From an uncultured Bacteroidales bacterium (lineage in GTDB: Bacteria; Bacteroidota; Bacteroidia; Bacteroidales; FEN-979): a DNA stretch of 64,000 bases. Made by a program: the position numbers and the translations under genes. Location of the stretch: contig CAIMWF010000103.1 in the NCBI GenBank assembly GCA_903845055.1, positions 1 through 64,000 of the forward strand, read 5' to 3'. A model generated the notes under the pieces. The model made no database searches, had not been told where the DNA came from, and was given only the letters and a program-made list of their open reading frames with translations. Below, piece after piece: positions 1-64,000 of the stretch. Numbering within the stretch: position 1 is the first letter of the stretch; each line of letters opens with the position of its first letter.

Positions 1-123
1 CAGTTCAAGTCTTTCACTGGCGCCGAATCTTTTGCAATCCTGCGATCGATAATTGATACTGCGATTAAAAATAATCTGAATCCTTTGCATTCTCTCTCCC
101 AAATTAATGCCCTACATTTGTAG
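1..123 (+). CDS. C-terminal fragment, transposase-like (partial)
   Basis: An open frame enters from the left edge and stops at TAG 121-123, leaving 40 residues. It reads as a helical tail (FKSFTGAESFAILRSIIDTA and following). This resembles the last residues of IS66-type or related transposases, where a G-A-E-x-x-A helix precedes an N-G-x-[ND]-P turn. The resemblance is from memory of the family, and the catalytic part lies outside the window. It could instead be the end of an unrelated protein. The stop codon lies inside the palindrome at 110-125 that also covers the promoter box of the next gene. Confidence 0.45.
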   Translation, partial: QFKSFTGAESFAILRSIIDTAIKNNLNPLHSLSQINALHL

Positions 124-125
124 GG
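110..125 (+). promoter_or_regulatory. -7 box inside a palindrome upstream of the hybrid kinase
   Basis: TACATTTG at 113-120 matches the Bacteroidota -7 box TAnnTTTG. It is embedded in the perfect inverted repeat CCCTAC-ATTT-GTAGGG (110-125). The core TACA-TT-TGTA has the form of a BlaI/MecI-type operator. A TTTG lies at 84-87, but 25 bases upstream is further than the usual spacing. The inferred transcript would begin near 126, giving a leader of about 65 nt before the ATG at 193. The palindrome could alternatively belong to the end of the preceding transposase-like element. Confidence 0.45.
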
Positions 126-192
126 GGTGAATAGTTACAAACAACCTAACACAACATAATTTTCATTAATATTGTTCTCCAAAGGAACAAAC

Positions 193-3100
193 ATGAAAAC
201 CAACACCAAGATCATTTTGTTGTTTATTTCCCTGCTGGGTTTCTTCCTGCTTTTTGCTGCTGGGTATTATCACATGCGCACCAGGGAAGAGGCCATGTAC
301 CTTGACATTCAAAAACAAGGCGATACGCTGGTTATCAGGACGGTATTGAGCTTTAAAACCGAAGGGGTTATGAAAGCAGTCAACGACAATGCTGCCTGGG
401 ATGCGATGTACCAGTTCTCCAAAACCAGGGATACGGTGTGGGCCAGACACAATTTCAACCCGGTACTGTCTACTTTTAATATTGATTACCTGGGGGCTTT
501 CGACCTTGCGGGCAACCCGGTTTACTCGGCAGGCAATCCTGAAATGAAAGGGTTTTCCCTTTCGCCCGGGCAGATCAAATTATTATTTCAGAATAATAGT
601 ACCTGGAACAAATTCACCATTCACAACGGGCTCGTCATACAGGTGTTCGGATCCACGGTAGTACCAACGGCCGACATTACACATCATTCAAAAGCGAATG
701 CCTACCTGGTTGCCGCCATGATCTGGGACAAGCCCTATTGCGAAGAGATTAAGAAAGCCACTTCCTTCAAACTTGATATTCTTCAGCAAAAACCAGGTGG
801 ATCCATCCGGAATAAAAATGTGGCTGAGGAATTTATTTACACTCCCGAATGCATTAAAGGCAGCGGACAGCCTTACCTGTGGTTTCATCGCAGCGACCCT
901 AATGCCAGGAGACTTGACAAGCTTGGCTGGTTTGCCCTGGCCGGTGTCGTGGTACTGATCCTGGTGTTTGTTATATTCCTGTTTGCCATCAACCGGTGGA
1001 TTTCGCTCCCCCTAAAACAGATCACAAGGAGTTTGTCGAGCGGTAACATCGGTTCGGTCAAGGATTTACTGGAAAAACAAGACGAATTTGGCGACATCGC
1101 CCGGCTCATGCGGAAATTCAACACGCAGCAGGGTACGCTGATAAAGAAGATTTTCGAAAAGGAGCAGGCAGATGAACAGATCAAACAATTATCGACGGCC
1201 GTTGAGCAGAGTGCAAATACGATCATCATCACGAACCTTGAAGGCAGGATTGAATATGTAAACCGGAGCTTTACCGAGGTTACCGGTTACGCGGCCGAAG
1301 AGGCCATCGGGAAAAACACGAATATCCTGAAGTCGGGGGTACAGGACGAGGACTTTTACCGGGTACTCTGGCATACCATCCTTGCGGGAAACGAATGGAA
1401 GGGGGAGATAAACAACCGAAAAAAGAACGGGGAGTTTTTCTGGGAGTCGATGAGCATCGCCCCGATCAAAAACGCGGAGGGGCAGATCACCAGTTTCATC
1501 GCCATCAAGGAGGATATAACCGAGCGCAAGGAAACCGAAAGAGCCCTTACCGAAGCCAAAGATTTCGCGGAATTGCTCTACAAGGTGATCCCGAGCGCCC
1601 TGTTTACTGTCGACATGAACCAGCGGATCACCAGCTGGAATGCACAGGCGGAGGCAATTACCGGTTATTCGAAGCAGGAGATGATCGGAAATTCCTGCTT
1701 CACGTTTGCAGGCACCCCCTGCAACGACCGCTGCGGACTCTTCGACTTGAACGTCGTAAAACCGGTACACGGCCGTGAATGTACAATCAGCCACAAATCG
1801 GGCAACAAACTGATCATATCGAAGAATGTCGACACTCTAAAAGATCCGGCCGGGAATGTCATTGGCGGGATTGAGAGTTTTGAAGACATCACGGAGCGCA
1901 AGGAGGTGGAACGCGACCTTTATAACAGCAACCAGCGTTATTCCACGCTGGTTCACAAATTGCCCGACCTGATCCTGATTCACCGGAACGGTGAGATCCT
2001 GTTCGCCAACGATGCCGCGCTCAGCGTGATCGGCACTTCGCCCGAAGAACTCGTGGGGGGAAACATCCTGGATTACATTGCCGACGAATCGAAGGCACTC
2101 GTCATGACAAACATGCAGAAGCGGATCGCGGGAACCGAACATGTGGGCGATTACGAGATCAGGGCTGTTACAAAACATGGGGAGATCAAGGATACCATCA
2201 TCCGTGGAGGCAACATCATATTCGATGATGAACCGGCCGTGATCGCCATCCTGATCGATATTACGGAACGGAAACAGATCGAGACGGACCTAAAGAAGGC
2301 GAAGGAGGAGGCGGAACGGGCCAACCAGGCCAAATCGGAGTTTCTTGCGACCATGAGCCACGAGATCAGAACCCCGATGAACGGGGTAATCGGAATGACG
2401 GAACTCGCCCTCACGACCACTCTCAGCCTGAGCCAGCGCGATTACCTTGAATCGATCCAGACCTCGGCATACCTGTTGCTCAATACCATCAACGACATCC
2501 TCGATTTTTCAAAGATAGAAGCGGGGAAGCTTGAAATCGAGCATGTGGAATTCAACATATATGAGGTTCTTGAAAAAAGCGTCGATATCCTTACTGTAAA
2601 GGCTTTCGACAAGAACCTCGAATTACTTTGCGAGATAGAACCTGGTTTACCCGAGTACTTTTATGGCGATCCTCTGCGCATCAGGCAGATCCTTGTAAAT
2701 TTCATCAGCAACGCCATCAAGTTTACTGATCGGGGTGAAATTTTCATCTCAGCCAAAAGGCAGCCCGGAACGACCGGAAACGACAATGAAATAAAGGTGT
2801 TGTTCAGTGTCAAGGACACTGGCATCGGAATCGAACAGGACAAATTACATAATATTTTCGACCAGTTCACCCAGGCCGACAGTTCGACGACCAGGAAATA
2901 CGGCGGGACCGGGCTTGGGCTTTCCATCTCGAAGATGCTGACGAAAATCATGAACGGCTCCCTTTTCGTCGAAAGCGAACCCGGGGTCGGGAGCACCTTC
3001 AGCTTTGAATTGCCGCTGACGGTTGCAACCGATCACTCCCCGGATAAAGCACCCGAGAAACCGGACATCAGGAAGGTGCTTGTTGTCGATGACAATATCA

Positions 3101-3894
3101 CGAACCTGAAGATCATGAAAGACATGCTCACCTACTGGGAGATTGAATCCATGATCTGTACAGGCGGAAAGGAGGCGCTGAGAGCGTTGCAGGATGCAAA
3201 TGAAGCAGAAAGCGGTTTTGATCTCGTCATCCTGGACATGCACATGCCGGAAATGGATGGCATTGCTGTGGCGGAGGAGATCAGGAAACACCAGACCAGG
3301 AACATGAAGCCTATCATTTTCATGTATTCCTCGGTTGAAAAAGACGATATCCTTGAACAATGCAGAAACCTGGGAATCCAACAGTATCTCACAAAACCGG
3401 TAAAAATGAAGGACTTCTTTAAACTCCTGCATGAAGGAAAAGCGCGGAGCGGGGAAAAATCCGGGCAGAAAGTTCCGGCCAGCGATATCAGCCTGACCAT
3501 AGATCCGGGGAAAACCATCCTGATCGCGGAAGACAATACCATCAGCATGAAACTGCTTTCTGTGATGTTGCTGAAAACCGGTGTGCAGGTTATTTCCGCT
3601 TCGAACGGCGACGAGGCAATCGTTCAGTTCAGGGAAAACAAGATCGACTTGATTTTCATGGATATCCACATGCCTGAAAAGGATGGGTTCCAGGCTACAA
3701 GGGAAATCCGAAAACTGGAAACAGCCGGGAACCGCATCCCGATTATTGCACTTACGGCCATCGCCATGCCGGGCGACCGTGAAAAATGCATGGATGCAGG
3801 GATGGATGATTATTTGTCAAAGCCCTTCCGTAAGGATGACCTGTTCATCATCCTTGGAAAATACCTCCTCAACGAAAACACAGAGAACGCCTGA
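193..3894 (+). CDS. Hybrid sensor histidine kinase with three PAS and two receiver domains
   Basis: A membrane-bound two-component hybrid kinase of 1233 residues. Two membrane segments (about 4-28 and 243-268) enclose a periplasmic sensor of CHASE4 appearance. A HAMP-like linker follows, then three PAS domains (about 330-450, 451-570, 577-700). The HisKA domain has H723 in TMSHEIRTPMNG. The ATPase domain has an N box near 835-845, DTGIGI near 876 and GTGLGLSI. Two receiver domains end the protein, with phospho-acceptors D1015 (DMHMPEMDG) and D1157 (DIHMPEKDG). No HPt domain is visible, so a separate phosphotransfer protein, or use of the receivers as internal regulators, is inferred. The ATG at 193 is preferred over an in-frame TTG at 172 because AAAGGA (181-186) lies at ribosome-binding distance and the signal-anchor begins there. 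No response regulator gene is adjacent. The stop codon is separated by one base from the start of rlmD. Confidence 0.93.
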   Translation: MKTNTKIILLFISLLGFFLLFAAGYYHMRTREEAMYLDIQKQGDTLVIRTVLSFKTEGVMKAVNDNAAWDAMYQFSKTRDTVWARHNFNPVLSTFNIDYLGAFDLAGNPVYSAGNPEMKGFSLSPGQIKLLFQNNSTWNKFTIHNGLVIQVFGSTVVPTADITHHSKANAYLVAAMIWDKPYCEEIKKATSFKLDILQQKPGGSIRNKNVAEEFIYTPECIKGSGQPYLWFHRSDPNARRLDKLGWFALAGVVVLILVFVIFLFAINRWISLPLKQITRSLSSGNIGSVKDLLEKQDEFGDIARLMRKFNTQQGTLIKKIFEKEQADEQIKQLSTAVEQSANTIIITNLEGRIEYVNRSFTEVTGYAAEEAIGKNTNILKSGVQDEDFYRVLWHTILAGNEWKGEINNRKKNGEFFWESMSIAPIKNAEGQITSFIAIKEDITERKETERALTEAKDFAELLYKVIPSALFTVDMNQRITSWNAQAEAITGYSKQEMIGNSCFTFAGTPCNDRCGLFDLNVVKPVHGRECTISHKSGNKLIISKNVDTLKDPAGNVIGGIESFEDITERKEVERDLYNSNQRYSTLVHKLPDLILIHRNGEILFANDAALSVIGTSPEELVGGNILDYIADESKALVMTNMQKRIAGTEHVGDYEIRAVTKHGEIKDTIIRGGNIIFDDEPAVIAILIDITERKQIETDLKKAKEEAERANQAKSEFLATMSHEIRTPMNGVIGMTELALTTTLSLSQRDYLESIQTSAYLLLNTINDILDFSKIEAGKLEIEHVEFNIYEVLEKSVDILTVKAFDKNLELLCEIEPGLPEYFYGDPLRIRQILVNFISNAIKFTDRGEIFISAKRQPGTTGNDNEIKVLFSVKDTGIGIEQDKLHNIFDQFTQADSSTTRKYGGTGLGLSISKMLTKIMNGSLFVESEPGVGSTFSFELPLTVATDHSPDKAPEKPDIRKVLVVDDNITNLKIMKDMLTYWEIESMICTGGKEALRALQDANEAESGFDLVILDMHMPEMDGIAVAEEIRKHQTRNMKPIIFMYSSVEKDDILEQCRNLGIQQYLTKPVKMKDFFKLLHEGKARSGEKSGQKVPASDISLTIDPGKTILIAEDNTISMKLLSVMLLKTGVQVISASNGDEAIVQFRENKIDLIFMDIHMPEKDGFQATREIRKLETAGNRIPIIALTAIAMPGDREKCMDAGMDDYLSKPFRKDDLFIILGKYLLNENTENA

Positions 3895-3895
3895 G

Positions 3896-5302
3896 ATGAT
3901 ATACGAAAAAATTGAGATCACCGATGCCGGGGCTGAAGGGATGGCGATCGGGAAAATCGGGAAAAAGGTTGTTTTTGTGCCTTTTGTGGTCCCCGGCGAT
4001 GTTGTGGATGTGCAGATTGTCAGGAAAAAAAAGAGATACCTTGAAGGTAAAGCCATTCATTTTCACCAGTATTCCGCAAAACGTGTGGAGCCGCATTGTT
4101 CCCATTTCGGGCTTTGCGGTGGTTGCAGGTGGCAGGGAATGAACTATGAGGACCAGCTGTTTTATAAGCAAAAACAGGTTTTCGACAGTCTTACCCGGAT
4201 TGGCAAGGTTGAAAACCCCTTGGTTTTACCCATTCTTCCATCGGCGGAGACCAGGTATTACCGCAACAAACTCGATTTCACCTTTTCCAACCACCGATGG
4301 CTGACTGAAAGCGACAAGGGTGACGAAAATATTGACCGTGCTACCAATGCACTCGGGTTTCATATTCCCCAGTTTTTCGACAAGGTAGTCGACATTCTCG
4401 AGTGCTTTCACATGAAAGACCCTGCAAACGCCATCCGCAATGCGGCCAGGCAGTTTGCCATCACTGAAAACCTGACGTTTTATGATGTCCGCACCTGGCA
4501 GGGATTCCTGCGGAACCTGATCATCAGGAACACCCATGCCGGGGGATTGATGATCATCATGGTGGTGCGAAACCAGGATGAAGCCATTTTTCGCATGCTC
4601 GATCACCTCTATTCAGGCTTCCCGCAGATCACCAGCCTCTATTACGTGATCAACCCGAAAAAAAACGACACCATTTACGACCTTGAATTCAACCTTTATA
4701 AAGGGGAAGCCTTTATCACCGAAAAAATGCCCCCCTTCAGGGAAGGCGGGAAGGAAATCATATTCAGGATCGGTCCGGCCTCCTTTTTTCAGACCAACTC
4801 CCTGCAGGCCATGAACCTCTACAGGGTTGCCTCCGAATTTGCCGGGTTTTCGGGTAATGAACATGTTTACGATCTTTATACCGGCACCGGGACCATCGCG
4901 AATTACATCGCTCCCTATGTGCAAAAGGTGACCGGGATCGAATCGGTTGAGGCGGCCATAGCGGATGCCAGGATCAATTCGCAAGTGAATGCAATCGGAA
5001 ATACATCGTTTTTCGCAGGTGAAGCCGAAAAAATACTGACCCGGGAGTTCATTGACCAGCAGGGTCATCCGGATGTCATCATTACCGATCCCCCGAGAAA
5101 CGGGATGCATGAAAAGGTGATTAAGTCCATCCTGGAGGTCAGGCCGTCAAAGGTTGTATATGTCAGTTGCAATCCGGCTACCCAGGCCAGGGACATTGCA
5201 CTGATGAGCGAGGTCTACCATCTCGTGAAATGCCAGCCTGTCGATATGTTTCCCCACACGCACCATGTTGAAAATGTCGCGTTGCTCGAAGCCCGGGTTT
5301 AA
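3896..5302 (+). CDS. rlmD: 23S rRNA (uracil-5-)-methyltransferase RlmD
   Basis: SAM-dependent methyltransferase of the TrmA/RlmD family, 468 residues, which makes 5-methyluridine in 23S rRNA. A TRAM domain occupies about residues 1-55. Cysteines C68, C74 and C77 (CSHFGLCGGC) form three ligands of the family's 4Fe-4S cluster. The C-terminal Rossmann domain has the SAM loop YDLYTGTGTI, then TDPPRNGMH and the catalytic cysteine in VSCNPATQARD. The frame stays open far upstream through the end of the kinase gene, but the TRAM domain begins at the ATG at 3896, two bases after the kinase stop. Co-transcription with the kinase is likely. Assignment to RlmD rather than RlmC or TrmA is the usual one in Bacteroidota but is not proven by sequence alone. 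The 3' end overlaps that of aroK by 4 bases. Confidence 0.93.
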   Translation: MIYEKIEITDAGAEGMAIGKIGKKVVFVPFVVPGDVVDVQIVRKKKRYLEGKAIHFHQYSAKRVEPHCSHFGLCGGCRWQGMNYEDQLFYKQKQVFDSLTRIGKVENPLVLPILPSAETRYYRNKLDFTFSNHRWLTESDKGDENIDRATNALGFHIPQFFDKVVDILECFHMKDPANAIRNAARQFAITENLTFYDVRTWQGFLRNLIIRNTHAGGLMIIMVVRNQDEAIFRMLDHLYSGFPQITSLYYVINPKKNDTIYDLEFNLYKGEAFITEKMPPFREGGKEIIFRIGPASFFQTNSLQAMNLYRVASEFAGFSGNEHVYDLYTGTGTIANYIAPYVQKVTGIESVEAAIADARINSQVNAIGNTSFFAGEAEKILTREFIDQQGHPDVIITDPPRNGMHEKVIKSILEVRPSKVVYVSCNPATQARDIALMSEVYHLVKCQPVDMFPHTHHVENVALLEARV

Positions 5303-5814
5303 CGGGTGTCCATTTTCTCACGGATGGTGGTTACGAGTTTGTCGAGGTCAAGGTGCTCCGCGTCGACAATAAAATCGGCCTGGTTGTAAAAGAGTTCCCT
5401 CTCACGCAGGTGCTCCTCAACCATTGCTTCCAATTCCTGCCCCCCGATATCCTTTAACAGCGGGCGTTTGCGTTTCACATGCCTGAGCCGCTGAACCAGT
5501 GCCGGGAGGTTCCAGTGCAGGTAAACTGAAATGCCCGATTCCCTGATCTGGCGCATGTTGTCAAAAAAACAGGGTGTGCCGCCACCGGTGGAAACCACCA
5601 CATGGTCCATGCAGAAAGTTTCAACCAGGAGCGATTGTTCAATTTTCCTGAAGCCCTCCTCATCATATTTTTCAAAAAAATCAAAGACACTGATCCTGAA
5701 ACGCTCCTCGAAAAGATAGTCGAGATCGATAAAAGAAAAATCCATTTTTTCAGCCAGAATTTTCCCCAGGTTCGATTTGCCGGAGGCCATGTAACCGATC
5801 AGATAGATACGCAT
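5299..5814 (-). CDS. aroK: Shikimate kinase
   Basis: Cytosolic P-loop kinase of 171 residues, the usual length, which phosphorylates shikimate with ATP in the chorismate pathway. The Walker A loop is GYMASGKS (7-14). The substrate-binding aspartates are in FIDLD (30-32), and the GGG motif appears in VVSTGGGTPC. A lid region with RPLLK follows, and the tail is short. It is convergent with rlmD (4-base overlap of stops) and divergent from the DUF1573 lipoprotein gene. Chorismate made here also feeds menaquinone synthesis through MqnA, encoded about 8 kb away. Confidence 0.95.
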   Translation of the reverse strand: MRIYLIGYMASGKSNLGKILAEKMDFSFIDLDYLFEERFRISVFDFFEKYDEEGFRKIEQSLLVETFCMDHVVVSTGGGTPCFFDNMRQIRESGISVYLHWNLPALVQRLRHVKRKRPLLKDIGGQELEAMVEEHLRERELFYNQADFIVDAEHLDLDKLVTTIREKMDTR

Positions 5815-5840
5815 GGCAGTAAAATTATGAATTATTTTCG

Positions 5841-5848
5841 TACCTTTG
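5841..5848 (+). promoter_or_regulatory. Candidate -7 promoter box for the DUF1573 gene
   Basis: TACCTTTG matches TAnnTTTG and ends 25 bases before the ATG at 5874. No clear -33 TTTG is visible at the expected distance. Confidence 0.5.
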
Positions 5849-5873
5849 CTCCGCTTTAACAGCCACGGTCACC

Positions 5874-6353
5874 ATGAACATTATAAAACTCACCTCAACC
5901 ATTTTACTCCTGGTCATCCTCCTGGTTACAGGGTGCAGGCACGGCGGTTTGAACGGGCGCGAGACCATTCCGGCCGATGTGGTTAACAACCCGAATTCGG
6001 CCACCGGCAACAATGACAAGAGCACCCTGCCGGCCATTAAATTTGATGTCACCGAACATGATTTCGGAAGAATCATCGAAGGTGAAACTGTTTCGTTCAC
6101 CTTTAACTTCAAAAATTCGGGAAAATCCGACCTGTTGATCGCCGAGGTCAGCACCTCCTGCGGTTGTACAGTTCCCTCCTACCCCAAAACCCCCATCCGG
6201 GCGGGCGATTCCGGTGCAATCAAGATCGCCTTCAACAGCAATGGGAAGCGGGGTTACCAGACTAAAAACATCCTGGTCGTGTCCAATACCCAGCCCAACA
6301 CCACCGTCATCCGGATCAAGGCGCAGGTGGTGAACCCGGGAACTGAAAAATAG
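5874..6353 (+). CDS. DUF1573 domain lipoprotein
   Basis: A 159-residue secreted lipoprotein. The N-terminal signal ends in a lipobox (LLVTGC, C21). The mature part carries a DUF1573 beta-sandwich (ASPM/SPD-2/Hydin-like) with the hallmark HDFGRI, the CGCT motif in STSCGCTVPSYP, and a G-x-I-x-I-x-F-N-S strand near 120-130. The molecular function of this family is not established. The gene is very common in Bacteroidota just ahead of yajC, as here. Its stop codon TAG is the first unit of a GTAGCGA-type tandem repeat. Confidence 0.85.
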   Translation: MNIIKLTSTILLLVILLVTGCRHGGLNGRETIPADVVNNPNSATGNNDKSTLPAIKFDVTEHDFGRIIEGETVSFTFNFKNSGKSDLLIAEVSTSCGCTVPSYPKTPIRAGDSGAIKIAFNSNGKRGYQTKNILVVSNTQPNTTVIRIKAQVVNPGTEK

Positions 6354-6440
6354 GTAGCGAGGTAGCGAGGTAGCGAAATAGCGAAATAGCAAAATAGCGA
6401 AATTTTTAAACGTAATTTTTAATTTTTTTAATTTTTAATT
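6351..6440 (+). repeat. GGTAGCGA/AATAGCGA tandem repeat plus TAATTTTT repeat
   Basis: From 6351 to about 6402 the sequence is a run of 7-8 base units, first GGTAGCGA then AATAGCGA. It starts on the TAG stop codon of the upstream gene. It is followed at about 6413-6440 by TAATTTTT units. Nearly the same first array, identical over more than 35 bases, follows the stop codon at 33080, and a shorter version follows the stop at 42140. The AT-rich second motif recurs at 60849-60871 and 53920-53940. Confidence 0.85.
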
Positions 6441-6448
6441 ATCAAGTC

Positions 6449-6778
6449 ATGACAAACCTTCTTAGCATTCTATTAATGACTCCCCAGGGCCAGGGTGGCC
6501 AGCAAAACGGCTGGTACTCTTTTCTTCCATTATTGCTGATCATTGTTGTCTTCTATTTTTTCTTTATCCGGCCCCAGATGAAACGGTCGAAGGACCAGAA
6601 GAAGTTCAAGGAAAGTTTGCAGAAAGGCCAGAAGATCATCACCATCGGCGGCATCCACGGTCGTATCGTTGAAATCCAGGAAACTACGGTTACCATCGAG
6701 GTTGAAAACAGCGTGCGCCTGCGAATTGAAAAAACGGCCGTTGCCATGGACAACACCCAGACGATCGAAGCAAAATAA
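6449..6778 (+). CDS. yajC: Preprotein translocase subunit YajC
   Basis: A 109-residue inner-membrane protein that associates with SecDF and the Sec translocon. A single transmembrane helix (about 24-43) ends in the family signature FFFIRPQMKR. A small cytosolic beta-domain follows with GQKIITIGGIHGRI. An N-terminal extension rich in Q and G before the helix is usual in Bacteroidota. It lies 21 bases before the YbbR-like gene, in the commonly conserved order DUF1573-yajC-ybbR-coaE. Confidence 0.95.
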   Translation: MTNLLSILLMTPQGQGGQQNGWYSFLPLLLIIVVFYFFFIRPQMKRSKDQKKFKESLQKGQKIITIGGIHGRIVEIQETTVTIEVENSVRLRIEKTAVAMDNTQTIEAK

Positions 6779-6799
6779 CCACTGTTAACTTTTCAACCG

Positions 6800-7390
6800 A
6801 TGAAATCCGATTTTCTTGAATTCATCGGAAATGCCCGGCAGCGACGAAGTGAGAAATTCAGGAATCAACTGTATATCTTCATTGTCTGCCTGGTTCTTTC
6901 GGTATTTATCTGGGCGCTCGTCAGGCTTTCCAAGGACTATTATTATTCCATCGAATACTCGCTGGTTTATTCCCAGGTTCCCGGGAACCTCCGGCTGACA
7001 AGCAGTTCTGATTCCACCCTCAACCTGAAGATCAAGGTCCAGGGCTTTGAATTCTTTTCAGAGCAGTTCCTGCTGAAGCAGTCGAGGGAGTACGACGTGA
7101 GCCTGCGCAACGTGCGGTTGCGTTACAACGGGGACCATGTATGGGGATACCTGCTGACAAACCGGCTCGGGAAAGAAATCATTTCCCAGGCGAATTTTCC
7201 CAGCGATGTCTATTTTGTCTCACCCGACACCCTCTTCTTTGAGTTTGAAAAGGATAACATTAAGAAAGTTCCGGCAAGGACCGTGCCGGCCTATATCAAA
7301 TCCCCGACCGACCGCAGGGATAGCCTGCTGCATCGCAGCGACAGCCTGCTGCGACCCAATGCCCTTAACAATCACATCCGAAAACACTGA
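6800..7390 (+). CDS. YbbR-like/CdaR-like membrane-anchored protein
   Basis: A 196-residue protein with a short cytosolic N-terminus, one membrane helix (about 26-43) and an extracytoplasmic beta-rich part like a YbbR repeat (LKIKVQGFEFFSEQF). In Firmicutes YbbR/CdaR proteins regulate a diadenylate cyclase, but no cyclase gene is nearby. The assignment rests mainly on architecture and on position between yajC and coaE, where Bacteroidota usually carry a YbbR-like gene. The tail after about residue 160 is basic and serine-rich with no recognised domain. Three bases separate it from coaE, so co-translation is likely. Confidence 0.65.
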   Translation: MKSDFLEFIGNARQRRSEKFRNQLYIFIVCLVLSVFIWALVRLSKDYYYSIEYSLVYSQVPGNLRLTSSSDSTLNLKIKVQGFEFFSEQFLLKQSREYDVSLRNVRLRYNGDHVWGYLLTNRLGKEIISQANFPSDVYFVSPDTLFFEFEKDNIKKVPARTVPAYIKSPTDRRDSLLHRSDSLLRPNALNNHIRKH

Positions 7391-7393
7391 AAG

Positions 7394-8005
7394 ATGCTTA
7401 AGATTGGCCTCACCGGAAATATCGGTAGCGGTAAAACCATGGTAGCGGGGATTTTCACAGTGCTCGGAATACCGGTTTATCATGCAGATGAAGAATCGAA
7501 AAAGTTCCTGGATGATCCTGTGGTTAAAAACGAGATTCTGAAACAGTTCGGGTACGGTGTTCTGACCAACAACCAGGAGATCAACCGCAGGTCGCTGGCC
7601 TCCATCGTTTTTACCGATCCGTTTGCCTTACAGGTATTGAATTCCATCCTGCACCCGAGGGTCATGGTTGATTTCAGGAACTGGGCGGGACTTCAGTCCG
7701 GCAAAGATTACGTGATGCAGGAAGCTGCCATTATCTTCGAAAGCGGGTTCCGCAGTGAATTCGATTATATCATCCACACCTCCTGTCCGAAAGATATTGC
7801 CATCAGCCGGGTGATGAAGCGCGACGGGATTGACGCCCACTCGGTTGTCCGCCGCATGCAATTCCAGATGGAGGATGCTGAAAAAGCAGGCATGTCGGAT
7901 TTCGTGATCCGAAATGACGGTTCAGAACTTGTCATCCCACAGGTTCTTGGGATCCATGGCCGGCTGATGAAGGAAAAGGATAACCGGGCCTCCGAAACAA
8001 AATGA
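7394..8005 (+). CDS. coaE: Dephospho-CoA kinase
   Basis: A 203-residue P-loop kinase that phosphorylates the 3' hydroxyl of dephospho-CoA, the last step of coenzyme A synthesis. The Walker A loop GNIGSGKT is at residues 8-15. The substrate-binding YHADE follows at about 29-33, and the lid region RVMKRDGID with the R-x-x-x-Q pattern lies near 137-160. Length and order are normal for the family. It is last in the yajC cluster and convergent with the heme transporter gene hmuV, whose stop lies 28 bases away. Confidence 0.95.
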   Translation: MLKIGLTGNIGSGKTMVAGIFTVLGIPVYHADEESKKFLDDPVVKNEILKQFGYGVLTNNQEINRRSLASIVFTDPFALQVLNSILHPRVMVDFRNWAGLQSGKDYVMQEAAIIFESGFRSEFDYIIHTSCPKDIAISRVMKRDGIDAHSVVRRMQFQMEDAEKAGMSDFVIRNDGSELVIPQVLGIHGRLMKEKDNRASETK

Positions 8006-8033
8006 TCACCTTTGTAAAGCTAATGGCAAAGCC

Positions 8034-8813
8034 TTAACCGAAATAGAGGAACATCCCGTTATTTTCATACCGGATCACCGGCTCCAGCCGGTAGGCTGCT
8101 TTGATGTTCTCCTTCGTCAAAACCTCTTCTTTATCCCCGTCGGCAAGAACCCTTCCCTGGTGGAGCAACACAATTTTATCTGCAAACCTGGCAGCCAGGT
8201 TCAGGTCATGAACCACGCCAACCACGACCAGGTCCTTATTCTTCAGCAGCGCCGTGAGTTTGTGCATGAAATCAAACTGATAATGCACATCCAGAAAGGT
8301 TAGTGGTTCATCCAGGACCAGGTACCGGCATCTTCCTGGTACGGGGTACCATACCTGTGAGAGAACCCGTGCAAAATGGACACGTTGTTTTTCGCCGCCG
8401 CTCAGGGTCAGATAATTCCGACCCGCCAGTTCCTGAAGATCAAAAAAGTGCATCGCCTCTTCGCATGCGCTTACATCCCTTGCAGCCGGCTTCCCGGTAA
8501 AATGAGGGTAGCGGCCCATCATCACCACTTCAGCCACCGTTAGCGGAAATGCGAGGTCAATGTTCTGGGACAGGACCGACCTGATCCTCGCCATTTCAGA
8601 AAGAGAAGCTGTTTTTGCATTTTTATCCCCGTAAAATACATCCCCTCCTTTGTCGTGTTGGATCTGGCTGCACAGGATCCTGATCAGGGTTGATTTCCCT
8701 GCCCCGTTGGGGCCGATGACCAGATTGAGCCTCCCGGCTTCAAAGGCAACGGAAACATCATCAAGCAATACTTTGCCTTCGATCGTGTAGTTTATATGTT
8801 TGGCTGTCAGCAT
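8034..8813 (-). CDS. hmuV: Heme ABC transporter ATP-binding protein HmuV
   Basis: A 259-residue ATPase subunit of a heme or metal-chelate importer. Walker A is GPNGAGKS, the Q-loop is in VLSQNIDLAFPLTV, the signature is LSGGEKQR and Walker B is YLVLDEP, followed by a D-loop (LTFLD) and an H-loop (VVHDLN). An insertion between signature and Walker B (SQVWYPVPGRC) is typical of HmuV-type proteins. It is the last gene of a heme uptake operon. One base separates its start from the hmuU stop, so the three transporter genes are translationally linked. Confidence 0.92.
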   Translation of the reverse strand: MLTAKHINYTIEGKVLLDDVSVAFEAGRLNLVIGPNGAGKSTLIRILCSQIQHDKGGDVFYGDKNAKTASLSEMARIRSVLSQNIDLAFPLTVAEVVMMGRYPHFTGKPAARDVSACEEAMHFFDLQELAGRNYLTLSGGEKQRVHFARVLSQVWYPVPGRCRYLVLDEPLTFLDVHYQFDFMHKLTALLKNKDLVVVGVVHDLNLAARFADKIVLLHQGRVLADGDKEEVLTKENIKAAYRLEPVIRYENNGMFLYFG

Positions 8814-8814
8814 A

Positions 8815-9849
8815 TCAGAAGAAATAGTTTTTCCTGCGCAACAAAATGATAAAAACCGGGACCCCGATGATGGAGGTCACAATGCCGATGGGCAATTCAG
8901 CAGGCCTAAGTAAAAGACGGGCTGACAGGTCGGCTATGCTGAGCAGGATGGCGCCAGCCAGGGCTCCGTTGCGAATGAGGAAGCGGTTGTCGGAACCATC
9001 GACCATGCGCAACAGGTGTGGTACAATGAGTCCGATAAAACTGATGACACCAACGAAAGCCGTGGCGATGGCGATCATTGCCACGTTCACAAGGAGGATT
9101 ACCAGCCTGAGGCGTTTTACATTGACTCCCAGGTAACGGGCCTCCTCCTCCCCGATCATCAGTGCATTCAGATGACGGGCATACCGGCCGGCAATGGTGA
9201 TGCAGACAATGGTGGCTGTGCCGATGATGAGTACCGAATGCCAGTTTGCCCCCGACAAGGTCCCGAGGTTCCAGAAGGTGATGGAACGCGCCTGCGGATC
9301 GCGGGCGATATAGGAAAGAAACCCGACACCACTCATAAAGAGGGCATTGATGGCGATACCGGTAAGCAACAGTCCAACGATGGAACTTTTACCTGTTTGC
9401 CTGGATTGCGAAAGCAAGAACACCAATGCAGTGGATAGCATACCCCCTGCAAAAGCGGCAATTGGCAGGGTCCATTCCCCGGCATTGACCTTAAACACTG
9501 CACCAAGAACGAAATAAAGCGCAGCTCCAAAGGCGGCACCGCTGGATGTTCCCACCAATCCTGGTTCCACGATGGGATTCCTGAACAGCGCTTGCAGAAG
9601 AACGCCCCCAACGGCCAGTGAAGCGCCGACAAAAAGGCACAACAGTGACCTGGGGAGCCTGATCTCCATAAAAATGCGTTCATTCAGGGTCATATTATCA
9701 TCATGATGAATCCATTTTGCAAATGATGAGAAGATCTCCCCGGGGGTGATATGCACCGCTCCAAAACACATCGACAGCAAGGTCACAGCGAGGAGCAGTA
9801 ACAGCAGGACAGGAAAGGTCCCGACAAACCGTTTACCTGGATTGGCCAT
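8815..9849 (-). CDS. hmuU: Heme ABC transporter permease HmuU (FecCD family)
   Basis: A 344-residue multi-spanning inner-membrane permease of the FecCD/BtuC family, with roughly ten hydrophobic segments. Family motifs include RLPRSLLCLFVGASLAVGG near residue 66, the LFRNPIVEPGLVG loop and SFIGLIVPHLLRM (coupling helix) near 270. Its substrate is inferred from the HmuT-like binding protein gene upstream, whose 3' end overlaps it by 17 bases. Iron-siderophore or cobalamin import cannot be excluded from the permease sequence alone. Confidence 0.92.
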   Translation of the reverse strand: MANPGKRFVGTFPVLLLLLLAVTLLSMCFGAVHITPGEIFSSFAKWIHHDDNMTLNERIFMEIRLPRSLLCLFVGASLAVGGVLLQALFRNPIVEPGLVGTSSGAAFGAALYFVLGAVFKVNAGEWTLPIAAFAGGMLSTALVFLLSQSRQTGKSSIVGLLLTGIAINALFMSGVGFLSYIARDPQARSITFWNLGTLSGANWHSVLIIGTATIVCITIAGRYARHLNALMIGEEEARYLGVNVKRLRLVILLVNVAMIAIATAFVGVISFIGLIVPHLLRMVDGSDNRFLIRNGALAGAILLSIADLSARLLLRPAELPIGIVTSIIGVPVFIILLRRKNYFF

Positions 9850-10735
9850 CCTGGTGAATTAGTTTTTGAATGAGCAGAACGTTTGCACCGGTACGGGGAC
9901 CCGGGTATACCACATCATGTTCCTCGATGCGGAAGATCCGGTGATCCCTGAAAGCCCTGGTGGAGGCCACGCCGGGGAGTTCCCTGATCTTTTCGGGAGA
10001 ACCGCCGAGACGGTCATAGCCAAAATCGGTAAGCAGGATCACATCGGGGTTTGCGGCGGCAACGATCTCGGGAGAAAGCTGCTTCATCCCTTTTTCATCA
10101 TCTACGGCCATGGTTCCGCCAGCCCATTCGATCATCCTGGCAGCCGTGCTTTTCCGGGTCATCACAAGGTAGATGTTTGATGCCTGTCCGAAATGAATGA
10201 TCAACACCTTTACCGGTTTTTTATATTGCTTTGCCTGTTCCAGCGCATTCTTCATTTCACAGTCAAGTTTCATGCACAGCGAATCGGCACGTTTTTCCCT
10301 GTGAAACCAGGCCCCCATTTCGCGGATCAGGGAATCGGTACCGGCGATGGTATTCTGATAACTCCTGAAAATTTTCATGGGGATTTTCAGGTCAGTCAGT
10401 TGCTTTACAACATGCTCCGGACCGATATTGTTGTCCTGGAGGATCAGCGTGGGCTTCATGGCCAGGATCGCTTCTGCGCTCAACGCACGGTGATAGCCCA
10501 CCGTCGGAAGTTTCTTGATCTCGGGAGGGTAGGTGCTTGACACATCCACCGCAACGATATCCTCCTGGGCACCGAGCGCATAGATGATCTCGCTGTATTG
10601 TTTTGAAATGCAAACGATACGGCCTTTGTGGTCCTGTTTTTTATCCTCATTCCCGAAACGCGAACAAGCGGATGACCACATGAGGGCTACCGAAGAAATG
10701 ATGCAGAAAAAAATCCTGATTTGGTTGGTTTTCAT
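9833..10735 (-). CDS. hmuT: Heme-binding lipoprotein HmuT
   Basis: A 300-residue substrate-binding protein of the TroA/HmuT cluster. The signal peptide ends in a lipobox with C24 (WSSAC). The mature protein has the heme-binding-protein hallmarks IVCISKQYSEIIYALGAQ, VDVSSTYPPEIKKLPTVGY and LSAEAILAMKPTLIL, which match bacterial HmuT more closely than BtuF or FhuD. It hands its ligand to HmuU/HmuV. A strong hairpin (10754-10789) separates it from the TonB receptor gene upstream, so the ABC genes may be expressed at a different level from the receptor. Confidence 0.9.
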   Translation of the reverse strand: MKTNQIRIFFCIISSVALMWSSACSRFGNEDKKQDHKGRIVCISKQYSEIIYALGAQEDIVAVDVSSTYPPEIKKLPTVGYHRALSAEAILAMKPTLILQDNNIGPEHVVKQLTDLKIPMKIFRSYQNTIAGTDSLIREMGAWFHREKRADSLCMKLDCEMKNALEQAKQYKKPVKVLIIHFGQASNIYLVMTRKSTAARMIEWAGGTMAVDDEKGMKQLSPEIVAAANPDVILLTDFGYDRLGGSPEKIRELPGVASTRAFRDHRIFRIEEHDVVYPGPRTGANVLLIQKLIHQDGQSR

Positions 10736-10753
10736 ATGGAAAGGTTTATAAAA

Positions 10754-10795
10754 GGGGCTGTTCCCGATACCGAAGTCCGGAACAGCCCCATTTTT
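10754..10795. terminator. 11-bp hairpin between TonB receptor and hmuT
   Basis: GGGGCTGTTCC (10754-10764) pairs perfectly with GGAACAGCCCC (10779-10789) across a 14-base loop. On the minus strand the stem is followed by TTTTATA, and on the plus strand by ATTTTT. Because both flanking genes read on the minus strand, it would act as an internal terminator or attenuator, or as a 3' stabiliser for the receptor transcript. Confidence 0.75.
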
Positions 10796-10801
10796 CCTGG
10801 T

Positions 10802-12937
10802 TTAGAGTTTTACACTTAACGAAATTCCGCCATAATAGGTGGCCTTATATGGCCCGGGCATGAAGGATGCCGGGTTGAAAGGCGGGAAGGCATTTACGAA
10901 TGCCATCGTGTAGTATAGCTGGTTGGTGAGATTGTTCGCGCCGGCATATAGGTTTATGCCAAAGTGCTTCCCAAACATATGCTTGTAACCAAGCTTTGCA
11001 TTCAGAAGCCAATAACTGGGGGCATAATGCGAATTCAGGAAGTTGAGGGGCTCCTTGTCAACATGCTGATAGGTCATGTTCAGGTATATCCCTAATTTCA
11101 GCGCTGCATCCAAACCGACGTTGAAAACATTGGGAGAAACCCCGACTGCTTTTTTTCCTGAATAATCAACCGTTGTTTTCGAATTGTTGTTATCGCTGCT
11201 GTAACCTTTGTACTCGCAATTCAGGTAAGTATAGTTCACATAGGGACGCAGCAGGGAAAGGAAGCTGTTATCATCGTTGATCACTGAATATTGAAGCGAT
11301 AATTCCACACCCCTGTTTTCTTGCTTTCCAGCGTTTACGGTCATGTTATTTCCTGCAGGGGCATTCGGGATTGCCTGCGAGACCAGCTTGTTGGAAATCA
11401 TCAGGTCAAAAATGGCGACCTGGTATGACAAACGGTTGTTAAAAAGATTCCCTTTTGTACCCAGTTCATATTGCATGGCCGATTCAGGTTTTAAATCGGT
11501 ATTGACGGTACCAAGATATGGAATGACCATTTGTGAAGTGGTAGGGGGTGAATAGCCGCGGCTGATGTCAATATATGCAGTGATGTGGTCATTAAAGGTT
11601 TTTTGAACTGCAATGCGGGGTGTGATGACTGGTGAAAATCTCTTATACCCGGATTGACTTTTCCCGGCGGCCATGTTGAGGTAATCGGTAATGTTGTACT
11701 CAAGAAAATTGACACTGGCACCGGCTGTAACAAGGAAATTAAGGGGTAATTTAACATTCCATTGTGTAAATGCATTGTATTGCATGCCTGCTATTTCCAG
11801 ATCACCCTTGATGGTTCCCAGGTGTGCATCAACTGAATTATAGGTTTTATTGTATGAAACGGTTTTCTGGAATTCCCCTCCAACAATCCCGTCAATACTG
11901 ATCTTTTTCCATGACTGGGCATAATTGAACTGCGTACGGCCACCAAAATTCTGCACTGCATTGCTGGTTAAACTCTTATTCCCAGCAGCCTGGTGAAGAT
12001 TGTATCCATTGAAGTAAGTACTGGTCGTATTACTGAAATATCTTCCGAACATGGATTTATGGGATACACCTCCCCGGAAATTTTCAATTTCAACATGTGC
12101 ATTGTTGTTGGTGTATGCGGTATCAGCCCAATTCAGTTTCCGGGCAAACTGGGCACTGTCCATTTCCCCGGCCAATTGTTCGTATGAATGGCTGTAATCG
12201 AAATAAACAGAAGTGGAATGACGTTCGCTGTTTTTAAAATCGCCCGAAATAGTCGCAAAATCTTTTTGCGATTTACTGCTGACACGGTAACTATTATAAT
12301 TCTGGTGACCATAATTGACCAGGATTGCAGAATTGTTTGTTGCTGTTTCAACCCGTGTATTGGTGCGCCAGAGCCCGTAACTGCCAGCCAGTCCCTCCTG
12401 TGTAATCCTTGTTGCATTTGATTCAGGCCTGATGGTCGTAAAATTTACGACACCCCCAATACCCGTACCGAACAAAGTCGACGATGGCCCCTTGACCACC
12501 TCAACGGTACCCAGGATAGAATTGTCGATGGCATCCAGGATGGTGAGTCCCTGGGCATCGGTAATGGGTATGCCGTTCATGTAAACCTTATACCCGGAAC
12601 CATTGAAGTTTGAAGAGAAAACATCAGTACCATATCCCCGGATCACGATGCGCTGTCCGCCAAACATACTGCGCGTTTGCATCTGTACCGAAGGAATCTG
12701 GTTGATAGCGTCCTGCAGATACAAACCTGTTGTGCGGTTCAGATCAGTTTTAGTAAGAAGGCCGATTGATTTTGGTTGCTTGAAGATCGTATCCTTCAAA
12801 TGAACTGTTGATTCGATCACAACCTCTTTAAGGTTTACAGTTTTGCTTTTCGTCGTATCTTTTTCCTGTTTCTGTGAAAAGCTCCACTGGAAATGGAAGA
12901 TTAGCAATACAATGAGAAAATATTTTATCAGTTTCAT
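10802..12937 (-). CDS. TonB-dependent outer membrane receptor, probable heme receptor
   Basis: A 711-residue outer-membrane beta-barrel receptor. Signal peptide (about 1-21), then a plug domain with the TonB-box-like region around ESTVHLKDTIF and the plug motifs IVIRGYGTD and VEVVKGPSSTLFGTGIGG. The barrel ends in an aromatic-rich strand (TYYGGISLSVKL). It lacks the N-terminal carboxypeptidase-regulatory domain seen in many Bacteroidota receptors. Substrate is inferred as heme from the hmuTUV genes downstream. It is preceded by the small exported protein gene at 13030-13527 and followed by the 10754 hairpin. Confidence 0.88.
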   Translation of the reverse strand: MKLIKYFLIVLLIFHFQWSFSQKQEKDTTKSKTVNLKEVVIESTVHLKDTIFKQPKSIGLLTKTDLNRTTGLYLQDAINQIPSVQMQTRSMFGGQRIVIRGYGTDVFSSNFNGSGYKVYMNGIPITDAQGLTILDAIDNSILGTVEVVKGPSSTLFGTGIGGVVNFTTIRPESNATRITQEGLAGSYGLWRTNTRVETATNNSAILVNYGHQNYNSYRVSSKSQKDFATISGDFKNSERHSTSVYFDYSHSYEQLAGEMDSAQFARKLNWADTAYTNNNAHVEIENFRGGVSHKSMFGRYFSNTTSTYFNGYNLHQAAGNKSLTSNAVQNFGGRTQFNYAQSWKKISIDGIVGGEFQKTVSYNKTYNSVDAHLGTIKGDLEIAGMQYNAFTQWNVKLPLNFLVTAGASVNFLEYNITDYLNMAAGKSQSGYKRFSPVITPRIAVQKTFNDHITAYIDISRGYSPPTTSQMVIPYLGTVNTDLKPESAMQYELGTKGNLFNNRLSYQVAIFDLMISNKLVSQAIPNAPAGNNMTVNAGKQENRGVELSLQYSVINDDNSFLSLLRPYVNYTYLNCEYKGYSSDNNNSKTTVDYSGKKAVGVSPNVFNVGLDAALKLGIYLNMTYQHVDKEPLNFLNSHYAPSYWLLNAKLGYKHMFGKHFGINLYAGANNLTNQLYYTMAFVNAFPPFNPASFMPGPYKATYYGGISLSVKL

Positions 12938-12978
12938 AAGTTATCTGGTTTTGGAAATTTAACATAAATACAATAGAA

Positions 12979-12997
12979 CAATCCCGCAATGGGATTG
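12979..12997. promoter_or_regulatory. Hairpin between small protein gene and TonB receptor
   Basis: CAATCCC (12979-12985) and GGGATTG (12991-12997) pair over a 5-base loop. On the minus strand the stem is followed by a T-rich stretch (TTCTATTGTATTT), so it may be a weak terminator or attenuator controlling read-through into the receptor gene. Confidence 0.4.
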
Positions 12998-13029
12998 CAA
13001 AAAATGGAATACAAAAACAAAGATGTTGA

Positions 13030-13527
13030 TTAAAACTGTTCGGGGGGTGGACTCAAGCCATGCGGCATGAAGGAGATCAGGGATGTTGTATGATAAGGAA
13101 AACAGATCTCAGTTGGGGTAAAATGACCAATCAGCAAAGAGGATCCGGTAAAGGCCAGCTTGATCACATGGTCCCAAAGAGCAAGGAAATACTTGTGAAA
13201 CGATGATTTTTTCAATCCCGAAAACAAACCCTCTTCCTTTGCGTCATGCAGACAGATGAAGGTGGTTGTAAGCCCGCACGGGATTTCACGAACAACATCA
13301 TATAGCATGCCCTTGTATTCAATCTCACGTTTGTCGTTGCGGTGAAAATCGCGGTCCAGTTCTGGGTTTGAAATTTTCAGGATGATGACATCTGCTGGTT
13401 CCTTTAAGGCTGTCTCACCTTTCATCTCATTCTTTATCAGGTATTTGTCCAGCTCAAATAATAGGTAATACCCGGCTGTATTGAACAGGAAGCAACTAAG
13501 GATGACATATGCAAGGACCTTTTTCAA
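13030..13527 (-). CDS. Small exported/membrane protein of unknown function, SPPP tail
   Basis: A 165-residue protein I do not recognise as a characterised family. The N-terminus (MKKVLAYVILSCFLFNTAGY) is a signal or anchor helix. A charged middle part follows, then a hydrophobic stretch near 125-137 and a C-terminus ending HGLSPPPEQF. It stands immediately upstream of a TonB receptor on the same strand and has its own -7 box (13553-13560). Two other small proteins in the window (30249 and 37839) have the same setting and a related proline tail (RAPP), reminiscent of DUF2946-type proteins next to copper or heme receptors in Proteobacteria. A role in metal or heme handling at the inner membrane is inference only. 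Confidence 0.75.
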   Translation of the reverse strand: MKKVLAYVILSCFLFNTAGYYLLFELDKYLIKNEMKGETALKEPADVIILKISNPELDRDFHRNDKREIEYKGMLYDVVREIPCGLTTTFICLHDAKEEGLFSGLKKSSFHKYFLALWDHVIKLAFTGSSLLIGHFTPTEICFPYHTTSLISFMPHGLSPPPEQF

Positions 13528-13552
13528 GAAGCAGGTATTGTTTCAGGGTCGG

Positions 13553-13560
13553 CAAATATA
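13553..13560 (-). promoter_or_regulatory. Candidate -7 promoter box for the heme uptake operon
   Basis: TATATTTG read on the minus strand, 26 bases before the ATG at 13527. It is back to back with the plus-strand box of mqnA at 13602. Confidence 0.55.
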
Positions 13561-13601
13561 AAGAAAATTGACTATTGCCGGCACTGTAACTTCAAATCCC
13601 C

Positions 13602-13609
13602 TATTTTTG
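13602..13609 (+). promoter_or_regulatory. Candidate -7 promoter box for mqnA
   Basis: TATTTTTG matches TAnnTTTG and ends 17 bases before the ATG at 13626, implying a very short leader. Confidence 0.55.
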
Positions 13610-13625
13610 CGAAATAAAACTCACC

Positions 13626-14366
13626 ATGGATCTTTTAAGGATTTCCGCAGTTTCCTATTTAAATACCTTTCCCTTTGTTTACGGGCTCAATGAGTCGGGG
13701 ATATTGAAAAACTTCAGCCTGTCGCTGGATGTCCCGTCGCAGTGCGCCGAAAAACTCAGGAAGGGAGAGGTGGATATTGCGCTGGTCCCTGTAGGTGCTT
13801 TGCACGAAATCGACCGGTTCCATTATATTACCGATTATTGTATTGGCGCCGTTAACGAGGTCAAAACCGTGTTGCTGCTTTCAAAAGTGCCCATGGAATG
13901 TATTTCGAAGATCCACCTTGATTTTGATTCCCGTACGTCGGTGGAACTGGTGAAGGTGCTCGCTAAACATGCCTGGAAAATTCTACCGGCATGGGAAAAG
14001 TTAAAGCCCGGCCAGGCTGATTCGCAGCAAGATATAGAATCGCTTGTGGCCATTGGGGATAAAACATTCGCCATCAGAGGGGGATATCCTTATGTTTATG
14101 ACCTGGCATCGGAATGGATCCGTTTTACGGGGCTGCCATTTGTGTTTGCCGCCTGGGTTTCACGGTCGGTCATTGCCGAAGAAACACTGCGCCAGTTTAA
14201 TGCTGCCATTTCATTTGGCATCAGCCATAAAAGGGAGTGCATCGAATATTTCAGGGAAAGGTTACCCGCATACGACGACTGCCTGGGTTACCTCGAACAC
14301 AACATCTCCTTTGAATTCGATGAAAAGAAAAAAGAGGGACTGAAACTATTCCTGGAATACCTTTGA
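13626..14366 (+). CDS. mqnA: Chorismate dehydratase MqnA (futalosine pathway)
   Basis: A 246-residue cytosolic enzyme with a periplasmic-binding-protein fold that dehydrates chorismate to 3-enolpyruvylbenzoate, the first step of futalosine-type menaquinone synthesis. The N-terminal ISAVSYLNTFPFVYGL is the family signature. VDIALVPVGAL (about 56-66), the DSRTSVELVKVLAKH segment near 112 and the FVFAAWVS motif near 175 are also typical. No other mqn gene is in the window. It implies that the organism respires with menaquinone made by this route. Its stop codon is followed directly by a CGATTTA-type repeat shared in inverted form with the convergent yidC gene. Confidence 0.92.
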   Translation: MDLLRISAVSYLNTFPFVYGLNESGILKNFSLSLDVPSQCAEKLRKGEVDIALVPVGALHEIDRFHYITDYCIGAVNEVKTVLLLSKVPMECISKIHLDFDSRTSVELVKVLAKHAWKILPAWEKLKPGQADSQQDIESLVAIGDKTFAIRGGYPYVYDLASEWIRFTGLPFVFAAWVSRSVIAEETLRQFNAAISFGISHKRECIEYFRERLPAYDDCLGYLEHNISFEFDEKKKEGLKLFLEYL

Positions 14367-14458
14367 CGATTTACGATTTCGATTTACGATTTACGATTTA
14401 AGTGCTTCGCCAGCTATGAATAAATCGTAAATCGTAAATCGTATATCGTAAATTATTT
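14367..14458. repeat. Inverted array of TTTACGAT units between convergent genes
   Basis: Each side carries tandem units of ATTTACG-type sequence. The 21 bases at 14380-14400 are perfectly complementary to 14421-14441 across a 20-base loop (14401-14420), and pairing continues outward with few mismatches. In both flanking genes, mqnA (plus) and yidC (minus), the repeat follows the stop codon in the same sense orientation. The hairpin may serve as a bidirectional terminator or 3' stabiliser. Confidence 0.85.
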
Positions 14459-16402
14459 TTTAACCGGGTATCCTCCTCTTTTGGACATCTCTTCCAGCCT
14501 TTTCTGAAACCCTGATTTCTTGATGACTTTCTTTTTATTGGCTTCGATCTGCAGGTGGAGTTTCTTCTCGTCAATGGTGGCACGGATGATATATATCTGC
14601 GCAAAAGTAAGCAGGTTGGCCAGCAGGTAGTAATAGCTGAGCCCCGACGAATAATCGTTGAACCAGAAGAGGAACATCACCGGCATCATATACATCATCG
14701 TTTTCATCCCGGGCATCTGCGATTGCTGCGAGCCCATCATCTGGTCGTTGATGCGGGTGTAGATCACGCTGGAGATGGTCATCAGCAGGGCAAAAAGGCT
14801 TACATGGTCGCCGTAGAACGGGATGCTGACCCCGCCGGGGAAAGTCCAGATGGAATCATAGGACGAAAGATCGGTCGCCCAAAGGAACGCTTGCTGGCGG
14901 AGTTCAATGGAGGATGGGAAAAACCGGAACATGGCGATGAGGATGGGCATCTGCAGCAACAGCGGGATGCAGCCGGCCATCGGGTTCACCCCTGCCTTTT
15001 TGTAGAGTTCCATGGTGGCCGATTGCTTCTTCATCGCATCCTCCTTCTTCGGATACTTTTTGCCGAGTTCGTCGATTTCGGGTTTAAGCACCCTCATCTT
15101 TGCAGAGGATTTATAGGTTTTGTAGGCAATGGGAAAAAGGATTGTTTTTAACAGGATGGTGAGAATCAGGATAATGATACCATAATTCCACCCGAATTGA
15201 CCGAAGAATGTGAACACCGGGATTACCGCATAGATGTTGATCCACGCCATCAGGAAAAAACCCCATCCGAGGGGGATCTGCTTTTCGAGGTCCTGTTTGT
15301 ATTTTTTAAGGCCGAAGTATTTGTTGGGACCGAAATACATCGACATTGTAATAGCCTTGTTGTCCCGCGGAGAAAACGGGATGCCTACTTCGGCGGTCAT
15401 TGTTTTAAGATAGTGTCCATCACCGCTCAGGGTGGAGGTACCCAGACGGGGTTCGCTGAAAAAATCATCCGCAATCAGCGTGGTAGAAAAAAACTGCTGT
15501 TTGAAGGATAGCCACTTGATCTTCTCGTTCTTCAGGTTTTTTTCTTCATCCTTGGTTTGCGAAAGGTTGTCAACCTTGTCCTCGGCATATTTATAGAACA
15601 ACCCCGAATTCATCCTTTCCATCTTCAGGCTTTTCTCCTGGCGCTTCAGGTTGTCTCTCCAGTTCAACACCAGGTATTTGGTCGATGGATCCATCACATC
15701 GGCCATGTTCACGAACCTCACCGTATAGTGAAGCATGTATTCATTGCCTTTGATGGTGTATATATACTCTATGAACTTGCCAGGATCGACCGTTGAATCG
15801 CTGTTTGCGACAAACATGCGCATGCCGAAACGGATAGAGTCGTTGCCGGTGACCTTAACCGGAGCTGCGGAAATTGACCTTCCGTCGGGCATGAAGGGCT
15901 GAAAATAGAGCCTGTTGGTGCTGATGATCCGGTTGTTGGAGAAAAAGGAGAGTCCGAACTGGAGCGAATCCTTGTCAAGAAGTACCAGCGGCCGTTTGTC
16001 CCAGGTCAGGTAATCCTTGAGTTCGACCAGCGAAATCTTCCCGCCCAATGCAGAAATTTTAATTTTAAAAATATCATTTTCAATGCTGTAGGTCGTGTCT
16101 TTCCCGACGGCGGCAACTGAAAAAGCGCCCAGTTCATCTCTGAGCGACATGCGTTTCAGGGCGGCTGAATCAAGTTTTACACCTGAAACGGCTATCGCCT
16201 CTTTTTGCCTTGCAACATCGACTGCATGCTGACGGGCTGCAGCGGTGATCTCGGAATCATGCCTGATCTGGTTGGCCATGTTGACCGAATCAGCTTTGTG
16301 CTTCATCTTCATGAGTTGCTGCTCCGAAGGCTGGTTCAGGTAGCTGTAGGCAATGAAAATTCCAAAAATAAGGATAAGTCCAATGATGGTATTTTTATTC
16401 AT
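14453..16402 (-). CDS. yidC: Membrane protein insertase YidC
   Basis: A 649-residue insertase that folds and inserts inner-membrane proteins alone or with SecYEG. The N-terminal anchor (about 5-22) precedes a large periplasmic beta-sandwich (about 100-360), as in Gram-negative YidC. Five C-terminal membrane segments follow. The conserved region GVNPMAGCIPLLLQMPILIA lies near residue 480, and a basic tail (KKKVIKKSGFQKR) can contact ribosomes. A -7 box lies in the 42-base gap behind pyrG (16426-16433), so it can be transcribed alone or by read-through. Confidence 0.95.
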   Translation of the reverse strand: MNKNTIIGLILIFGIFIAYSYLNQPSEQQLMKMKHKADSVNMANQIRHDSEITAAARQHAVDVARQKEAIAVSGVKLDSAALKRMSLRDELGAFSVAAVGKDTTYSIENDIFKIKISALGGKISLVELKDYLTWDKRPLVLLDKDSLQFGLSFFSNNRIISTNRLYFQPFMPDGRSISAAPVKVTGNDSIRFGMRMFVANSDSTVDPGKFIEYIYTIKGNEYMLHYTVRFVNMADVMDPSTKYLVLNWRDNLKRQEKSLKMERMNSGLFYKYAEDKVDNLSQTKDEEKNLKNEKIKWLSFKQQFFSTTLIADDFFSEPRLGTSTLSGDGHYLKTMTAEVGIPFSPRDNKAITMSMYFGPNKYFGLKKYKQDLEKQIPLGWGFFLMAWINIYAVIPVFTFFGQFGWNYGIIILILTILLKTILFPIAYKTYKSSAKMRVLKPEIDELGKKYPKKEDAMKKQSATMELYKKAGVNPMAGCIPLLLQMPILIAMFRFFPSSIELRQQAFLWATDLSSYDSIWTFPGGVSIPFYGDHVSLFALLMTISSVIYTRINDQMMGSQQSQMPGMKTMMYMMPVMFLFWFNDYSSGLSYYYLLANLLTFAQIYIIRATIDEKKLHLQIEANKKKVIKKSGFQKRLEEMSKRGGYPVKK

Positions 16403-16425
16403 AGCGGGTAGTGGAAAAATGGCTG

Positions 16426-16433
16426 CAAAGGTA
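16426..16433 (-). promoter_or_regulatory. Candidate -7 promoter box for yidC
   Basis: TACCTTTG read on the minus strand, 24 bases before the ATG at 16402, within the gap between pyrG and yidC. Confidence 0.5.
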
Positions 16434-16444
16434 TGAAAATCTCA

Positions 16445-18055
16445 TTATCGGTCGGCGTACTCCTTTGCTGCTTTTACAAAGCTGACAAATAGCGGGTGTG
16501 GACGGGCGACCGTACTCTTGTATTCGGGGTGGAACTGCACGCCGATAAACCATGGATGATCCTCCAGTTCGATGATTTCGACGAGATTGTCCTTTTCGTT
16601 CAGGCCGACGGAACGGAATCCCGCCCTGCTGTATACTTCCAGGTACTCATTGTTGAATTCAAAGCGGTGGCGGTGCCTTTCGGTAATATTATCTTCGTGG
16701 TACACCTCGTAAATTTTCGAACCGTGTGTGAGTTTGCACGGGTATGATCCCAGCCGCATGGTACCGCCGAGCCCTGCAATCTTTTTTTGTTCCTCCATCA
16801 TGTCGATCACCGGGTATGGCGTGGCCTTGTTGAACTCTGTTGAATGGGCCCCGGTGAGCCCCAGCACATTCCGGCCGTATTCGATCACGGCACACTGCAT
16901 GCCAAGGCAGATGCCCAGGAAAGGTATTTTATGTTCCCTGGCATAGCGGATCGCTGAGATCTTGCCTTCGATGCCGCGTTCACCGAAACCGGGTGCCACC
17001 AGGATGCCGTCGAGGCCGCCCAGTTTTTCGGCAACATTCGAATCGTCGAGGAATTCGGAATGGAAAGTCTGCACCTTTACGCGCACCCCGTTGGAAACCC
17101 CTGCGTGAATGAACGATTCATTGATGGATTTGTAGGCATCTTTCAGCTCCACATATTTTCCAACCAGGCCGATCGTGATTTCGCTCGAGGGATGTTTCAT
17201 GGTATAGAGGAATTGCTCCCAGTCCACGAGATCGGGTTCCTGGTCGCAGGGCATCTTGGTTTTCTTGAGGATCTCGAGGTCGAGGTTTTCCTCGCGCATA
17301 AGGATGGGCACATCATAAATCGATTCGGCATCGATGGATTCAATGACGGATGTCGGACTGACGTTGCAGAACAGCGCGATCTTGTTGCGTATGCTTTCGG
17401 ATAAATGGCGCTCGGTTCGGCATACAATAATGTCAGGCTGAACCCCTGATTCCAGGAGGGTTTTCACCGAATGCTGGGTGGGTTTGGTCTTTAATTCGCC
17501 GGCGGCTGCAAGATAGGGAACCAGGGTGAGATGCACCACCACGCAGTTCCGGCCCAGTTCCCATCGCAACTGGCGAACAGCTTCAATAAAGGGCAGCGAT
17601 TCGATGTCACCCACTGTTCCGCCGATCTCGGTAATGATGAAGTCATAATCGCTCCTGTTTGCAAGGAGTTTGATGCGGTATTTGATTTCATCGGTGATGT
17701 GCGGGATAACCTGCACCGTTTCACCGAGGTATTCGCCTTTGCGTTCTTTGGTGATCACCGACTGGTAAATGACACCGGTCGTCACATTGTTCGCCTGGGA
17801 GGTTGGCACATTCGAAAACCGTTCATAGTGGCCGAGGTCGAGATCAGTTTCAGCACCGTCTTCAGTCACGAAGCATTCACCATGTTCATATGGATTGAGC
17901 GTCCCAGGATCGATGTTGATATAGGGATCAAGTTTCTGGATGGTCACTGAAAATCCACGGGCAACAAGTAACTTGGCAATGGAAGATGAGATGATCCCCT
18001 TCCCTAATGAAGAGGTAACGCCACCGGTGACGAAAATATATTTTGTTTTTGACAT
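16445..18055 (-). CDS. pyrG: CTP synthase
   Basis: A 536-residue glutamine-dependent enzyme converting UTP to CTP. The synthetase domain begins [20 protein letters not shown] and includes the allosteric/UTP-binding region [10 protein letters not shown] and the ATP-site motif [11 protein letters not shown]. The class I glutaminase half carries the nucleophile in GICLGMQC (C near 380) with the His-Glu pair in QFHPEYKS. The frame is open another 49 codons upstream, but the universal N-terminus MSKTKYIF fixes the start at 18055, and a -7 box sits 30 bases before it. The neighbourhood pyrG-yidC is, to my knowledge, common in Bacteroidota. Confidence 0.96.
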
Positions 18056-18085
18056 GTGATTAGGAATTGCAGGAAAGAGCCCGTA

Positions 18086-18093
18086 CAAAATTA
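18086..18093 (-). promoter_or_regulatory. Candidate -7 promoter box for pyrG
   Basis: TAATTTTG read on the minus strand, ending 30 bases before the pyrG ATG at 18055. It supports that start over the longer open frame, which would begin upstream of the promoter. Confidence 0.6.
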
Positions 18094-18299
18094 CGCTAAT
18101 TATTTCAGATACGGCATTTTTCCGCTCAGGCGCACAGTATTTTTTCTGTAAAAGCACCGGGAAAACGTGTCTGAAGTCCCCCGCTTGTCCGATTTCAGGC
18201 ATTCAGCCCCTGCCAATATCTTCAGCCCTCGGGTAATTAAAACATCTCGTTTCATCCCATGTTAAATTACCGGTGGTTTTTTTTTATGGTTAAAAACCG

Positions 18300-18307
18300 T
18301 AATTTTG
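18300..18307 (+). promoter_or_regulatory. Candidate -7 promoter box for gapA
   Basis: TAATTTTG followed by CAAAC. Transcription from here would give a leader of about 130 nt before the ATG at 18443. Confidence 0.45.
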
Positions 18308-18442
18308 CAAACGAATCCGGAAGGTGGCGGCCGAAGGTTTTTTTTGCAGCCACTGACAGACGGGTTTCATCTAACATATTGGCGTTTTCGAAGGTTTTAA
18401 TATGATCAGGATCAAGTTTATTCAATATAAAAACAGATAATT

Positions 18443-19447
18443 ATGGGAACAATCAAAGTTGGAATTAACGGATTCGGGCGTATCGGACGCCTCACATACC
18501 GTGCACTTTTAGCTAAAAGCAATGTCGAGGTTGTTGCGATCAACGACCTTACCGATGCCAAAACACTGGCTCATCTTCTGAAATATGATTCCGTACATGG
18601 AAAATTCCCCGGTGAAGTTATGGTCGACGGCGACAGTATGATCGTCAACGGAAACCGTTTCAAGGTTATGGCCGAGAGAGACCCGGCAAATCTTCCCTGG
18701 GCTGCCCTTGGTGTTGACATCGTTGTTGAATGCACCGGGATATTCCGTACACGCGAGAAGATGAACAAACATCTTACCGCAGGTGCAAAGAAAGTTTTAT
18801 TGTCCGTTCCTTCCGACAACAAGGAAGATGTGGATGCCACCATCGTTCTCGGTGTGAATGACAATACCCTTACTCCGGATATGAAGCTGATCTCAAACGC
18901 CTCATGCACCACCAACTGTCTCGCCCCGATCGCAAAGGTGCTCAACGACAGTTTTGGTATCAGGAAAGGTTTGATGAACACCATTCACAGTTACACCAAC
19001 GACCAGATCATCCTGGATGCCCCGCATAAGGACCTTCGCCGTGCACGTGCTGCAGCTGTTTCAATCATTCCTACCAAAACAGGTGCTGCCAAGGCCATCG
19101 GTCTTGTCATCCCTGCGCTTGAAGGAAAAATGGACGGTTTTGCCGTCCGTGTCCCTACTCCCGACGGCTCCATCGTCGACCTTACCTGCGAACTGGAACG
19201 TTCAGTAACCAGGGATGAGATCCACGCTGCCATGAAAGCCGCCGCAGACGGACCCATGAAGGGCGTCCTGCAATACCTTGATGAACCGCTGGTTAGCTGC
19301 GACATCATCGGGAATCCCCATTCTTCCATTTACGATTCAGAACTCACCAAAGTCCTGGGCGGCAACCTGGTGAAGGTGATCTCCTGGTATGATAACGAAT
19401 CGGGTTATTCACAGCGCCTGGCCGACCTCGTGGTGAGGATGGGATAA
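18443..19447 (+). CDS. gapA: Glyceraldehyde-3-phosphate dehydrogenase, type I
   Basis: A 334-residue NAD-dependent glycolytic enzyme. The NAD fold opens with [13 protein letters not shown]. The catalytic cysteine C155 is in [11 protein letters not shown], and the catalytic histidine is in TIHSYTNDQ. The C-terminal region carries [12 protein letters not shown]. Length and motifs are standard for phosphorylating GAPDH. It has its own promoter and a strong terminator (19481-19512), so it is monocistronic. There is no Shine-Dalgarno-like sequence ahead of the ATG, only an AT-rich stretch, as is usual for strongly expressed Bacteroidota genes. Confidence 0.97.
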
Positions 19448-19480
19448 CCGTTGCTTCAGATAATTTGATATTAGAGAAAG

Positions 19481-19512
19481 AAACCGCCGGGAAGCCTGGC
19501 GGTTTTTTTTTT
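19481..19512 (+). terminator. Rho-independent terminator of gapA
   Basis: AAACCGCC (19481-19488) pairs with GGCGGTTT (19498-19505) and is followed by an uninterrupted T run to 19512. Confidence 0.9.
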
Positions 19513-19531
19513 ACCACAATAGAAACATCAG

Positions 19532-19539
19532 TATATTTG
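19532..19539 (+). promoter_or_regulatory. Candidate -7 promoter box for serine dehydratase
   Basis: TATATTTG just downstream of the gapA terminator and 43 bases before the ATG at 19583. Confidence 0.5.
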
Positions 19540-19582
19540 GACCTAATCGGCGCAAACAGCATTAAACGACATAAAATCCACT

Positions 19583-20782
19583 ATGGAATCCATCAGGGAA
19601 ATTTTCAAGATTGGGTTTGGCCCCTCGAGCAGCCATACCATGGGGCCCCGCAAAGCGGCCGGGATATTCAAAAACCGGAACCCCGGCATCAAACAGGTGA
19701 GGGTCACCATGTACGGGAGCCTTGCAGCCACCGGCAGGGGACACATGACCGACAAGGCCATTTCCGAAGCACTGTACCCCGTTATGGTTGAATTTGTGTG
19801 GGAGCCTGATGTCTTCCTGCCGGCCCACCCAAACGGGATGAGGTTCGAAGCACTTGACAAGGCAGGCAATGCCAGGGCCGAATGGACTACCTACAGCATC
19901 GGGGGCGGCGACATCAGCGATTCGGGCCAGCGGGAACCGGAAGAAACAACCTACCAGTTGGATACCATGACAGACATCCTGGACTGGTGCCGTGAAAATG
20001 GCCGGTCGCTATGGGAATATGTCGAAATGCATGAAAGACCCGGTTTGTGGGAGTACCTCGCCGAAGTATGGAAAGCTATGCAGGAGGCGGTTGAACGCGG
20101 CATCGAGGCCGAAGGGGTCCTGCCGGGAAGACTGAACCTGCCCAGGAAGGCCTCCTCCTATTATACAAAAGCCCGGAGTTTCAAAGGAACCCTTGCGCGC
20201 CGGGCCTTTACCTTTGCCTTTGCGCTTGCAGTTTCGGAAGAGAACGCGGCAGGCGGCAGGATCGTGACTGCACCCACCTGCGGCTCCTGCGGCGTAATGC
20301 CGGCGGTGCTGTACCTGCTGAAGACACAGTATGATTTCAACGAAAAAAAGATCCTGCGGGGACTTGCGACCGCCGGACTGGTCGGTAACCTCATCAAAAA
20401 CAACGCCTCCATTTCAGGGGCTGAAGTGGGCTGCCAGGGCGAAGTAGGAAGTGCCAGTTCCATGGCTGCGGCCGCCGCGGAGCAGATGTTCGGGGGGACT
20501 CCCCAGCAGGTTGAATATGCCGCATCCATCGCCATGGAACATTTCCTTGGTTTGACCTGCGACCCGCTGCTCGGCATGGTGCAGATCCCCTGTATCGAAC
20601 GGAATGCCTTTGGCGCGGCACGGGCACTCGACGCCAACATGTATGCACTCCTGTCGGACGGACAGCATGTGGTCAGCTTCGACAGGGTCATCCAGGCCAT
20701 GAAGCAAACAGGCCACGACCTGCCCCGGATCTATAAGGAAACAGCCGAAGGCGGACTGGCTGCACTGGGGATCAGGGAATGA
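19583..20782 (+). CDS. sdaA: L-serine ammonia-lyase, iron-sulfur type
   Basis: A 399-residue single-chain serine dehydratase that converts L-serine to pyruvate and ammonia using an oxygen-sensitive 4Fe-4S cluster. The N-terminal beta domain begins with the motif GFGPSSSHTMGPRKAA. The catalytic alpha domain has APTCGSCGVMPA (about 232-243) and further cysteines in GCQGEVGSASSMAAAA and FLGLTCDPLLGMVQIPC that complete the cluster site. The pyruvate can enter energy metabolism, and the enzyme is typical of anaerobes. No neighbouring gene on the same transcript is apparent. Confidence 0.93.
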   Translation: MESIREIFKIGFGPSSSHTMGPRKAAGIFKNRNPGIKQVRVTMYGSLAATGRGHMTDKAISEALYPVMVEFVWEPDVFLPAHPNGMRFEALDKAGNARAEWTTYSIGGGDISDSGQREPEETTYQLDTMTDILDWCRENGRSLWEYVEMHERPGLWEYLAEVWKAMQEAVERGIEAEGVLPGRLNLPRKASSYYTKARSFKGTLARRAFTFAFALAVSEENAAGGRIVTAPTCGSCGVMPAVLYLLKTQYDFNEKKILRGLATAGLVGNLIKNNASISGAEVGCQGEVGSASSMAAAAAEQMFGGTPQQVEYAASIAMEHFLGLTCDPLLGMVQIPCIERNAFGAARALDANMYALLSDGQHVVSFDRVIQAMKQTGHDLPRIYKETAEGGLAALGIRE

Positions 20783-20853
20783 GACGACAGCCCGTGATTT
20801 GTCATAAAATCAGGTGAAACGGTTTCCTCCTCGTGAAATCCGAAATAAAGACG

Positions 20854-20861
20854 TATCTTTG
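20854..20861 (+). promoter_or_regulatory. Candidate -7 promoter box for the DEAD-box helicase
   Basis: TATCTTTG predicts a leader of roughly 145 nt before the ATG at 21014. The leader contains a short hairpin, CAGGT-TTT-ACCTG, near 20953-20966. Long leaders are common for cold-inducible RNA helicases, but cold control here is inference. Confidence 0.45.
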
Positions 20862-21013
20862 CCGTATAAATCAGTGTTTGAGGTTAGTTAAACCATTTTT
20901 CATTTCCCACCCGCACAATCAGCAGCCATCGTGCCATCGCACACCTATCGGTCAGGTTTTACCTGGTTTGAGCACATCCCGGAAATCCCGAAAGCACACA
21001 ATAATAAAGATAC

Positions 21014-22837
21014 ATGACAACATTTGAAGAATTGGGCATCAGCAAAGAGATTGTGCTGGGCCTTGTGGACCTTGGGTTTGAAGTGCCAATGCCTGTCCAG
21101 GAAAAGGTCATCCCCCTGCTCCTCGGACAGAAAACCGACATCGTTGCCCTCGCGCAGACCGGAACAGGCAAAACCGCTGCCTATGGCCTCCCGCTGATCC
21201 AGCAAACCGACACGGACAACCACCTCCCGCAGGCGCTGATCCTTTGTCCCACCAGGGAATTGTGCGTTCAGATAGCAGGCGACCTGAATGATTTCGCTAA
21301 ATATGTGGATAACCTGAAAGTCCTGCCGGTATATGGCGGCAGCAGCATGGAGGTGCAGATTAAATCGCTGAAAAAGGGTGTACAGATCGTAGTGGCAACT
21401 CCCGGGCGCCTGCTCGACCTGATGCGCCGCAGGGCGATCAAGCTGGGCAGCGTTCACACTGTTGTCCTCGATGAGGCCGATGAAATGCTCAACATGGGCT
21501 TTCTCGACAGCATCAACGACATTCTCGCCGAAGTTCCCGAAGACCGGAGCACCCTGCTTTTCTCGGCCACGATGCCCAACGAAGTGGCCGTGATTGCCAA
21601 AAAATACATGAAAAAACCCATCGAGATCACCATCGGGAACAAGAACTCGGGGGCTGAGAACATCAAGCACCTTTATTACACGGTACATGCCAAGGATAAA
21701 TACACCGCGCTGAAGCGCATTGTCGATTTTTATCCCTCCATTTACGGGATCGTCTTCTGCCGCACCCGCATCGATACCCAGGAGATCGCCGACAAACTGA
21801 TCGCCGATGGTTACAACGCCGAGGCATTGCATGGCGATCTTTCACAATCACAGCGCGACAGTGTCATGCAGAAATTCAGGATCCGTCACGTGCAACTGCT
21901 GGTGGCCACCGATGTCGCCGCACGCGGCCTTGATGTGAACGACCTCACCCATATCATCAACTACGCCCTGCCCGACGACATATCTGCTTACACCCACCGC
22001 AGCGGCAGGACGGGCCGTGCCGGGAAGACAGGGACCTCCATCGCCATCATCAACCTGAAGGAAAAACACCTGATCAGGCAGATCGAAAAGCTCATCAACA
22101 AACCCTTTATAGCCGCAAAAGTTCCCGGAGGCCGTGAAATCTGCGAAAAGCAGCTTTTCAACCTGATCAACAAAATGGAAAACGTGGAGATTGAACATTC
22201 CGAGATCGACCCCTTCCTCCCCTCCATTTATCGCAAACTGGAATGGCTGGAGAAGGAAGATGTCATCAAACGGTTCGTGGCCCTCGAATTCAACCGGTTC
22301 CTCGAGTATTACCGGAATGCCAAGGATATCAACGTTCACGAGGAAAAAGGTCATGAATCGCGCGAAAAAAGCGGTCGTGATTCGTTCCGTGATAAAGGCG
22401 GACGGGGCGATGCACGGAAAGAGGTGACGGGCTTTACCCGTCTGTCAATCAATGCAGGCAAGGCCGACGGACTTTATCCCAACACCCTCATCGAACTGAT
22501 CAATGCCAGCAGCCCGGGAAAACGCATCCGTATAGGCGATATTACCCTGAGCAAACATGATGGATTTTTCGAAGTGGATAATGAATATGCCAAGTTTCTT
22601 TCCGAAGCGCTCAACGACGCGGAATTCAGGGGTTCGAACCTGGCCGTGGAATTAGCCGCAGGCCAGGCACCGGCCAGCTTCAATGAGCGCCGTTCTTTCA
22701 AGGACAAGGGAAAACCGGGTGGTGACCGTGATTTCAGGAAAGGAAGTGACTATAAAGGCAAAAAATCACCGGGCGACGACCAGGGATTTGCAGGCCGGGC
22801 CGACCGGTTCAACCCGAAAAAGAAGAAAAAAAAGTAA
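21014..22837 (+). CDS. DEAD-box ATP-dependent RNA helicase (DeaD/CsdA type)
   Basis: A 607-residue RNA helicase likely acting in ribosome assembly or RNA decay. Motifs in order: Q-motif region, AQTGTGKT (motif I, near residue 47), PTRELCVQ, DEAD in VLDEADEM, SAT in LFSATMP, and HRSGRTGRAGKTG (motif VI). A C-terminal DbpA-type RNA-binding domain (about 475-550) follows, then a basic tail ending in KKKKKK. The architecture matches DeaD/CsdA. It stands alone with a long leader. The lysine-arginine-glycine-rich linkers on both sides of the RNA-binding domain are low-complexity. Confidence 0.93.
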   Translation: MTTFEELGISKEIVLGLVDLGFEVPMPVQEKVIPLLLGQKTDIVALAQTGTGKTAAYGLPLIQQTDTDNHLPQALILCPTRELCVQIAGDLNDFAKYVDNLKVLPVYGGSSMEVQIKSLKKGVQIVVATPGRLLDLMRRRAIKLGSVHTVVLDEADEMLNMGFLDSINDILAEVPEDRSTLLFSATMPNEVAVIAKKYMKKPIEITIGNKNSGAENIKHLYYTVHAKDKYTALKRIVDFYPSIYGIVFCRTRIDTQEIADKLIADGYNAEALHGDLSQSQRDSVMQKFRIRHVQLLVATDVAARGLDVNDLTHIINYALPDDISAYTHRSGRTGRAGKTGTSIAIINLKEKHLIRQIEKLINKPFIAAKVPGGREICEKQLFNLINKMENVEIEHSEIDPFLPSIYRKLEWLEKEDVIKRFVALEFNRFLEYYRNAKDINVHEEKGHESREKSGRDSFRDKGGRGDARKEVTGFTRLSINAGKADGLYPNTLIELINASSPGKRIRIGDITLSKHDGFFEVDNEYAKFLSEALNDAEFRGSNLAVELAAGQAPASFNERRSFKDKGKPGGDRDFRKGSDYKGKKSPGDDQGFAGRADRFNPKKKKKK

Positions 22838-22865
22838 GGTTTTAGACATGAATTGGTGAATTTCC

Positions 22866-22873
22866 TAAGTTTG
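22866..22873 (+). promoter_or_regulatory. Candidate -7 promoter box for the 22892 gene pair
   Basis: TAAGTTTG ends 18 bases before the ATG at 22892. It argues against the upstream TTG of the same frame at 22853. Confidence 0.5.
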
Positions 22874-22891
22874 CAACTCAAAAAACTACCC

Positions 22892-23902
22892 ATGCTCAAA
22901 CAATTCATCGCCCGGCAAATGGTTCGCCGCACCAAGGCCAGGCAATTCCCCGTGGAATACCTTGAACAGAAACATGTTGATCTCAGACAACCCTACCCAA
23001 ACGACAGTTCCTATTTTTACGGTGGCGACAAACTGGGAAATGCATTTATCACGCGGATGGCCTTCCGCGGACCTGACCGCCTGCACGAATACTGGTTCGA
23101 TTTTTTCCTGGCAGGCGAGGGATATTTCGGACTGACCAGCGATCCGGGACCGGAAGGGACAGGATTCCAGCAGGGAAAGCTCAAATGGGAACCCATCGAA
23201 ATCGGAAAGGTCTGGAGGGTGACCTATTCCGGAACGGTTCACGACCGGGACGGAAAGCCGCATGCCTGCGTCACCAACATGGTTTTTACAGGCGATCACC
23301 CGGTGTATGATTTTGCAAAAAGTTCCGATCACAATGCGATCGTAAAGGCCATTGCATCCGAAAAATGGACCAGGGAATTCTTTTTCCGGATGAAGGATAC
23401 CCACCAGGTTCATTATGAACAGACCGGAAACTTTAAAGGGACCATCATCCTTGACAATAAAACTTTCAACCTTAATATGATGGGTTCGCGCGACCACTCC
23501 TTCGGTTCGCGGAACTGGCTCACCTGGGACCGGCACTACTGGATTACCGGCGTTTCGGATGAAGGATTGCACTGGACCGTCACCACGATCAAATGGCAGT
23601 TCCTGGGCCGGCTTACGGCAGGTTTTATCACCGCAGCCGATGGCACCACCGATGCCATTGTTGAATGCACCGACCTTGAAACCATCTCGAGGGAGAAACT
23701 GCTGCCCGATCACGGTATTGTTGAGATCAGGACACGCAGCGGCAAAGTTCACACCATGGAATTCTGGCGTCATGGCGAATTTCCATACCTCCATGACGGC
23801 AAATACATGATGCGCGAAGGGATCGGCACCTACAAGTTTGACGGGTCCGACGGTGTTGGCATGGTGGAGTTCGGATTCCATGCCGACAAATACACCGTTT
23901 AA
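22892..23902 (+). CDS. DUF7064-like beta-barrel protein of unknown function
   Basis: A 336-residue soluble protein without signal peptide. The middle carries GSRDHSFGSRNWLTWDRHYW (about 197-216), close to the G-x-R-D-H-S-[WF]-G-x-R-x-W motif I associate with DUF7064/DUF7065 and related lipocalin-like or AttH/CrtC-like folds. The rest is rich in beta-strand pattern and aromatic residues, consistent with a small-molecule-binding barrel. No catalytic activity can be claimed. It is 18 bases ahead of the phosphotransferase-like gene, so both very likely form one transcript and act in one pathway. A start at ATG 22919 is also possible. Confidence 0.7.
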   Translation: MLKQFIARQMVRRTKARQFPVEYLEQKHVDLRQPYPNDSSYFYGGDKLGNAFITRMAFRGPDRLHEYWFDFFLAGEGYFGLTSDPGPEGTGFQQGKLKWEPIEIGKVWRVTYSGTVHDRDGKPHACVTNMVFTGDHPVYDFAKSSDHNAIVKAIASEKWTREFFFRMKDTHQVHYEQTGNFKGTIILDNKTFNLNMMGSRDHSFGSRNWLTWDRHYWITGVSDEGLHWTVTTIKWQFLGRLTAGFITAADGTTDAIVECTDLETISREKLLPDHGIVEIRTRSGKVHTMEFWRHGEFPYLHDGKYMMREGIGTYKFDGSDGVGMVEFGFHADKYTV

Positions 23903-23920
23903 CTCTTCCAGGGTTAAATC

Positions 23921-26305
23921 ATGATAAGATCCCTCAGCGAATTAAACAGCAAATCGGCCGGAGGCAAGGCACTTGGGCTTCAAACCCTCCGGAACCTTGG
24001 TCTGCGTGTACCCGATGCTTTTGTCCTGGTCCACCCTGATCCCCGTAAAATTGATGATGACCTGCTCAGGTCGCACCTTTCGATGCTTGGAGAGGGACCG
24101 AAAGCTGTACGTTCCTCGGCCGGCAGTGAAGACGGGCAATTTGCCTCTTTTGCAGGCCAGTTTGAAACCTACCTCGATCTGCACTCCTTCGAAGAGATCA
24201 GGGATGCGATTGAAAAATGTATCACCGCTGCGAATGCCGACCGCGTAAAAAGCTATTCAGGGAAATTATTGTCCGAAGCTGACCTCCGTATCTCCGTCAT
24301 CCTCCAGAATATGGTCGATGCGAAAGTTGCCGGTGTCGTATTTTCGGCAAACCCGGTTAACAACCGGCGCGACAAGGTCGTGGTCAATGCGGTCGCAGGA
24401 AACGGTGAAAGCCTCGTCAGCGGCATGAAGGATGGACACCATTATGAAATTTTCAGGAGTGGCTCCAACATCCCCGCTGAACTTGAGGGCGGCCACCTGC
24501 TCAGCGAAGCACTGCTGAAGGAAATCGTTGATGGTGCGCTGAAAGCAGAACGCTATATGAACAAACCCGTTGACCTTGAATGGGCCGTCGACGGACTTGG
24601 CATCCTGCACTGGCTGCAGGTGAGACCGGTGACCACGCTCAGCCCGGTTCATTACAATGAACTTGATACCGTTAAAGGAACAAGTACCGACACCTGGACA
24701 TTGGGTAACATCGGCGAGATGATGCCGGGTGTTGCCACGCCCCTCACCTACTCCGTAACTGCCGAGGCCATTGACTATGGGATGACCCTGCTGGCTGAGC
24801 GTGCAGGTGCATACCGGCTGAAGGACCGCACCTCCCCGCGCTATATCCAGATGTTTTACAACCGGTTGTTCATCAACATGACCAACATGATGGACTATCC
24901 CAAACATGTCTGGCTCAACAAGGCCGAGGATGTACAGTTTGCTTTGAGCGGAAAGGTTTTTCCCGGGATCGGCGCGGTACCCGAAGGGACGATCTTCAGG
25001 CGGGTGTTCAATTTCAGCCGGCAGGTGATCAACACCGCCAGGGCCGGAAAACACCTGAAAGCCCTCAGGGAGCTGGCAACAGGATTTCACATTGAACCGG
25101 GAGGGTCAATGCAGGAATTCCACACAAACCTTGGGGGTGCCAGGCTGACGCTTGGAACCGGGTTCGGACATCATCTCAGCGCTTCCGCCCAGTCGGGAAC
25201 ACTTTATTCGGCAGTGATACGTTTCATGACCGGCGAAAACCGCTGGCCTGTTGCCGCCGATCATCACATCGCCACGATGCTCCTGCTTGACATCCCTGAA
25301 ATTGAAAGTGCCGATGCCGTAAAATCACTCGAAAACTTTGCCTCTCTGGTCAGAAGCGATCAGCAGTTCGCCGGCAGGTTCACTGGCGCAACCCCTGCCG
25401 AAGCGCTCCGGGTGCTCCGTGAAGATGCCCCTCCTGACATTTCGGAACAATTTGTTGCATTCATCAACCGTCACGGGCACCGATGCGTCCGTGAATCGGA
25501 ACTCCGGGAAAAAACATGGGAAGAAAACCCGCAGCTTCTGATCCAGACGATACAGACGCGCGTGAAGCTGGGAGAGATCAGGCATCCTGTGCATGAAACG
25601 TCGAAAGCAGGCTTTGACGCACTGAAACAGCTGCCGCTTGTCAAACGCAGCATCATCCGAAGCCTGATCCCCACGGCGCGGAAAGCGGTTTCAAACCGCG
25701 AGATCACCAAGGCCCTCTCCATCAGGATGGTCAATACCGTGAGAAAAGGCTACCGCTTGCTCGCAAAACAGATGACCGAAGCAGGACTGCTGAATGATTC
25801 CGACCTGATCTACTTTCTCACGCACGACGAGATCGGCCGGCTGCTTACCGACCAGGACCCTGGTTGGATTGCGATTGCTGAAAAACGAAGGAACTTATTG
25901 CCCGAGCTTGACAAGCTGATCTTTAACGAAGTGTGTTTCGGCATCCCCGAGCCTTTGGTGCAGGAGATTGATACCGAAATCAAAGACGGGCAGCTGAAGG
26001 GCACGCCGGTAAGCAGCGGGTTAATTACGGGGCGCGCCCGCATCATTCACACACTCGACGATGCGGAACTATTGCAGGACGGTGAAATCATGGTCGCCTC
26101 CTTTACCGACATCGGGTGGACTCCCTATTTCAGCATCATTGCAGGACTCATCACCGAAATCGGCAGTCCCCTTTCCCACGGAGCCGTTGTGGCCCGCGAA
26201 TACGGAATCCCGGCAGTTGTCGGCGCGAAGGGAGCGAAAAAGTTCATCCTGAACGGCGATATGATCCTGCTCGACGGAAACCGCGGAATCATAGAAAAAA
26301 TTTAA
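23921..26305 (+). CDS. Rifampin phosphotransferase/PEP synthase-like enzyme
   Basis: A 794-residue three-domain dikinase-type protein. The N-terminal ATP-grasp domain (about 1-245) is of the PPDK type, with KALGLQTLRNLGLRVPDAFV, AVRSSAGSEDG and LEWAVDGLGILHWLQVRPVT. The middle domain (about 250-690) opens with NIGEMMPGVATPLTYS, which resembles the acceptor-binding domain of rifampin phosphotransferase. The C-terminal swivelling domain has the phospho-histidine H753 in SPLSHGAVVAREYGIP. Family enzymes move the beta-phosphate of ATP via this histidine to pyruvate or a drug. The lack of a PEP/pyruvate TIM barrel argues against a true PEP synthase. The natural acceptor is unknown; the upstream barrel protein may bind it. 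Not proof of drug resistance. Confidence 0.82.
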   Translation: MIRSLSELNSKSAGGKALGLQTLRNLGLRVPDAFVLVHPDPRKIDDDLLRSHLSMLGEGPKAVRSSAGSEDGQFASFAGQFETYLDLHSFEEIRDAIEKCITAANADRVKSYSGKLLSEADLRISVILQNMVDAKVAGVVFSANPVNNRRDKVVVNAVAGNGESLVSGMKDGHHYEIFRSGSNIPAELEGGHLLSEALLKEIVDGALKAERYMNKPVDLEWAVDGLGILHWLQVRPVTTLSPVHYNELDTVKGTSTDTWTLGNIGEMMPGVATPLTYSVTAEAIDYGMTLLAERAGAYRLKDRTSPRYIQMFYNRLFINMTNMMDYPKHVWLNKAEDVQFALSGKVFPGIGAVPEGTIFRRVFNFSRQVINTARAGKHLKALRELATGFHIEPGGSMQEFHTNLGGARLTLGTGFGHHLSASAQSGTLYSAVIRFMTGENRWPVAADHHIATMLLLDIPEIESADAVKSLENFASLVRSDQQFAGRFTGATPAEALRVLREDAPPDISEQFVAFINRHGHRCVRESELREKTWEENPQLLIQTIQTRVKLGEIRHPVHETSKAGFDALKQLPLVKRSIIRSLIPTARKAVSNREITKALSIRMVNTVRKGYRLLAKQMTEAGLLNDSDLIYFLTHDEIGRLLTDQDPGWIAIAEKRRNLLPELDKLIFNEVCFGIPEPLVQEIDTEIKDGQLKGTPVSSGLITGRARIIHTLDDAELLQDGEIMVASFTDIGWTPYFSIIAGLITEIGSPLSHGAVVAREYGIPAVVGAKGAKKFILNGDMILLDGNRGIIEKI

Positions 26306-26313
26306 TCCCACTG

Positions 26314-27069
26314 TTACCCCGGTTCACCTTCAAGGTATTTTTCACGAAGTTTGCGGGTATCGGCCTTCAGCACCTCCGTGACAAATTTTTCAAGGCTCCC
26401 CGAAATTTCTAAAATCTCATCCAGGGCCGCCTCCAGGTATTCCCTGCGTACCTCCATCATCGGGCGCAGGATCTCCCCGTTTAAGCCCGATTCACTGATC
26501 TTGCTGATAAATTTTTCGATGGCGGCGCGCATGCAAAGGTTCGTCACCAGGTAATCTTCCCAGATGACCGGCATGGCTACCCCAAGAGCAGTGAGCAGGA
26601 AAACTGTTGCCAGCCCGGTACGGTCCTTCCCTGCTGCACAATGATAGACGAGGGGCAGATTGTCCGTTTTTTCAAGGATATGCAGAAAATCCCTGAATTC
26701 AGCCGCGTGCGTCCTGACCATTCGCCGGTAATCGCCCACCAGTACTGTTTCAAGCCCTGCAGCGTCATTCTCTTCAAGGAACTTCTCAGCCTGTTCGCGT
26801 GCCCTGTCATGTATCCTGAGATGAATAATCTCCTTCACCGTGGAGATTGTTTTATTAGGTCTTCTGTCGCTTTCGCGCTGTGCACGGAAATCGATGACCA
26901 GCAAAAGCTTCATATCTTCAAGAATGCTGATGTCATCGGCCGAAATGCTGAAAAGGTCACCGCTTCTGAAAAGCAGTCCGTGTTTGACGTGCCGGCCGTC
27001 AATCGCAACGATGCCGCCCAGGTCGCGGAAGTTATGCTGGGTTGAAAGAATGGGATGCAAGGGACTCAT
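26314..27069 (-). CDS. Tyrosine/serine protein phosphatase (Y_phosphatase3 type)
   Basis: A 251-residue cytosolic phosphatase of the PTP-like superfamily. The P-loop is HCAAGKDRTG with C144 as nucleophile and R150 as phosphate ligand. The N-terminal NFRDLGG motif (about 13-19) and VIDFRAQRESDRRP are typical of the bacterial tyrosine-serine phosphatase family (PF13350), some members of which act on phosphoinositides. No kinase is adjacent. Its stop lies 8 bases from the convergent phosphotransferase gene, and it is divergent from the exported MEMO-family gene with a 70-base shared promoter region. Confidence 0.9.
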   Translation of the reverse strand: MSPLHPILSTQHNFRDLGGIVAIDGRHVKHGLLFRSGDLFSISADDISILEDMKLLLVIDFRAQRESDRRPNKTISTVKEIIHLRIHDRAREQAEKFLEENDAAGLETVLVGDYRRMVRTHAAEFRDFLHILEKTDNLPLVYHCAAGKDRTGLATVFLLTALGVAMPVIWEDYLVTNLCMRAAIEKFISKISESGLNGEILRPMMEVRREYLEAALDEILEISGSLEKFVTEVLKADTRKLREKYLEGEPG

Positions 27070-27104
27070 TTTAATTGAGGTGTAAAAATACCTCTTTTAT
27101 TGCT

Positions 27105-27112
27105 TAAGTTTG
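27105..27112 (+). promoter_or_regulatory. Candidate -7 promoter box for the MEMO-OsmC pair
   Basis: TAAGTTTG ends 27 bases before the ATG at 27140. A weaker minus-strand match (TATTTTTA at 27083-27090) could serve the divergent phosphatase gene. Confidence 0.5.
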
Positions 27113-27139
27113 TAAACGAATTATCAACCACGCAAAATA

Positions 27140-28222
27140 ATGAAAAAATACTGCATTTGCCTGGCTCTCCTCTTGCTGTTCACCGGCTTGAAACCCGATG
27201 GAAAGGTGCGGAAGCCGGTCGATCCGGTTGGTTTTGCAACCCGGGCATGGCAGATGGATTCGGTGATGAACCGCATTGAACGGTTGCAGGGCCGTAGAAT
27301 CGCCGATTCGCGGAGGCGCACCGGGGTTGGGAAAACCACGGCATGGAAGGTGGCCATCTGTCCGCATGATGATTATACCTACGCTGGTTGGCTTTACCCT
27401 GTTGTTCTGCAGAATGTCAAAGCAACAACGGTCATCTTGGTCGGGGTGGCCCATAAGGCGAAAAAATTCGGGCTGGAGGATAAAATGGTATTCGAAAGCT
27501 ACGATCACTGGCAGGAGCCTTATGGCCCGGTGAAGGTCTCCATCCTTCGTGAAAAGATATTGAACCAGTTACCAAGGTCGGCTTATGTCGTTCATGATTC
27601 CATGCAACAGGCCGAACATTCGGTTGAAGCGCTCATTCCATTCCTGCAGTATTACAACCGCAACGTTGAAATCGTCCCGGTGCTGATCCCATACATGTCC
27701 TTCGACAGGATGAATGCTCTGGCGGGAACCCTGTCGCTGGCCCTGATGCAGGTGATGAAAGATCTCGATCTGACCTGGGGAAGGGATGTGGCCATCGTGA
27801 TATCGACCGATGCCGTTCATTACGGCGATGAGGAATGGGGCGGACAGAACTATGCGCCCTACGGGTGCGACAGCGCGGGATACAAGTCCGCACTGGCCCA
27901 TGAATATGAAATTATCTCAGGCTGCCTCCTGGGAGGGCCAACGGTGAACAAAATGAGGCAATTCACCGTATATACCTTACAGGACACCAATTTCAGAACC
28001 TATAAATGGACCTGGTGCGGACGGTATTCCGTTCCTTTTGGTCTGCTGACCGCCTGCAAACTTGAACAATACCTGCGTTCGAACCCGCTGAAGGGCGAAT
28101 TGCTTGGTTACGGCACCTCCATCATGGACGCTTCCCTCCCTGTGGATGACCTGAAAATGGGAAGAACTGCCCCGGCCAGCCTTCATCACTGGGTCGGGTA
28201 TCCATCTATCGGTTATAAATAA
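27140..28222 (+). CDS. Exported MEMO-family protein (AmmeMemoRadiSam B-like)
   Basis: A 360-residue protein with an N-terminal signal sequence (MKKYCICLALLLLFTG). The MEMO fold follows, related to class III extradiol dioxygenases. Putative metal and active-site motifs are kept: CPHDDYTYAG, VGVAHKAKK, AEHSVEALIPFLQYY, STDAVHYG and the cysteine in WTWCGRYSV. Unlike the second MEMO protein in the window (44047) it has no AMMECR1 domain and no radical SAM gene beside it. It is 8 bases ahead of an OsmC gene, so a joint redox-related role is possible but inferred. MEMO function in bacteria is unknown. Confidence 0.83.
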   Translation: MKKYCICLALLLLFTGLKPDGKVRKPVDPVGFATRAWQMDSVMNRIERLQGRRIADSRRRTGVGKTTAWKVAICPHDDYTYAGWLYPVVLQNVKATTVILVGVAHKAKKFGLEDKMVFESYDHWQEPYGPVKVSILREKILNQLPRSAYVVHDSMQQAEHSVEALIPFLQYYNRNVEIVPVLIPYMSFDRMNALAGTLSLALMQVMKDLDLTWGRDVAIVISTDAVHYGDEEWGGQNYAPYGCDSAGYKSALAHEYEIISGCLLGGPTVNKMRQFTVYTLQDTNFRTYKWTWCGRYSVPFGLLTACKLEQYLRSNPLKGELLGYGTSIMDASLPVDDLKMGRTAPASLHHWVGYPSIGYK

Positions 28223-28230
28223 TTCTATCC

Positions 28231-28647
28231 ATGGCAACCACAGAAACAATTTATATCGGGTCGCTTCGCACCGAAGCAACTCACCTAATTTCAGGAAATA
28301 AACTGATCACCGACGCACCTCCCGACAACCAGGGTAAAGGAGAGTATTTCTCCCCTACCGACCTTGTAGCCACCGCGCTGGGAAGCTGCATCGTAACCAT
28401 CATGGGGATCGCAGCAAGAACGCATGGATTTTCCATTGACGGCACAAAACTGGTCATCACAAAGATCATGACCCGTGAAGCACCGCGCAGGATCGCCGAG
28501 ATCATCGTTGACATCACTTTTCCTGAAATGCAATACACTGATCAGCAAAAAAAGATTCTCGAGCTTTGCGTGAAAACATGTCCCGTAGCGCTGAGCCTGC
28601 ATCCCGACATCATTCAGAATGTCACACTGTTTTTCACAGAGGGATAA
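28231..28647 (+). CDS. OsmC-family peroxiredoxin-like protein
   Basis: A 138-residue OsmC/Ohr-fold protein. Family members reduce organic hydroperoxides with two cysteines. Here C53 lies in ALGSCIVTIMGI, and C113 and C117 lie in ELCVKTCPVA; the C53/C117 spacing fits the peroxidatic-resolving pair. SPTDLVATALGSC is the typical helix start. It is the second gene of the MEMO operon. The YhfA/OsmC branch is more likely than Ohr, but substrate cannot be told from sequence. Confidence 0.9.
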   Translation: MATTETIYIGSLRTEATHLISGNKLITDAPPDNQGKGEYFSPTDLVATALGSCIVTIMGIAARTHGFSIDGTKLVITKIMTREAPRRIAEIIVDITFPEMQYTDQQKKILELCVKTCPVALSLHPDIIQNVTLFFTEG

Positions 28648-28805
28648 CCGGGAATTGTCAGTTGCAATATACTAAGCCGCAATTTATTCCGTTTTGTAGA
28701 AAACACGGCGGGAATGATAATGCGTGCGTGTTAATATGATCTTTAAATCGGTTATATGGCGTGAGCGTTTACTCCTAAGCACATTTCTAACTTAATTCAA
28801 ACGCC

Positions 28806-29639
28806 ATGAAAACACCAAAAATCATCATCACCCTCGCCCTTCTGGCGGGTTTCATCTTCCTCTACACAGGTTGCAAGAAAACATCCACCACCACTCCCCC
28901 CTCGGGAACCTCGGTGACTACCGACAATGCCAGCGCTGAATCAGCTTTTGACAATGCAAAACAGTGGGCCGACCAGGCCATGGCCAATGCCGGTAAAAAA
29001 TCAACGATGAACGACACGGTATACATGGGCACCTGTGTTTTGGCAACCCTCGACATCAGCACCATTCCCTATAAACTTACCATTAATTTCGGCCCAACGA
29101 ACTGCAAATGCGACGACGGGAAATATCGCCGGGGCAAGATTATCGTACAGTTCAACGGCAGTTACTGGGCCACGGGTACCGTTATCACCTATTCATTCAG
29201 TGATTATTTCATCAACGATAACCAACTGACCGGTACCAAAACCATTACAAATAAAGGGCGCAATGCCGCCAACCACCTCTGGTGGGAGGTCAGCGTGAAC
29301 GGATCCCTTATCAAGGCGAATAACGGCGGGACCATCACCCTGCACTCGGTCAGGCAGCTCGAATGGTCCGAAGGAGAATCCACTCCGTTTGTATGGTGGG
29401 ACGATGTGTACCTGATCACCGGTTCGGCAAGCGGTGTAAGTGCCAATTCAAAAACATATAACGACACCATTACCAAAGCCATCAGGAAAAAGCTGAACTG
29501 CGAATGGTTTGAAAGCGGGACCATCAATTACAACATCCAGGATCTTCCGCAGATCGTAGTCGATTATGGCGACGGAACCTGCGACAACATAGCCACTGCC
29601 ACCATCAACGGGGTAACCTACACCATTCACCTGGACTGA
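28806..29639 (+). CDS. Lipoprotein of unknown function
   Basis: A 277-residue secreted lipoprotein with lipobox C23 (FLYTGC). A threonine-serine-rich linker follows and a beta-rich mature domain with four or more cysteines (MGTCVLAT, NCKCDDGKYRRG, LNCEWF, GDGTCDNI). The repeat-like pattern of strands and the G-x-x-x-R-G-K-I-I-V-Q-F-N-G-S-Y segment resemble surface lipoproteins seen widely in Bacteroidota without assigned function. It is preceded by 158 bases without a recognised promoter box and followed by a strong bidirectional terminator, so it appears monocistronic. Confidence 0.8.
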   Translation: MKTPKIIITLALLAGFIFLYTGCKKTSTTTPPSGTSVTTDNASAESAFDNAKQWADQAMANAGKKSTMNDTVYMGTCVLATLDISTIPYKLTINFGPTNCKCDDGKYRRGKIIVQFNGSYWATGTVITYSFSDYFINDNQLTGTKTITNKGRNAANHLWWEVSVNGSLIKANNGGTITLHSVRQLEWSEGESTPFVWWDDVYLITGSASGVSANSKTYNDTITKAIRKKLNCEWFESGTINYNIQDLPQIVVDYGDGTCDNIATATINGVTYTIHLD

Positions 29640-29650
29640 TCATTGTTAAA

Positions 29651-29695
29651 AAAAATCCCGCACCTGGATTCAACCCGGTGCGGGATTTTTATTTT
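29651..29695. terminator. Bidirectional terminator between convergent genes
   Basis: AAAAATCCCGCACC (29651-29664) pairs perfectly with GGTGCGGGATTTTT (29677-29690) over a 12-base loop, with A and T tails on each side. Confidence 0.92.
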
Positions 29696-29724
29696 CCATT
29701 GAGATGAATTAGCCGGGCCGCTGA

Positions 29725-30036
29725 TCAGCCCCACTTCTGCACGGCGGCACCAATTCCCGGTCCTGCCTTTGCAAGGTCTTCAGGCTTCATGAGAGGATTC
29801 AATTCAACATCGGCATTCAGCCACAGGAACAAAGGTTCGCAGAGAAGAGGAATCTCCGACGGGTCGTTGATATCCAGGATTGCAAAGAAGCCCCGCTGGC
29901 CCCTGATTGTTGAAAAATACACTGCATCAGCCTTGAGCCCTGTGATGATCTCATTGATCTTATGCCCAAACTGTGGATCTTTGATTGCTGCGTTGCCCTT
30001 TTCAACGGACATACGCACGGAAAGGAGATATTTCAT
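29725..30036 (-). CDS. Small ferredoxin-fold-like protein of unknown function
   Basis: A 103-residue cytosolic protein beginning MKYLLSVRMSVEKGNAAI. The pattern (strand, helix, strand around AVYFSTIRGQRGFFAILDI, then SEIPLLCEPLFLWLNADVEL) suggests a dimeric alpha-beta barrel of the muconolactone isomerase or EthD type. That is a fold inference, and no function is claimed. The start at 30036 is chosen because the homologous-looking segment begins there and a -7 box (30088-30095) overlaps the longer frame's start. Confidence 0.72.
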   Translation of the reverse strand: MKYLLSVRMSVEKGNAAIKDPQFGHKINEIITGLKADAVYFSTIRGQRGFFAILDINDPSEIPLLCEPLFLWLNADVELNPLMKPEDLAKAGPGIGAAVQKWG

Positions 30037-30087
30037 GATATTTCGTTTTTTTATGTCGTGTATAAATGTGATTAAAGAATCAATCCG

Positions 30088-30095
30088 CAAATATA
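30088..30095 (-). promoter_or_regulatory. Candidate -7 promoter box for the 29725 gene
   Basis: TATATTTG read on the minus strand, about 50 bases before the ATG at 30036. It overlaps an alternative upstream start at 30090 and so disfavours it. Confidence 0.5.
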
Positions 30096-30227
30096 ATCAG
30101 TAATTGGTCTAAATTAATATTATTCAATGATATTTTTATTTACAGGGATTTTTCGTCATAATCCAGCAAGGTTTGTCAAGTCCAATGACTGGTATTAAAA
30201 TTTATTAAAAGAATCATTCTAAATAAT

Positions 30228-30235
30228 TACCTTTG
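30228..30235 (+). promoter_or_regulatory. Candidate -7 promoter box for the 30249 TonB module
   Basis: TACCTTTG ends 13 bases before the ATG at 30249, implying a very short leader. The region upstream is unusually AT-rich. Confidence 0.55.
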
Positions 30236-30248
30236 CACCCATTAGAAG

Positions 30249-30572
30249 ATGCGAAAAATTTCATCCCATATCTCCTTGCTGCTCCTGGTCGTTTTCGGGT
30301 TCATCATTACTCCGAAGGAAATGATCCATGAATGTTATGGCCATGATGACACGCATTGCAGCCCCGGCCGGGCAATGACCCTGGAGGTTCACCATCACCA
30401 TTGCGATATCCTGCAGATTGCATCGCTCGTTTATACCTCCCCGTTTAAAATTGCGCTGCATGCAATAAGGTTTGCCAAGACCCCGGTTTTTTCCGTAGCT
30501 TTTTTAATAACCCCGGTTCCATTCCTTCTCTTTTTCAACCTGAGGGCACCACCCCTTTCATTTTTTCATTGA
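30249..30572 (+). CDS. Small His/Cys-rich membrane protein, RAPP tail
   Basis: A 107-residue protein with a hydrophobic N-terminal signal or anchor (about 7-21), a second hydrophobic stretch near 79-97 and a C-terminus FNLRAPPLSFFH. Between them lie metal-ligand clusters: HECYGHDDTHC (about 27-37) and EVHHHHCD (about 46-53). The combination of His/Cys clusters and a terminal R-A-P-P recalls DUF2946-type proteins beside copper receptors, but the match is by pattern only. It has its own promoter and precedes a TonB receptor on the same strand. Zinc or copper sensing or delivery is a plausible inferred role. Confidence 0.75.
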   Translation: MRKISSHISLLLLVVFGFIITPKEMIHECYGHDDTHCSPGRAMTLEVHHHHCDILQIASLVYTSPFKIALHAIRFAKTPVFSVAFLITPVPFLLFFNLRAPPLSFFH

Positions 30573-30583
30573 CATTTACTATG

Positions 30584-30685
30584 CCGGTCGCGGGGTGACC
30601 ACTTTTGTCCTTCGTATTCCATCCTTCCGAGTGCATGCAACCTAAAGAATCCCGGCAAAACAAGTGGTTCGCCGACCCGTAACGG
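30584..30685 (+). promoter_or_regulatory. Possible structured leader before the second TonB receptor
   Basis: Two short helices can close this stretch: GGTCG (30586-30590) with CGACC (30673-30677), and ACCACTT (30598-30604) with AAGTGGT (30662-30668). The pairing is suggestive but short, and no known riboswitch signature (for example a cobalamin box) was recognised. It could be a terminator, attenuator or chance pairing. Confidence 0.25.
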
Positions 30686-30755
30686 AAACATCGTTTGCTG
30701 CCATTTTATCAAGTCACATCATTTGTCATTTTTTATCCCAACCAAGGAGCCGTTT

Positions 30756-33080
30756 ATGCCACGTATATCATTGTACACCCTGCTATTCCTTTTCCTTGCG
30801 CCTGCCATGACGTACGCACAGGCCACCCTGAGCGGAAAAGTCATTGAAAAATCAACCGGTGAAACGCTTGCGGGTGCCACCATATTCATTCCCGACCTTA
30901 AGACCGGAGCCGCCACTAACAAGGATGGAGTCTATACCATCACCAACCTTCCTAAAAGCACCTTTGTGATCCAGATAAGCTACGTCGGGTACCAGGCCAT
31001 CACGCGCACCATTGATCTGAGGAAGACGACAAAATGTGATTTTGAAATGAGTGAATCGGCGATCGAGGCGCAGGAAGTTGTGGTTACCGGCAATGCATTA
31101 TCGAGCGACAACAGCCAGAGCAGCATTTCCATTACCCCGATCGGCAAGAACCAGTTGCTTACCATCCCCTCCACCAACCTGATCAATTCAATCGCTACCG
31201 TGCCGGGGTTGTCTGAAATCACCACCGGGGGCGCCGTTTCCAAACCCGTAATCAGGGGTCTGAGTTATAACCATGTGATCACCCTGAATGAAGGGGTAAG
31301 GCAGGAAGGCAGCCAGTGGGGCGATGAACACGGCATTGAGATCGACCAGTTTTCAGCCGATCGCATCGAAGTGCTGAAAGGACCTGCCAGCCTGTTTTAT
31401 GGCTCCGACGCCATGGGCGGCGTAATCAACATACTGGAACCCATCCCGGCACCGCTGAATACCGTCAAAGGGGAGTTTGTATCGCAGTTTTCAACCGGGA
31501 ACAAGCTTTTCGGGAATTCGCTGATGGCCGAAGGCAACCAGAACGGGCTTATCTGGCGCGTCAGGGGAACATGGAAAACAGCAGCGTCCTATCAAACGCC
31601 CCCGGAATATGTTTACAACAGCGGTTACTGGGAGCGCGATATCAACGCAATGGCGGGGCTGAACAAGCGTTGGGGTTACAGCCATATTCATTTCAGCCTT
31701 TTCGACACCAAAATCGGGATGATCGAAGGACTGCGCGACTCGCTCACCCACCGCTTCATCAACCACCAGGGCGCCATGGTCACCCCCGATGAAGCAAGAA
31801 GCCGCGATATTGCCGTTCCCTTCCAACTCGTTTCACACCAAAAAGTATCGTCGGTCTCCAATTTCGTGACCGGAAAAAGCCAGGTAAGGATCAACCTTGG
31901 ATACCAGGTCAACGACCGGCGCGAATTTTCGGAAACCCCCGCTGAGCCCGGGCTCTATTTCCATCTCGACACCTGGACAGGCGACGTGAAATACACCCTC
32001 AGCATGGAAAAATCCCTGGAGTTGGTAGCTGGAATCAGCGGAATGACCCAGACCAACCGGAACCGGGGCATCGAGTACCTGGTTCCCGACTACAACCTTG
32101 ATGACATTGGAGGATTCGTTTATGCAAAAAAAAGCTGGGATCGGGTGACCCTGAACGCCGGCGCACGCTTCGATGTGAGGCAGGTAACTGGCAAGGCGTT
32201 GTACCTCGATTCGGCAGGACACAAATCAACCTCTGGCGACACGCTGTTCCCCGGTTTCAGCAGCACCTTCTCCGCAGTCACCGGTTCCGCGGGGATCACC
32301 TTCAAACTGAATAAAACCTTTAATCTGAAATTCAATGTCGGCAGGGGATTCCGCGCACCAAACATCGCCGAACTCGGTTCAAACGGCGTGCATGAGGGAA
32401 CCTTCAGGTACGAGATCGGGAACCCGTTGCTGAAACCCGAAGTCAGTCTCCAGGCCGACGGGGAAATCTCCGCCAATACAAAATACCTGAATGCCGTATT
32501 CAACGGTTTTTACAACACCATCGACAATTTCATCTATTACAGGAACACCGGCAACGAAAAAAAGATTTACAACGGAATCTCCTACCCGGTTTACCGATAC
32601 ATCCAGGGGAATTCGGTTTTGAAAGGGTTTGAACTGGAACTTGACATCCACCCGGTGGATCCGCTTCATCTCGACAACAACATCGATTATGTGATGGGGA
32701 CCAACATATCGACAGGAACGCCGCTGCCTTTTATCCCGGCCCTTCATTCTCAACATGATCTGAAATGGGTCATGAAGACCGGGAAGCACAGCGTCATTGA
32801 AAATCCATGGCTGGAAGCCGGGGTTGAAATTCATTATGCCCAGAAGCGCGTCGACATTTTCGAGACTGAAACACCCGGTTATGTATTGCTGAATGCCTCC
32901 GTCGGAACCATGCTAAAGGTACAACATCAGAACTGGACCCTGTTCATCAGCGGAAAAAATCTCACCAATGCAAAATACTTCGACCACCTGAGCCGGCTGA
33001 AGGAGGTTGGTATCTACAACATGGGGCGGAATATCACCGTTGGGGTGATGATACCGATCGGGGTGTATGAAAAGAGGTAG
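30756..33080 (+). CDS. TonB-dependent outer membrane receptor with CarboxypepD_reg domain
   Basis: A 774-residue receptor. Signal peptide (about 1-22, ending TYAQ), then a carboxypeptidase-regulatory-like domain (about 23-105: LSGKVIEKSTGETLAGATIF), a plug with VVVTGNALSS, VIRGLSYN and EVLKGPASLFYGSDAMGGV, then a 22-strand type barrel with a receptor signature RGFRAPNIAELGSNG. The start at 30756 is fixed by the AAGGAG at 30744-30749 and the signal peptide. Substrate is not evident; the His/Cys-rich protein upstream suggests a metal such as zinc or copper. Its TAG stop begins a GTAGCGA repeat array. Confidence 0.88.
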   Translation: MPRISLYTLLFLFLAPAMTYAQATLSGKVIEKSTGETLAGATIFIPDLKTGAATNKDGVYTITNLPKSTFVIQISYVGYQAITRTIDLRKTTKCDFEMSESAIEAQEVVVTGNALSSDNSQSSISITPIGKNQLLTIPSTNLINSIATVPGLSEITTGGAVSKPVIRGLSYNHVITLNEGVRQEGSQWGDEHGIEIDQFSADRIEVLKGPASLFYGSDAMGGVINILEPIPAPLNTVKGEFVSQFSTGNKLFGNSLMAEGNQNGLIWRVRGTWKTAASYQTPPEYVYNSGYWERDINAMAGLNKRWGYSHIHFSLFDTKIGMIEGLRDSLTHRFINHQGAMVTPDEARSRDIAVPFQLVSHQKVSSVSNFVTGKSQVRINLGYQVNDRREFSETPAEPGLYFHLDTWTGDVKYTLSMEKSLELVAGISGMTQTNRNRGIEYLVPDYNLDDIGGFVYAKKSWDRVTLNAGARFDVRQVTGKALYLDSAGHKSTSGDTLFPGFSSTFSAVTGSAGITFKLNKTFNLKFNVGRGFRAPNIAELGSNGVHEGTFRYEIGNPLLKPEVSLQADGEISANTKYLNAVFNGFYNTIDNFIYYRNTGNEKKIYNGISYPVYRYIQGNSVLKGFELELDIHPVDPLHLDNNIDYVMGTNISTGTPLPFIPALHSQHDLKWVMKTGKHSVIENPWLEAGVEIHYAQKRVDIFETETPGYVLLNASVGTMLKVQHQNWTLFISGKNLTNAKYFDHLSRLKEVGIYNMGRNITVGVMIPIGVYEKR

Positions 33081-33122
33081 CGAGGTAGCGAGGTAGCGAA
33101 ATAGCGAAATAGCGAAAATAGA
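33075..33122 (+). repeat. GAGGTAGC/GAAATAGC tandem repeat after TonB gene
   Basis: Six or so units of GAGGTAGC then GAAATAGC cover the stop codon (33078-33080) and the following 40 bases. More than 35 bases are identical to the array at 6351, 27 kb away, in the same orientation relative to the upstream gene. Confidence 0.88.
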
Positions 33123-33149
33123 GAAAGTGACAGCGTCGGGGGAGTGCGG

Positions 33150-34154
33150 TTACAGTTGCTGGTATTCGATCACGGGGTAGCCTTTCTGGCCCTTAAGATT
33201 GTAAAAACCGATAAACCTCAGTTTATAATACTTTCCGGTGATACCCTGAACGAGATAATTCCGGTTTTTCCGGATGGTGTAAGAACCGGTTGAGAAACTA
33301 TAAAATTTCCAGTTATACCCGATCGCATCCAGCGCCCCTGAAAAATTTTGTGCCAGGGCAATCTCCTTGGTAATGCTGATAAAATCGTGGACCGAATCAA
33401 GGGCCACCTTCACATTCTGCCTGTTGGATAACACCCCGGTGACCAGGTATGGATAGGGAATTCCCTGGTCGGTGAACAACAGGGTCGTGTATTGCGTAAA
33501 CAAAAGGTCAAAGGTATTCCGGGGCGGTTCAAGTTGCTTTACTGTACCGGTCTTCAGGCTGAAATAATTGCAGCTTACCAGCGGAACTTTGTTTACGCTG
33601 GCTGACACAATCGCCCCTCCCTTCAAAGGGGCATACCTGAAATAAAAGGTGTTGTTTTTAAGGCTGTCGAACTGCACCTGGTAAATGCCCAGGTTATTTC
33701 CAAGTTCATCCATTCCGCGGTTGATGGCATAGAGATGTTTGTTTGAAACGGTGTCATTGCCCTTTACCGAGAACCATTGCCCGATGGCGGTCGAATCGGG
33801 ATCACCGTCCGATTTATCAAAGAGCCATTTCAGCCCGGTGGTATCATGCGCCTCGCCCAGCGTCAGGGTCCCCATATCACCAGCCTTCATGAAATCACTT
33901 GAATTCAGCAGGATGTGCCATCCCGCCTGGCTGCATTCAAACCCGAGGTCGAAGGATGTTTTCGTGTCGGTGGCGACCGACCGGGCTGAATCAAGACTGA
34001 AGTAAACCTGGTACAGGTAGGTCTGGGTCAAAGGGATGGTGTCGGTGGTCGCGTCGCTTTTCGGGTGGGGGGCGATCATCTTATCTTTTTTGAAACAGGA
34101 ATGCAGGGCCAGGGCGACCAACAGCAACACCAGGAGTTTACCGGTCCTCATCAT
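33150..34154 (-). CDS. HmuY-family heme-binding lipoprotein
   Basis: A 334-residue surface or periplasmic lipoprotein with lipobox C20 (LALHSC). Two HmuY-like halves are visible: SFDLGFECSQAGWHILLN and NTFDLLFTQYTTLLF followed by PYLVTGVLSN, the latter being the characteristic HmuY strand. HmuY proteins of Porphyromonas bind heme and pass it to the TonB receptor HmuR. The gene overlaps the receptor gene stop by 4 bases (ATGA). A second HmuY-like protein is encoded on the other side of the receptor. The bound ligand of these diverged copies is not certain. Confidence 0.82.
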   Translation of the reverse strand: MMRTGKLLVLLLVALALHSCFKKDKMIAPHPKSDATTDTIPLTQTYLYQVYFSLDSARSVATDTKTSFDLGFECSQAGWHILLNSSDFMKAGDMGTLTLGEAHDTTGLKWLFDKSDGDPDSTAIGQWFSVKGNDTVSNKHLYAINRGMDELGNNLGIYQVQFDSLKNNTFYFRYAPLKGGAIVSASVNKVPLVSCNYFSLKTGTVKQLEPPRNTFDLLFTQYTTLLFTDQGIPYPYLVTGVLSNRQNVKVALDSVHDFISITKEIALAQNFSGALDAIGYNWKFYSFSTGSYTIRKNRNYLVQGITGKYYKLRFIGFYNLKGQKGYPVIEYQQL

Positions 34155-36379
34155 TTATATTTGTTGAATTGAAAAGATAATTTTGCGAAAACCGTACGCC
34201 CGAAGCCGATGCTCATGTTGCCGTCGCCGCTGCTGTGCGCGCCTCCCCCGCCCCCCGTGGCCGGAACGGAGGTAACATTGAACATGTTCTTGATACCGGC
34301 CGACAACCTGATCCGGCCGTCCCAGAAACCTTTGCTCGCGGTAAAATCCATCATGTTGTAGGGTTTGATCCAGCCCCAGGCGAGTGTTTTGGCATCAAGC
34401 GTCAGTTGCGGCGTGGCTCCTGTGTATTTGTAGTACAATGACAGGGTTACATCAGGTTTGATGAACCGGTAAGAGGTATTCATGGTCACTTCGGAGGCCC
34501 ATTTAAACGTGTTGTAGGGTGTTGCGGCATCAGGACTGCCGGTGATTCCCGTTTCCCCCACTCCGAACTGAAGCTTAAAGGCCGGGTAAAGCTGGTAGGC
34601 ACAGCCCAGCTGAACGCCGGTGCTCTTGTACCTGCTCACATTCTCGTAACTGTATTGCAGGTTGTTGCCCGTTTGTGCCAGAAGGATCACATTGTCGACA
34701 AGGTTGTAGAAAGCATCAAAATCAAAGGACCACGCCACCTTTTTCTGCTCTTCTGCATAATTGAGGTTGATGCTGAAATTGTTGGAGCTCTCCGCCTTCA
34801 GGTCGGGATTGCCGTAAATGTTGTGGTTCACATCCACGAAAAGCATGTAAAGTTCCTTGATGGCAGGTGCCCTGAAACCACGCGCATATGAAAACCGGAG
34901 GCTCAACGGGTCGAGGATGGACCATTTGGCACTCAACGCATAAATGAGTGGTGCCGTGTATTTCGTATTTTTTATGTATCGCAGGCCAGGCTGGATGGAG
35001 AGTACTTTCACCGGGTCGTACTGCATGCTGAGGAAAGCGGCATAATCGCCGATCTCCTGCCTGTTGCCGGCGATCTTGCGGCCGGTCCCGATCTCGTCAT
35101 TGACATCAAAACCAAGCTGGTAATGCAGTTTGTAGCCCGGGTTGCTCTGTGCATAGGTTGCGCGCGCCACGTAATTGTAAACTTTTTCCGTATCGCTTGC
35201 CTCGGGGATCACCGTTTTTGCAAGGGTGGTATAATCGATGAAGATCGCTTCGCTGATCCGCTCATAATAGGAATAGGAGGCCAGGGCGTCGATCACATGA
35301 AATTTCGGCAGCTTGATAACAGCGTCAAACCTGCTGGTATACCGGTTGGTAATGTAATGATAGTCGGTTGCAGTTTCATAATAGGGATAGATGAGCTGGC
35401 CCTTGTCAAGCAGCATCTCGTTGAAATAATCACCGGCGACTTTTAATTTAATCTTATCAGTGTTAAACGAGTAATAACCGTCGGCAAAATACTGCCGGCG
35501 CGGTTTGTAACGGTTGTCGAGCACATCCGTTGAAAAAATATCGGTGTTCCCTGCGGTGAAATTTCTCCCGCCGTCGATCGAAAAGCCGTGTTTTTTATAG
35601 TTGGAAGACAGGCTGCCGTCGAAATTGTAAACGCCCGATGATTCAACATAGGCATTCGCGGTGGCATTGAAAAGAGAGGTTTTATTTTCCTTTGTGATGA
35701 TGTTTACCACCCCGGCCAGGGCGTTGCTGCCATATATCACCGACATGGGCCCCTGGATAATCTCCACATGGTCGGTGTTGAAAAGATTGATCTGGTTCAG
35801 GTCGAAATTGCCGTTCATTCTCCCGATCAGCGGCACGCCGTCCATAAGGAATTTGACATTTTCGCCCGACATTCCCTGGATCCGCAGGGTCGTTCCCAGC
35901 ACGCCGTCCTGGGTCACCCGCATCGTGAGCTGGTCTTTCAGCAGGTCGGCCATGTTGGTGGCGGCCTTCAGGTCGATCTGGCGCGCGTTGATCACGTTCA
36001 CCTTGTAAATCGACTTGTCGGCCCGCTCGGGGGTATACTGTCCAGTCACCACCACCTCATCCATGTTCAGCACCTTCGGGCGAAGCTGGATGTTGAGTGA
36101 CTGGCCGGGTTTTATGGTATCGTTGTAGGTGGTATAGCCCATGTAACTCACGGCTATCCTTGAAGTTTCCTTTATTTCATTCGGTACGGTGCCCTCCATC
36201 GAGGTAAGGCTGTACCTGGGCGAACCTGATTTAAGACCTTCAAAGCAGACATGTGCGAAGGCTACCGGTTCATGACTTTTCTGGTCGATGACTTTGATAA
36301 AAGCCTTCTGGCCGTAACCAAAGGTTACAGCCAGAAGACTGAAAAGTCCGAAAAAAAGAGAGAACAGACGCGTCATCAT
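34151..36379 (-). CDS. TonB-dependent receptor of a HmuR-type locus
   Basis: A 742-residue outer-membrane receptor. Signal peptide (MMTRLFSLFFGLFSLLAVTF...GYGQ), carboxypeptidase-regulatory-like domain (about 25-100), plug with DEVVVTGQYTPERADKSIY, LRIQGMSGENVKFLMDGVP and VEIIQGPMSVIYGSNALAGV, and a barrel with RFSYARGFRAPAIKELYM. A glycine-histidine patch (TGGGGGAHSSGDG) sits just before the last strands. The start is set at 36379, where the signal peptide begins, 2 bases after the stop of the upstream HmuY-like gene. It is embedded between two HmuY-like lipoproteins, so heme uptake is the likely role. Confidence 0.9.
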   Translation of the reverse strand: MMTRLFSLFFGLFSLLAVTFGYGQKAFIKVIDQKSHEPVAFAHVCFEGLKSGSPRYSLTSMEGTVPNEIKETSRIAVSYMGYTTYNDTIKPGQSLNIQLRPKVLNMDEVVVTGQYTPERADKSIYKVNVINARQIDLKAATNMADLLKDQLTMRVTQDGVLGTTLRIQGMSGENVKFLMDGVPLIGRMNGNFDLNQINLFNTDHVEIIQGPMSVIYGSNALAGVVNIITKENKTSLFNATANAYVESSGVYNFDGSLSSNYKKHGFSIDGGRNFTAGNTDIFSTDVLDNRYKPRRQYFADGYYSFNTDKIKLKVAGDYFNEMLLDKGQLIYPYYETATDYHYITNRYTSRFDAVIKLPKFHVIDALASYSYYERISEAIFIDYTTLAKTVIPEASDTEKVYNYVARATYAQSNPGYKLHYQLGFDVNDEIGTGRKIAGNRQEIGDYAAFLSMQYDPVKVLSIQPGLRYIKNTKYTAPLIYALSAKWSILDPLSLRFSYARGFRAPAIKELYMLFVDVNHNIYGNPDLKAESSNNFSINLNYAEEQKKVAWSFDFDAFYNLVDNVILLAQTGNNLQYSYENVSRYKSTGVQLGCAYQLYPAFKLQFGVGETGITGSPDAATPYNTFKWASEVTMNTSYRFIKPDVTLSLYYKYTGATPQLTLDAKTLAWGWIKPYNMMDFTASKGFWDGRIRLSAGIKNMFNVTSVPATGGGGGAHSSGDGNMSIGFGRTVFAKLSFQFNKYK

Positions 36380-36381
36380 GC

Positions 36382-37647
36382 TTAAGCGGTGGCAATTATC
36401 CCCGAACATGTTTCCTTTGCTGCGTTGGAAACATTCTTGAAATAATCACCGGGTTGCACCCCGGTTCCACCTGCTGAAAAAGCACAGCGTCCCTCTTTCC
36501 GCATTCCCGGACGATCTGCACGGAGTTGTCGGCCTGTCAGATCTGTAAGAAAAAAAGAAAGTCCGTTACCGGTCATCCCGGTTGAATTTAATGAAGACGG
36601 CAATTGCAAATCCTGCTCTGTTTTGCAGGAGAGAGCCGTTCCGGCAACCTTCTGCAGTTTGAATTTAACCACCCCCGTCGTGCTGCCGCCAAACGCGGTG
36701 AAATAGAATTTATAGGTATCGCCGTTGAGTGCCTTGATGAAGTACACCGTGGAATCAACCACTTTATAAACGAAGTTTGTCATGTCGAAACTCTTCCAGT
36801 TCCAGCCGATCGATGAACGGGTAGAATCCCATGCACCCGGTGTGTAATCGCTGTAAGTGAGGGCAACCGGGTGAAATTTCTTTGTTTTCGCGCTGCTGTT
36901 TACCAGCACGCCGGTAACGAGGTATGGCGTGCCGTCGGGTTGTACGGACATGTACCTTGTAAAGAGGATATCCCAGCTGGCCTTGACCGGCTGCATTACA
37001 ACCGGGGCATTTGTTTCAAGTGAATATCCCGAAAAATCGATATCGGTCAGGGTGCTGATATCCCGTGTAACAATCTGCTCGTTGGATCCATTGATGTTGG
37101 CATACCGGAAGACATAGATATCGAGCGAGGAGAGCTTTTTCACCATCCAGAGTTTTTTGAAACTGCCGTCCCTTAATTTGATAACGAACAGCGAATCGCC
37201 GTTCAGGTCGTGCGTCACACTGTTATAAATGGCCCAGCCATAATCGGGGTGCCCGATCGCATAACGTGAAAAGGCACCATTTTCCCAGTCATTCGGATCG
37301 TTGTACATTGGTTTCCAGGCATGGAGCCCGAGGGTATCCAGCGTAGCCCAGCCGCTCGTATCCGCTTTCGGGTAGGTATACAGCACGACCCCTGCCCCAT
37401 CGTTGATCAGGATTGATGAACTTCTTTTAGCAGTGCGGAAGGCAATGTCCCAGGTGAAATGCGAAGAGGTCTGCACGATGCCATTGGGCATGCTGTAATA
37501 GACTTCATTGGCATATCCGGCCGACATGACAATCGAGTCGGTCTTTACCGTTGCGGGCGGAATGACAGGTGTTGCACTATTTTTCTTGCATGAGGAAACT
37601 CCAAATAAAAGGGAACAAAAAATCATGAGGAACAACAGGTTTTTCAT
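36382..37647 (-). CDS. HmuY-like lipoprotein with T9SS-like C-terminal region
   Basis: A 421-residue lipoprotein with lipobox C20 (FGVSSC). The central part is HmuY-like: FTWDIAFRTAKRSSSILIND, then KASWDILFTRYMSV and TPYLVTGVLVN. The last 75 residues differ from its paralogue at 33150 and contain FLTDLTGRQLRADRPG and GVQPGDYF, which look like a diverged type IX secretion C-terminal domain. A lipoprotein signal together with a T9SS-like tail is unusual. It is the first gene of the operon HmuY-like, TonB receptor, HmuY-like. The small protein gene 37839 precedes it by 191 bases. Confidence 0.8.
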   Translation of the reverse strand: MKNLLFLMIFCSLLFGVSSCKKNSATPVIPPATVKTDSIVMSAGYANEVYYSMPNGIVQTSSHFTWDIAFRTAKRSSSILINDGAGVVLYTYPKADTSGWATLDTLGLHAWKPMYNDPNDWENGAFSRYAIGHPDYGWAIYNSVTHDLNGDSLFVIKLRDGSFKKLWMVKKLSSLDIYVFRYANINGSNEQIVTRDISTLTDIDFSGYSLETNAPVVMQPVKASWDILFTRYMSVQPDGTPYLVTGVLVNSSAKTKKFHPVALTYSDYTPGAWDSTRSSIGWNWKSFDMTNFVYKVVDSTVYFIKALNGDTYKFYFTAFGGSTTGVVKFKLQKVAGTALSCKTEQDLQLPSSLNSTGMTGNGLSFFLTDLTGRQLRADRPGMRKEGRCAFSAGGTGVQPGDYFKNVSNAAKETCSGIIATA

Positions 37648-37751
37648 GGCAGACAGTTTATGGCTTAAAATTGAAAGAAAAATCGGAATATTTGCCGGAT
37701 ATGAGCAGGTTGGGGAAAATCAGCCGGTGGCTGACCTGAGTGATATGCATC

Positions 37752-37809
37752 GGTTGCCTGTGTGATACAGTGACAACCAAACGCGGGTATCGCGCGTGTC
37801 ACAGACACG
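37752..37809 (-). promoter_or_regulatory. Hairpins between small protein gene and HmuY operon
   Basis: GGTTG...CAACC with inner CTGT...ACAG (37752-37778) and the perfect CGTGTC-ACA-GACACG (37795-37809) lie in the gap between 37839 and 37647. They could form an attenuator or leader structure. No T run is evident, so plain termination is less likely. Confidence 0.35.
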
Positions 37810-37838
37810 GCGGACCATTCCTGGCTCAACAGAATTTA

Positions 37839-38207
37839 TTAAACGGCAGGGGGAGCCCGGGGGCCACAGGAACATTTCCAAGCGGCAACGGGTAAATCTT
37901 GAGGAAATGAGAAAACAAGGAGGGTGCAGGTTTCAAACCCTGGCTGAAAAGCGCCGGACGGAAGGAAACCATCGTTCCCTGCAAAATGGTGCTGGGTAAA
38001 CTGGTTGCTGCGTGAAAATTTCGAAAAGGTGAGAGCCTTCGAATATTTTTCAACATCACGCTTGTAACCGATGAAAGTCGGGATGAGCGGTTTTCCCCAT
38101 ATCTTGTACTGGTGAAAATTGATCAGTGATCCTAAACAGATGATAGCCACGGCAATGGCCTGGAAGAGGATGAAAAATATTTTCGTGTTATGGCGCCGCC
38201 TTATCAT
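37839..38207 (-). CDS. Small membrane protein with CSC-RAPP tail
   Basis: A 122-residue protein with a basic N-terminus (MIRRRHNTK), one hydrophobic helix (about 10-28) and an extracytoplasmic part containing QHHFAGNDG and, at the end, AAWKCSCGPRAPPAV. No family is recognised. The ATG at 38207 is chosen because a -7 box (38233-38240) sits just upstream, which would place an upstream ATG at 38228 at or before the transcription start. It heads the HmuY-TonB-HmuY operon, in the same position as the small proteins at 13030 and 30249, all with proline-rich ends. Confidence 0.68.
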   Translation of the reverse strand: MIRRRHNTKIFFILFQAIAVAIICLGSLINFHQYKIWGKPLIPTFIGYKRDVEKYSKALTFSKFSRSNQFTQHHFAGNDGFLPSGAFQPGFETCTLLVFSFPQDLPVAAWKCSCGPRAPPAV

Positions 38208-38232
38208 CGGTTGATAAACTTTTAACAATTGG

Positions 38233-38240
38233 CAAAATTA
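38233..38240 (-). promoter_or_regulatory. Candidate -7 promoter box for the HmuY operon
   Basis: TAATTTTG read on the minus strand, ending 25 bases before the ATG at 38207. It is the main evidence that the small gene is real. Confidence 0.6.
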
Positions 38241-38344
38241 CAAAAAATTTCAATCCGTCACCATGGGACGATAAAAAAATTCATCCGGTTATTAACCAAT
38301 TGTTGATAACCCATGCCATACTGCACGAAAAGCACATTCAATGA

Positions 38345-38362
38345 GACTGTTGCAAAACAGTC
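38345..38362. terminator. Possible terminator hairpin after rpoD
   Basis: GACTGT (38345-38350) pairs with ACAGTC (38357-38362) 5 bases beyond the rpoD stop. There is no T run on the minus strand, so it is a weak candidate. Confidence 0.35.
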
Positions 38363-38366
38363 CCGC

Positions 38367-39230
38367 TCAACCCAGGTACGATTTCAGCAATTTGCTTCGT
38401 GTGCCATGTTTCAGCCGCCTGATGGCCTTTTCCTTGATCTGCCTGACCCTTTCACGGGTGAGTCCGAACATGGAACCGATCTCATCCAGGGTATAGCTGT
38501 GGGCCACCCCGATCCCGTAAAAGAGGTTGATGATCTCCCGTTCCTTGTCGGCCAGCGACGAAAGCGACCGCTGCACCTCCTTTGCAAGTGATTCCCTGAT
38601 CAGGTTTTCATCCGTGCCGGGGGTATCTTCATTGACGAAGATGTCCACCAGCTTGACCTCCTCGTCCTGGTCGATAGGTGCATCCATCGAAACGATGCGG
38701 GTTGCCATGCGCATGGTTTCGGCGACTTTCTGTTCAGGGATCTCAAGTTCCAGTGCCAGTTCGTTTACCGATGGCGGCCGTTCGAACTGCTGTTCCAGTT
38801 TAATGGTAGCTTTCGACATTTTGCTCATCGAACCTACCTGGTTCAGCGGGAGCCTGACAATACGCGACTGTTCGGCCAGCGCCTGGAGGATCGCCTGACG
38901 TATCCACCACACGGCATAGGAGATGAACTTAAAGCCCCTGGTTTCGTCAAACCGGCGCGCCGCCTTGATCAGCCCCACATTTCCCTCGTTGATGAGGTCA
39001 GGGAGGGTCAGCCCCTGGTTCTGGTATTGTTTCGCAACTGAAACCACGAAGCGGAGATTCGCCTTGCAGAGCTTTTCGAGGGCTGCCTGGTCGCCGGTCT
39101 TTATGCGCTGGGCAAGCTGTACCTCTTCATCTGCCGATATCAGCTCCTCCTTTGCAATGTCGGAGAGATAGCGGTCGAGCGAAGCCGTTTCACGGTTTGT
39201 AATTGATTTCGATATTTTTAGTTGTCTCAT
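38367..39230 (-). CDS. rpoD: Primary RNA polymerase sigma factor RpoD
   Basis: A 287-residue sigma-70 group 1 factor lacking the long N-terminal region 1.1, as in Bacteroidota. Region 1.2 is [19 protein letters not shown], region 2 has [20 protein letters not shown] and [15 protein letters not shown], region 3 begins [11 protein letters not shown], and region 4 has the helix-turn-helix [20 protein letters not shown]. Such factors recognise TTTG/TAnnTTTG promoters, which agrees with the -7 boxes found throughout the window. Its ATG overlaps the degQ stop by 4 bases (ATGA), so it is translationally coupled to the protease gene. Confidence 0.96.
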
Positions 39231-40663
39231 AGTCCGATTCCATAATAAGCCCTCAGGCCATTCGGGTAGATCCCTTCGATCAGGATCCCTCCCTGGTGGT
39301 TCAGGAGTGCCTCTTTTAAGTCTGTGGTCGTGCGCATGGGTTTGCGGTCAACCGATAACACAATAAACCCCTCACCGATCCCCGCACTTTTCAGTTTCCC
39401 GTTTTGAAGGGTTGTAATTTTAAAGCCGTAATCAATCTGAAATTTTCTTTTTTCATTCACAGTCAACGGCGTGAATGCTGCCCCGTGGATGAGGAGTTTA
39501 TTCTCCTTCACCCCGGCCGCCTGCGATTCCTCGCTCTGCATGGTCAGCGCGAGGTCGTATTCCTTTCCTTCGCGCATCACCGCGATCGATATCTTGTCGC
39601 CCGGGCTTTTCTGTGCAATGGCCTCCATCAGTTCGGCCTTGCCGTTCACCGGGTTGTTTTCGATCCTGATGATCACATCCCCTTTCTGAATTCCTGCCGC
39701 CGCCGCCGGTCCGTTTTCAACCACATCCTCAACGTACACGCCGCGGAGATCGGTGAAACCCTTCTCCTTGGCAAACTGGTCGTTGATTTCGCTATAGTAA
39801 ACGCCCAGGTAGGCGCGCTGGATCTTGCCGAATTTTGTAAAATCATCCACCACCTTGCGAACGATGTTTACCGGGATCGCAAAGGAATACCCGGTATAAT
39901 ATCCTGTTCCGGAAGCGATGGCCGCGTTGATCCCGATCAGCTCCCCACGCGTATTCACGAGGGCACCGCCGCTGTTGCCGGGGTTGATGGCCGCATCGGT
40001 CTGGATAAACGATTCGATGGCACCCTGGGAACCCAGGATGTTGATGTTCCGTGCCTTTGCACTGACGATCCCGGCCGTGACCGTCGAGGTCAGGTTGAAG
40101 GGATTTCCAACCGCCAGCACCCACTCCCCGATCTTCACCTCGTCGGAATTGCCCCATGTCAGGAACGGAAGTCCCTTTTCATCTATTTTAATTACCGCCA
40201 GGTCGGTACTCGGGTCGGTGCCGACAATGGTCGCTTTATATTCCCGCTTGTCATTCAGGGTTACCAGGATGTTGGTTGCCTCCTGGACGACATGGTTGTT
40301 GGTTACGATATATCCTTCAGGCGAAACGATCACCCCCGAGCCCATCGCACTGTATGGCGATACATATTCCCGGGGCTGGGGGCGCCCGCCGAAATTGAAA
40401 AATTCGAAAAAATCATCATACACGAGGCTCTTCTTCTGGAATTCAGATTTGATATGAACCACGGCGTGAACCGAAATGGCAGCAGCCGCCTCGAAATCGG
40501 GCTGGTTGAAGGCTGCACTCGGGTTGTAACTGACCTGCCTGACCGGGATACCCTCGGGCCGTGAACTGAAATATGGCTGTTTCTTTTCGAAGGCTTTGTA
40601 TAATCCAAGAGAAACAAGCCCTCCCAACAATGCGATTAAAAAAATGCCGGCAATCCTTTTCAT
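39227..40663 (-). CDS. degQ: Periplasmic serine protease DegQ (HtrA family)
   Basis: A 478-residue envelope protease-chaperone. An N-terminal signal-anchor (about 4-21) is followed by the trypsin-like domain with the triad H124 (TNNHVVQ), D154 (STDLAVIKI) and S231 (NPGNSGGAL). The first PDZ domain covers about 275-375, and a second, degenerate PDZ covers about 385-475. Length and layout fit Do/DegQ of Bacteroidota. It is the upstream partner of rpoD in a coupled pair. No clear -7 box was found upstream in the AT-rich 238-base gap to the divergent gene at 40902. Confidence 0.95.
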
Positions 40664-40901
40664 AGTGTCCTGTTTTGATTCTAACCTGGTTTGTTTTATT
40701 TTACCGGATCAGCTCCGTATTGATTACAACACTCAAACGACGTTACATTTTCGATATTTTTCCTCCTGCTGTTAAAATCTGTTAATCTCCTGTTAAAAAA
40801 AAGTTAAAAAGATTTCTGTTTTTGCATATCACCTTTCAGGGTCGAACCCGATTAACAGACAAAGGATTTATCAAAAAGTTGTAACAAAAAAATAAAAATT
40901 T

Positions 40902-42140
40902 ATGAGAACGTTCCTGTTGATCATCTGTAGTTCTTTTTCGCTGACAACGCCTGTTAACAGCGTTGTCATTTCTGATTTATCTTATTGTATTCCAGGCACA
41001 ATAACGACCATTCAAACCGGTCCCGCAAAGTTTCCGCCGGGGCTTCCACAGCCTTTTCCTCCTGACGCGCCGTATCGGGATGCAAAGAACATACACGACA
41101 AATACACCGCCGGAGGCGCAGATGTTTACATAAGCGAAAATCGTGCCAATTTAGATTCAATAAAAATAAAAAGTCAAATTGTCAGCGCCGTTTTCTGGAA
41201 TGTCGAAAATCTTTATGACCCTTATGACGATACGACAAAGCTGGATGATGAGTTCACTTCAGCGGGAACCCGGCACTGGAATTACACCAGGTTCAGGCTT
41301 AAGCTGAACCATGTGGCGAAGACGCTGCTGGCGGCCGGCCGGTGGGATCCGCCTGCAATTGCCGGACTGTGTGAAGTGGAAAACAGGTATGTGCTGAACA
41401 AGCTGATCTATGAAACGCCGCTCAAACCGTGGAAGTACAAATTCATTCATTACGAATCGTCCGACCGGCGGGGCGTCGATGTGGCCATGCTCTACCGTCC
41501 CTCGGTTCTGAAGGTGCTGTCGAGCCGCCGGGTACCGATCCGGTTCCCCTTCGACACCCTATCCATGACCCGAGATATCCTGATGGTGCAGGGAATCCTG
41601 TTCGGCTGCGACACCCTCACCCTGTTTGTCAACCATTGGCCATCACGGCGCGGAGGATACCTGGGATCGCAGCCACGCAGGAATTTTGTGGCCACTGTAT
41701 TGCTCCGGCAGGTTGACTCGATCAGACAGGCCAATCCACGCGCAAACATCCTCATCATGGGCGATTTCAATGACGAGCCCACCAGCGAAAGCCTGGTCAG
41801 TGTTCTGGGTGCAAAAACGGATACCATTCCATTCGTTGAAACTTCACTATTCAACCTCATGGGTATCCGGAACCGGAACAAGACGGAGGGGACGCTTAAA
41901 TACCGAGACCAATGGAGCACCTTCGACCAGTTCATCGTGTCGGGACCCATGCTGAAGGGCTTGTCTGGTCTCCGAACCGGCATCCATGCCAGGGCCTTCC
42001 GCGCCCCGTTCCTGCTGGAAGAGGACAACACCTACTTTGGTGAAAAACTTAACAGAACCTACGTCGGCCCCAGGTATCACGGGGGTTTCAGCGATCATTT
42101 GCCGGTTATCGCGGAGATCAGGCAAACCATAAGACAGTGA
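40902..42140 (+). CDS. Secreted endonuclease/exonuclease/phosphatase-family protein
   Basis: A 412-residue protein with an N-terminal signal sequence (MRTFLLIICSSFSLTTPVNS). After an unusual proline-rich and low-complexity stretch (about 30-85), the EEP domain starts at about residue 92. Its metal and catalytic motifs are FWNVENLYD, LCEVENRYVL (Glu ligand), SSDRRGVDVAMLYR, FVNHWPSRRGG, IMGDFNDEP and the final GFSDHLPVIAEI. The family includes DNases, phosphodiesterases and sphingomyelinases; substrate is not predictable. Its stop is followed at once by tandem repeats, and it is convergent with the AmmeMemoRadiSam radical SAM gene across a 759-base gap. Confidence 0.85.
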   Translation: MRTFLLIICSSFSLTTPVNSVVISDLSYCIPGTITTIQTGPAKFPPGLPQPFPPDAPYRDAKNIHDKYTAGGADVYISENRANLDSIKIKSQIVSAVFWNVENLYDPYDDTTKLDDEFTSAGTRHWNYTRFRLKLNHVAKTLLAAGRWDPPAIAGLCEVENRYVLNKLIYETPLKPWKYKFIHYESSDRRGVDVAMLYRPSVLKVLSSRRVPIRFPFDTLSMTRDILMVQGILFGCDTLTLFVNHWPSRRGGYLGSQPRRNFVATVLLRQVDSIRQANPRANILIMGDFNDEPTSESLVSVLGAKTDTIPFVETSLFNLMGIRNRNKTEGTLKYRDQWSTFDQFIVSGPMLKGLSGLRTGIHARAFRAPFLLEEDNTYFGEKLNRTYVGPRYHGGFSDHLPVIAEIRQTIRQ

Positions 42141-42206
42141 CGAATGACGAGTGACGAGTGATGAGGTAGCGAGGTAGCGAGATAGCGAAATGTCGAAATG
42201 GCGAAG
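42141..42206 (+). repeat. GACGAGTG units followed by GTAGCGAG units
   Basis: Directly after the stop of the EEP gene come units of AATGACG/AGTGACG (to about 42163), then GAGGTAGC and GAAATGTC/GGCGAAG units to 42206. The second half matches the arrays at 6351 and 33075. The first half is an inverted copy of the array at 42876-42908. Confidence 0.85.
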
Positions 42207-42271
42207 CAATCACGAACACCCGAAATAAATAAAAATGATTGTGAGTAATTTACGAAAACGCAGATCAAACT

Positions 42272-42308
42272 CTATGGTCCTCCGTGACAACTCTGTGGAT
42301 CTCCGTGT
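42272..42308. repeat. Degenerate repeat with (CT/GT)GG(T/A)(T)CTCCGTG units
   Basis: Two or three imperfect units, GGTCCTCCGTG and GTGGATCTCCGTG, lie in tandem. The pattern is like the short intergenic repeats common in environmental Bacteroidota genomes. Confidence 0.5.
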
Positions 42309-42557
42309 ACAAAACATTGGCTGGCAATGGCCAACCCTGGAGTCGCATAAATCATTATTCAGATAGCGTGATCGTAATTGGAAAGAAAAATTTGGGCTTT
42401 ATCGTAACCAATCCGGACAGTTTTATTATCTTTGGGATTGAATTTCACATAGGCAGCCGGGCGGCTGTTTCCGTGCAATGGTTCTTTACCCTCCCGGGAC
42501 ACGGGTGTTTTCAAACCCACCGACACACCCCGAACCCATTCAATTAACCGGTCCTAT

Positions 42558-42600
42558 TTCTAAGTCTCCCCTAAGACCTCCCTAAGTCTTCTCTAAGTGT
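42558..42600. repeat. CTAAGTCT/CTAAGACC tandem repeat
   Basis: Four imperfect units of about 11 bases, each beginning with CTAAG followed by a pyrimidine-rich stretch. Confidence 0.65.
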
Positions 42601-42676
42601 CGTTTCATATTCGTACCGGTATTGTCTTGCCTTCATGATGAATTCATGTGCTTTCCTTTCATCCGGATGCACTTCC

Positions 42677-42724
42677 GTTCGACATTCGATATTCGACATT
42701 CGACATTCGATATCCGATATTTGA
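42677..42724. repeat. TTCGACA/TTCGATA heptamer tandem repeat
   Basis: Six or so units of ATTCGAC or ATTCGAT run from 42677 to 42724 with a decaying last unit (ATCCGATATTTGA). Confidence 0.8.
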
Positions 42725-42745
42725 ATCAATACCGTCTTATATTTT

Positions 42746-42790
42746 CTTTGCGTCCTTCGCGTAATTCCTTTGCGCCCTTCGTGGTTAAAG
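42746..42790. repeat. CTTTGCGTCCTTCG / CTTTGCGCCCTTCG repeat
   Basis: Two imperfect copies of about 23 bases, CTTTGCG(T/C)CCTTCG followed by CGTAATTC or TGGTTAAAG. Confidence 0.65.
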
Positions 42791-42875
42791 TTCCCAGGTT
42801 TCCTGGCAACCACAAAAACAAGCAAAAATGACTCTTTCAAAAAAATTGAAACTGCCTCTCCAGTTTAATCTTTAT

Positions 42876-42908
42876 TAGTCACTCGTCACTCGTCATTTGT
42901 CATTCATT
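42876..42908 (-). repeat. GAGTGAC units at the radical SAM 3' end
   Basis: On the minus strand the stop codon TGA (42902-42900) lies in GAATGA-type units followed by AATGACGAGTGACGAGTGAC. This is the same repeat, in the same orientation relative to its own gene, as after the convergent EEP gene at 42141. Confidence 0.85.
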
Positions 42909-43928
42909 CCATCTTCCCTCAATCGCCGTACCGCATTCCGGGCATCTCCACCGGCAGATCCGGTTTCCCATGACAATAAAGCCGGAACGCCTGACAAGTA
43001 AGGCATTGCAGCCGGGGCAAATGGTATTTTCCGAATCCGCCCCCGGAACATTGCCAAGGTAAACAAAGCGGATTCCCTCCTTCAATGCGATCTCCCGGGC
43101 CTTCACCAGCGATGACAGCGGCGTGGCCGGTACACCACCCATTTTATACATGGGGTGGAACCTGCTGAAATGCAAGGGTGTCCCTGAAAATCCATGGGTG
43201 GCAAGCCATCCGCACATGCGGGCGATCATCTCAGGGCGGTCGGTGATACCGGGGATCAGCAGGTTGGTGATCTCAAGCCAGACTCCCTCCTCTTTCAATA
43301 CCTCCAGGGTGCGCAACACCGGTTGCAGGCTTCCGCCAAACAATGTTTTGTAGGTTTCCTCCGAAAACGCCTTCAGGTCGATGTTGGCGGCATCGGTAAC
43401 TTTCGCCAGTTCTTGCAAAGGCTGTTCCTCCAGGTAGCCGTTTGATATGAGCAGGTTCTTCAGCCCGGCAGCCCTTGCCAATTTGGCGGTTTCCAGGGCA
43501 TATTCGAAAAAAACGGTGGGTTCGGTATAGGTAAAGGCAACGGATTGGCATCCTTCCCTTGCTGCTGACGCAACAACCTGTGCGGGGAACAGTTCCAGGT
43601 GCGGAATGCTGTCGGGACTTTTCTGCGAGATTTCCCAGTTCTGGCAGTTCCTGCAGCGCAGGTTGCACCCGGCCGTTGCGATCGAGAAACAGGAAGAACC
43701 CGGGAGGAAATGAAACAGCGGTTTCTTTTCAACGGGGTCGATGTGCGCTGAACACGGGTTGCCATAGGCGATGGTATAAAGTTTCCCGCCTGAGGCGAAA
43801 TGGGTGTGACAGATGCCTGTCATCCCTTCGCGAAGCGTGCAATGGTGCGGACAGAGTTCACAACGGACATGGTCCCCTGCAACCGTGTACCAGGCCGATT
43901 CGCGCGTATATTTTCCCGAAATATCCAT
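42900..43928 (-). CDS. AmmeMemoRadiSam system radical SAM enzyme
   Basis: A 342-residue radical SAM protein of the PflA-like group in the AmmeMemoRadiSam system. The cluster motif is CNLRCRNCQNW (C88, C92, C95). An N-terminal cysteine set (CELCPHHCTLREG...GIC: C23, C26, C30, C40) and a C-terminal zinc-ribbon-like set (CPGC and CPEC) flank the barrel and may hold additional metal. The reaction is unknown. Co-occurrence with MEMO and AMMECR1 proteins, encoded 118 bases away on the other strand, defines the system. The start at 43928 is preferred over a frame start at 44000 because the -7 box (TAACTTTG, 43998-44005, minus strand) overlaps the latter. Confidence 0.9.
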   Translation of the reverse strand: MDISGKYTRESAWYTVAGDHVRCELCPHHCTLREGMTGICHTHFASGGKLYTIAYGNPCSAHIDPVEKKPLFHFLPGSSCFSIATAGCNLRCRNCQNWEISQKSPDSIPHLELFPAQVVASAAREGCQSVAFTYTEPTVFFEYALETAKLARAAGLKNLLISNGYLEEQPLQELAKVTDAANIDLKAFSEETYKTLFGGSLQPVLRTLEVLKEEGVWLEITNLLIPGITDRPEMIARMCGWLATHGFSGTPLHFSRFHPMYKMGGVPATPLSSLVKAREIALKEGIRFVYLGNVPGADSENTICPGCNALLVRRSGFIVMGNRICRWRCPECGTAIEGRWNE

Positions 43929-43975
43929 TGCTCGACTTTGCCGGGCAGCCGATTGATTTTTCGGCCTGCCTTTCG

Positions 43976-44005
43976 TACCTTTACATTGAATTTCATTCAA
44001 AGTTA
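43976..44005. promoter_or_regulatory. Divergent promoter pair with central palindrome
   Basis: TACCTTTA (43976-43983, plus, one mismatch) faces TAACTTTG (43998-44005, read on minus). Between them lies the perfect inverted repeat TTGAAT-TTC-ATTCAA (43986-44000), a candidate operator placed to control both AmmeMemoRadiSam transcripts at once. Confidence 0.5.
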
Positions 44006-44046
44006 CGACGAATCATCTCACAGAACAAAAGCGGGGACAGCGATTG

Positions 44047-45639
44047 ATGTTTAACCCATTCAAACCATTGAAATACAGACATATTCTATTTATAACCCTT
44101 TTCATGATGGGAACATTCTTTGATTTCGGCCATGGGGCAGCGGCGCAGGACAAACCGGGAAAGGGTGACAGGAAACCCTCGGCCGCAGGGCATTTTTACC
44201 CGGGCAGCCAGGCAGAATTGAGCCGAACCCTTGCCGGGCTGTTTTCCGCTGCTACGCCCTGTAAATCGCGCCATGTGCTGGCCGTGGTGGCACCGCATGC
44301 CGGGTTTGTCTATTCGGGCATTGTTGCCGCCAGCAGTTACAACCAACTTGATCCCGGAAAAGAATACGACAACGTTTTCGTGATTGGATCGAGCCATTAT
44401 GTTGCCTTCGACGGTGCTTCGGTCTATGACCGGGGAGATTATGTTACGCCGCTCGGGAAGGTCCCCGTGAACAAGGAAATAGCGGCAAAACTGATGGCCC
44501 CCGGCCGTTTGTTTTCCTTTCACGCCGAAGCCGACAGCAACGAACACTGCATCGAGGTGCAGGTCCCGTTCCTGCAATATCACCTGAAAAAGGGGTTCAG
44601 GCTGGTACCCATTGTCATAGCCACGCAATCAGAAGCCACCTGCCGGTCGGTTGCTGAAGCCCTGAAACCTTTCGTCAACGAACGCAACCTGTTTGTTTTC
44701 AGCACCGATTTTTCTCATTATCCATCCTGGGCCGATGCGAAGGTCACCGACAAGGCCACCTGCGATGCAATCGTGGCAGGGAGTCCCGGCAAACTGGTTA
44801 AATTCCTCGATTCTTATAAGACCAGCCGGATCCCCAACCTGGCCACCAACCTTTGCGGCTGGACCTCCATCCTGACCATGCTGTACATGTTCAGGGACGA
44901 CCCGGCGATAAAGATCACACCGGTGAAGTATATGAACTCGGGAGACTCAGAAAATGGTGACAAACAGCAGGTGGTGGGTTACTGGTCGCTCGTGGTTACC
45001 GGTCCGGAACCACAGGAGACCGGTTCAGCAGTCCTGCATGATCCGGCCGGGGCAGGTCATGGTACAGGGACCTTTGATTTCAGCCCGTCGGATAAGATCC
45101 TGATGTTGAAGATTGCACGAAAAACCATCATAAAGTATGTTGGCGAGCGAAGGGTATATGAACCCGACTTTCCCATCCCCGATGGCTTGAAAATTCATGC
45201 AGGAGTCTTTGTGACCCTGAAAAAACACGGCGAACTCCGCGGCTGCATAGGCCGGTTCACAGCCGACCTGCCGCTATACAGGCTGATCTCCGAAATGGCA
45301 ATCGCTTCGGCTACCGAAGACAGCCGCTTTGACACGGTAAAGCTAAAGGAACTCGGGAGCCTGGAGATCGAGATCTCGGTATTGTCGCCGCTAAAGAAAA
45401 TCCAGTCCCCGGGGGAGATTGTTCCGGGCCGGCATGGCATCTATATTAAAAAGGGAAACCGTTCGGGAACATTTTTGCCCCAGGTCGCCATGGAGACCGG
45501 TTGGAACCGTGAGGAATTCCTGGGACATTGCGCACGCGACAAGGCAGGTATCGGCTGGGATGGATGGAAGGATGCCGAAATTTACACCTATGAAGCCTGT
45601 GTTTTTTCCGAAGATGAGTTTAACGGCAGCAAAGATTGA
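44047..45639 (+). CDS. MEMO-AMMECR1 fusion protein of the AmmeMemoRadiSam system, exported
   Basis: A 530-residue two-domain protein. An N-terminal signal or anchor (HILFITLFMMGTFFDFGHG, about 12-30) precedes the MEMO domain (about 42-320). Its putative metal motifs are APHAGFVYSG (H84), GSSHY (H117), NEHCIEVQVPF, STDFSHYPSW and the cysteine in NLCGWTSIL. The AMMECR1 domain (about 340-525) has the hallmark LRGCIGRF and EIEISVLSPL. Domains A and B of AmmeMemoRadiSam are normally separate genes or fused as here; function is unknown. The export signal is notable because the divergent radical SAM partner has none. The start is ATG 44047, not the preceding TTG. The 3' end overlaps AddB by 20 bases. 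Confidence 0.9.
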   Translation: MFNPFKPLKYRHILFITLFMMGTFFDFGHGAAAQDKPGKGDRKPSAAGHFYPGSQAELSRTLAGLFSAATPCKSRHVLAVVAPHAGFVYSGIVAASSYNQLDPGKEYDNVFVIGSSHYVAFDGASVYDRGDYVTPLGKVPVNKEIAAKLMAPGRLFSFHAEADSNEHCIEVQVPFLQYHLKKGFRLVPIVIATQSEATCRSVAEALKPFVNERNLFVFSTDFSHYPSWADAKVTDKATCDAIVAGSPGKLVKFLDSYKTSRIPNLATNLCGWTSILTMLYMFRDDPAIKITPVKYMNSGDSENGDKQQVVGYWSLVVTGPEPQETGSAVLHDPAGAGHGTGTFDFSPSDKILMLKIARKTIIKYVGERRVYEPDFPIPDGLKIHAGVFVTLKKHGELRGCIGRFTADLPLYRLISEMAIASATEDSRFDTVKLKELGSLEIEISVLSPLKKIQSPGEIVPGRHGIYIKKGNRSGTFLPQVAMETGWNREEFLGHCARDKAGIGWDGWKDAEIYTYEACVFSEDEFNGSKD

Positions 45640-48535
45640 TGTAGGGACAGCGTTCGCAGAGGTCAGGGTTATCGGTCTGATCAAATGGTATTTCAGCATC
45701 ATAGATCTCACCAAGGATATGCTCCATGACTTTTTCAAACAGGGCAAGGGTTCCGCGATCCAGGATGGTTGAAAATTTCCCGGGTTCGGGAGCGGGAACC
45801 GCCACAGCCATGAAGCCTGTTTTTATTTTCTTGAGCGATATGATCCCGGCGCTGCAGGTGATGGCATCCTTAAACCGCCTGTTGAGCAGGTATCCATATA
45901 GCAGGAGCTGGAACGCGATGTTCAGGTCGGGATTCCCGGCAAGTTCGCCCCAGTCCCTCACCTTAACCTGCTTGGGTTCGGTAACGCCGGTTTTATAGTC
46001 GATGATCTTCCATCCCCGGTCTGACTGGTCGACCCGGTCGAGAAAACCCTTGATTTTAACATCCAGGATTTTATCCCCAAAAGGAACCTGGACAATCGTA
46101 TCCAGGTATTGTTCCAGGAATGCGATGGAGACTGGTTTACCGGGCTGTTCCGGATCCCTGAACTGTTCCGCTTCGGCCTTAAGAAAACGCCTGACCATCA
46201 GCTTCGCCACATTGACAAACAACAGGTTTTTCCCATAGGCGGTGTCGGATCCCTTGAACTTTTTCTCAAAGGCAAGATCAACGGCATCATCCGACCTCTT
46301 TTCCATCTCGTGGATGAAGTCGGCAGTGATCACGCAGTTCAGGCAGGGTTTGAAAAGGCTGAACAACGCTTCATGCACCGCGCTTCCGAGGATGGCCGGG
46401 TCGATGGTATCCTCCAGGTCGTCGGGTTCTTTGATCCCGGCAATTTCGGAAAAGTAAAATTTCAGCGGGCAGTTCCTGTATAGATTCAGCGCGGTGGCCG
46501 AAAAACCTTTTGCCGCCTTTGCCTCCAGCGCTTCCGCTGTTTGTCCTGTTTTCGGTATCCTGATCGCGGCAACAGGTTCCCGCTTCCCCGGCGGGGTGGC
46601 CAGGACCCGCTCGGTAATCACAATTTTCGGGTTATATACCGGGAGTTCGCTGGCAATCTGGCGCAGGTAGCGGCTGCGGTCGCCCCCACCCAACTGGTCG
46701 GGTTCGGTGTTGAACAGGATCCATACCTGCTTTGCCCGCTGGATCAAACGATAAAAATGGTAGGCGTACACTGCATCCTTGTGACGATAGGTCGGCAGGC
46801 CAAAACTTCTTTTCAGGTCGAAGGGGATGAAGGAGGTGTTGATTTTGCCGCTGGGCAGCATGTCCTCGTTGCATGAAAGGATGATAAGGTTCTCAAAATC
46901 GAGGGTCCTGGTCTCAAGCATGCCCATCAGCTGCACGCCCCGGAGCGGTTCCCCGTAAAAGGGCAGGCTGGTCGGGGTGATCACCTGCTGGTACAACTGG
47001 TAAAAGGCGGGCAGTTTCAAATCAAACGAAAAGGTTTCAAGCAGGTTTCCCAGCTGGAAAATGATCCCGGAAAAGGCAAACAGGTATTCAATTTCCAGCT
47101 TTCCGGGCATGGATGACGCTGGATCAGATTCAAAGGATTTGCCGGCGGAGGGATATGTACTGAAACTTTCCTTCAGGTTTTCAATGATTCCCTTGAAGCA
47201 CGACACCGCGTCGGCCGGCGTTTCCCAGGGTGCAAAAATGCCGGCAAGGAATAAGAGACCCGGGGCGAACAGTCCTGTTTTCCCCGATGAAAGGTCGTCG
47301 AACCCGATGAAGATCCGGTGACCGGTACGGATGGCTTCGATGGTGTCCTCGAAAACAAACCGGTTGCCATGCATCAGGCGCGTGGCCATCCGCCTGACAT
47401 AGGGGTGCTGCAACACTTTGAGAATATCACGGTAATAGTATTTGCGGATGCCTTTCGAGGCGAGGTAGGTAAATTGTGCCGTGTGGAGATGCAGCTGAAA
47501 GATGGTCTCCGCCAGCCCGGCCAGGGGGGTTTGTTTCAAAGGCAGTCCGGCCGTAATGTTCAGGGATTCGATTTCATCGGGAACAGCATTCAGCAAAGGG
47601 ATCAGTAAACCCTCGTCGGGCAGGACCACGGCGGTTTTTTCATTTGCAAGTCCCTGCAACGCGAGGCTCTTCAGCAGGTTCCCGCAGTATTTGACCTGTC
47701 CTACCGGGTCGGGCGAACCGATGATCTCGATCCGTTTTTCACCGGTGGCAAAGTCGTCGGATATCCATTGGTGATCCTTTTCAGGAAGCCGCCTGAACCA
47801 GTCGCGCAGGAAATCACCGGCCTCCTGTTGCCGGTTGTCCAGGTAATAATGATCGGCATCCCACAGCAGGGTTGCCATGCCCCCGGTTCGCAGGGTTTCG
47901 ATGATCTTCTCTTCTGCACGGGTGAGTGCGTTGAAACCTGCAAAGAGGATATGTCTCCAGGGCAGTTTTTTCAGGGAGGCTTCGATACGGTCGGCAGCAT
48001 AGCGGAAGCTGAGACCCTGGTAAGCCTGCTGCTTTGCCAGGAGTCTCCCGGTAAGCCTCGTATAATATTCAAACAGCGACTGGTAAAAAGCGAGGTATTT
48101 TGCCTCGAAATCGGTGAGCGGCTGGTTATCAAGGTTCCACAAACTGATGGCCCGTGCTTCGGTGAGGGTGGCAAACAATTCACGGGCATCGGCCATGTAC
48201 CGGTCTATTTCATTGAAATCGGCAAGGATCTGGGGGCCCCAGCGCAGGAATTCCTCGAAGGATTGCGCTTTTTTTTCCTCAATTTCGCAATGCACGCCAA
48301 AAAGTTCAAACAACAGGTCCAGGTTGTCAACCTCCTGCAACCCGCTGATCTCGCTGATAAAGTCCTCGACCGAAAAAATTTCCGGTGCCCAGGTGACCCT
48401 GCCGGCCTCTTCAGCCAGGTACTTCCTGAGGAACAACCCGCCACGGCGGTTCGGCAGAACGATGCAAAGGCTTCCCAGGTCATCCCCGAAATGTTCAACC
48501 GCGTACCGGGCCGTCTGTTTTAAAAATGGGACCAT
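45620..48535 (-). CDS. addB: AddB-like PD-(D/E)XK nuclease/helicase subunit
   Basis: A 971-residue partner of AddA in double-strand-break processing. The N-terminal part is an inactive-helicase-like region (IVLPNRRGGLFLRKYL near 24-40; no classical Walker A). The C-terminal RecB-type nuclease has GSAVHEALF, DVKIKGFLDRVDQ and IIDYKTG. An iron-sulfur cluster is likely formed by the cysteine in YRNCPLKFYF and the last cysteines CERCPYINLCC. It lies at the end of the AddA / AmgK-RapZ / MurU / AddB gene group, 40 bases after the MurU-like gene. Confidence 0.85.
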   Translation of the reverse strand: MVPFLKQTARYAVEHFGDDLGSLCIVLPNRRGGLFLRKYLAEEAGRVTWAPEIFSVEDFISEISGLQEVDNLDLLFELFGVHCEIEEKKAQSFEEFLRWGPQILADFNEIDRYMADARELFATLTEARAISLWNLDNQPLTDFEAKYLAFYQSLFEYYTRLTGRLLAKQQAYQGLSFRYAADRIEASLKKLPWRHILFAGFNALTRAEEKIIETLRTGGMATLLWDADHYYLDNRQQEAGDFLRDWFRRLPEKDHQWISDDFATGEKRIEIIGSPDPVGQVKYCGNLLKSLALQGLANEKTAVVLPDEGLLIPLLNAVPDEIESLNITAGLPLKQTPLAGLAETIFQLHLHTAQFTYLASKGIRKYYYRDILKVLQHPYVRRMATRLMHGNRFVFEDTIEAIRTGHRIFIGFDDLSSGKTGLFAPGLLFLAGIFAPWETPADAVSCFKGIIENLKESFSTYPSAGKSFESDPASSMPGKLEIEYLFAFSGIIFQLGNLLETFSFDLKLPAFYQLYQQVITPTSLPFYGEPLRGVQLMGMLETRTLDFENLIILSCNEDMLPSGKINTSFIPFDLKRSFGLPTYRHKDAVYAYHFYRLIQRAKQVWILFNTEPDQLGGGDRSRYLRQIASELPVYNPKIVITERVLATPPGKREPVAAIRIPKTGQTAEALEAKAAKGFSATALNLYRNCPLKFYFSEIAGIKEPDDLEDTIDPAILGSAVHEALFSLFKPCLNCVITADFIHEMEKRSDDAVDLAFEKKFKGSDTAYGKNLLFVNVAKLMVRRFLKAEAEQFRDPEQPGKPVSIAFLEQYLDTIVQVPFGDKILDVKIKGFLDRVDQSDRGWKIIDYKTGVTEPKQVKVRDWGELAGNPDLNIAFQLLLYGYLLNRRFKDAITCSAGIISLKKIKTGFMAVAVPAPEPGKFSTILDRGTLALFEKVMEHILGEIYDAEIPFDQTDNPDLCERCPYINLCCR

Positions 48536-48575
48536 GAATGATCTCCCTGTGTGTTAGAAGTGGTTAGTAATATTT

Positions 48576-49259
48576 TCATGCTTTTCCGACATCTTCCCAA
48601 ACCAGCCCCTGGTCGGCGTAGCCCATGATCCGGTGCTGCCCGGCCAGGCGAAGATACAGGGATGTAAGCGAAAACCGGCCCTCTTCAGTGATCAGGGGAA
48701 AGATGTCGGGGCTGATCACCTGGATCCCGCTGAAAGCCATCGGCTTCATTCGCCCCTCATCCCGTGCAAGGGTGCGCTCGCCGGTTTTGCGGTTTTCCCA
48801 GCCGCACAGCTGCATCTCATGGTTGAATAAAAAATACCGTGCGGTATTTCTTTCTTTCACGGCGAGGGTCGCAATCGCCCTGCTGCCATGATGGGCGTCC
48901 GCCATCCTGCGAAGGTCAAGATCGGAAAGTATATCAACGTTGCGGACGATCGCGGCATCACAGTTATTAAAAAACCAGCCGGCCTGTTTTAGTCCACCGC
49001 CCGTCTCCAGCAGCGCACCTGTCTCGTCGGAAATTGCGATCTCCAACCCGAAATTGTCATGTTTTTCAAGGAACCATGTGATCTGCGAAGCAAAATGGTG
49101 AACATTGACGATCACCTCCGTGATCCCTGCCGTTTTCAGGTGCAGGATGGCATGCTCCAGTAACGTCCGGCCCTCCGCCACGAACAGTGCCTTGGGATGG
49201 AAATCGGTAAAGGGTTTCAGACGCGTTCCCAGGCCGGCCGCGAGGATCATGGCTTTCAT
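48576..49259 (-). CDS. MurU-like sugar-1-phosphate nucleotidyltransferase
   Basis: A 227-residue nucleotidyltransferase with the signature MILAAGLGTRLKPFT (from residue 4), the metal/base motif ETGGGLKQAGWFF, VRNVDILSD (catalytic Asp) and WEDVGKA at the end. It resembles MurU, which makes UDP-MurNAc from MurNAc-1-phosphate in peptidoglycan recycling. The next gene upstream encodes an AmgK-like kinase, as in the known AmgK-MurU pair. The start is set at 49259, where ATG overlaps the kinase stop (ATGA). A glucose-1-phosphate thymidylyl- or uridylyl-transferase role is the alternative. Confidence 0.82.
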   Translation of the reverse strand: MKAMILAAGLGTRLKPFTDFHPKALFVAEGRTLLEHAILHLKTAGITEVIVNVHHFASQITWFLEKHDNFGLEIAISDETGALLETGGGLKQAGWFFNNCDAAIVRNVDILSDLDLRRMADAHHGSRAIATLAVKERNTARYFLFNHEMQLCGWENRKTGERTLARDEGRMKPMAFSGIQVISPDIFPLITEEGRFSLTSLYLRLAGQHRIMGYADQGLVWEDVGKA

Positions 49260-50704
49260 AAAAAGCGGTTTTGTTCCCATTTTTCCAGTTCAACATGCCT
49301 GGTCTCCACAGTTACTGGGAATTGAGACCTTATCGACTTTGCCAGCATCTCGGTACAGTAGACCGACCGGTGCTGACCCCCGGTACAGCCGAACGACACC
49401 TGCAGGTGTTCAAATCCCCGCTGCATGTATGTTTTGACACTTTCACCCACCAGGGCCCCCGCATGTTTCAGGAACAGACCGACGGCCGGCTCCTTTTCCA
49501 GGAACCCGATCACGGGCTGGTCTTTTCCTGTCAGTTCATGGTATTCAGCATATCTCCCGGGGTTTGGCAGGGCGCGGCAATCGAACATAAACCCGCCGCC
49601 ATGGCCGCTCTCGTCGCAGGGAAGAGGCTGCTTGTATGAAAAACTCAGGATGGTCACCAATAGCGGGGATTTTTCAGACGGATGTTCGTAAAAATCCGGT
49701 TTCGCGATCATTGAATCAATCACCCCCATCAGTGTCTCAAGACCAAACCCGATCAGTTCGTTTTCACGCAGGTAACGCAGGTTGCGCAGGGCAAAGGGGA
49801 TGCTCAGCAAAAAATGGGACTTGTTCTCATAATATCCCCTGAAACCATAGGCCCCCAGGGCCTGGAGTATCCTGATCAGGACGAACCCGTTAAAAACGTT
49901 GAGAAACCTCTCACGGTCCACAGGACAGACCTCTTCAAGCTTATCCAGGTAATATTGGAGCAATTCCCGGCGCACCTCCTGCGGCATGTCGGCTTTGGCG
50001 TCCACCAGGAGCGAAGCGACATCGTATTGCAATGCGCCCCTCCTTCCTCCCTGGTAATCAATAAACCATGGCTCACCGTCCCTGATCATGATGTTGCGGG
50101 ACTGGAAATCGCGGTACATGAAAAAATCATGGTCCCCATCCGTCAGCAGGTCGCAGAATGCCGAGAAATCATTTTCCAGCGCCTGTTCATCGAAGGGGAT
50201 CTTTGCCAGCTTGAGAAAATAGTATTTGAAATAGTTGAGATCCCACATCATCGACTGCCGGTCGAAGGCTGCCCGTGGATAACACATTGAATAATCAATA
50301 TTTTTCCCCGATTTCTTCTGGAAGACCGGTAGCCAGGCAAGCACCTTCCTGTAGAGGGCAACGATGGTTTCCGGGAAGGGGTCCTCCCTGGTACGTATTT
50401 CGGAAAGAAGCTGGTACAGTGTGGTATCGCCAAGGTCATCCAACAGGTATATGCCGTTATTACTATCCGATGCAAGTATTGACGGGACGGGGAGACCATC
50501 CTCCTTAAACTGGCCGGTAAAGGAAATGAATGCCCTGTTTTCAGCAATATCCTCATTGTGAGCGCCAATCAACGTCACCCCTGCTCCATGCATCCTGTAA
50601 TAGGTCCTGTTTGAGCCCGATCCGGCCAGCCTGGTGACCGAAACCGGCTGCTGTCCGCACCATTCCCTGAATAATTCAGAAAGCATTTGTTCCACATTCT
50701 TCAT
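49256..50704 (-). CDS. Fused aminoglycoside-phosphotransferase-like kinase and RapZ C-terminal domain
   Basis: A 482-residue two-domain protein. The N-terminal kinase domain (about 1-330) has the AmgK/APH catalytic loop YRDFQSRNIM (D199, N204) and the metal aspartate in IDYQGG (D216). The C-terminal part (about 348-477) is the RapZ domain without the RapZ P-loop half, with FDCRALPNPGRY and the phosphate-binding FGCTGGQHRSVY (439-450). AmgK phosphorylates MurNAc/GlcNAc at C1; RapZ domains bind glucosamine-6-phosphate in Enterobacteria. Sugar-phosphate feedback on the kinase is inferred. ATG 50704 is favoured over TTG 50725. Confidence 0.85.
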   Translation of the reverse strand: MKNVEQMLSELFREWCGQQPVSVTRLAGSGSNRTYYRMHGAGVTLIGAHNEDIAENRAFISFTGQFKEDGLPVPSILASDSNNGIYLLDDLGDTTLYQLLSEIRTREDPFPETIVALYRKVLAWLPVFQKKSGKNIDYSMCYPRAAFDRQSMMWDLNYFKYYFLKLAKIPFDEQALENDFSAFCDLLTDGDHDFFMYRDFQSRNIMIRDGEPWFIDYQGGRRGALQYDVASLLVDAKADMPQEVRRELLQYYLDKLEEVCPVDRERFLNVFNGFVLIRILQALGAYGFRGYYENKSHFLLSIPFALRNLRYLRENELIGFGLETLMGVIDSMIAKPDFYEHPSEKSPLLVTILSFSYKQPLPCDESGHGGGFMFDCRALPNPGRYAEYHELTGKDQPVIGFLEKEPAVGLFLKHAGALVGESVKTYMQRGFEHLQVSFGCTGGQHRSVYCTEMLAKSIRSQFPVTVETRHVELEKWEQNRFL

Positions 50705-50763
50705 ATCTGCGCTTGTCTTTGTCAATCATTCGAAAATAATACTGTTCTCTTATAAATGAAGGT

Positions 50764-53700
50764 CTAAACCTCGGCAACCTTAATCTCCGGATCAAGATAC
50801 ACCAGTATTTTCCTGATGTTTGCATACCCCATTTCGCCGATATAGCCGGCATAACGGGTGAGCTGATCAGCATGTTCCGGTCGGGGCGCACCGCTTTTGT
50901 AATCCACGATGGTAACAAGGTCACCGTCGAAAATAACCCGGTCGGGACGATAAAACGCCCCTTCGTGCAGCAGGATCTCCGCTTCGGTTTTCACCGTCAC
51001 CTGTTCGCTGAAATACCGCTCCAGCCGCGCATCGCCGACAACTGACCGGAGGATTTGCTCAACATGTTCCCTGTCGGCATTCGCGATCAGCCCGGTCCGG
51101 CATGCCCTGCCAACCGCCGGCTCAATGTCGCTGGCGTTCCGAACCCACGACAATACCGTGTGAATCCTGTTCCCCCATTGGTGCCGTGTTGCCGGTTCTT
51201 CCGGGTCCCAGGCCAGGGGAGCCCGCAATTTGATCCTGATCTTCTTTCTCCAGTCACTGTTTACTAAACAGTTAAGTTCGACAACATCAAGTTTCGCTTG
51301 ATCTGTTTTCGGAACATGTTCCATTTGTAATCCGAACCGGTAACAGTTCCTGCCCTCTTCCCACAGGTTCTCTGTTTTCAAAAAATAATCAAAGAAAGCG
51401 GGCCACGAATCGGGCACCTCCTTTTCTGCTGAAGGTGATTTTGACAGGATGTACAGTCGTTCTTCCGGTCGCGTCATGGCCACATAAAGAAGGTTTACGA
51501 GGTCGAGCATCGACTTCTGCTGTTCATCGGTAAACATATCCTTATAAACCGTTGCCTCCATCTCCTTGTCGGTACGAAGGATGGCGGTATCAAGACCCGG
51601 GACCACCGACTTTTCCAGGTCGACCCAGAGGTAGGTCCGGGTGTTCTTCCTTGTGTCGAGCGCATAGGGAAGGATGACCAACGGGAATTGCAAACCTTTG
51701 GCTTTGTGTATGGTCATAACACGCACTGCATCTATTCCTTCAGGTACGATGATCGAAACCTTTTCCCTGTTTTTCTCCCACCACTCCAGGAAGCCCTCCG
51801 TTCCTGCGGATATTTTGACTGCGTATTTCAGCACGGCATCCAGGAAGAACTGAAGGTAAGCGTCGGGGCCTGTGTTGAGTTCGAATCTCCGGACCAGGGC
51901 TTCACAAAGATCGTAGACCGGCAACGGGGAAAATTCCTCCTGGTCAAGTTCTTTGTGGAAGTTATGAACCGGGTAATCCTTAAGAAACTGCTCTATTTCA
52001 GCAATAACGATATCGTTCTTCGGCTCAAACAGGTATTTCATGCAGGCGATGATGAACCTCACCTTCGTTGAATTGGTGACCAGCAGCGATTCGGCCGAAA
52101 GCACGCCGATGCCGTTTTCAAGAAGGAACCGCGCAATCCGGCTTGCGTTGCGGTTGCTGCGGCAGAGGATCGCCATGTCGTTCAGCCTGTACCCGTCCTT
52201 CACAGCCTCACCTGTGATCTCAAAAAGGCGTTTGAGGGTTGCATCCTCCCCGTCGGTTCCGGCATCTTCCTTTCCAAAATATTCAAGGCTGATGAATCCT
52301 CCCCTCTTTTCAGGGTCATAAATCTGCTCCAGTCCATCGTAGATCCGCTCCTTGCCGTCGTTCAATACCTTACCGGCAATGATCCGGAAAAAGCGGTTGT
52401 TAAAATCCACGATTTCAGCCCTGGAACGGTAGTTCCGGTCGAGATTCACCCCGTTGAAATGCCTTTGCAGGGACTCCTCGCGTTGTTTAAGCACAGGATT
52501 CCCGCTGCTCCCGGGGACTTCGGGCAAGGTGGTGAACTGTTCCACATCCCCGCCGCGCCACCGGTATATCGCCTGTTTCCCGTCGCCGACCACCAGGTTG
52601 AAATAGCCACCTGCCAGTGCATTCTCGACCAGCGGGATATAGTTCATCCACTGCAGTGCCGACGTATCCTGGAACTCGTCGATAAACAGGTGCCTGTACT
52701 TTTCTCCAAGCCTTTCGTAGATGAACGGAACCGGCTCATTCAGTACGATCCCCGCAATCCGGGCATTGAATTCCGAGATATGGACGAGGTTATTCTGTCG
52801 TTTGAAATTGTCCAGTACCTGCCCGATCTCATTCAGCACCGCGAGCGGGTAAATGGTTTTGGCCAGCAGTTTTCGCAGCATGTAACCCGACATGCCTGAA
52901 TCACAGGCATTCCTGACCTTTTCAAAAGTGTCAAGCAGGATGGGTTTGATGGCATCGATGCACGCTTTGGCTTCGGGCGTTGCCTTTGCCGAGAACCATT
53001 TATCCTCTTCAATGGTGGTGACGACATAAGCGTTTGGTTCAAGTTTGTCCATTCTCCCCGCAGCAAGGTTGTGGAAATATTTCCCGATCCCTTTATCACC
53101 CCGGTAAAAGGCATTCGGAGGGATCGCCGACCGTTGGATGGAGGCGGTTGCCTCCTGCCCCAGTTCTCGGATCCCTTTTTCGAACTGCCCGATGGTGGCA
53201 TACAGGCCGGCGGAAATTTTCCTGAAGTTCTCAATGGTGATGTGCCTGATTGTCGGAATATTGCGCTGCCCTTCCTCATCCAGCAGTATCTTTGCAAACC
53301 CTGAGAGGATGGTATCGATGTTCCAGCCCTTGTCCTCATCCATGCGGGTTTCGAGGAAATTCACCAGGAGCCCGGTAAGTTCCAGGTCGTCGCCCACACG
53401 GTCGAGCAGCAGGTCCACCGCGGTGGAAAGCAATTCATCGTTGTCGAGTTCTACGTTGAAATTAACCGGCAACCCGAAATCATGGGCAAAGGTCCTGATC
53501 AGCTTATGGGAAAAACTATCGATGGTCCCGATCGCGAAATCGGCATAATTGTGCAGGATCATTTCGAGCGCCCTGCCAGCCGACAGCTTGATCTCCGTTT
53601 CTGCCATGCCGGTTTCGGCTGCGAGCATGGGCAGCAGGGTTCCTGTCACCCCCCGGTCGGCTGAAAGATTTCCTTTCGCCAGCTCTTCAAGCGATTTCAG

Positions 53701-53859
53701 GATGCGGTCCTTCATCTCGTTTGCCGCTTTGTTGGTAAAGGTGATGGCCAGGATGTGACGAAAATCACCCGGCTCAAGCAGGATCAGCTTCAGGTATTCT
53801 TTTACGAGTGTGAAGGTCTTTCCTGATCCGGCCGAAGAGCGATAAACGGTAAATGACAT
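50764..53859 (-). CDS. addA: AddA-like UvrD helicase/exonuclease
   Basis: A 1031-residue ATP-dependent helicase-nuclease. Helicase motifs: YRSSAGSGKTFTL (Walker A, 8-15), the DEFQDTS motif in LFIDEFQDTS (motif II), GDGKQAIYRWRGGD (motif III) and VMTIHKAKGLQFPLV. The C-terminal RecB-type nuclease carries PDRVIFDGDLVTIVDYKSG. It starts a minus-strand gene group with AmgK-RapZ, MurU and AddB; a 59-base gap separates it from the kinase gene. AddA/AddB repair double-strand breaks in place of RecBCD. Confidence 0.92.
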   Translation of the reverse strand: MSFTVYRSSAGSGKTFTLVKEYLKLILLEPGDFRHILAITFTNKAANEMKDRILKSLEELAKGNLSADRGVTGTLLPMLAAETGMAETEIKLSAGRALEMILHNYADFAIGTIDSFSHKLIRTFAHDFGLPVNFNVELDNDELLSTAVDLLLDRVGDDLELTGLLVNFLETRMDEDKGWNIDTILSGFAKILLDEEGQRNIPTIRHITIENFRKISAGLYATIGQFEKGIRELGQEATASIQRSAIPPNAFYRGDKGIGKYFHNLAAGRMDKLEPNAYVVTTIEEDKWFSAKATPEAKACIDAIKPILLDTFEKVRNACDSGMSGYMLRKLLAKTIYPLAVLNEIGQVLDNFKRQNNLVHISEFNARIAGIVLNEPVPFIYERLGEKYRHLFIDEFQDTSALQWMNYIPLVENALAGGYFNLVVGDGKQAIYRWRGGDVEQFTTLPEVPGSSGNPVLKQREESLQRHFNGVNLDRNYRSRAEIVDFNNRFFRIIAGKVLNDGKERIYDGLEQIYDPEKRGGFISLEYFGKEDAGTDGEDATLKRLFEITGEAVKDGYRLNDMAILCRSNRNASRIARFLLENGIGVLSAESLLVTNSTKVRFIIACMKYLFEPKNDIVIAEIEQFLKDYPVHNFHKELDQEEFSPLPVYDLCEALVRRFELNTGPDAYLQFFLDAVLKYAVKISAGTEGFLEWWEKNREKVSIIVPEGIDAVRVMTIHKAKGLQFPLVILPYALDTRKNTRTYLWVDLEKSVVPGLDTAILRTDKEMEATVYKDMFTDEQQKSMLDLVNLLYVAMTRPEERLYILSKSPSAEKEVPDSWPAFFDYFLKTENLWEEGRNCYRFGLQMEHVPKTDQAKLDVVELNCLVNSDWRKKIRIKLRAPLAWDPEEPATRHQWGNRIHTVLSWVRNASDIEPAVGRACRTGLIANADREHVEQILRSVVGDARLERYFSEQVTVKTEAEILLHEGAFYRPDRVIFDGDLVTIVDYKSGAPRPEHADQLTRYAGYIGEMGYANIRKILVYLDPEIKVAEV

Positions 53860-53919
53860 CAGTAACAGGCTATGAAAATATGAATGATCAAAAATGCTGA
53901 ATCCGGGATGATGGCCCCC

Positions 53920-53940
53920 GTAATTTATAATTTTTAATTG
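53920..53940. repeat. TAATTTTTAATT-type AT repeat
   Basis: TAATTTATAATTTTTAATT lies 3' of the T9SS gene in the gap to AddA. It is the same AT motif as at 6413-6440 and 60849-60871. Confidence 0.6.
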
Positions 53941-53942
53941 CT

Positions 53943-55253
53943 TCAGTCAGCAACCACCACCTTCAAAACCACCACCTTGTCTCCTGTCGTAATCCTCAGC
54001 CCGTAAAGCCCGCCGGGAAGTCCGCTAAGTGATGTGTTGATTTCACCATTCACGGGGTGTTCTATCGATTCTCTGACCATTTTCCCCTGCGGGGAATATA
54101 GGTGCAGCACCGCTTTACGCGCCGGACCCGACAACCGGATCCTGACCGGGCCGCTGGTTGGATTCGGACTTACGGCAGGAGGAACAGCATCTAATTCACC
54201 CACCCCGGGCGGATAGCGTATGGAAACGACTTTCTGCGCCGAAGCAAAATTCTGAAGGGCGTCGACCACCACCGCGGTAAAAGTCTGTGCTTTCTGAATA
54301 TTGACGGTGATCGTTTTACCGGTATCCAGCGTGTTCCAGACGATCTGGAAAGGAGGTGTCCCCCCTGTTACCCTGGCGGTTAGGGTGATGGTTGAACCCA
54401 GGAATACCGAAGTGTCGGCCCCAAGTGAAACGCCGAAAGGCAAGGCCGACATCCTCACGTGGTCGCGGTATATGGCCGAAACCAGTGTTCCCTCCTCGTC
54501 AACCTCAAGGAGGGGGATGCCTTTCCCTTTGCCAAGCCATTTGTACTGGATGATGTTACGGTTGAAAGGAAACCCGGTCGACAGGGAATCGATGTAGATG
54601 CTGTCGTGTTCCAGCAGGGTCGATTTCACACGCAGGGTGGCGAAGGTGCCATAAGGGGTGGTAAGCGATCCCCACCCGTCGACGACATTGGTCCGGTAGC
54701 GATGGGTGCTGAAATAGGCCAGGTTGGGAATATCCAGTGAAAAAGAGGCCGTTGATGACCAGGTAAGGTTTGGTTGCATCGGGAACTGGTAATACTTGTC
54801 GGGGTTGTCGTATTTGGCCGGCAGGGGCAGTCCCTGGACCATGAAGGCCGAGCCGAGTTCACCGAAGGAGGCGGCGCTGTTCTTGTAAAAGGTGAATCCC
54901 TGTGAAACCGGGATGCCGGGAATCGGGCTCCCGCTGCGGGGGGCAGCCAGGTTAGCCCCTCCCAGCAGGACGAAGATGAGCTGATAGGCCGACGGGGTGG
55001 ATGCAACGGTCTGGAAGGTATCCACCTGCTGGCTCAATGCCTGCAAAGCGGAAAAATTCCAGGAGGTATCCATGGCGGCATGTGCATAGCCGGCCGGGAC
55101 CACGTTCGTCGAACTGACCCGGAGGGTGTCGCCGGGAACGGGCATGTCCGACTGGCTGATTACAACCTGTGCCAGGAGGCCATGGCAGGTCAGTGCCATT
55201 ATTAGAATCAGGATCAGGGAAGGCCTCATATATCTGGGGTAAAAAAGATTCAT
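53943..55253 (-). CDS. Secreted protein with T9SS type A sorting domain
   Basis: A 436-residue secreted protein. Signal peptide (MRPSLILILIMALTCHGLLAQ from a possible second start at 55229), a domain of unknown function (about 30-270, with a repeated F-x-L-x-I-P-N-L pattern), an immunoglobulin- or PKD-like segment (about 280-350: SVFLGSTITLTARVTGGTPP) and a C-terminal type IX sorting domain (VSPNPTSGPVRI, LYSPQGKMVRE, LSGLPGGLYGLRI). The cargo would be exported across the outer membrane and attached to the surface. It is 9 bases behind TamB, so both may be one transcript; the passenger's activity is unknown. Confidence 0.85.
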   Translation of the reverse strand: MNLFYPRYMRPSLILILIMALTCHGLLAQVVISQSDMPVPGDTLRVSSTNVVPAGYAHAAMDTSWNFSALQALSQQVDTFQTVASTPSAYQLIFVLLGGANLAAPRSGSPIPGIPVSQGFTFYKNSAASFGELGSAFMVQGLPLPAKYDNPDKYYQFPMQPNLTWSSTASFSLDIPNLAYFSTHRYRTNVVDGWGSLTTPYGTFATLRVKSTLLEHDSIYIDSLSTGFPFNRNIIQYKWLGKGKGIPLLEVDEEGTLVSAIYRDHVRMSALPFGVSLGADTSVFLGSTITLTARVTGGTPPFQIVWNTLDTGKTITVNIQKAQTFTAVVVDALQNFASAQKVVSIRYPPGVGELDAVPPAVSPNPTSGPVRIRLSGPARKAVLHLYSPQGKMVRESIEHPVNGEINTSLSGLPGGLYGLRITTGDKVVVLKVVVAD

Positions 55254-55262
55254 AACTGGAAA

Positions 55263-58200
55263 TTATTTGCTTTTTTGTTTTGCCGGATTGAAAAACAATT
55301 CACCGAATGTGGAAAAGTCTCGCTGGTATTTTATACCGACACCCTGGGTGTAGGGGGCATTGTTGTTCAGGATGTTGAGGGTGTTGGTGCGGTTAAAGGC
55401 ACGAACCCGCCAGCGCCTGTTTTTGGTCAGTACATATTCTATGTTGATGTCACCCACGATCGTATTTGACTGCTGTGCCGCGCTCTTGTTGGTGTAGGAG
55501 TTCATCCCGAAGGTGCCGTCGATCAGCAGCCGGTCGTCAAAGAGCTGCGTGGAAATACCCACGTCGAACTCCTGCTGCGTGGTGCTTGTGCCCGGTTTGT
55601 AGTTCATGTTCACATTGACATTCGGTGATATCTGCGACATAAGGCTGTTGATCTGGTTTGTGACCAGTGACATGGCCGTTCCGCTGACGTCGACGGTCGT
55701 TCCCGAATTGGTGATCACGGGCTTGAACTGGTTCATGACCAGAAGGTAGATGGTCTGGTCGGCCATGACGGCGGCATTGTTGGTGTCGATCACCGAGAAA
55801 ACCTGCGATTTGATGCTCTCCTCCACATTCGGCATGCTGATAGCAAAAGAGATGTCGGGATTCATCAGCTTCCCGTTCAGCCTGATAATGCACTCAACAG
55901 GCACCCGCAATCCCTCCTGGTCTGAGCCGGGCTGAACGACCCCTTTCAACGGGGCCTTTGTCTTGTAAACAGCACTGATGGAGATGTTTGCGTCGGCCGG
56001 GTCGCCAGTCCAGCTGATGGTTCCGCCCTCCCGGATGGACATCGGGAGACGGAGGTAGTTTTTCAGCTGGAACAAAAAGAAACCCTTTGAAACCGTATAG
56101 GTTCCCGAAAGCGTAAAGGGAGTGGTGGGCGTCATGCTCATCAGGAGGTTTCCGCTGCCCGACCCCTTCAGGTTTCCAAGCTGGTTCGGGAAGAAAACTT
56201 CAACTTCGGCATCCTGGTTCACCCGCAACCCGATATCCAGGGAGAGGCCGTTGGTGTTGATCCGGGGTTTTTCCTCCGCCATTTTCAGACTGTCGGCATT
56301 CGGACTGACAAAGATGATGTAATCGGCCTGTCCTACCGAGCGGGTGAGGTCGATGGGAATCACCACATGTGTTTTCCCTCCGTTTATGGCCTTTACGGTG
56401 ATGCTGATATTCTCGGGCGGTCCGGTAATGCTGGCAGTGCCCGTTGCGCGGGCATTGCCGTAGAAAATATTGTTCTGGGCCCTGGTGTTGCTGAAGGCCG
56501 CAAAATCATCCATCTCGGCATGCAGGTCTAGCCACAGGTTGCTGAAGTTGTGATGCGTGATCCTCCCGTTCAGGGTTGCCTTGTGCCCCAGCGAATCATA
56601 AATGGTGATATTGTTGAAGAGAAAAGCATTCGTATCGATCGTAACCACATCGGCAAAAGAATAGGGCACATTGAGGTAGTTGACCTTGAATTCGGTGCGG
56701 GTCAGTTTCAGCTGACCCGAAATGCCCGGTTTTGCCGGGGTACCCTTTATTTTGACATGACCGGAGGCGAACCCGTTCACCCCCGACATGAAACTGGCGA
56801 CAAACGGACCGACCATCTTCAGATTCAGGTTCTTCAGCTCCAGGTCGAAATCGAAATGGGGATTCTTCTTTTCAAGGTAATAACTCCCGGAGAGCGAGAA
56901 TGGGATGTTCGTGCCGACGTTCCCGGTGTAGAGGATTTCTGCCAGCAGATCAAACCGTGAAGTCTCCTGGTCAAATTTCACCCTGAAGGTTGCATCGCCC
57001 AGCAACTCCTTGTTGAACTTGAATTTGCCCACCCTCAGGTCGGCAAGCAGTGCGATGTTTTTATAGGGGTTTGCAATCTTGAAGTTACCACTCAGTATCC
57101 CGTCAAAATCAATCGCCGTGCTCCCGAGAAGCTGGTCAAGTTTCGAAATATCCACCTTGTTGAAGCCTATGTTCAGGGTGTCTGACCGGTCAGCCGAAAG
57201 CGTACCGCCAACTTTGATGAATTGTTCTCCCGATGTCAGGATAAGTTTCGATATCCTGACCGAAGAGCTGTCGATCATGACCATGTTTTCGGGATCGACG
57301 GTCCAGTACTGGTCGTTCACAAAGAGATTCAGCTTTTGCAATTTCGCCTTGATGACCGGGCTGTCGCGGAAACTTACAAAACCGTCCAGTTCACTGGGAT
57401 GTGCATTCCCGTACCAGCTGAGCTGGTAAAGGATGCTGTCGCGCCTTACGTCGGACTTCAGCAGGAAATCGTCGAATTTAACCTCCAGCGAGTCTTTTTG
57501 GTTTCCTTTTTTCAGGTAGAGACGGGAAGCCCCGGATTTAACAGAGAGGTTGTCGATGCTGGTTTCAGCATTCAGGTACCAGTCGTCGAATTCCAGGTTG
57601 TTCAAATAAAGAGCGGGCGATTTGCCCTTCATGACCAGCGACCCCCGCTCTTCGTTGTAACTGCCTTTAAAGGTGCTTGAGGGTGAAATCCGCAGGAATG
57701 GCAGGAATACGTTGGTCACCTCATCCGATTCCTTGAATTTAACCACGTAGTTCATCACCTGGTTCGCATGCCCCTGTGGGTTGTGGGTCACCGATTCGTG
57801 CATGTTGAATGACGCCAGGTAATTCTGGATGAAGGTCGTGAGGGATGGAATCAGCTCCCTGAATGAAAAATCACCGGTAACATCGGCATCCACATAATCG
57901 CTCTGGAGATGGTAGCTTTTCCCGGAGGCGGTATCCTGTCGTGTCAGCAGGGCGAAATGGTCCATCGTGATGTGTTTGAACCCCTCCAGGTAGTCCGCGC
58001 TGTCGATGGTGATCGAGCCGTCAATATTGTCGAGGTTTGTTCCCTTAAAACCTACGCTGACATTGGCGGACAGGACTTCAACCGAATCGCGTTTCAGCAG
58101 TTTCAGTTTGAACAGGTCGGCAAGATAGATCCGGGCGGTGAAATTAAAGGCGGGCAGGGTGTCTGAAATGTCGACCATCCCGTCAAAGTCAAGTTTCAGG

Positions 58201-59690
58201 TTTTGATCGCCGGCACTGAATTTCCCGCGGAAGGTTTCATTGGCAAACAATCCCGAAACCCCGAGGTTTTTGTAATTATACCCGTTTACAAATACCGAGT
58301 CGATGTGCAGGTTCATCGACAGGTCGGCTTTTGCAAGGCTCAGCCCCCTGCCGGTAACGTCGCCCCGCATGGAAACAACCCCCAGGTCCTTCGGATCTCC
58401 GACCAGTTTCCCGATATCGAACGACTCAACGTCGAGCTGGCCTTTGTAACCGAGCAGCGAGCTTCCTTTCTGCTTTGTCAGGGTAAGGTCGGTGGCGATA
58501 TTCCCCAGGTTGGTGTTCACCCTGGCGTTTGCAACGAAATCGTTGTAGAAGCCGGTAAAAGTACCTTTCAACCCCACCACCCCGATGTTTGCAAGCACGC
58601 CCGGCAGCTCGATCTTATTCATTTCGCCCGGGATCCGCAACCCTTCAATATCTTCCTTGTTGGTGTTCATCTCCTTGATGTTCATGTCAATGAAGGTCTC
58701 TTCGACATCAGGCAGCCCGCTGGCACTGATATTTCCATAGAAAAAGGTGTTTTTTCCGAAGGCGAACCGCAGGTCGCGGATCTTAAAATTGTTCACCGTT
58801 CCCCGGATATTGGCCGACAGCCTGACACGGTCCTTCATCACGGCGATTTCCGGGGCAAAATACCCGATGTCCTCAATGTCGAGGTAAGAGGGTTCAATCG
58901 TTGCCTGGATGTTGACCTTGTTCAGGAAGTCGTTGTAGGCCCCCCAGTGATCGTAGAGGAAATCGAATCGGAGCGACAGGTCCGAATTGTCGGTGATGAT
59001 CTTGAGATGGTGGGCCTTGAGAAACCCCGGTCCCACCTGGAATTCCCCGCTCAGGTCGTGAAGCACCAGCCCGCAGCGTTCCTTTGCGGCGAGATGCTTA
59101 ATGTTGGCATGAATGGTATCGCCAACAAAGGTGAAATCGGTAATGTCGAGGTTGATGCCGGATACATCCAGGTTGGTGTAGTCCATGCCCTTCGGTGCAA
59201 GCGGGGCATTTTTATTCTGGAGGTGGAAATGGGTGTCGGCCAGGTGCACTGCCGATACGGAAATGTCCCAGGGTGCCGATGGCGTGGTGTCCTTTTTTGT
59301 CTGCGGGCTGGTAGATGCGAAATGGCTGAGGATGTACTGCAGGTTCAGCGTCGAGTCGCCCTTTTGGATGAGCAACTGCACGTTCCCTTTATCGATATAA
59401 ACGCGGTTGATGTTGATCCTGTGTTTCCTGAACCGGATGAAGCCCGGCCTGAGCCCCAGTTCATGGGCTGAAAAGAGAACCTCCCGGTGCCGGTCGAGGA
59501 TGGAAATGTCCTCGATGATGAGCCCGTTCTTAAATGAAAGGTTAAACCCCCTGATGCGGCATTCGGTCTTCAGTTCCCCCGAAAGGTAGCTGGCGGCTGC
59601 CCTTGCCAGCATCGTCTGCATGGCATCGCTCCTGAGCACCAGGTAAATGGTGAATATCAGCGAGAAAATCGCCGTCAGCGCGTAAAGCAA
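55263..59690 (-). CDS. tamB: Translocation and assembly module protein TamB (DUF490)
   Basis: A 1475-residue (from TTG 59690) inner-membrane-anchored periplasmic protein of the TamB/AsmA-like class, which transfers lipid or assembles outer-membrane proteins. One membrane helix follows the start (LLYALTAIFSLIFTIYLVL), then a long beta-helical groove of repeated amphipathic strands. The C-terminal DUF490 region includes FQLKNYLRLPMSIREG, GTISWTGDPADANISI and later VINDTN-type and TVDVSGTAMSL stretches. The frame is open to ATG 59837, which would overlap tsaD by 108 bases in antisense and skip its promoter; no ATG or GTG lies between. The TTG is chosen as the simplest start but ATT/ATA codons near 59711-59717 are also possible. 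Confidence 0.88.
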   Translation of the reverse strand: MLYALTAIFSLIFTIYLVLRSDAMQTMLARAAASYLSGELKTECRIRGFNLSFKNGLIIEDISILDRHREVLFSAHELGLRPGFIRFRKHRININRVYIDKGNVQLLIQKGDSTLNLQYILSHFASTSPQTKKDTTPSAPWDISVSAVHLADTHFHLQNKNAPLAPKGMDYTNLDVSGINLDITDFTFVGDTIHANIKHLAAKERCGLVLHDLSGEFQVGPGFLKAHHLKIITDNSDLSLRFDFLYDHWGAYNDFLNKVNIQATIEPSYLDIEDIGYFAPEIAVMKDRVRLSANIRGTVNNFKIRDLRFAFGKNTFFYGNISASGLPDVEETFIDMNIKEMNTNKEDIEGLRIPGEMNKIELPGVLANIGVVGLKGTFTGFYNDFVANARVNTNLGNIATDLTLTKQKGSSLLGYKGQLDVESFDIGKLVGDPKDLGVVSMRGDVTGRGLSLAKADLSMNLHIDSVFVNGYNYKNLGVSGLFANETFRGKFSAGDQNLKLDFDGMVDISDTLPAFNFTARIYLADLFKLKLLKRDSVEVLSANVSVGFKGTNLDNIDGSITIDSADYLEGFKHITMDHFALLTRQDTASGKSYHLQSDYVDADVTGDFSFRELIPSLTTFIQNYLASFNMHESVTHNPQGHANQVMNYVVKFKESDEVTNVFLPFLRISPSSTFKGSYNEERGSLVMKGKSPALYLNNLEFDDWYLNAETSIDNLSVKSGASRLYLKKGNQKDSLEVKFDDFLLKSDVRRDSILYQLSWYGNAHPSELDGFVSFRDSPVIKAKLQKLNLFVNDQYWTVDPENMVMIDSSSVRISKLILTSGEQFIKVGGTLSADRSDTLNIGFNKVDISKLDQLLGSTAIDFDGILSGNFKIANPYKNIALLADLRVGKFKFNKELLGDATFRVKFDQETSRFDLLAEILYTGNVGTNIPFSLSGSYYLEKKNPHFDFDLELKNLNLKMVGPFVASFMSGVNGFASGHVKIKGTPAKPGISGQLKLTRTEFKVNYLNVPYSFADVVTIDTNAFLFNNITIYDSLGHKATLNGRITHHNFSNLWLDLHAEMDDFAAFSNTRAQNNIFYGNARATGTASITGPPENISITVKAINGGKTHVVIPIDLTRSVGQADYIIFVSPNADSLKMAEEKPRINTNGLSLDIGLRVNQDAEVEVFFPNQLGNLKGSGSGNLLMSMTPTTPFTLSGTYTVSKGFFLFQLKNYLRLPMSIREGGTISWTGDPADANISISAVYKTKAPLKGVVQPGSDQEGLRVPVECIIRLNGKLMNPDISFAISMPNVEESIKSQVFSVIDTNNAAVMADQTIYLLVMNQFKPVITNSGTTVDVSGTAMSLVTNQINSLMSQISPNVNVNMNYKPGTSTTQQEFDVGISTQLFDDRLLIDGTFGMNSYTNKSAAQQSNTIVGDINIEYVLTKNRRWRVRAFNRTNTLNILNNNAPYTQGVGIKYQRDFSTFGELFFNPAKQKSK

Positions 59691-59713
59691 TATTTTTGAA
59701 ACTGTTTTTATGA

Positions 59714-59721
59714 TAATTTTG
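59714..59721 (+). promoter_or_regulatory. Candidate -7 promoter box for tsaD, near-leaderless
   Basis: TAATTTTG ends 8 bases before the ATG at 59730. Transcription would start only a few bases ahead of the start codon. It lies over the disputed start of tamB on the other strand. Confidence 0.55.
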
Positions 59722-59729
59722 CGTCCGTT

Positions 59730-60770
59730 ATGAAAACATTTATCCTGGGTATTGAATCCTCCTGCGACGACACGTCGGCAGCCGTCATATGCAACGATAT
59801 GATCCTGTCGAATGTCACCGCCGGGCAGGACGTTCATAAAAATTTCGGGGGCGTTGTTCCTGAACTGGCCTCACGTGCCCATCAGCAAAACATCATCCCG
59901 GTTATAGAAACAGCCATCCAAAAGGCAAATATACGTAAAAATCAACTTTCAGCCGTTGCCTTTACACGCGGTCCGGGGTTGCTGGGGTCCCTGCTGGTAG
60001 GGACCTCTTTTGCAAAGGCATTTGCTCTCGGGCTGAACATCCCGCTCATCGAGGTCGATCACCTGCAAGCCCATATCCTGAGCCATTTTATCAGGAACTC
60101 AGAGTCGACAAACCCCGTTCCGCGGTTCCCGTTTATCTGCCTCACCGTTTCGGGCGGGCATACCCAGATCGTGCTGATCAGGGATTATTTCGATATGGAG
60201 GTGATCGGTCAGACCATCGATGACGCTGCCGGCGAGGCTTTCGACAAGTCGGCGAAGATCATGGGACTCCCTTACCCCGGCGGACCGCTGATCGACAAAC
60301 TGGCGGCAGGGGGCGATCCCCGGCGCTTTGCCTTTGCGCGGCCGAACATCCCGGGGCTCGATTTCAGCTTCAGCGGCCTGAAAACTTCATTTCTCTATTT
60401 CCTGCGCGATGAATTGAAACGTGATCCCGCCTTCATTGAAAACAACAAACCTGATCTTTGCGCCTCCATCCAGTCGACCATCATCGACATCCTCATGGCG
60501 AAACTGACCCTTGCCCTGGAGCAGACGCGGTTGCTCCACTCCCGTTCCCAGTTGCCGGATGTGGCCATTGCCGGCGGCGTATCCGCCAATTCGGGACTCA
60601 GACAGGCACTGGAGGATGCAAAGGTCCGCCTTGGCTGGAACATCTTCATCCCTCCCCTGCAGTATTCAACCGACAATGCCGCCATGATTGCCGTGGCCGG
60701 TTATTTTAAATTCCTGAAAAGCGAATTTGGGAGCCAGTCGTCGGTGCCTTATGCCAGAAATGTTTTATAA
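59730..60770 (+). CDS. tsaD: tRNA N6-adenosine threonylcarbamoyltransferase
   Basis: A 346-residue essential enzyme transferring threonylcarbamoyl to A37 of ANN-decoding tRNAs, working with TsaB, TsaE and TsaC (not in the window). The ASKHA fold starts with ILGIESSCDDTSAAV. The iron-binding histidines H111 and H115 are in VDHLQAHI, and GGHTQIVLI plus FSGLKTSFLYF complete the active site. Length is standard. The stop is followed by an AGGCAAT repeat. Confidence 0.96.
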   Translation: MKTFILGIESSCDDTSAAVICNDMILSNVTAGQDVHKNFGGVVPELASRAHQQNIIPVIETAIQKANIRKNQLSAVAFTRGPGLLGSLLVGTSFAKAFALGLNIPLIEVDHLQAHILSHFIRNSESTNPVPRFPFICLTVSGGHTQIVLIRDYFDMEVIGQTIDDAAGEAFDKSAKIMGLPYPGGPLIDKLAAGGDPRRFAFARPNIPGLDFSFSGLKTSFLYFLRDELKRDPAFIENNKPDLCASIQSTIIDILMAKLTLALEQTRLLHSRSQLPDVAIAGGVSANSGLRQALEDAKVRLGWNIFIPPLQYSTDNAAMIAVAGYFKFLKSEFGSQSSVPYARNVL

Positions 60771-60782
60771 GGGGGTTGGACC

Positions 60783-60816
60783 AGGCAATAGGCAATAGGC
60801 AGTAGGCAATAGCAGC
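60783..60816 (+). repeat. AGGCAAT tandem repeat after tsaD
   Basis: Four units of AGGCAAT/AGGCAGT followed by AGCAGCAG, starting 13 bases after the tsaD stop. A TAATTTTT motif follows at 60849-60871. Confidence 0.8.
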
Positions 60817-60848
60817 AGTCAAACTGCCAGCTCACTATCAACCAGTAA

Positions 60849-60871
60849 TTATTAATTTTTAATTTTTAATT
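60849..60871. repeat. TATTAATTTTTAATTTTTAATT-like AT motif
   Basis: AT-only repeat of TAATTTTT units between tsaD and the lipoprotein gene. It matches those at 6413-6440 and 53920-53940. Confidence 0.6.
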
Positions 60872-60905
60872 GGAAATAATCTCCGGCAATTTTTCCCAGT
60901 GGAGG

Positions 60906-61754
60906 TTATTTTGTCCCAAGTACCTGGAACCGTTCGTCATCTGCAGGCCAGAAACTGTTTTTGGCACGGTTGTAATGGTAATAATCCTCCATCTGAACAC
61001 CCTCGGGAAGATGTTTGGCAATGTACTGGTTCATGAAGAAATCGTAGAGGTATCCCGCATGTTTTTTTCCAAGATAGCTTGCCATTTCATAAATGTCCTT
61101 TACTGCAAGCGAATCGATCCGGTACTTGTATTTCACCCTGCCTGTAAAGGGATCGCTGTAAAAACGGCCTTCGAATGAATCGTAGATGGTTGACGTGGCG
61201 TAAAGCACCGTTTTCTTTGCATTTTCGGTATTGGCCTTGCTCAGGTCGAACCAGCAGCCGAAATCCACGGCGTTAACATTTGTTTTCTTGTAATAAATCG
61301 TATCCATGTACGATTCCTGGTCCTCCACGGGGTAAAAATACTCATCAAGCTGCATCTGCGATATATCGAGCACATACGACTGGGGTTTGCCGGTCATGAA
61401 TGAATCGATGGCATCATCCAGGTATACATTGAAGCCGAGGTTCCTCAGTTCCCCGATAAAATTGTTCATGTATGTTTCGAGCAGGAGGCTGTCGCTGAGA
61501 TATTGCATGAAGTGGCTCTCAGCCCAGAGCGCAGAATCCTGCTGTTCCTGCGAAAGTTCGCTTAAGTTTTTGACCGATTCGCCCTTATGGCTGAATTTAA
61601 ACACATTGTCGGGTGGCATCACCAGTAGGTTTAGCACATGCGGTGAATTGATGAAGGTATTGGCCACTTTCCGCTCGGGGGTGCACGAGGGCATGACGAG
61701 CAGCCCCGACGCCAGGAACAAGAGAATAAACACCGGGTAAAACCTTAATTTCAC
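60906..61754 (-). CDS. Conserved lipoprotein of unknown function
   Basis: A 282-residue lipoprotein with lipobox C24 (LLVMPSC). The mature part contains HVLNLLVMPPDNVFKFSHKG, a glutamate- and aromatic-rich middle, a strand-rich segment YVLDISQMQLDEYFYPVEDQ and DEYHYNRAKNSF-type sequence near the end. No domain is recognised, although such proteins recur in Bacteroidota genomes. A -7 box lies 42 bases upstream (61796-61803). Confidence 0.75.
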   Translation of the reverse strand: MKLRFYPVFILLFLASGLLVMPSCTPERKVANTFINSPHVLNLLVMPPDNVFKFSHKGESVKNLSELSQEQQDSALWAESHFMQYLSDSLLLETYMNNFIGELRNLGFNVYLDDAIDSFMTGKPQSYVLDISQMQLDEYFYPVEDQESYMDTIYYKKTNVNAVDFGCWFDLSKANTENAKKTVLYATSTIYDSFEGRFYSDPFTGRVKYKYRIDSLAVKDIYEMASYLGKKHAGYLYDFFMNQYIAKHLPEGVQMEDYYHYNRAKNSFWPADDERFQVLGTK

Positions 61755-61795
61755 AACGATTGCTTGATCAGGTAAAGGTGAAAACTATAAAAATG

Positions 61796-61803
61796 CAAAT
61801 TTA
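61796..61803 (-). promoter_or_regulatory. Candidate -7 promoter box for the 60906 lipoprotein
   Basis: TAAATTTG read on the minus strand, 42 bases before the ATG at 61754. Confidence 0.5.
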
Positions 61804-61860
61804 GTATTTCCCGGGGTATATTCCATCCTGAAGGTTCAGAAAGGGCGGCACCCGGGACTG

Positions 61861-63066
61861 TTAAAGTTCCTGCAAAAACCGTTCCCCGAATTTTCTTCCG
61901 TACGCCACGCATTTATCCCGTACATCGTGATGAGGTGTGAATTTCACCATCAATCCCTCGTCTATGACACTGAGTTTGAGATTGCTCATGGCCGAAGTCA
62001 TGATTTTCGCAGCCTCGCCGCTCCAGCCGTACGATCCGAAGGCAGCAGCCAGTTTATTGCGGTCGCGGATGGGGTTGATCAGCGCGAAGACCTGGTAAAC
62101 GGGCAGCAGGATGTTCTGGCTGAAGGTCGGGCAGCCCAGCACGATGGCCGAGGCGCTGATGATCTTCTGCTCCAGTGTGGCCAGGTCCATTTTCTCGATG
62201 TCGCACAGGTCAACATCGATATCGCCGGCCTGCTTCATCCCGTCGGCGATCATGGCTGCGATGACACCCGTATTCTGGTAAGCCGAAACGTACCCGAGGA
62301 AAACCCGGTTCGCCTGCTGTTCGTGCATCGCCTCCAGGGCATATTGCTCGGAGAGATCGACATATTTTTTCCAGTTCTCCCGCAAAATCGCGCCATGACC
62401 CGGACAGATTGTCACGATCTCCAGCGGCCGTATGCGTTCGATGGCCTGCAGCATGAACCTGCTGTAGGGTTTCATGATCACGTTGTAATAATAGCGGAAA
62501 GCGTCGTCGAAATCGCCTACCGCATCGTCGAACATCCCCTCGTTGCAGTAATGTTCGCCGAAAATATCACAGGTGAAGAGCAGTTTCTCCTCCTGCAGGT
62601 ACGACATGATCGAATCGGGCCAGTGAAGGTTTGCCGCGGCGACAAACTGCAGGGTCCGGTCGCCAAGGTCGAGCGTCTGGCCATCTTTCACAATGATGTG
62701 GGGAATCTCGAAGCCAAGCAGGTCCTTCAGGTACCTGATGGCGTTGCCGCTGCCCACAACGCGGGCGCGCGGGGCAATCTCCAGCAGCCTGGCAAGGCAT
62801 CCCGAGTGGTCGGGTTCTGTGTGATTTACAACGATGTATTCGATTTCGGAAGGATCGGTAACGGTCTTCAGCTTGGCAAGATAAACATCCCAGAACTTCT
62901 CCTTGACGGTTTCAACAACGGTCTTTTTCGCAGCGTTGATGAAATATGAGTTGTAGGTTGTCCCGTACTTGGTCTCCATCACCACATCGAAGGTAACGAT
63001 GTCGTGATCGAGAACCCCGATCCAGCTTACAGTATCTGTGATTTTAAGAACTTTATTGTCGGGCAT
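61861..63066 (-). CDS. Flavodiiron protein (A-type flavoprotein)
   Basis: A 401-residue cytosolic enzyme that reduces O2 to water or NO to N2O. The metallo-beta-lactamase-like diiron domain holds the motif HTEPDHSG (H82, E84, D86, H87), then a ligand His in [11 protein letters not shown]; the usual second ligand position is occupied by N (ANLHWPD), with H nearby. A flavodoxin domain (about 250-395) binds FMN with [14 protein letters not shown] and [10 protein letters not shown]. The protein is typical of anaerobes and needs a rubredoxin or similar donor, none of which is encoded nearby. Confidence 0.93.
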
Positions 63067-63141
63067 ATTCAGGTTTGATGGTTATGATGAAAATGGTGAT
63101 GCAATATATCCGTATTGGATGGCAGTAATATTTTTTCCTGG

Positions 63142-64000
63142 TTATAACGGCAGCTCCATCTGGAAGGTATCGTCGTCGTCCTTTGCAGGATTTTCGGAAG
63201 GGTCGGGTTTCGGTATCCTGGGTCGTTTTTTGCGGGCAGGAGCCTGTTCAATCGTGGGTTCTTCGGGCGGCAGCAGGTTGATGGGAAGGTCGCCCTTTGA
63301 CAATGGCTCCGAAGCATCGGCCGGCTCTTCCGCCTGGCCGGGTTCGGCCTTTTCAACCGCGTCGAGCCGGAAACCGGGGCCTGGTTTATATCCGGCATCC
63401 TCCTCATCCTGTGAAGCGATCTCTTCCTCCGGCAATTCCTCCGGCAGCAACGATTCAAGCCATTTTATCTTCTTCAGGGGGTGAATAGCCAGCCGTTTGC
63501 CTTTGGCCTTGATCCCCTTGACACCGATGAATTCCTCTGCGACGATCTCCTCCTGTTCGCTTCCCTTGGTCTTCAGGGTCATGTCAAAAATAAGCTCGAG
63601 TCTTGGCCTGGCATCGGTGGAGAAGAGGGTCATCCGGTCGGGATCCTCAACAAATTCAACCTTCCTGTCCGACAGTTCCGCTTTAAAACGCTTCATGAAG
63701 TAATGTTTCGACTCATGTTCCTGGTACACCACGGTATAAACCTTTTCCGGATCGAACTTTTCGATCAGGATCATCTCCTCATCAAAATGAGCCGACAGGT
63801 CGAAGGAACTCAGCCGGTAATAGCCCGACTGCATCACCGTGATGATACGGTCGGTGCCCGAAAATGCCCCGAGCAGGATCCCCCGTTCGTCGGTGTTGAG
63901 CCGCTGCACGGTTTCGTCGTACCAGATGTTCAGCGACCCCAGCGTGGAGACCCCCTCCTGGCGCTGTTCGATCTTCCTGACGGCGAATTTCGTCAGGGTG
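63142..64000 (-). CDS. parC: Topoisomerase IV subunit A, C-terminal part (partial)
   Basis: The C-terminal 285 residues of a protein continuing past the right edge. The visible part ends a gyrase-A/ParC-type C-terminal beta-pinwheel (segments SLNIWYDETVQRLNTDERG and GAFSGTDRIITVMQSGYYRL), followed by a long acidic and proline-rich tail (about 130 residues) with EEEIASQDEEDAG and a basic patch ARKKRPRIPK. This tail type is found on Bacteroidota ParC. The alternative, GyrA, usually has a GyrA box, which is not seen here. The frame is open to base 64000, so an internal GTG at 63909 is not the real start. Confidence 0.85.
   Translation of the reverse strand, partial: TLTKFAVRKIEQRQEGVSTLGSLNIWYDETVQRLNTDERGILLGAFSGTDRIITVMQSGYYRLSSFDLSAHFDEEMILIEKFDPEKVYTVVYQEHESKHYFMKRFKAELSDRKVEFVEDPDRMTLFSTDARPRLELIFDMTLKTKGSEQEEIVAEEFIGVKGIKAKGKRLAIHPLKKIKWLESLLPEELPEEEIASQDEEDAGYKPGPGFRLDAVEKAEPGQAEEPADASEPLSKGDLPINLLPPEEPTIEQAPARKKRPRIPKPDPSENPAKDDDDTFQMELPL

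Follow-up and report, generated by a model that had tools for sequence, protein, structure and literature searches.

A probable reduced copy of a new AmmeMemoRadiSam variant, predicted to be exported, in an uncultured Bacteroidales bacterium

The window, that is, the whole stretch of 64,000 nucleotides that was analysed, carries a divergent pair of genes of the AmmeMemoRadiSam set. On the minus strand, positions 42900..43928 encode a radical SAM enzyme of 342 residues without an export signal (ATG at 43928), and on the plus strand positions 44047..45639 encode a MEMO-AMMECR1 fusion of 530 residues, predicted to be exported (ATG at 44047, with a TTG at 44044 as another possible start). The intergenic region between them spans 43929..44046. 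All three NCBIfam profiles, TIGR04337 for the enzyme and TIGR04336 and TIGR04335 for the fusion, matched above cut-off, and a Pfam search of the locus proteins (Radical_SAM, Memo and AMMECR1) had the same outcome. The first-pass annotation, which had described a complete three-domain set with MEMO and AMMECR1 in one protein divergent to the radical SAM gene, is thus confirmed by coordinates and profiles. In NCBIfam all three families count as hypothetical equivalogs, and none is tied to a named reaction. The genome of the window, 95% complete, holds one radical SAM match above cut-off, one AMMECR1 and two MEMO domains; the second MEMO, absent from the first-pass annotation, lies in the same window at 27332-27835 and bears a signal. 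An Rfam search of the window gave no RNA family at gathering scores.

The minus-strand protein scored 360.7 bits against TIGR04337 (cut-off 220) and keeps the CxxCPxxC and CxxxCxxC clusters as well as two C-terminal cysteine pairs. With the ATG at 43928 as start, CxxxCxxC falls on C88/C92/C95, exactly where the cluster had been placed before. Among other radical SAM families the glycyl radical enzyme activases (PFL-activase and YjjW) come closest in score, but the window enzyme stays well below their cut-offs and has extra N- and C-terminal cysteine sets. It has no twin-arginine-type motif followed by a mildly hydrophobic segment, and the Tat-like N-terminal extension seen in relatives with the membrane gene is missing; the earlier impression of a cytosolic-looking partner holds for the window. 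CxxCH, found in 25 radical SAM sequences, was considered as a c-type haem site and discarded as meaningless, nearly all occurrences lying within the C-terminal cysteine sets. In L220 and L221 an N-terminal CxxCH stands ahead of the radical SAM core.

The fusion matched TIGR04336 over residues 42-317 (229.1 bits, cut-off 26) and TIGR04335 over residues 353-520 (166.1 bits, cut-off 99), which places the MEMO domain at 44170..44997 and the AMMECR1 domain, with its LRGCIG motif, at 45103..45606, both on the plus strand. Human MEMO1 is an intracellular, unfused protein, whereas the MEMO of the window is fused to AMMECR1 and predicted to be exported. The folds match (PDB 7kq8 and 3bcz) with a TM of 0.83 by target length. 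An AlphaFold2 model of the fusion (mean pLDDT 80.9, pTM 0.56) has a helix at residues 9-30 followed by a low-confidence linker, and its PDB matches were MEMO1 7kq8 and the AMMECR1-family entry 1vaj; archaeal structures of that family (1vaj, 1zq7) have the same fold but are stand-alone proteins. PMC11081632 gives H49, H81 and C244 as the iron ligands of human MEMO1 and calls its primary molecular function unknown. By alignment these ligands correspond to H84, H117 and C270 of the fusion, which are kept in 84/85 (one gap), 85/85 and 83/85 MEMO sequences, respectively, of an alignment that includes five unfused MEMO and two genomes present twice. The MEMO domain of the fusion has the two histidines and one cysteine of iron-binding MEMO proteins and is predicted to bind metal. 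To our knowledge, the primary molecular function of human AMMECR1 is likewise unknown.

The signal peptide of the fusion occupies residues 1-33 (44047..44145, plus strand), with an inferred cut at A33/Q34. Its sequence, MFNPFKPLKYRH-ILFITLFMMGTFF-DFGHGAAA/QD, opens with a basic n-region, continues with a hydrophobic core and has an end of the AxA type. All signals were assigned by eye or with simple rules, and by eye a signal-like N-terminus was present on the fusion in 30/30 fusion-bearing genomes, the window's included. The hydrophobic export signal first noticed in the single sequence is therefore a conserved n-h-c signal in orthologues, and poor conservation does not speak against it. A simple Sec rule matched 32/43 fusions of the set of named loci described below, and ten of its eleven misses look signal-bearing by eye, the remaining one (L126) being cut by a contig start. 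L126, a locus of the cultured Mangrovibacterium marinum, also has the membrane gene described below and a Tat-like enzyme. Because this rule also matches 274/836 ORFs, membrane proteins included, the fusion signals were judged by eye.

Between the two genes, a perfect palindrome, TTGAAT-TTC-ATTCAA, lies at 43986..44000, and TAnnTTTG is the consensus used for the -7 boxes on both strands. The first reading, a palindrome between two -7 boxes, stands for the box toward the radical SAM gene, TAACTTTG (43998..44005, minus strand), which is perfect, while the box of the fusion, TACCTTTA (43976..43983, plus strand), is a near-match only. In the window the palindrome has one exact match, and its eight matches at two or fewer mismatches compare with 5.46 expected, eight being reached in 18/100 shuffles. 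It is exact in 2/7 loci of the same short layout, and across the family genomes it is exact in 2/23, the window and G005, with one mismatch in two more; it is therefore largely absent upstream of homologues, and its role as a conserved operator was rejected. What recurs instead is the back-to-back promoter block, GTA[CT]CTTTA being found upstream of the fusion in 16/23 family genomes, so that the notion of a shared control region survives in the promoter and not in the palindrome. A scan of the region for sigma-70-type promoters and terminators found nothing.

The relatives of the locus put the apparent mismatch between an exported fusion and a cytosolic enzyme in another light. In 20/30 fusion-bearing genomes there is a third gene, whose product is a polytopic membrane protein that includes a spermidine-synthase-like domain; this gene is missing genome-wide from the genome of the window. 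By eye, a twin-arginine-like KRxF signal is present on the radical SAM enzyme in 20/20 relatives with the membrane gene; G015 (contig end) and G016 (unread bases) were left out when this signal was counted. The mismatch finds an explanation in the Tat-like signal on the enzyme of these relatives. The two ways out offered earlier, an anchor with the domains inside or a merely transient meeting of the partners, are not the likely background, given that enzyme export is predicted and a membrane partner encoded in those 20/30 genomes. A lipoprotein-like cysteine follows the fusion signal in 16/20 genomes with the membrane gene (not in G012, G031, G037 and G038) and also in G027, which is without that gene; the link between the two exists but is not general, having exceptions both ways. 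The residues ahead of the cysteine (e.g., NQGC) match poorly what we take to be the classic lipobox. The fusion of the window is without such a cysteine.

Gene content, signal-like segments, residue conservation and co-loss can be read directly from the sequences, and two samples bear on their association. In the phylum sample (72 loci fetched, 70 assessable, with two truncated survey loci outside the 72), the neighbourhood searched for MEMO, AMMECR1 and the membrane gene reached about 6 kb from the radical SAM gene. The strict Tat motif occurred in 5/70 loci, all five with exported fusion and membrane gene, while the other 65 had no strict Tat motif, exported fusion or membrane gene within that distance, two of them having a fusion without signal. 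In all 23 loci with MEMO nearby, the rules gave enzyme and MEMO the same signal status. The second sample, 80 named loci, is biased toward relatives with Tat signal, fusion and membrane gene, and by rule combines all three in 28/80, from six named phyla and four unassigned records. Across the analysis almost all loci come from metagenome bins, and a few carry archaeal labels, which counts against the export reading. On one Marinilabiliales contig (L180) all three domains are in a single protein of 834 residues behind one signal-like segment. It also favours the export reading that G031 and G038, genomes with the exported set, have signal-free paralogous operons elsewhere. Exceptions, judged by eye, are a signal-free enzyme beside an exported fusion in L115 (that is, G013), L130, L136 and L154 (4/43 loci with fusion) and, in L154, L179 and L183 (3/52 named loci with membrane gene), an enzyme that has no signal although the membrane gene is there. 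In L169 and L176 the enzyme is signal-free and neither fusion nor membrane gene is in reach. Tests on independent pairs, with three usable pairs, were not significant.

Taken together, we regard it as probable, at roughly three chances in four, that this is a reduced version of an exported AmmeMemoRadiSam variant whose full set works on the outer side of the inner membrane. The locus belongs to the known system, with all three families above curated cut-offs and adjacent genes. Members of that system without signals (L080, L082 and 65/70 assessable loci of the phylum sample) look cytosolic, whereas the variant here is fused and predicted to be exported, and its full form adds the membrane partner.

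The lineage of the window has lost the membrane gene and the enzyme signal, and such losses recur. An rpoB tree with 7/9 family genomes lacking the membrane gene (G005 and G016 gave no rpoB match) rejects a single clade of these genomes (AU p 9e-6) and has five changes, at least three of them forced; on the locus tree a one-clade loss is not rejected (AU p 0.097). The joint loss of membrane gene and Tat signal does not count as two facts because one deletion can take both, and in the lineage of the window both were plausibly removed in one step, by a deletion that fell between the divergent promoter and the core of the radical SAM gene. With that deletion and a fusion without cysteine, the fusion would be soluble and periplasmic and the enzyme cytosolic. 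For the window itself the two partners are thus still assigned to different compartments by prediction, which speaks against the export reading. The two genes may be decoupled here, the fusion working alone in the periplasm and the enzyme having a separate cytosolic job or acting on the precursor before export. To this we give not quite an even chance; it concerns the reduced version only and is compatible with the exported variant as such. The reduced locus, without enzyme signal and membrane gene, would fit it, as would a genome with no other AMMECR1 and only one further MEMO, itself signal-bearing, and the ongoing selection against amino-acid change in the clade of the window (dN 0.21-0.31, dS saturated or about 1.9). 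On the other hand, the pair has kept a common divergent promoter block as well as its cysteine clusters and iron ligands, which suggests that both are still needed together.

The reading of the enzyme signals as Tat signals matters, as Tat moves folded, cofactor-loaded proteins. TatC is present in 40/41 genomes, the window's included. The strict Tat motif has a background of 5/836 other ORFs; it misses real-looking signals in L139 and L165, and in L122 it is the stretch behind the motif that does not pass. A looser rule was dropped since it matches 97/836 unrelated ORFs, and the loose match in L252 was judged false. The segments could instead be Sec signals or N-in anchors, the enzyme lying outside but arriving unfolded. 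The Bacteroidota relatives have KR and not RR, Tat profiles match weakly (of three enzymes tested, one matches Pfam TAT_signal, and that below cut-off), and Sec-like or anchor-like segments occur in L144, L146, L149, L157, L158 and L170 by rule and in L185 by eye. We consider this unlikely, as RRxF is found in 26/80 named loci (KRxF in 24/80, L106 counted in both) and, among the 5/80 with a TatC-like gene (two confirmed by Pfam), the gene adjoins the radical SAM gene in L129, L152, L171 and L182.

The membrane gene deserves the same scrutiny. Four of its products were tested, and all match PF01564 above cut-off, with spermidine synthases as best PDB matches. If they were ordinary polyamine aminopropyltransferases, their neighbourhood would be incidental, which appears a little less probable still. 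In 62 membrane proteins most residues differ from the acidic catalytic loop DxxDP that spermidine synthases have, the first position being N in 36 and D in 9 and the second E in 25 and D in 16, while the Glu and Asp presumed to bind the nucleoside are kept without exception (E309 62/62, D336 62/62); these roles, like those of the loop residues, are taken over from spermidine synthases. A family-specific motif, P-x-T-x-Q-x-N-R, is near-invariant, and in the phylum sample the gene is confined to the five loci with Tat signal and exported fusion. The PRK03612-like membrane-fused spermidine synthases (NF002956) are likewise polytopic, with a PF01564 domain and kept adenosine-binding residues, but the four proteins tested reach only 79-129 bits against the equivalog cut-off of 472, and the gene here is linked to MEMO-AMMECR1. 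A cytochrome b-like or DUF4405 character was considered for the N-terminal part of the long membrane proteins: three of four tested matched DUF4405 below cut-off (E 0.037, 0.61 and 2.5), with no match in the fourth; by eye, three histidines are common to 8/8 long Bacteroidota proteins and a fourth is present in 6/8.

That the N-terminus of the fusion is an uncleaved anchor, with MEMO and AMMECR1 kept in the cytosol beside the enzyme, would suit the signal-free enzyme of the window and of L130, L136 and L154 but is very improbable, since the hydrophobic core comes after basic residues (N-in, C-out), AxA-Q or a cysteine closes the segment, the enzyme too has a Tat-like signal in 20 relatives and one signal serves all three domains of the triple fusion.

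For the exported variant, we infer location, topology and ligand of the full set as follows. The fusion, which often has a lipoprotein-like cysteine, would be exported by Sec and the radical SAM enzyme by Tat, and the polytopic membrane protein would turn its central spermidine-synthase-like domain, which keeps residues for binding the adenosine moiety of SAM-type ligands, to the periplasm. In the likeliest scheme the iron site of MEMO would act with the enzyme in modifying a substrate, membrane-borne at a guess, while the membrane protein would serve for docking and would bind SAM or its nucleoside product. To find such chemistry beyond the cytosol would be unexpected because SAM and the strong reductant are, as far as we know, cytosolic, and it counts against the export reading that a periplasmic enzyme needs SAM and an electron donor there. 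Some versions may have an electron path of their own, provided by a haem-like bundle that the membrane protein carries or by a DsbD/CcdA-like gene nearby (6/80 named loci, two confirmed). A complete radical SAM machine outside the cytosol, in which the Tat-exported enzyme, the exported and presumably iron-binding fusion and the SAM- or nucleoside-holding membrane protein modify an envelope component, is a tentative proposal to which we give somewhat less than even odds.

The key comparative paper, a 2019 JBC article by Burroughs and colleagues, may already mention parts of the exported variant. The open-licence literature yielded no paper on an exported AmmeMemoRadiSam system or a Tat-exported radical SAM enzyme. 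The article of Burroughs and colleagues is cited in PMC7159879, and passages of PMC12710340 and PMC10924467 contain nothing on AmmeMemoRadiSam export.

Export of the enzyme with a membrane partner, as predicted in most close relatives with the exported fusion, would be unusual for oxygen-sensitive chemistry and could help to show the roles of these widespread proteins. An exported set would narrow the substrate to something within reach of the periplasm, and the membrane partner is a new lead. MEMO1 and AMMECR1 are also human proteins, and a bacterial set with a predicted shared compartment, in one case a single polypeptide, would make their function testable.

At this locus of the window, two genes diverge across a spacing of 118 bases: one for a radical SAM enzyme (42900-43928, minus strand) and one for a MEMO-AMMECR1 fusion (44047-45639, plus strand). 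The complete three-domain AmmeMemoRadiSam set claimed in the first-pass annotation is confirmed, as all three domains score over the curated cut-offs of these families, with Pfam consistent with the assignment. The families themselves (TIGR04335, TIGR04336 and TIGR04337) are already known and the linkage of MEMO, AMMECR1 and radical SAM has been published (PMC7159879). No report of export, a Tat signal or a membrane partner was found in the open-licence literature searched, the main comparative paper lying outside it. Modelled with AlphaFold2 (mean pLDDT 80.9, pTM 0.56), the fusion matches known structures of human MEMO1 and of archaeal AMMECR1-family proteins. Three residues were described as iron ligands of human MEMO1 (PMC11081632), and alignment with a column check located the equivalents of all three in the window fusion. 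The genome of the window carries one AMMECR1, one radical SAM protein over the cut-off and two MEMO proteins; the second MEMO-family protein (360 residues; 27140-28222, plus strand; TIGR04336, 83.5 bits), encoded in the same window, has a signal-like start and retains H, H and C as the ligand residues.

The fusion protein was matched in 34 of 41 genomes, window included, and the fusion itself is present in 30, two of them incomplete (split over two contig ends in G001, frame broken in G016). Its N-terminus, judged by eye, is basic and then hydrophobic and ends in AxA-Q or in cysteine followed by S-x-Q or similar (30/30). The export signal proposed earlier is thus conserved in orthologues and appears real as far as sequence can indicate. 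The palindrome proposed for the control region did not hold up upstream of homologues, being exact in only 2 of 23 family genomes and one mismatch away in two more; it seems to be a by-product of two back-to-back promoters. A block, GTA[CT]CTTTA, precedes the fusion gene in 16 of the 23.

In relatives the radical SAM partner looks exported as well. A membrane gene is present in 20 of the 41 genomes, usually positioned between the fusion and the radical SAM gene (locus parts are spread over two contigs in G030 and G036); its polytopic product contains a PF01564 spermidine-synthase-like domain. By eye, the radical SAM protein opens with KRxF and a mildly hydrophobic segment in 20/20 of these genomes, an N-terminus that resembles a Tat signal. 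Profile support for it is weak: a single protein was matched, by Pfam TAT_signal (three proteins tested, E 0.0061) and by TIGR01409 (four tested, E 0.11), both times under cut-off. TatC is present in 40/41 genomes.

In a phylum-wide sample, the radical SAM family was detected at E 1e-50 in 66 of 296 genomes, window included, from which 72 loci over the cut-off were retrieved (two incomplete; the window and two below-cut-off matches excluded). A strict Tat motif occurs in five loci, in each of them together with the membrane gene and an exported fusion, and in 5/836 other ORFs as background. In the 65 other loci no membrane gene lies within reach. Two of them (L190, L191) have a signal-less fusion adjoining a signal-free radical SAM gene, so fusion alone does not imply export. 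The signal status of MEMO and enzyme was concordant by rule in 23/23 loci with a nearby MEMO.

A radical SAM similarity scan gave 80 matches listed, a sample biased to the exported variant, with a fused MEMO-AMMECR1 in reach in 43, the membrane gene in 52 and a strict Tat motif in 49/79 (a triple fusion left aside), the motif alone covering at least eight named phyla. At least 28 of these listed loci combine a Tat signal by the loose rule, fusion and membrane gene: Bacteroidota 15, Ignavibacteriota 3, Thermodesulfobacteriota 3, Pseudomonadota 1, Planctomycetota 1, Omnitrophota 1 (L185, its enzyme signal Sec-like by eye) and unassigned 4. Counter-examples by eye are a signal-free enzyme with an exported fusion in L115 (= G013), L130, L136 and L154, and the membrane gene with a signal-free enzyme in L154, L179 and L183. 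L130, L136 and L154, the last also with the membrane gene, lie outside the family of the window; therefore its mismatch has parallels elsewhere. A TatC-like gene occurs in five of the matches listed, adjoining the radical SAM gene in four (Pfam confirms two), and a DsbD/CcdA-like gene lies within the cluster in L144, L157, L162, L163, L170 and L185, all Omnitrophota (Pfam confirms two). The strongest individual indication that the three domains may share one compartment outside is L180 of a Marinilabiliales genome (PKTB01000021.1, 5453-7957, plus strand), an 834-residue MEMO-AMMECR1-radical SAM fusion in a single reading frame behind one signal-like N-terminus. L075 (318-2489, minus strand) has two tandem radical SAM family genes, only one of which carries a Tat-like signal, alongside an exported fusion. 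In L220 and L221, of one genus, CxxCH between Tat signal and radical SAM core is a possible c-type haem site.

In 62 complete membrane-protein sequences, E309 and D336 (L063 numbering), which we take to hold the adenosine part, are invariant. The two acidic positions of DxxDP, the acidic catalytic loop of spermidine synthases, are Asp in only 9/62 and 16/62. The model of L074 (831 residues; pLDDT 82.6, pTM 0.82) shows three helices in an N-terminal extension, a further seven ahead of the domain and six long helices behind it, the final one of 57 residues; the domain matches spermidine synthases. Lys/Arg per residue was 0.18 in N-terminal-side loops versus 0.07 opposite (helices hand-drawn 7+7), and this bias, a weak method, would place the domain in the periplasm. 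The extra N-terminal bundle of ~100 residues, with three His common to all, occurs in 8/62 proteins (L073, L074, L075, L120, L121, L126, L132, L135); its likeness to DUF4405 is below cut-off, which makes a haem role no more than a lead.

Nine fusion-bearing family members lack the membrane gene genome-wide (G000, G001, G002, G004, G005, G013, G014, G015, G016). The radical SAM signal is absent in 7/7 of these with a readable start, and the cysteine near the fusion signal end is missing in 9/9 and present in 14/15 members with the membrane gene (Fisher p 7.6e-6, genomes treated as independent despite kinship). Because a single deletion running from the promoter into the 5′ end of the radical SAM gene would take out membrane gene and signal together, these losses are counted as one fact, beside which the absent cysteine is a second one. 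The link of cysteine to membrane gene weakens outside the family: of the order-level genomes that carry the membrane gene, two of five (G030, G036) have the cysteine, which G031, G037 and G038 lack. G027 combines fusion and cysteine but lacks the membrane gene, and its signal-free radical SAM gene lies elsewhere in the genome. G022 lacks the fusion, the membrane gene and any radical SAM gene over the cut-off; a weak MEMO match is left. In an rpoB tree that includes seven of these nine family members, genomes without the membrane gene are scattered (five changes, at least three forced; single clade rejected, p 9e-6). The locus tree, with G015 unlabelled, needs two changes and does not reject a single clade (p 0.097); three independent pairs are too few for any significant sign test.

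Judged from these comparisons, the window holds a reduced form of the locus, with the fusion probably soluble in the periplasm and the radical SAM enzyme probably cytosolic. It is not in decay, because selection against amino-acid change persists in both genes and the metal and cluster residues are retained. For the locus with its membrane gene, the most likely reading is iron- and radical-dependent modification of a target on the periplasmic side of the inner membrane, where either lipid or the membrane protein would tether the fusion and the reaction would need SAM and electrons supplied.
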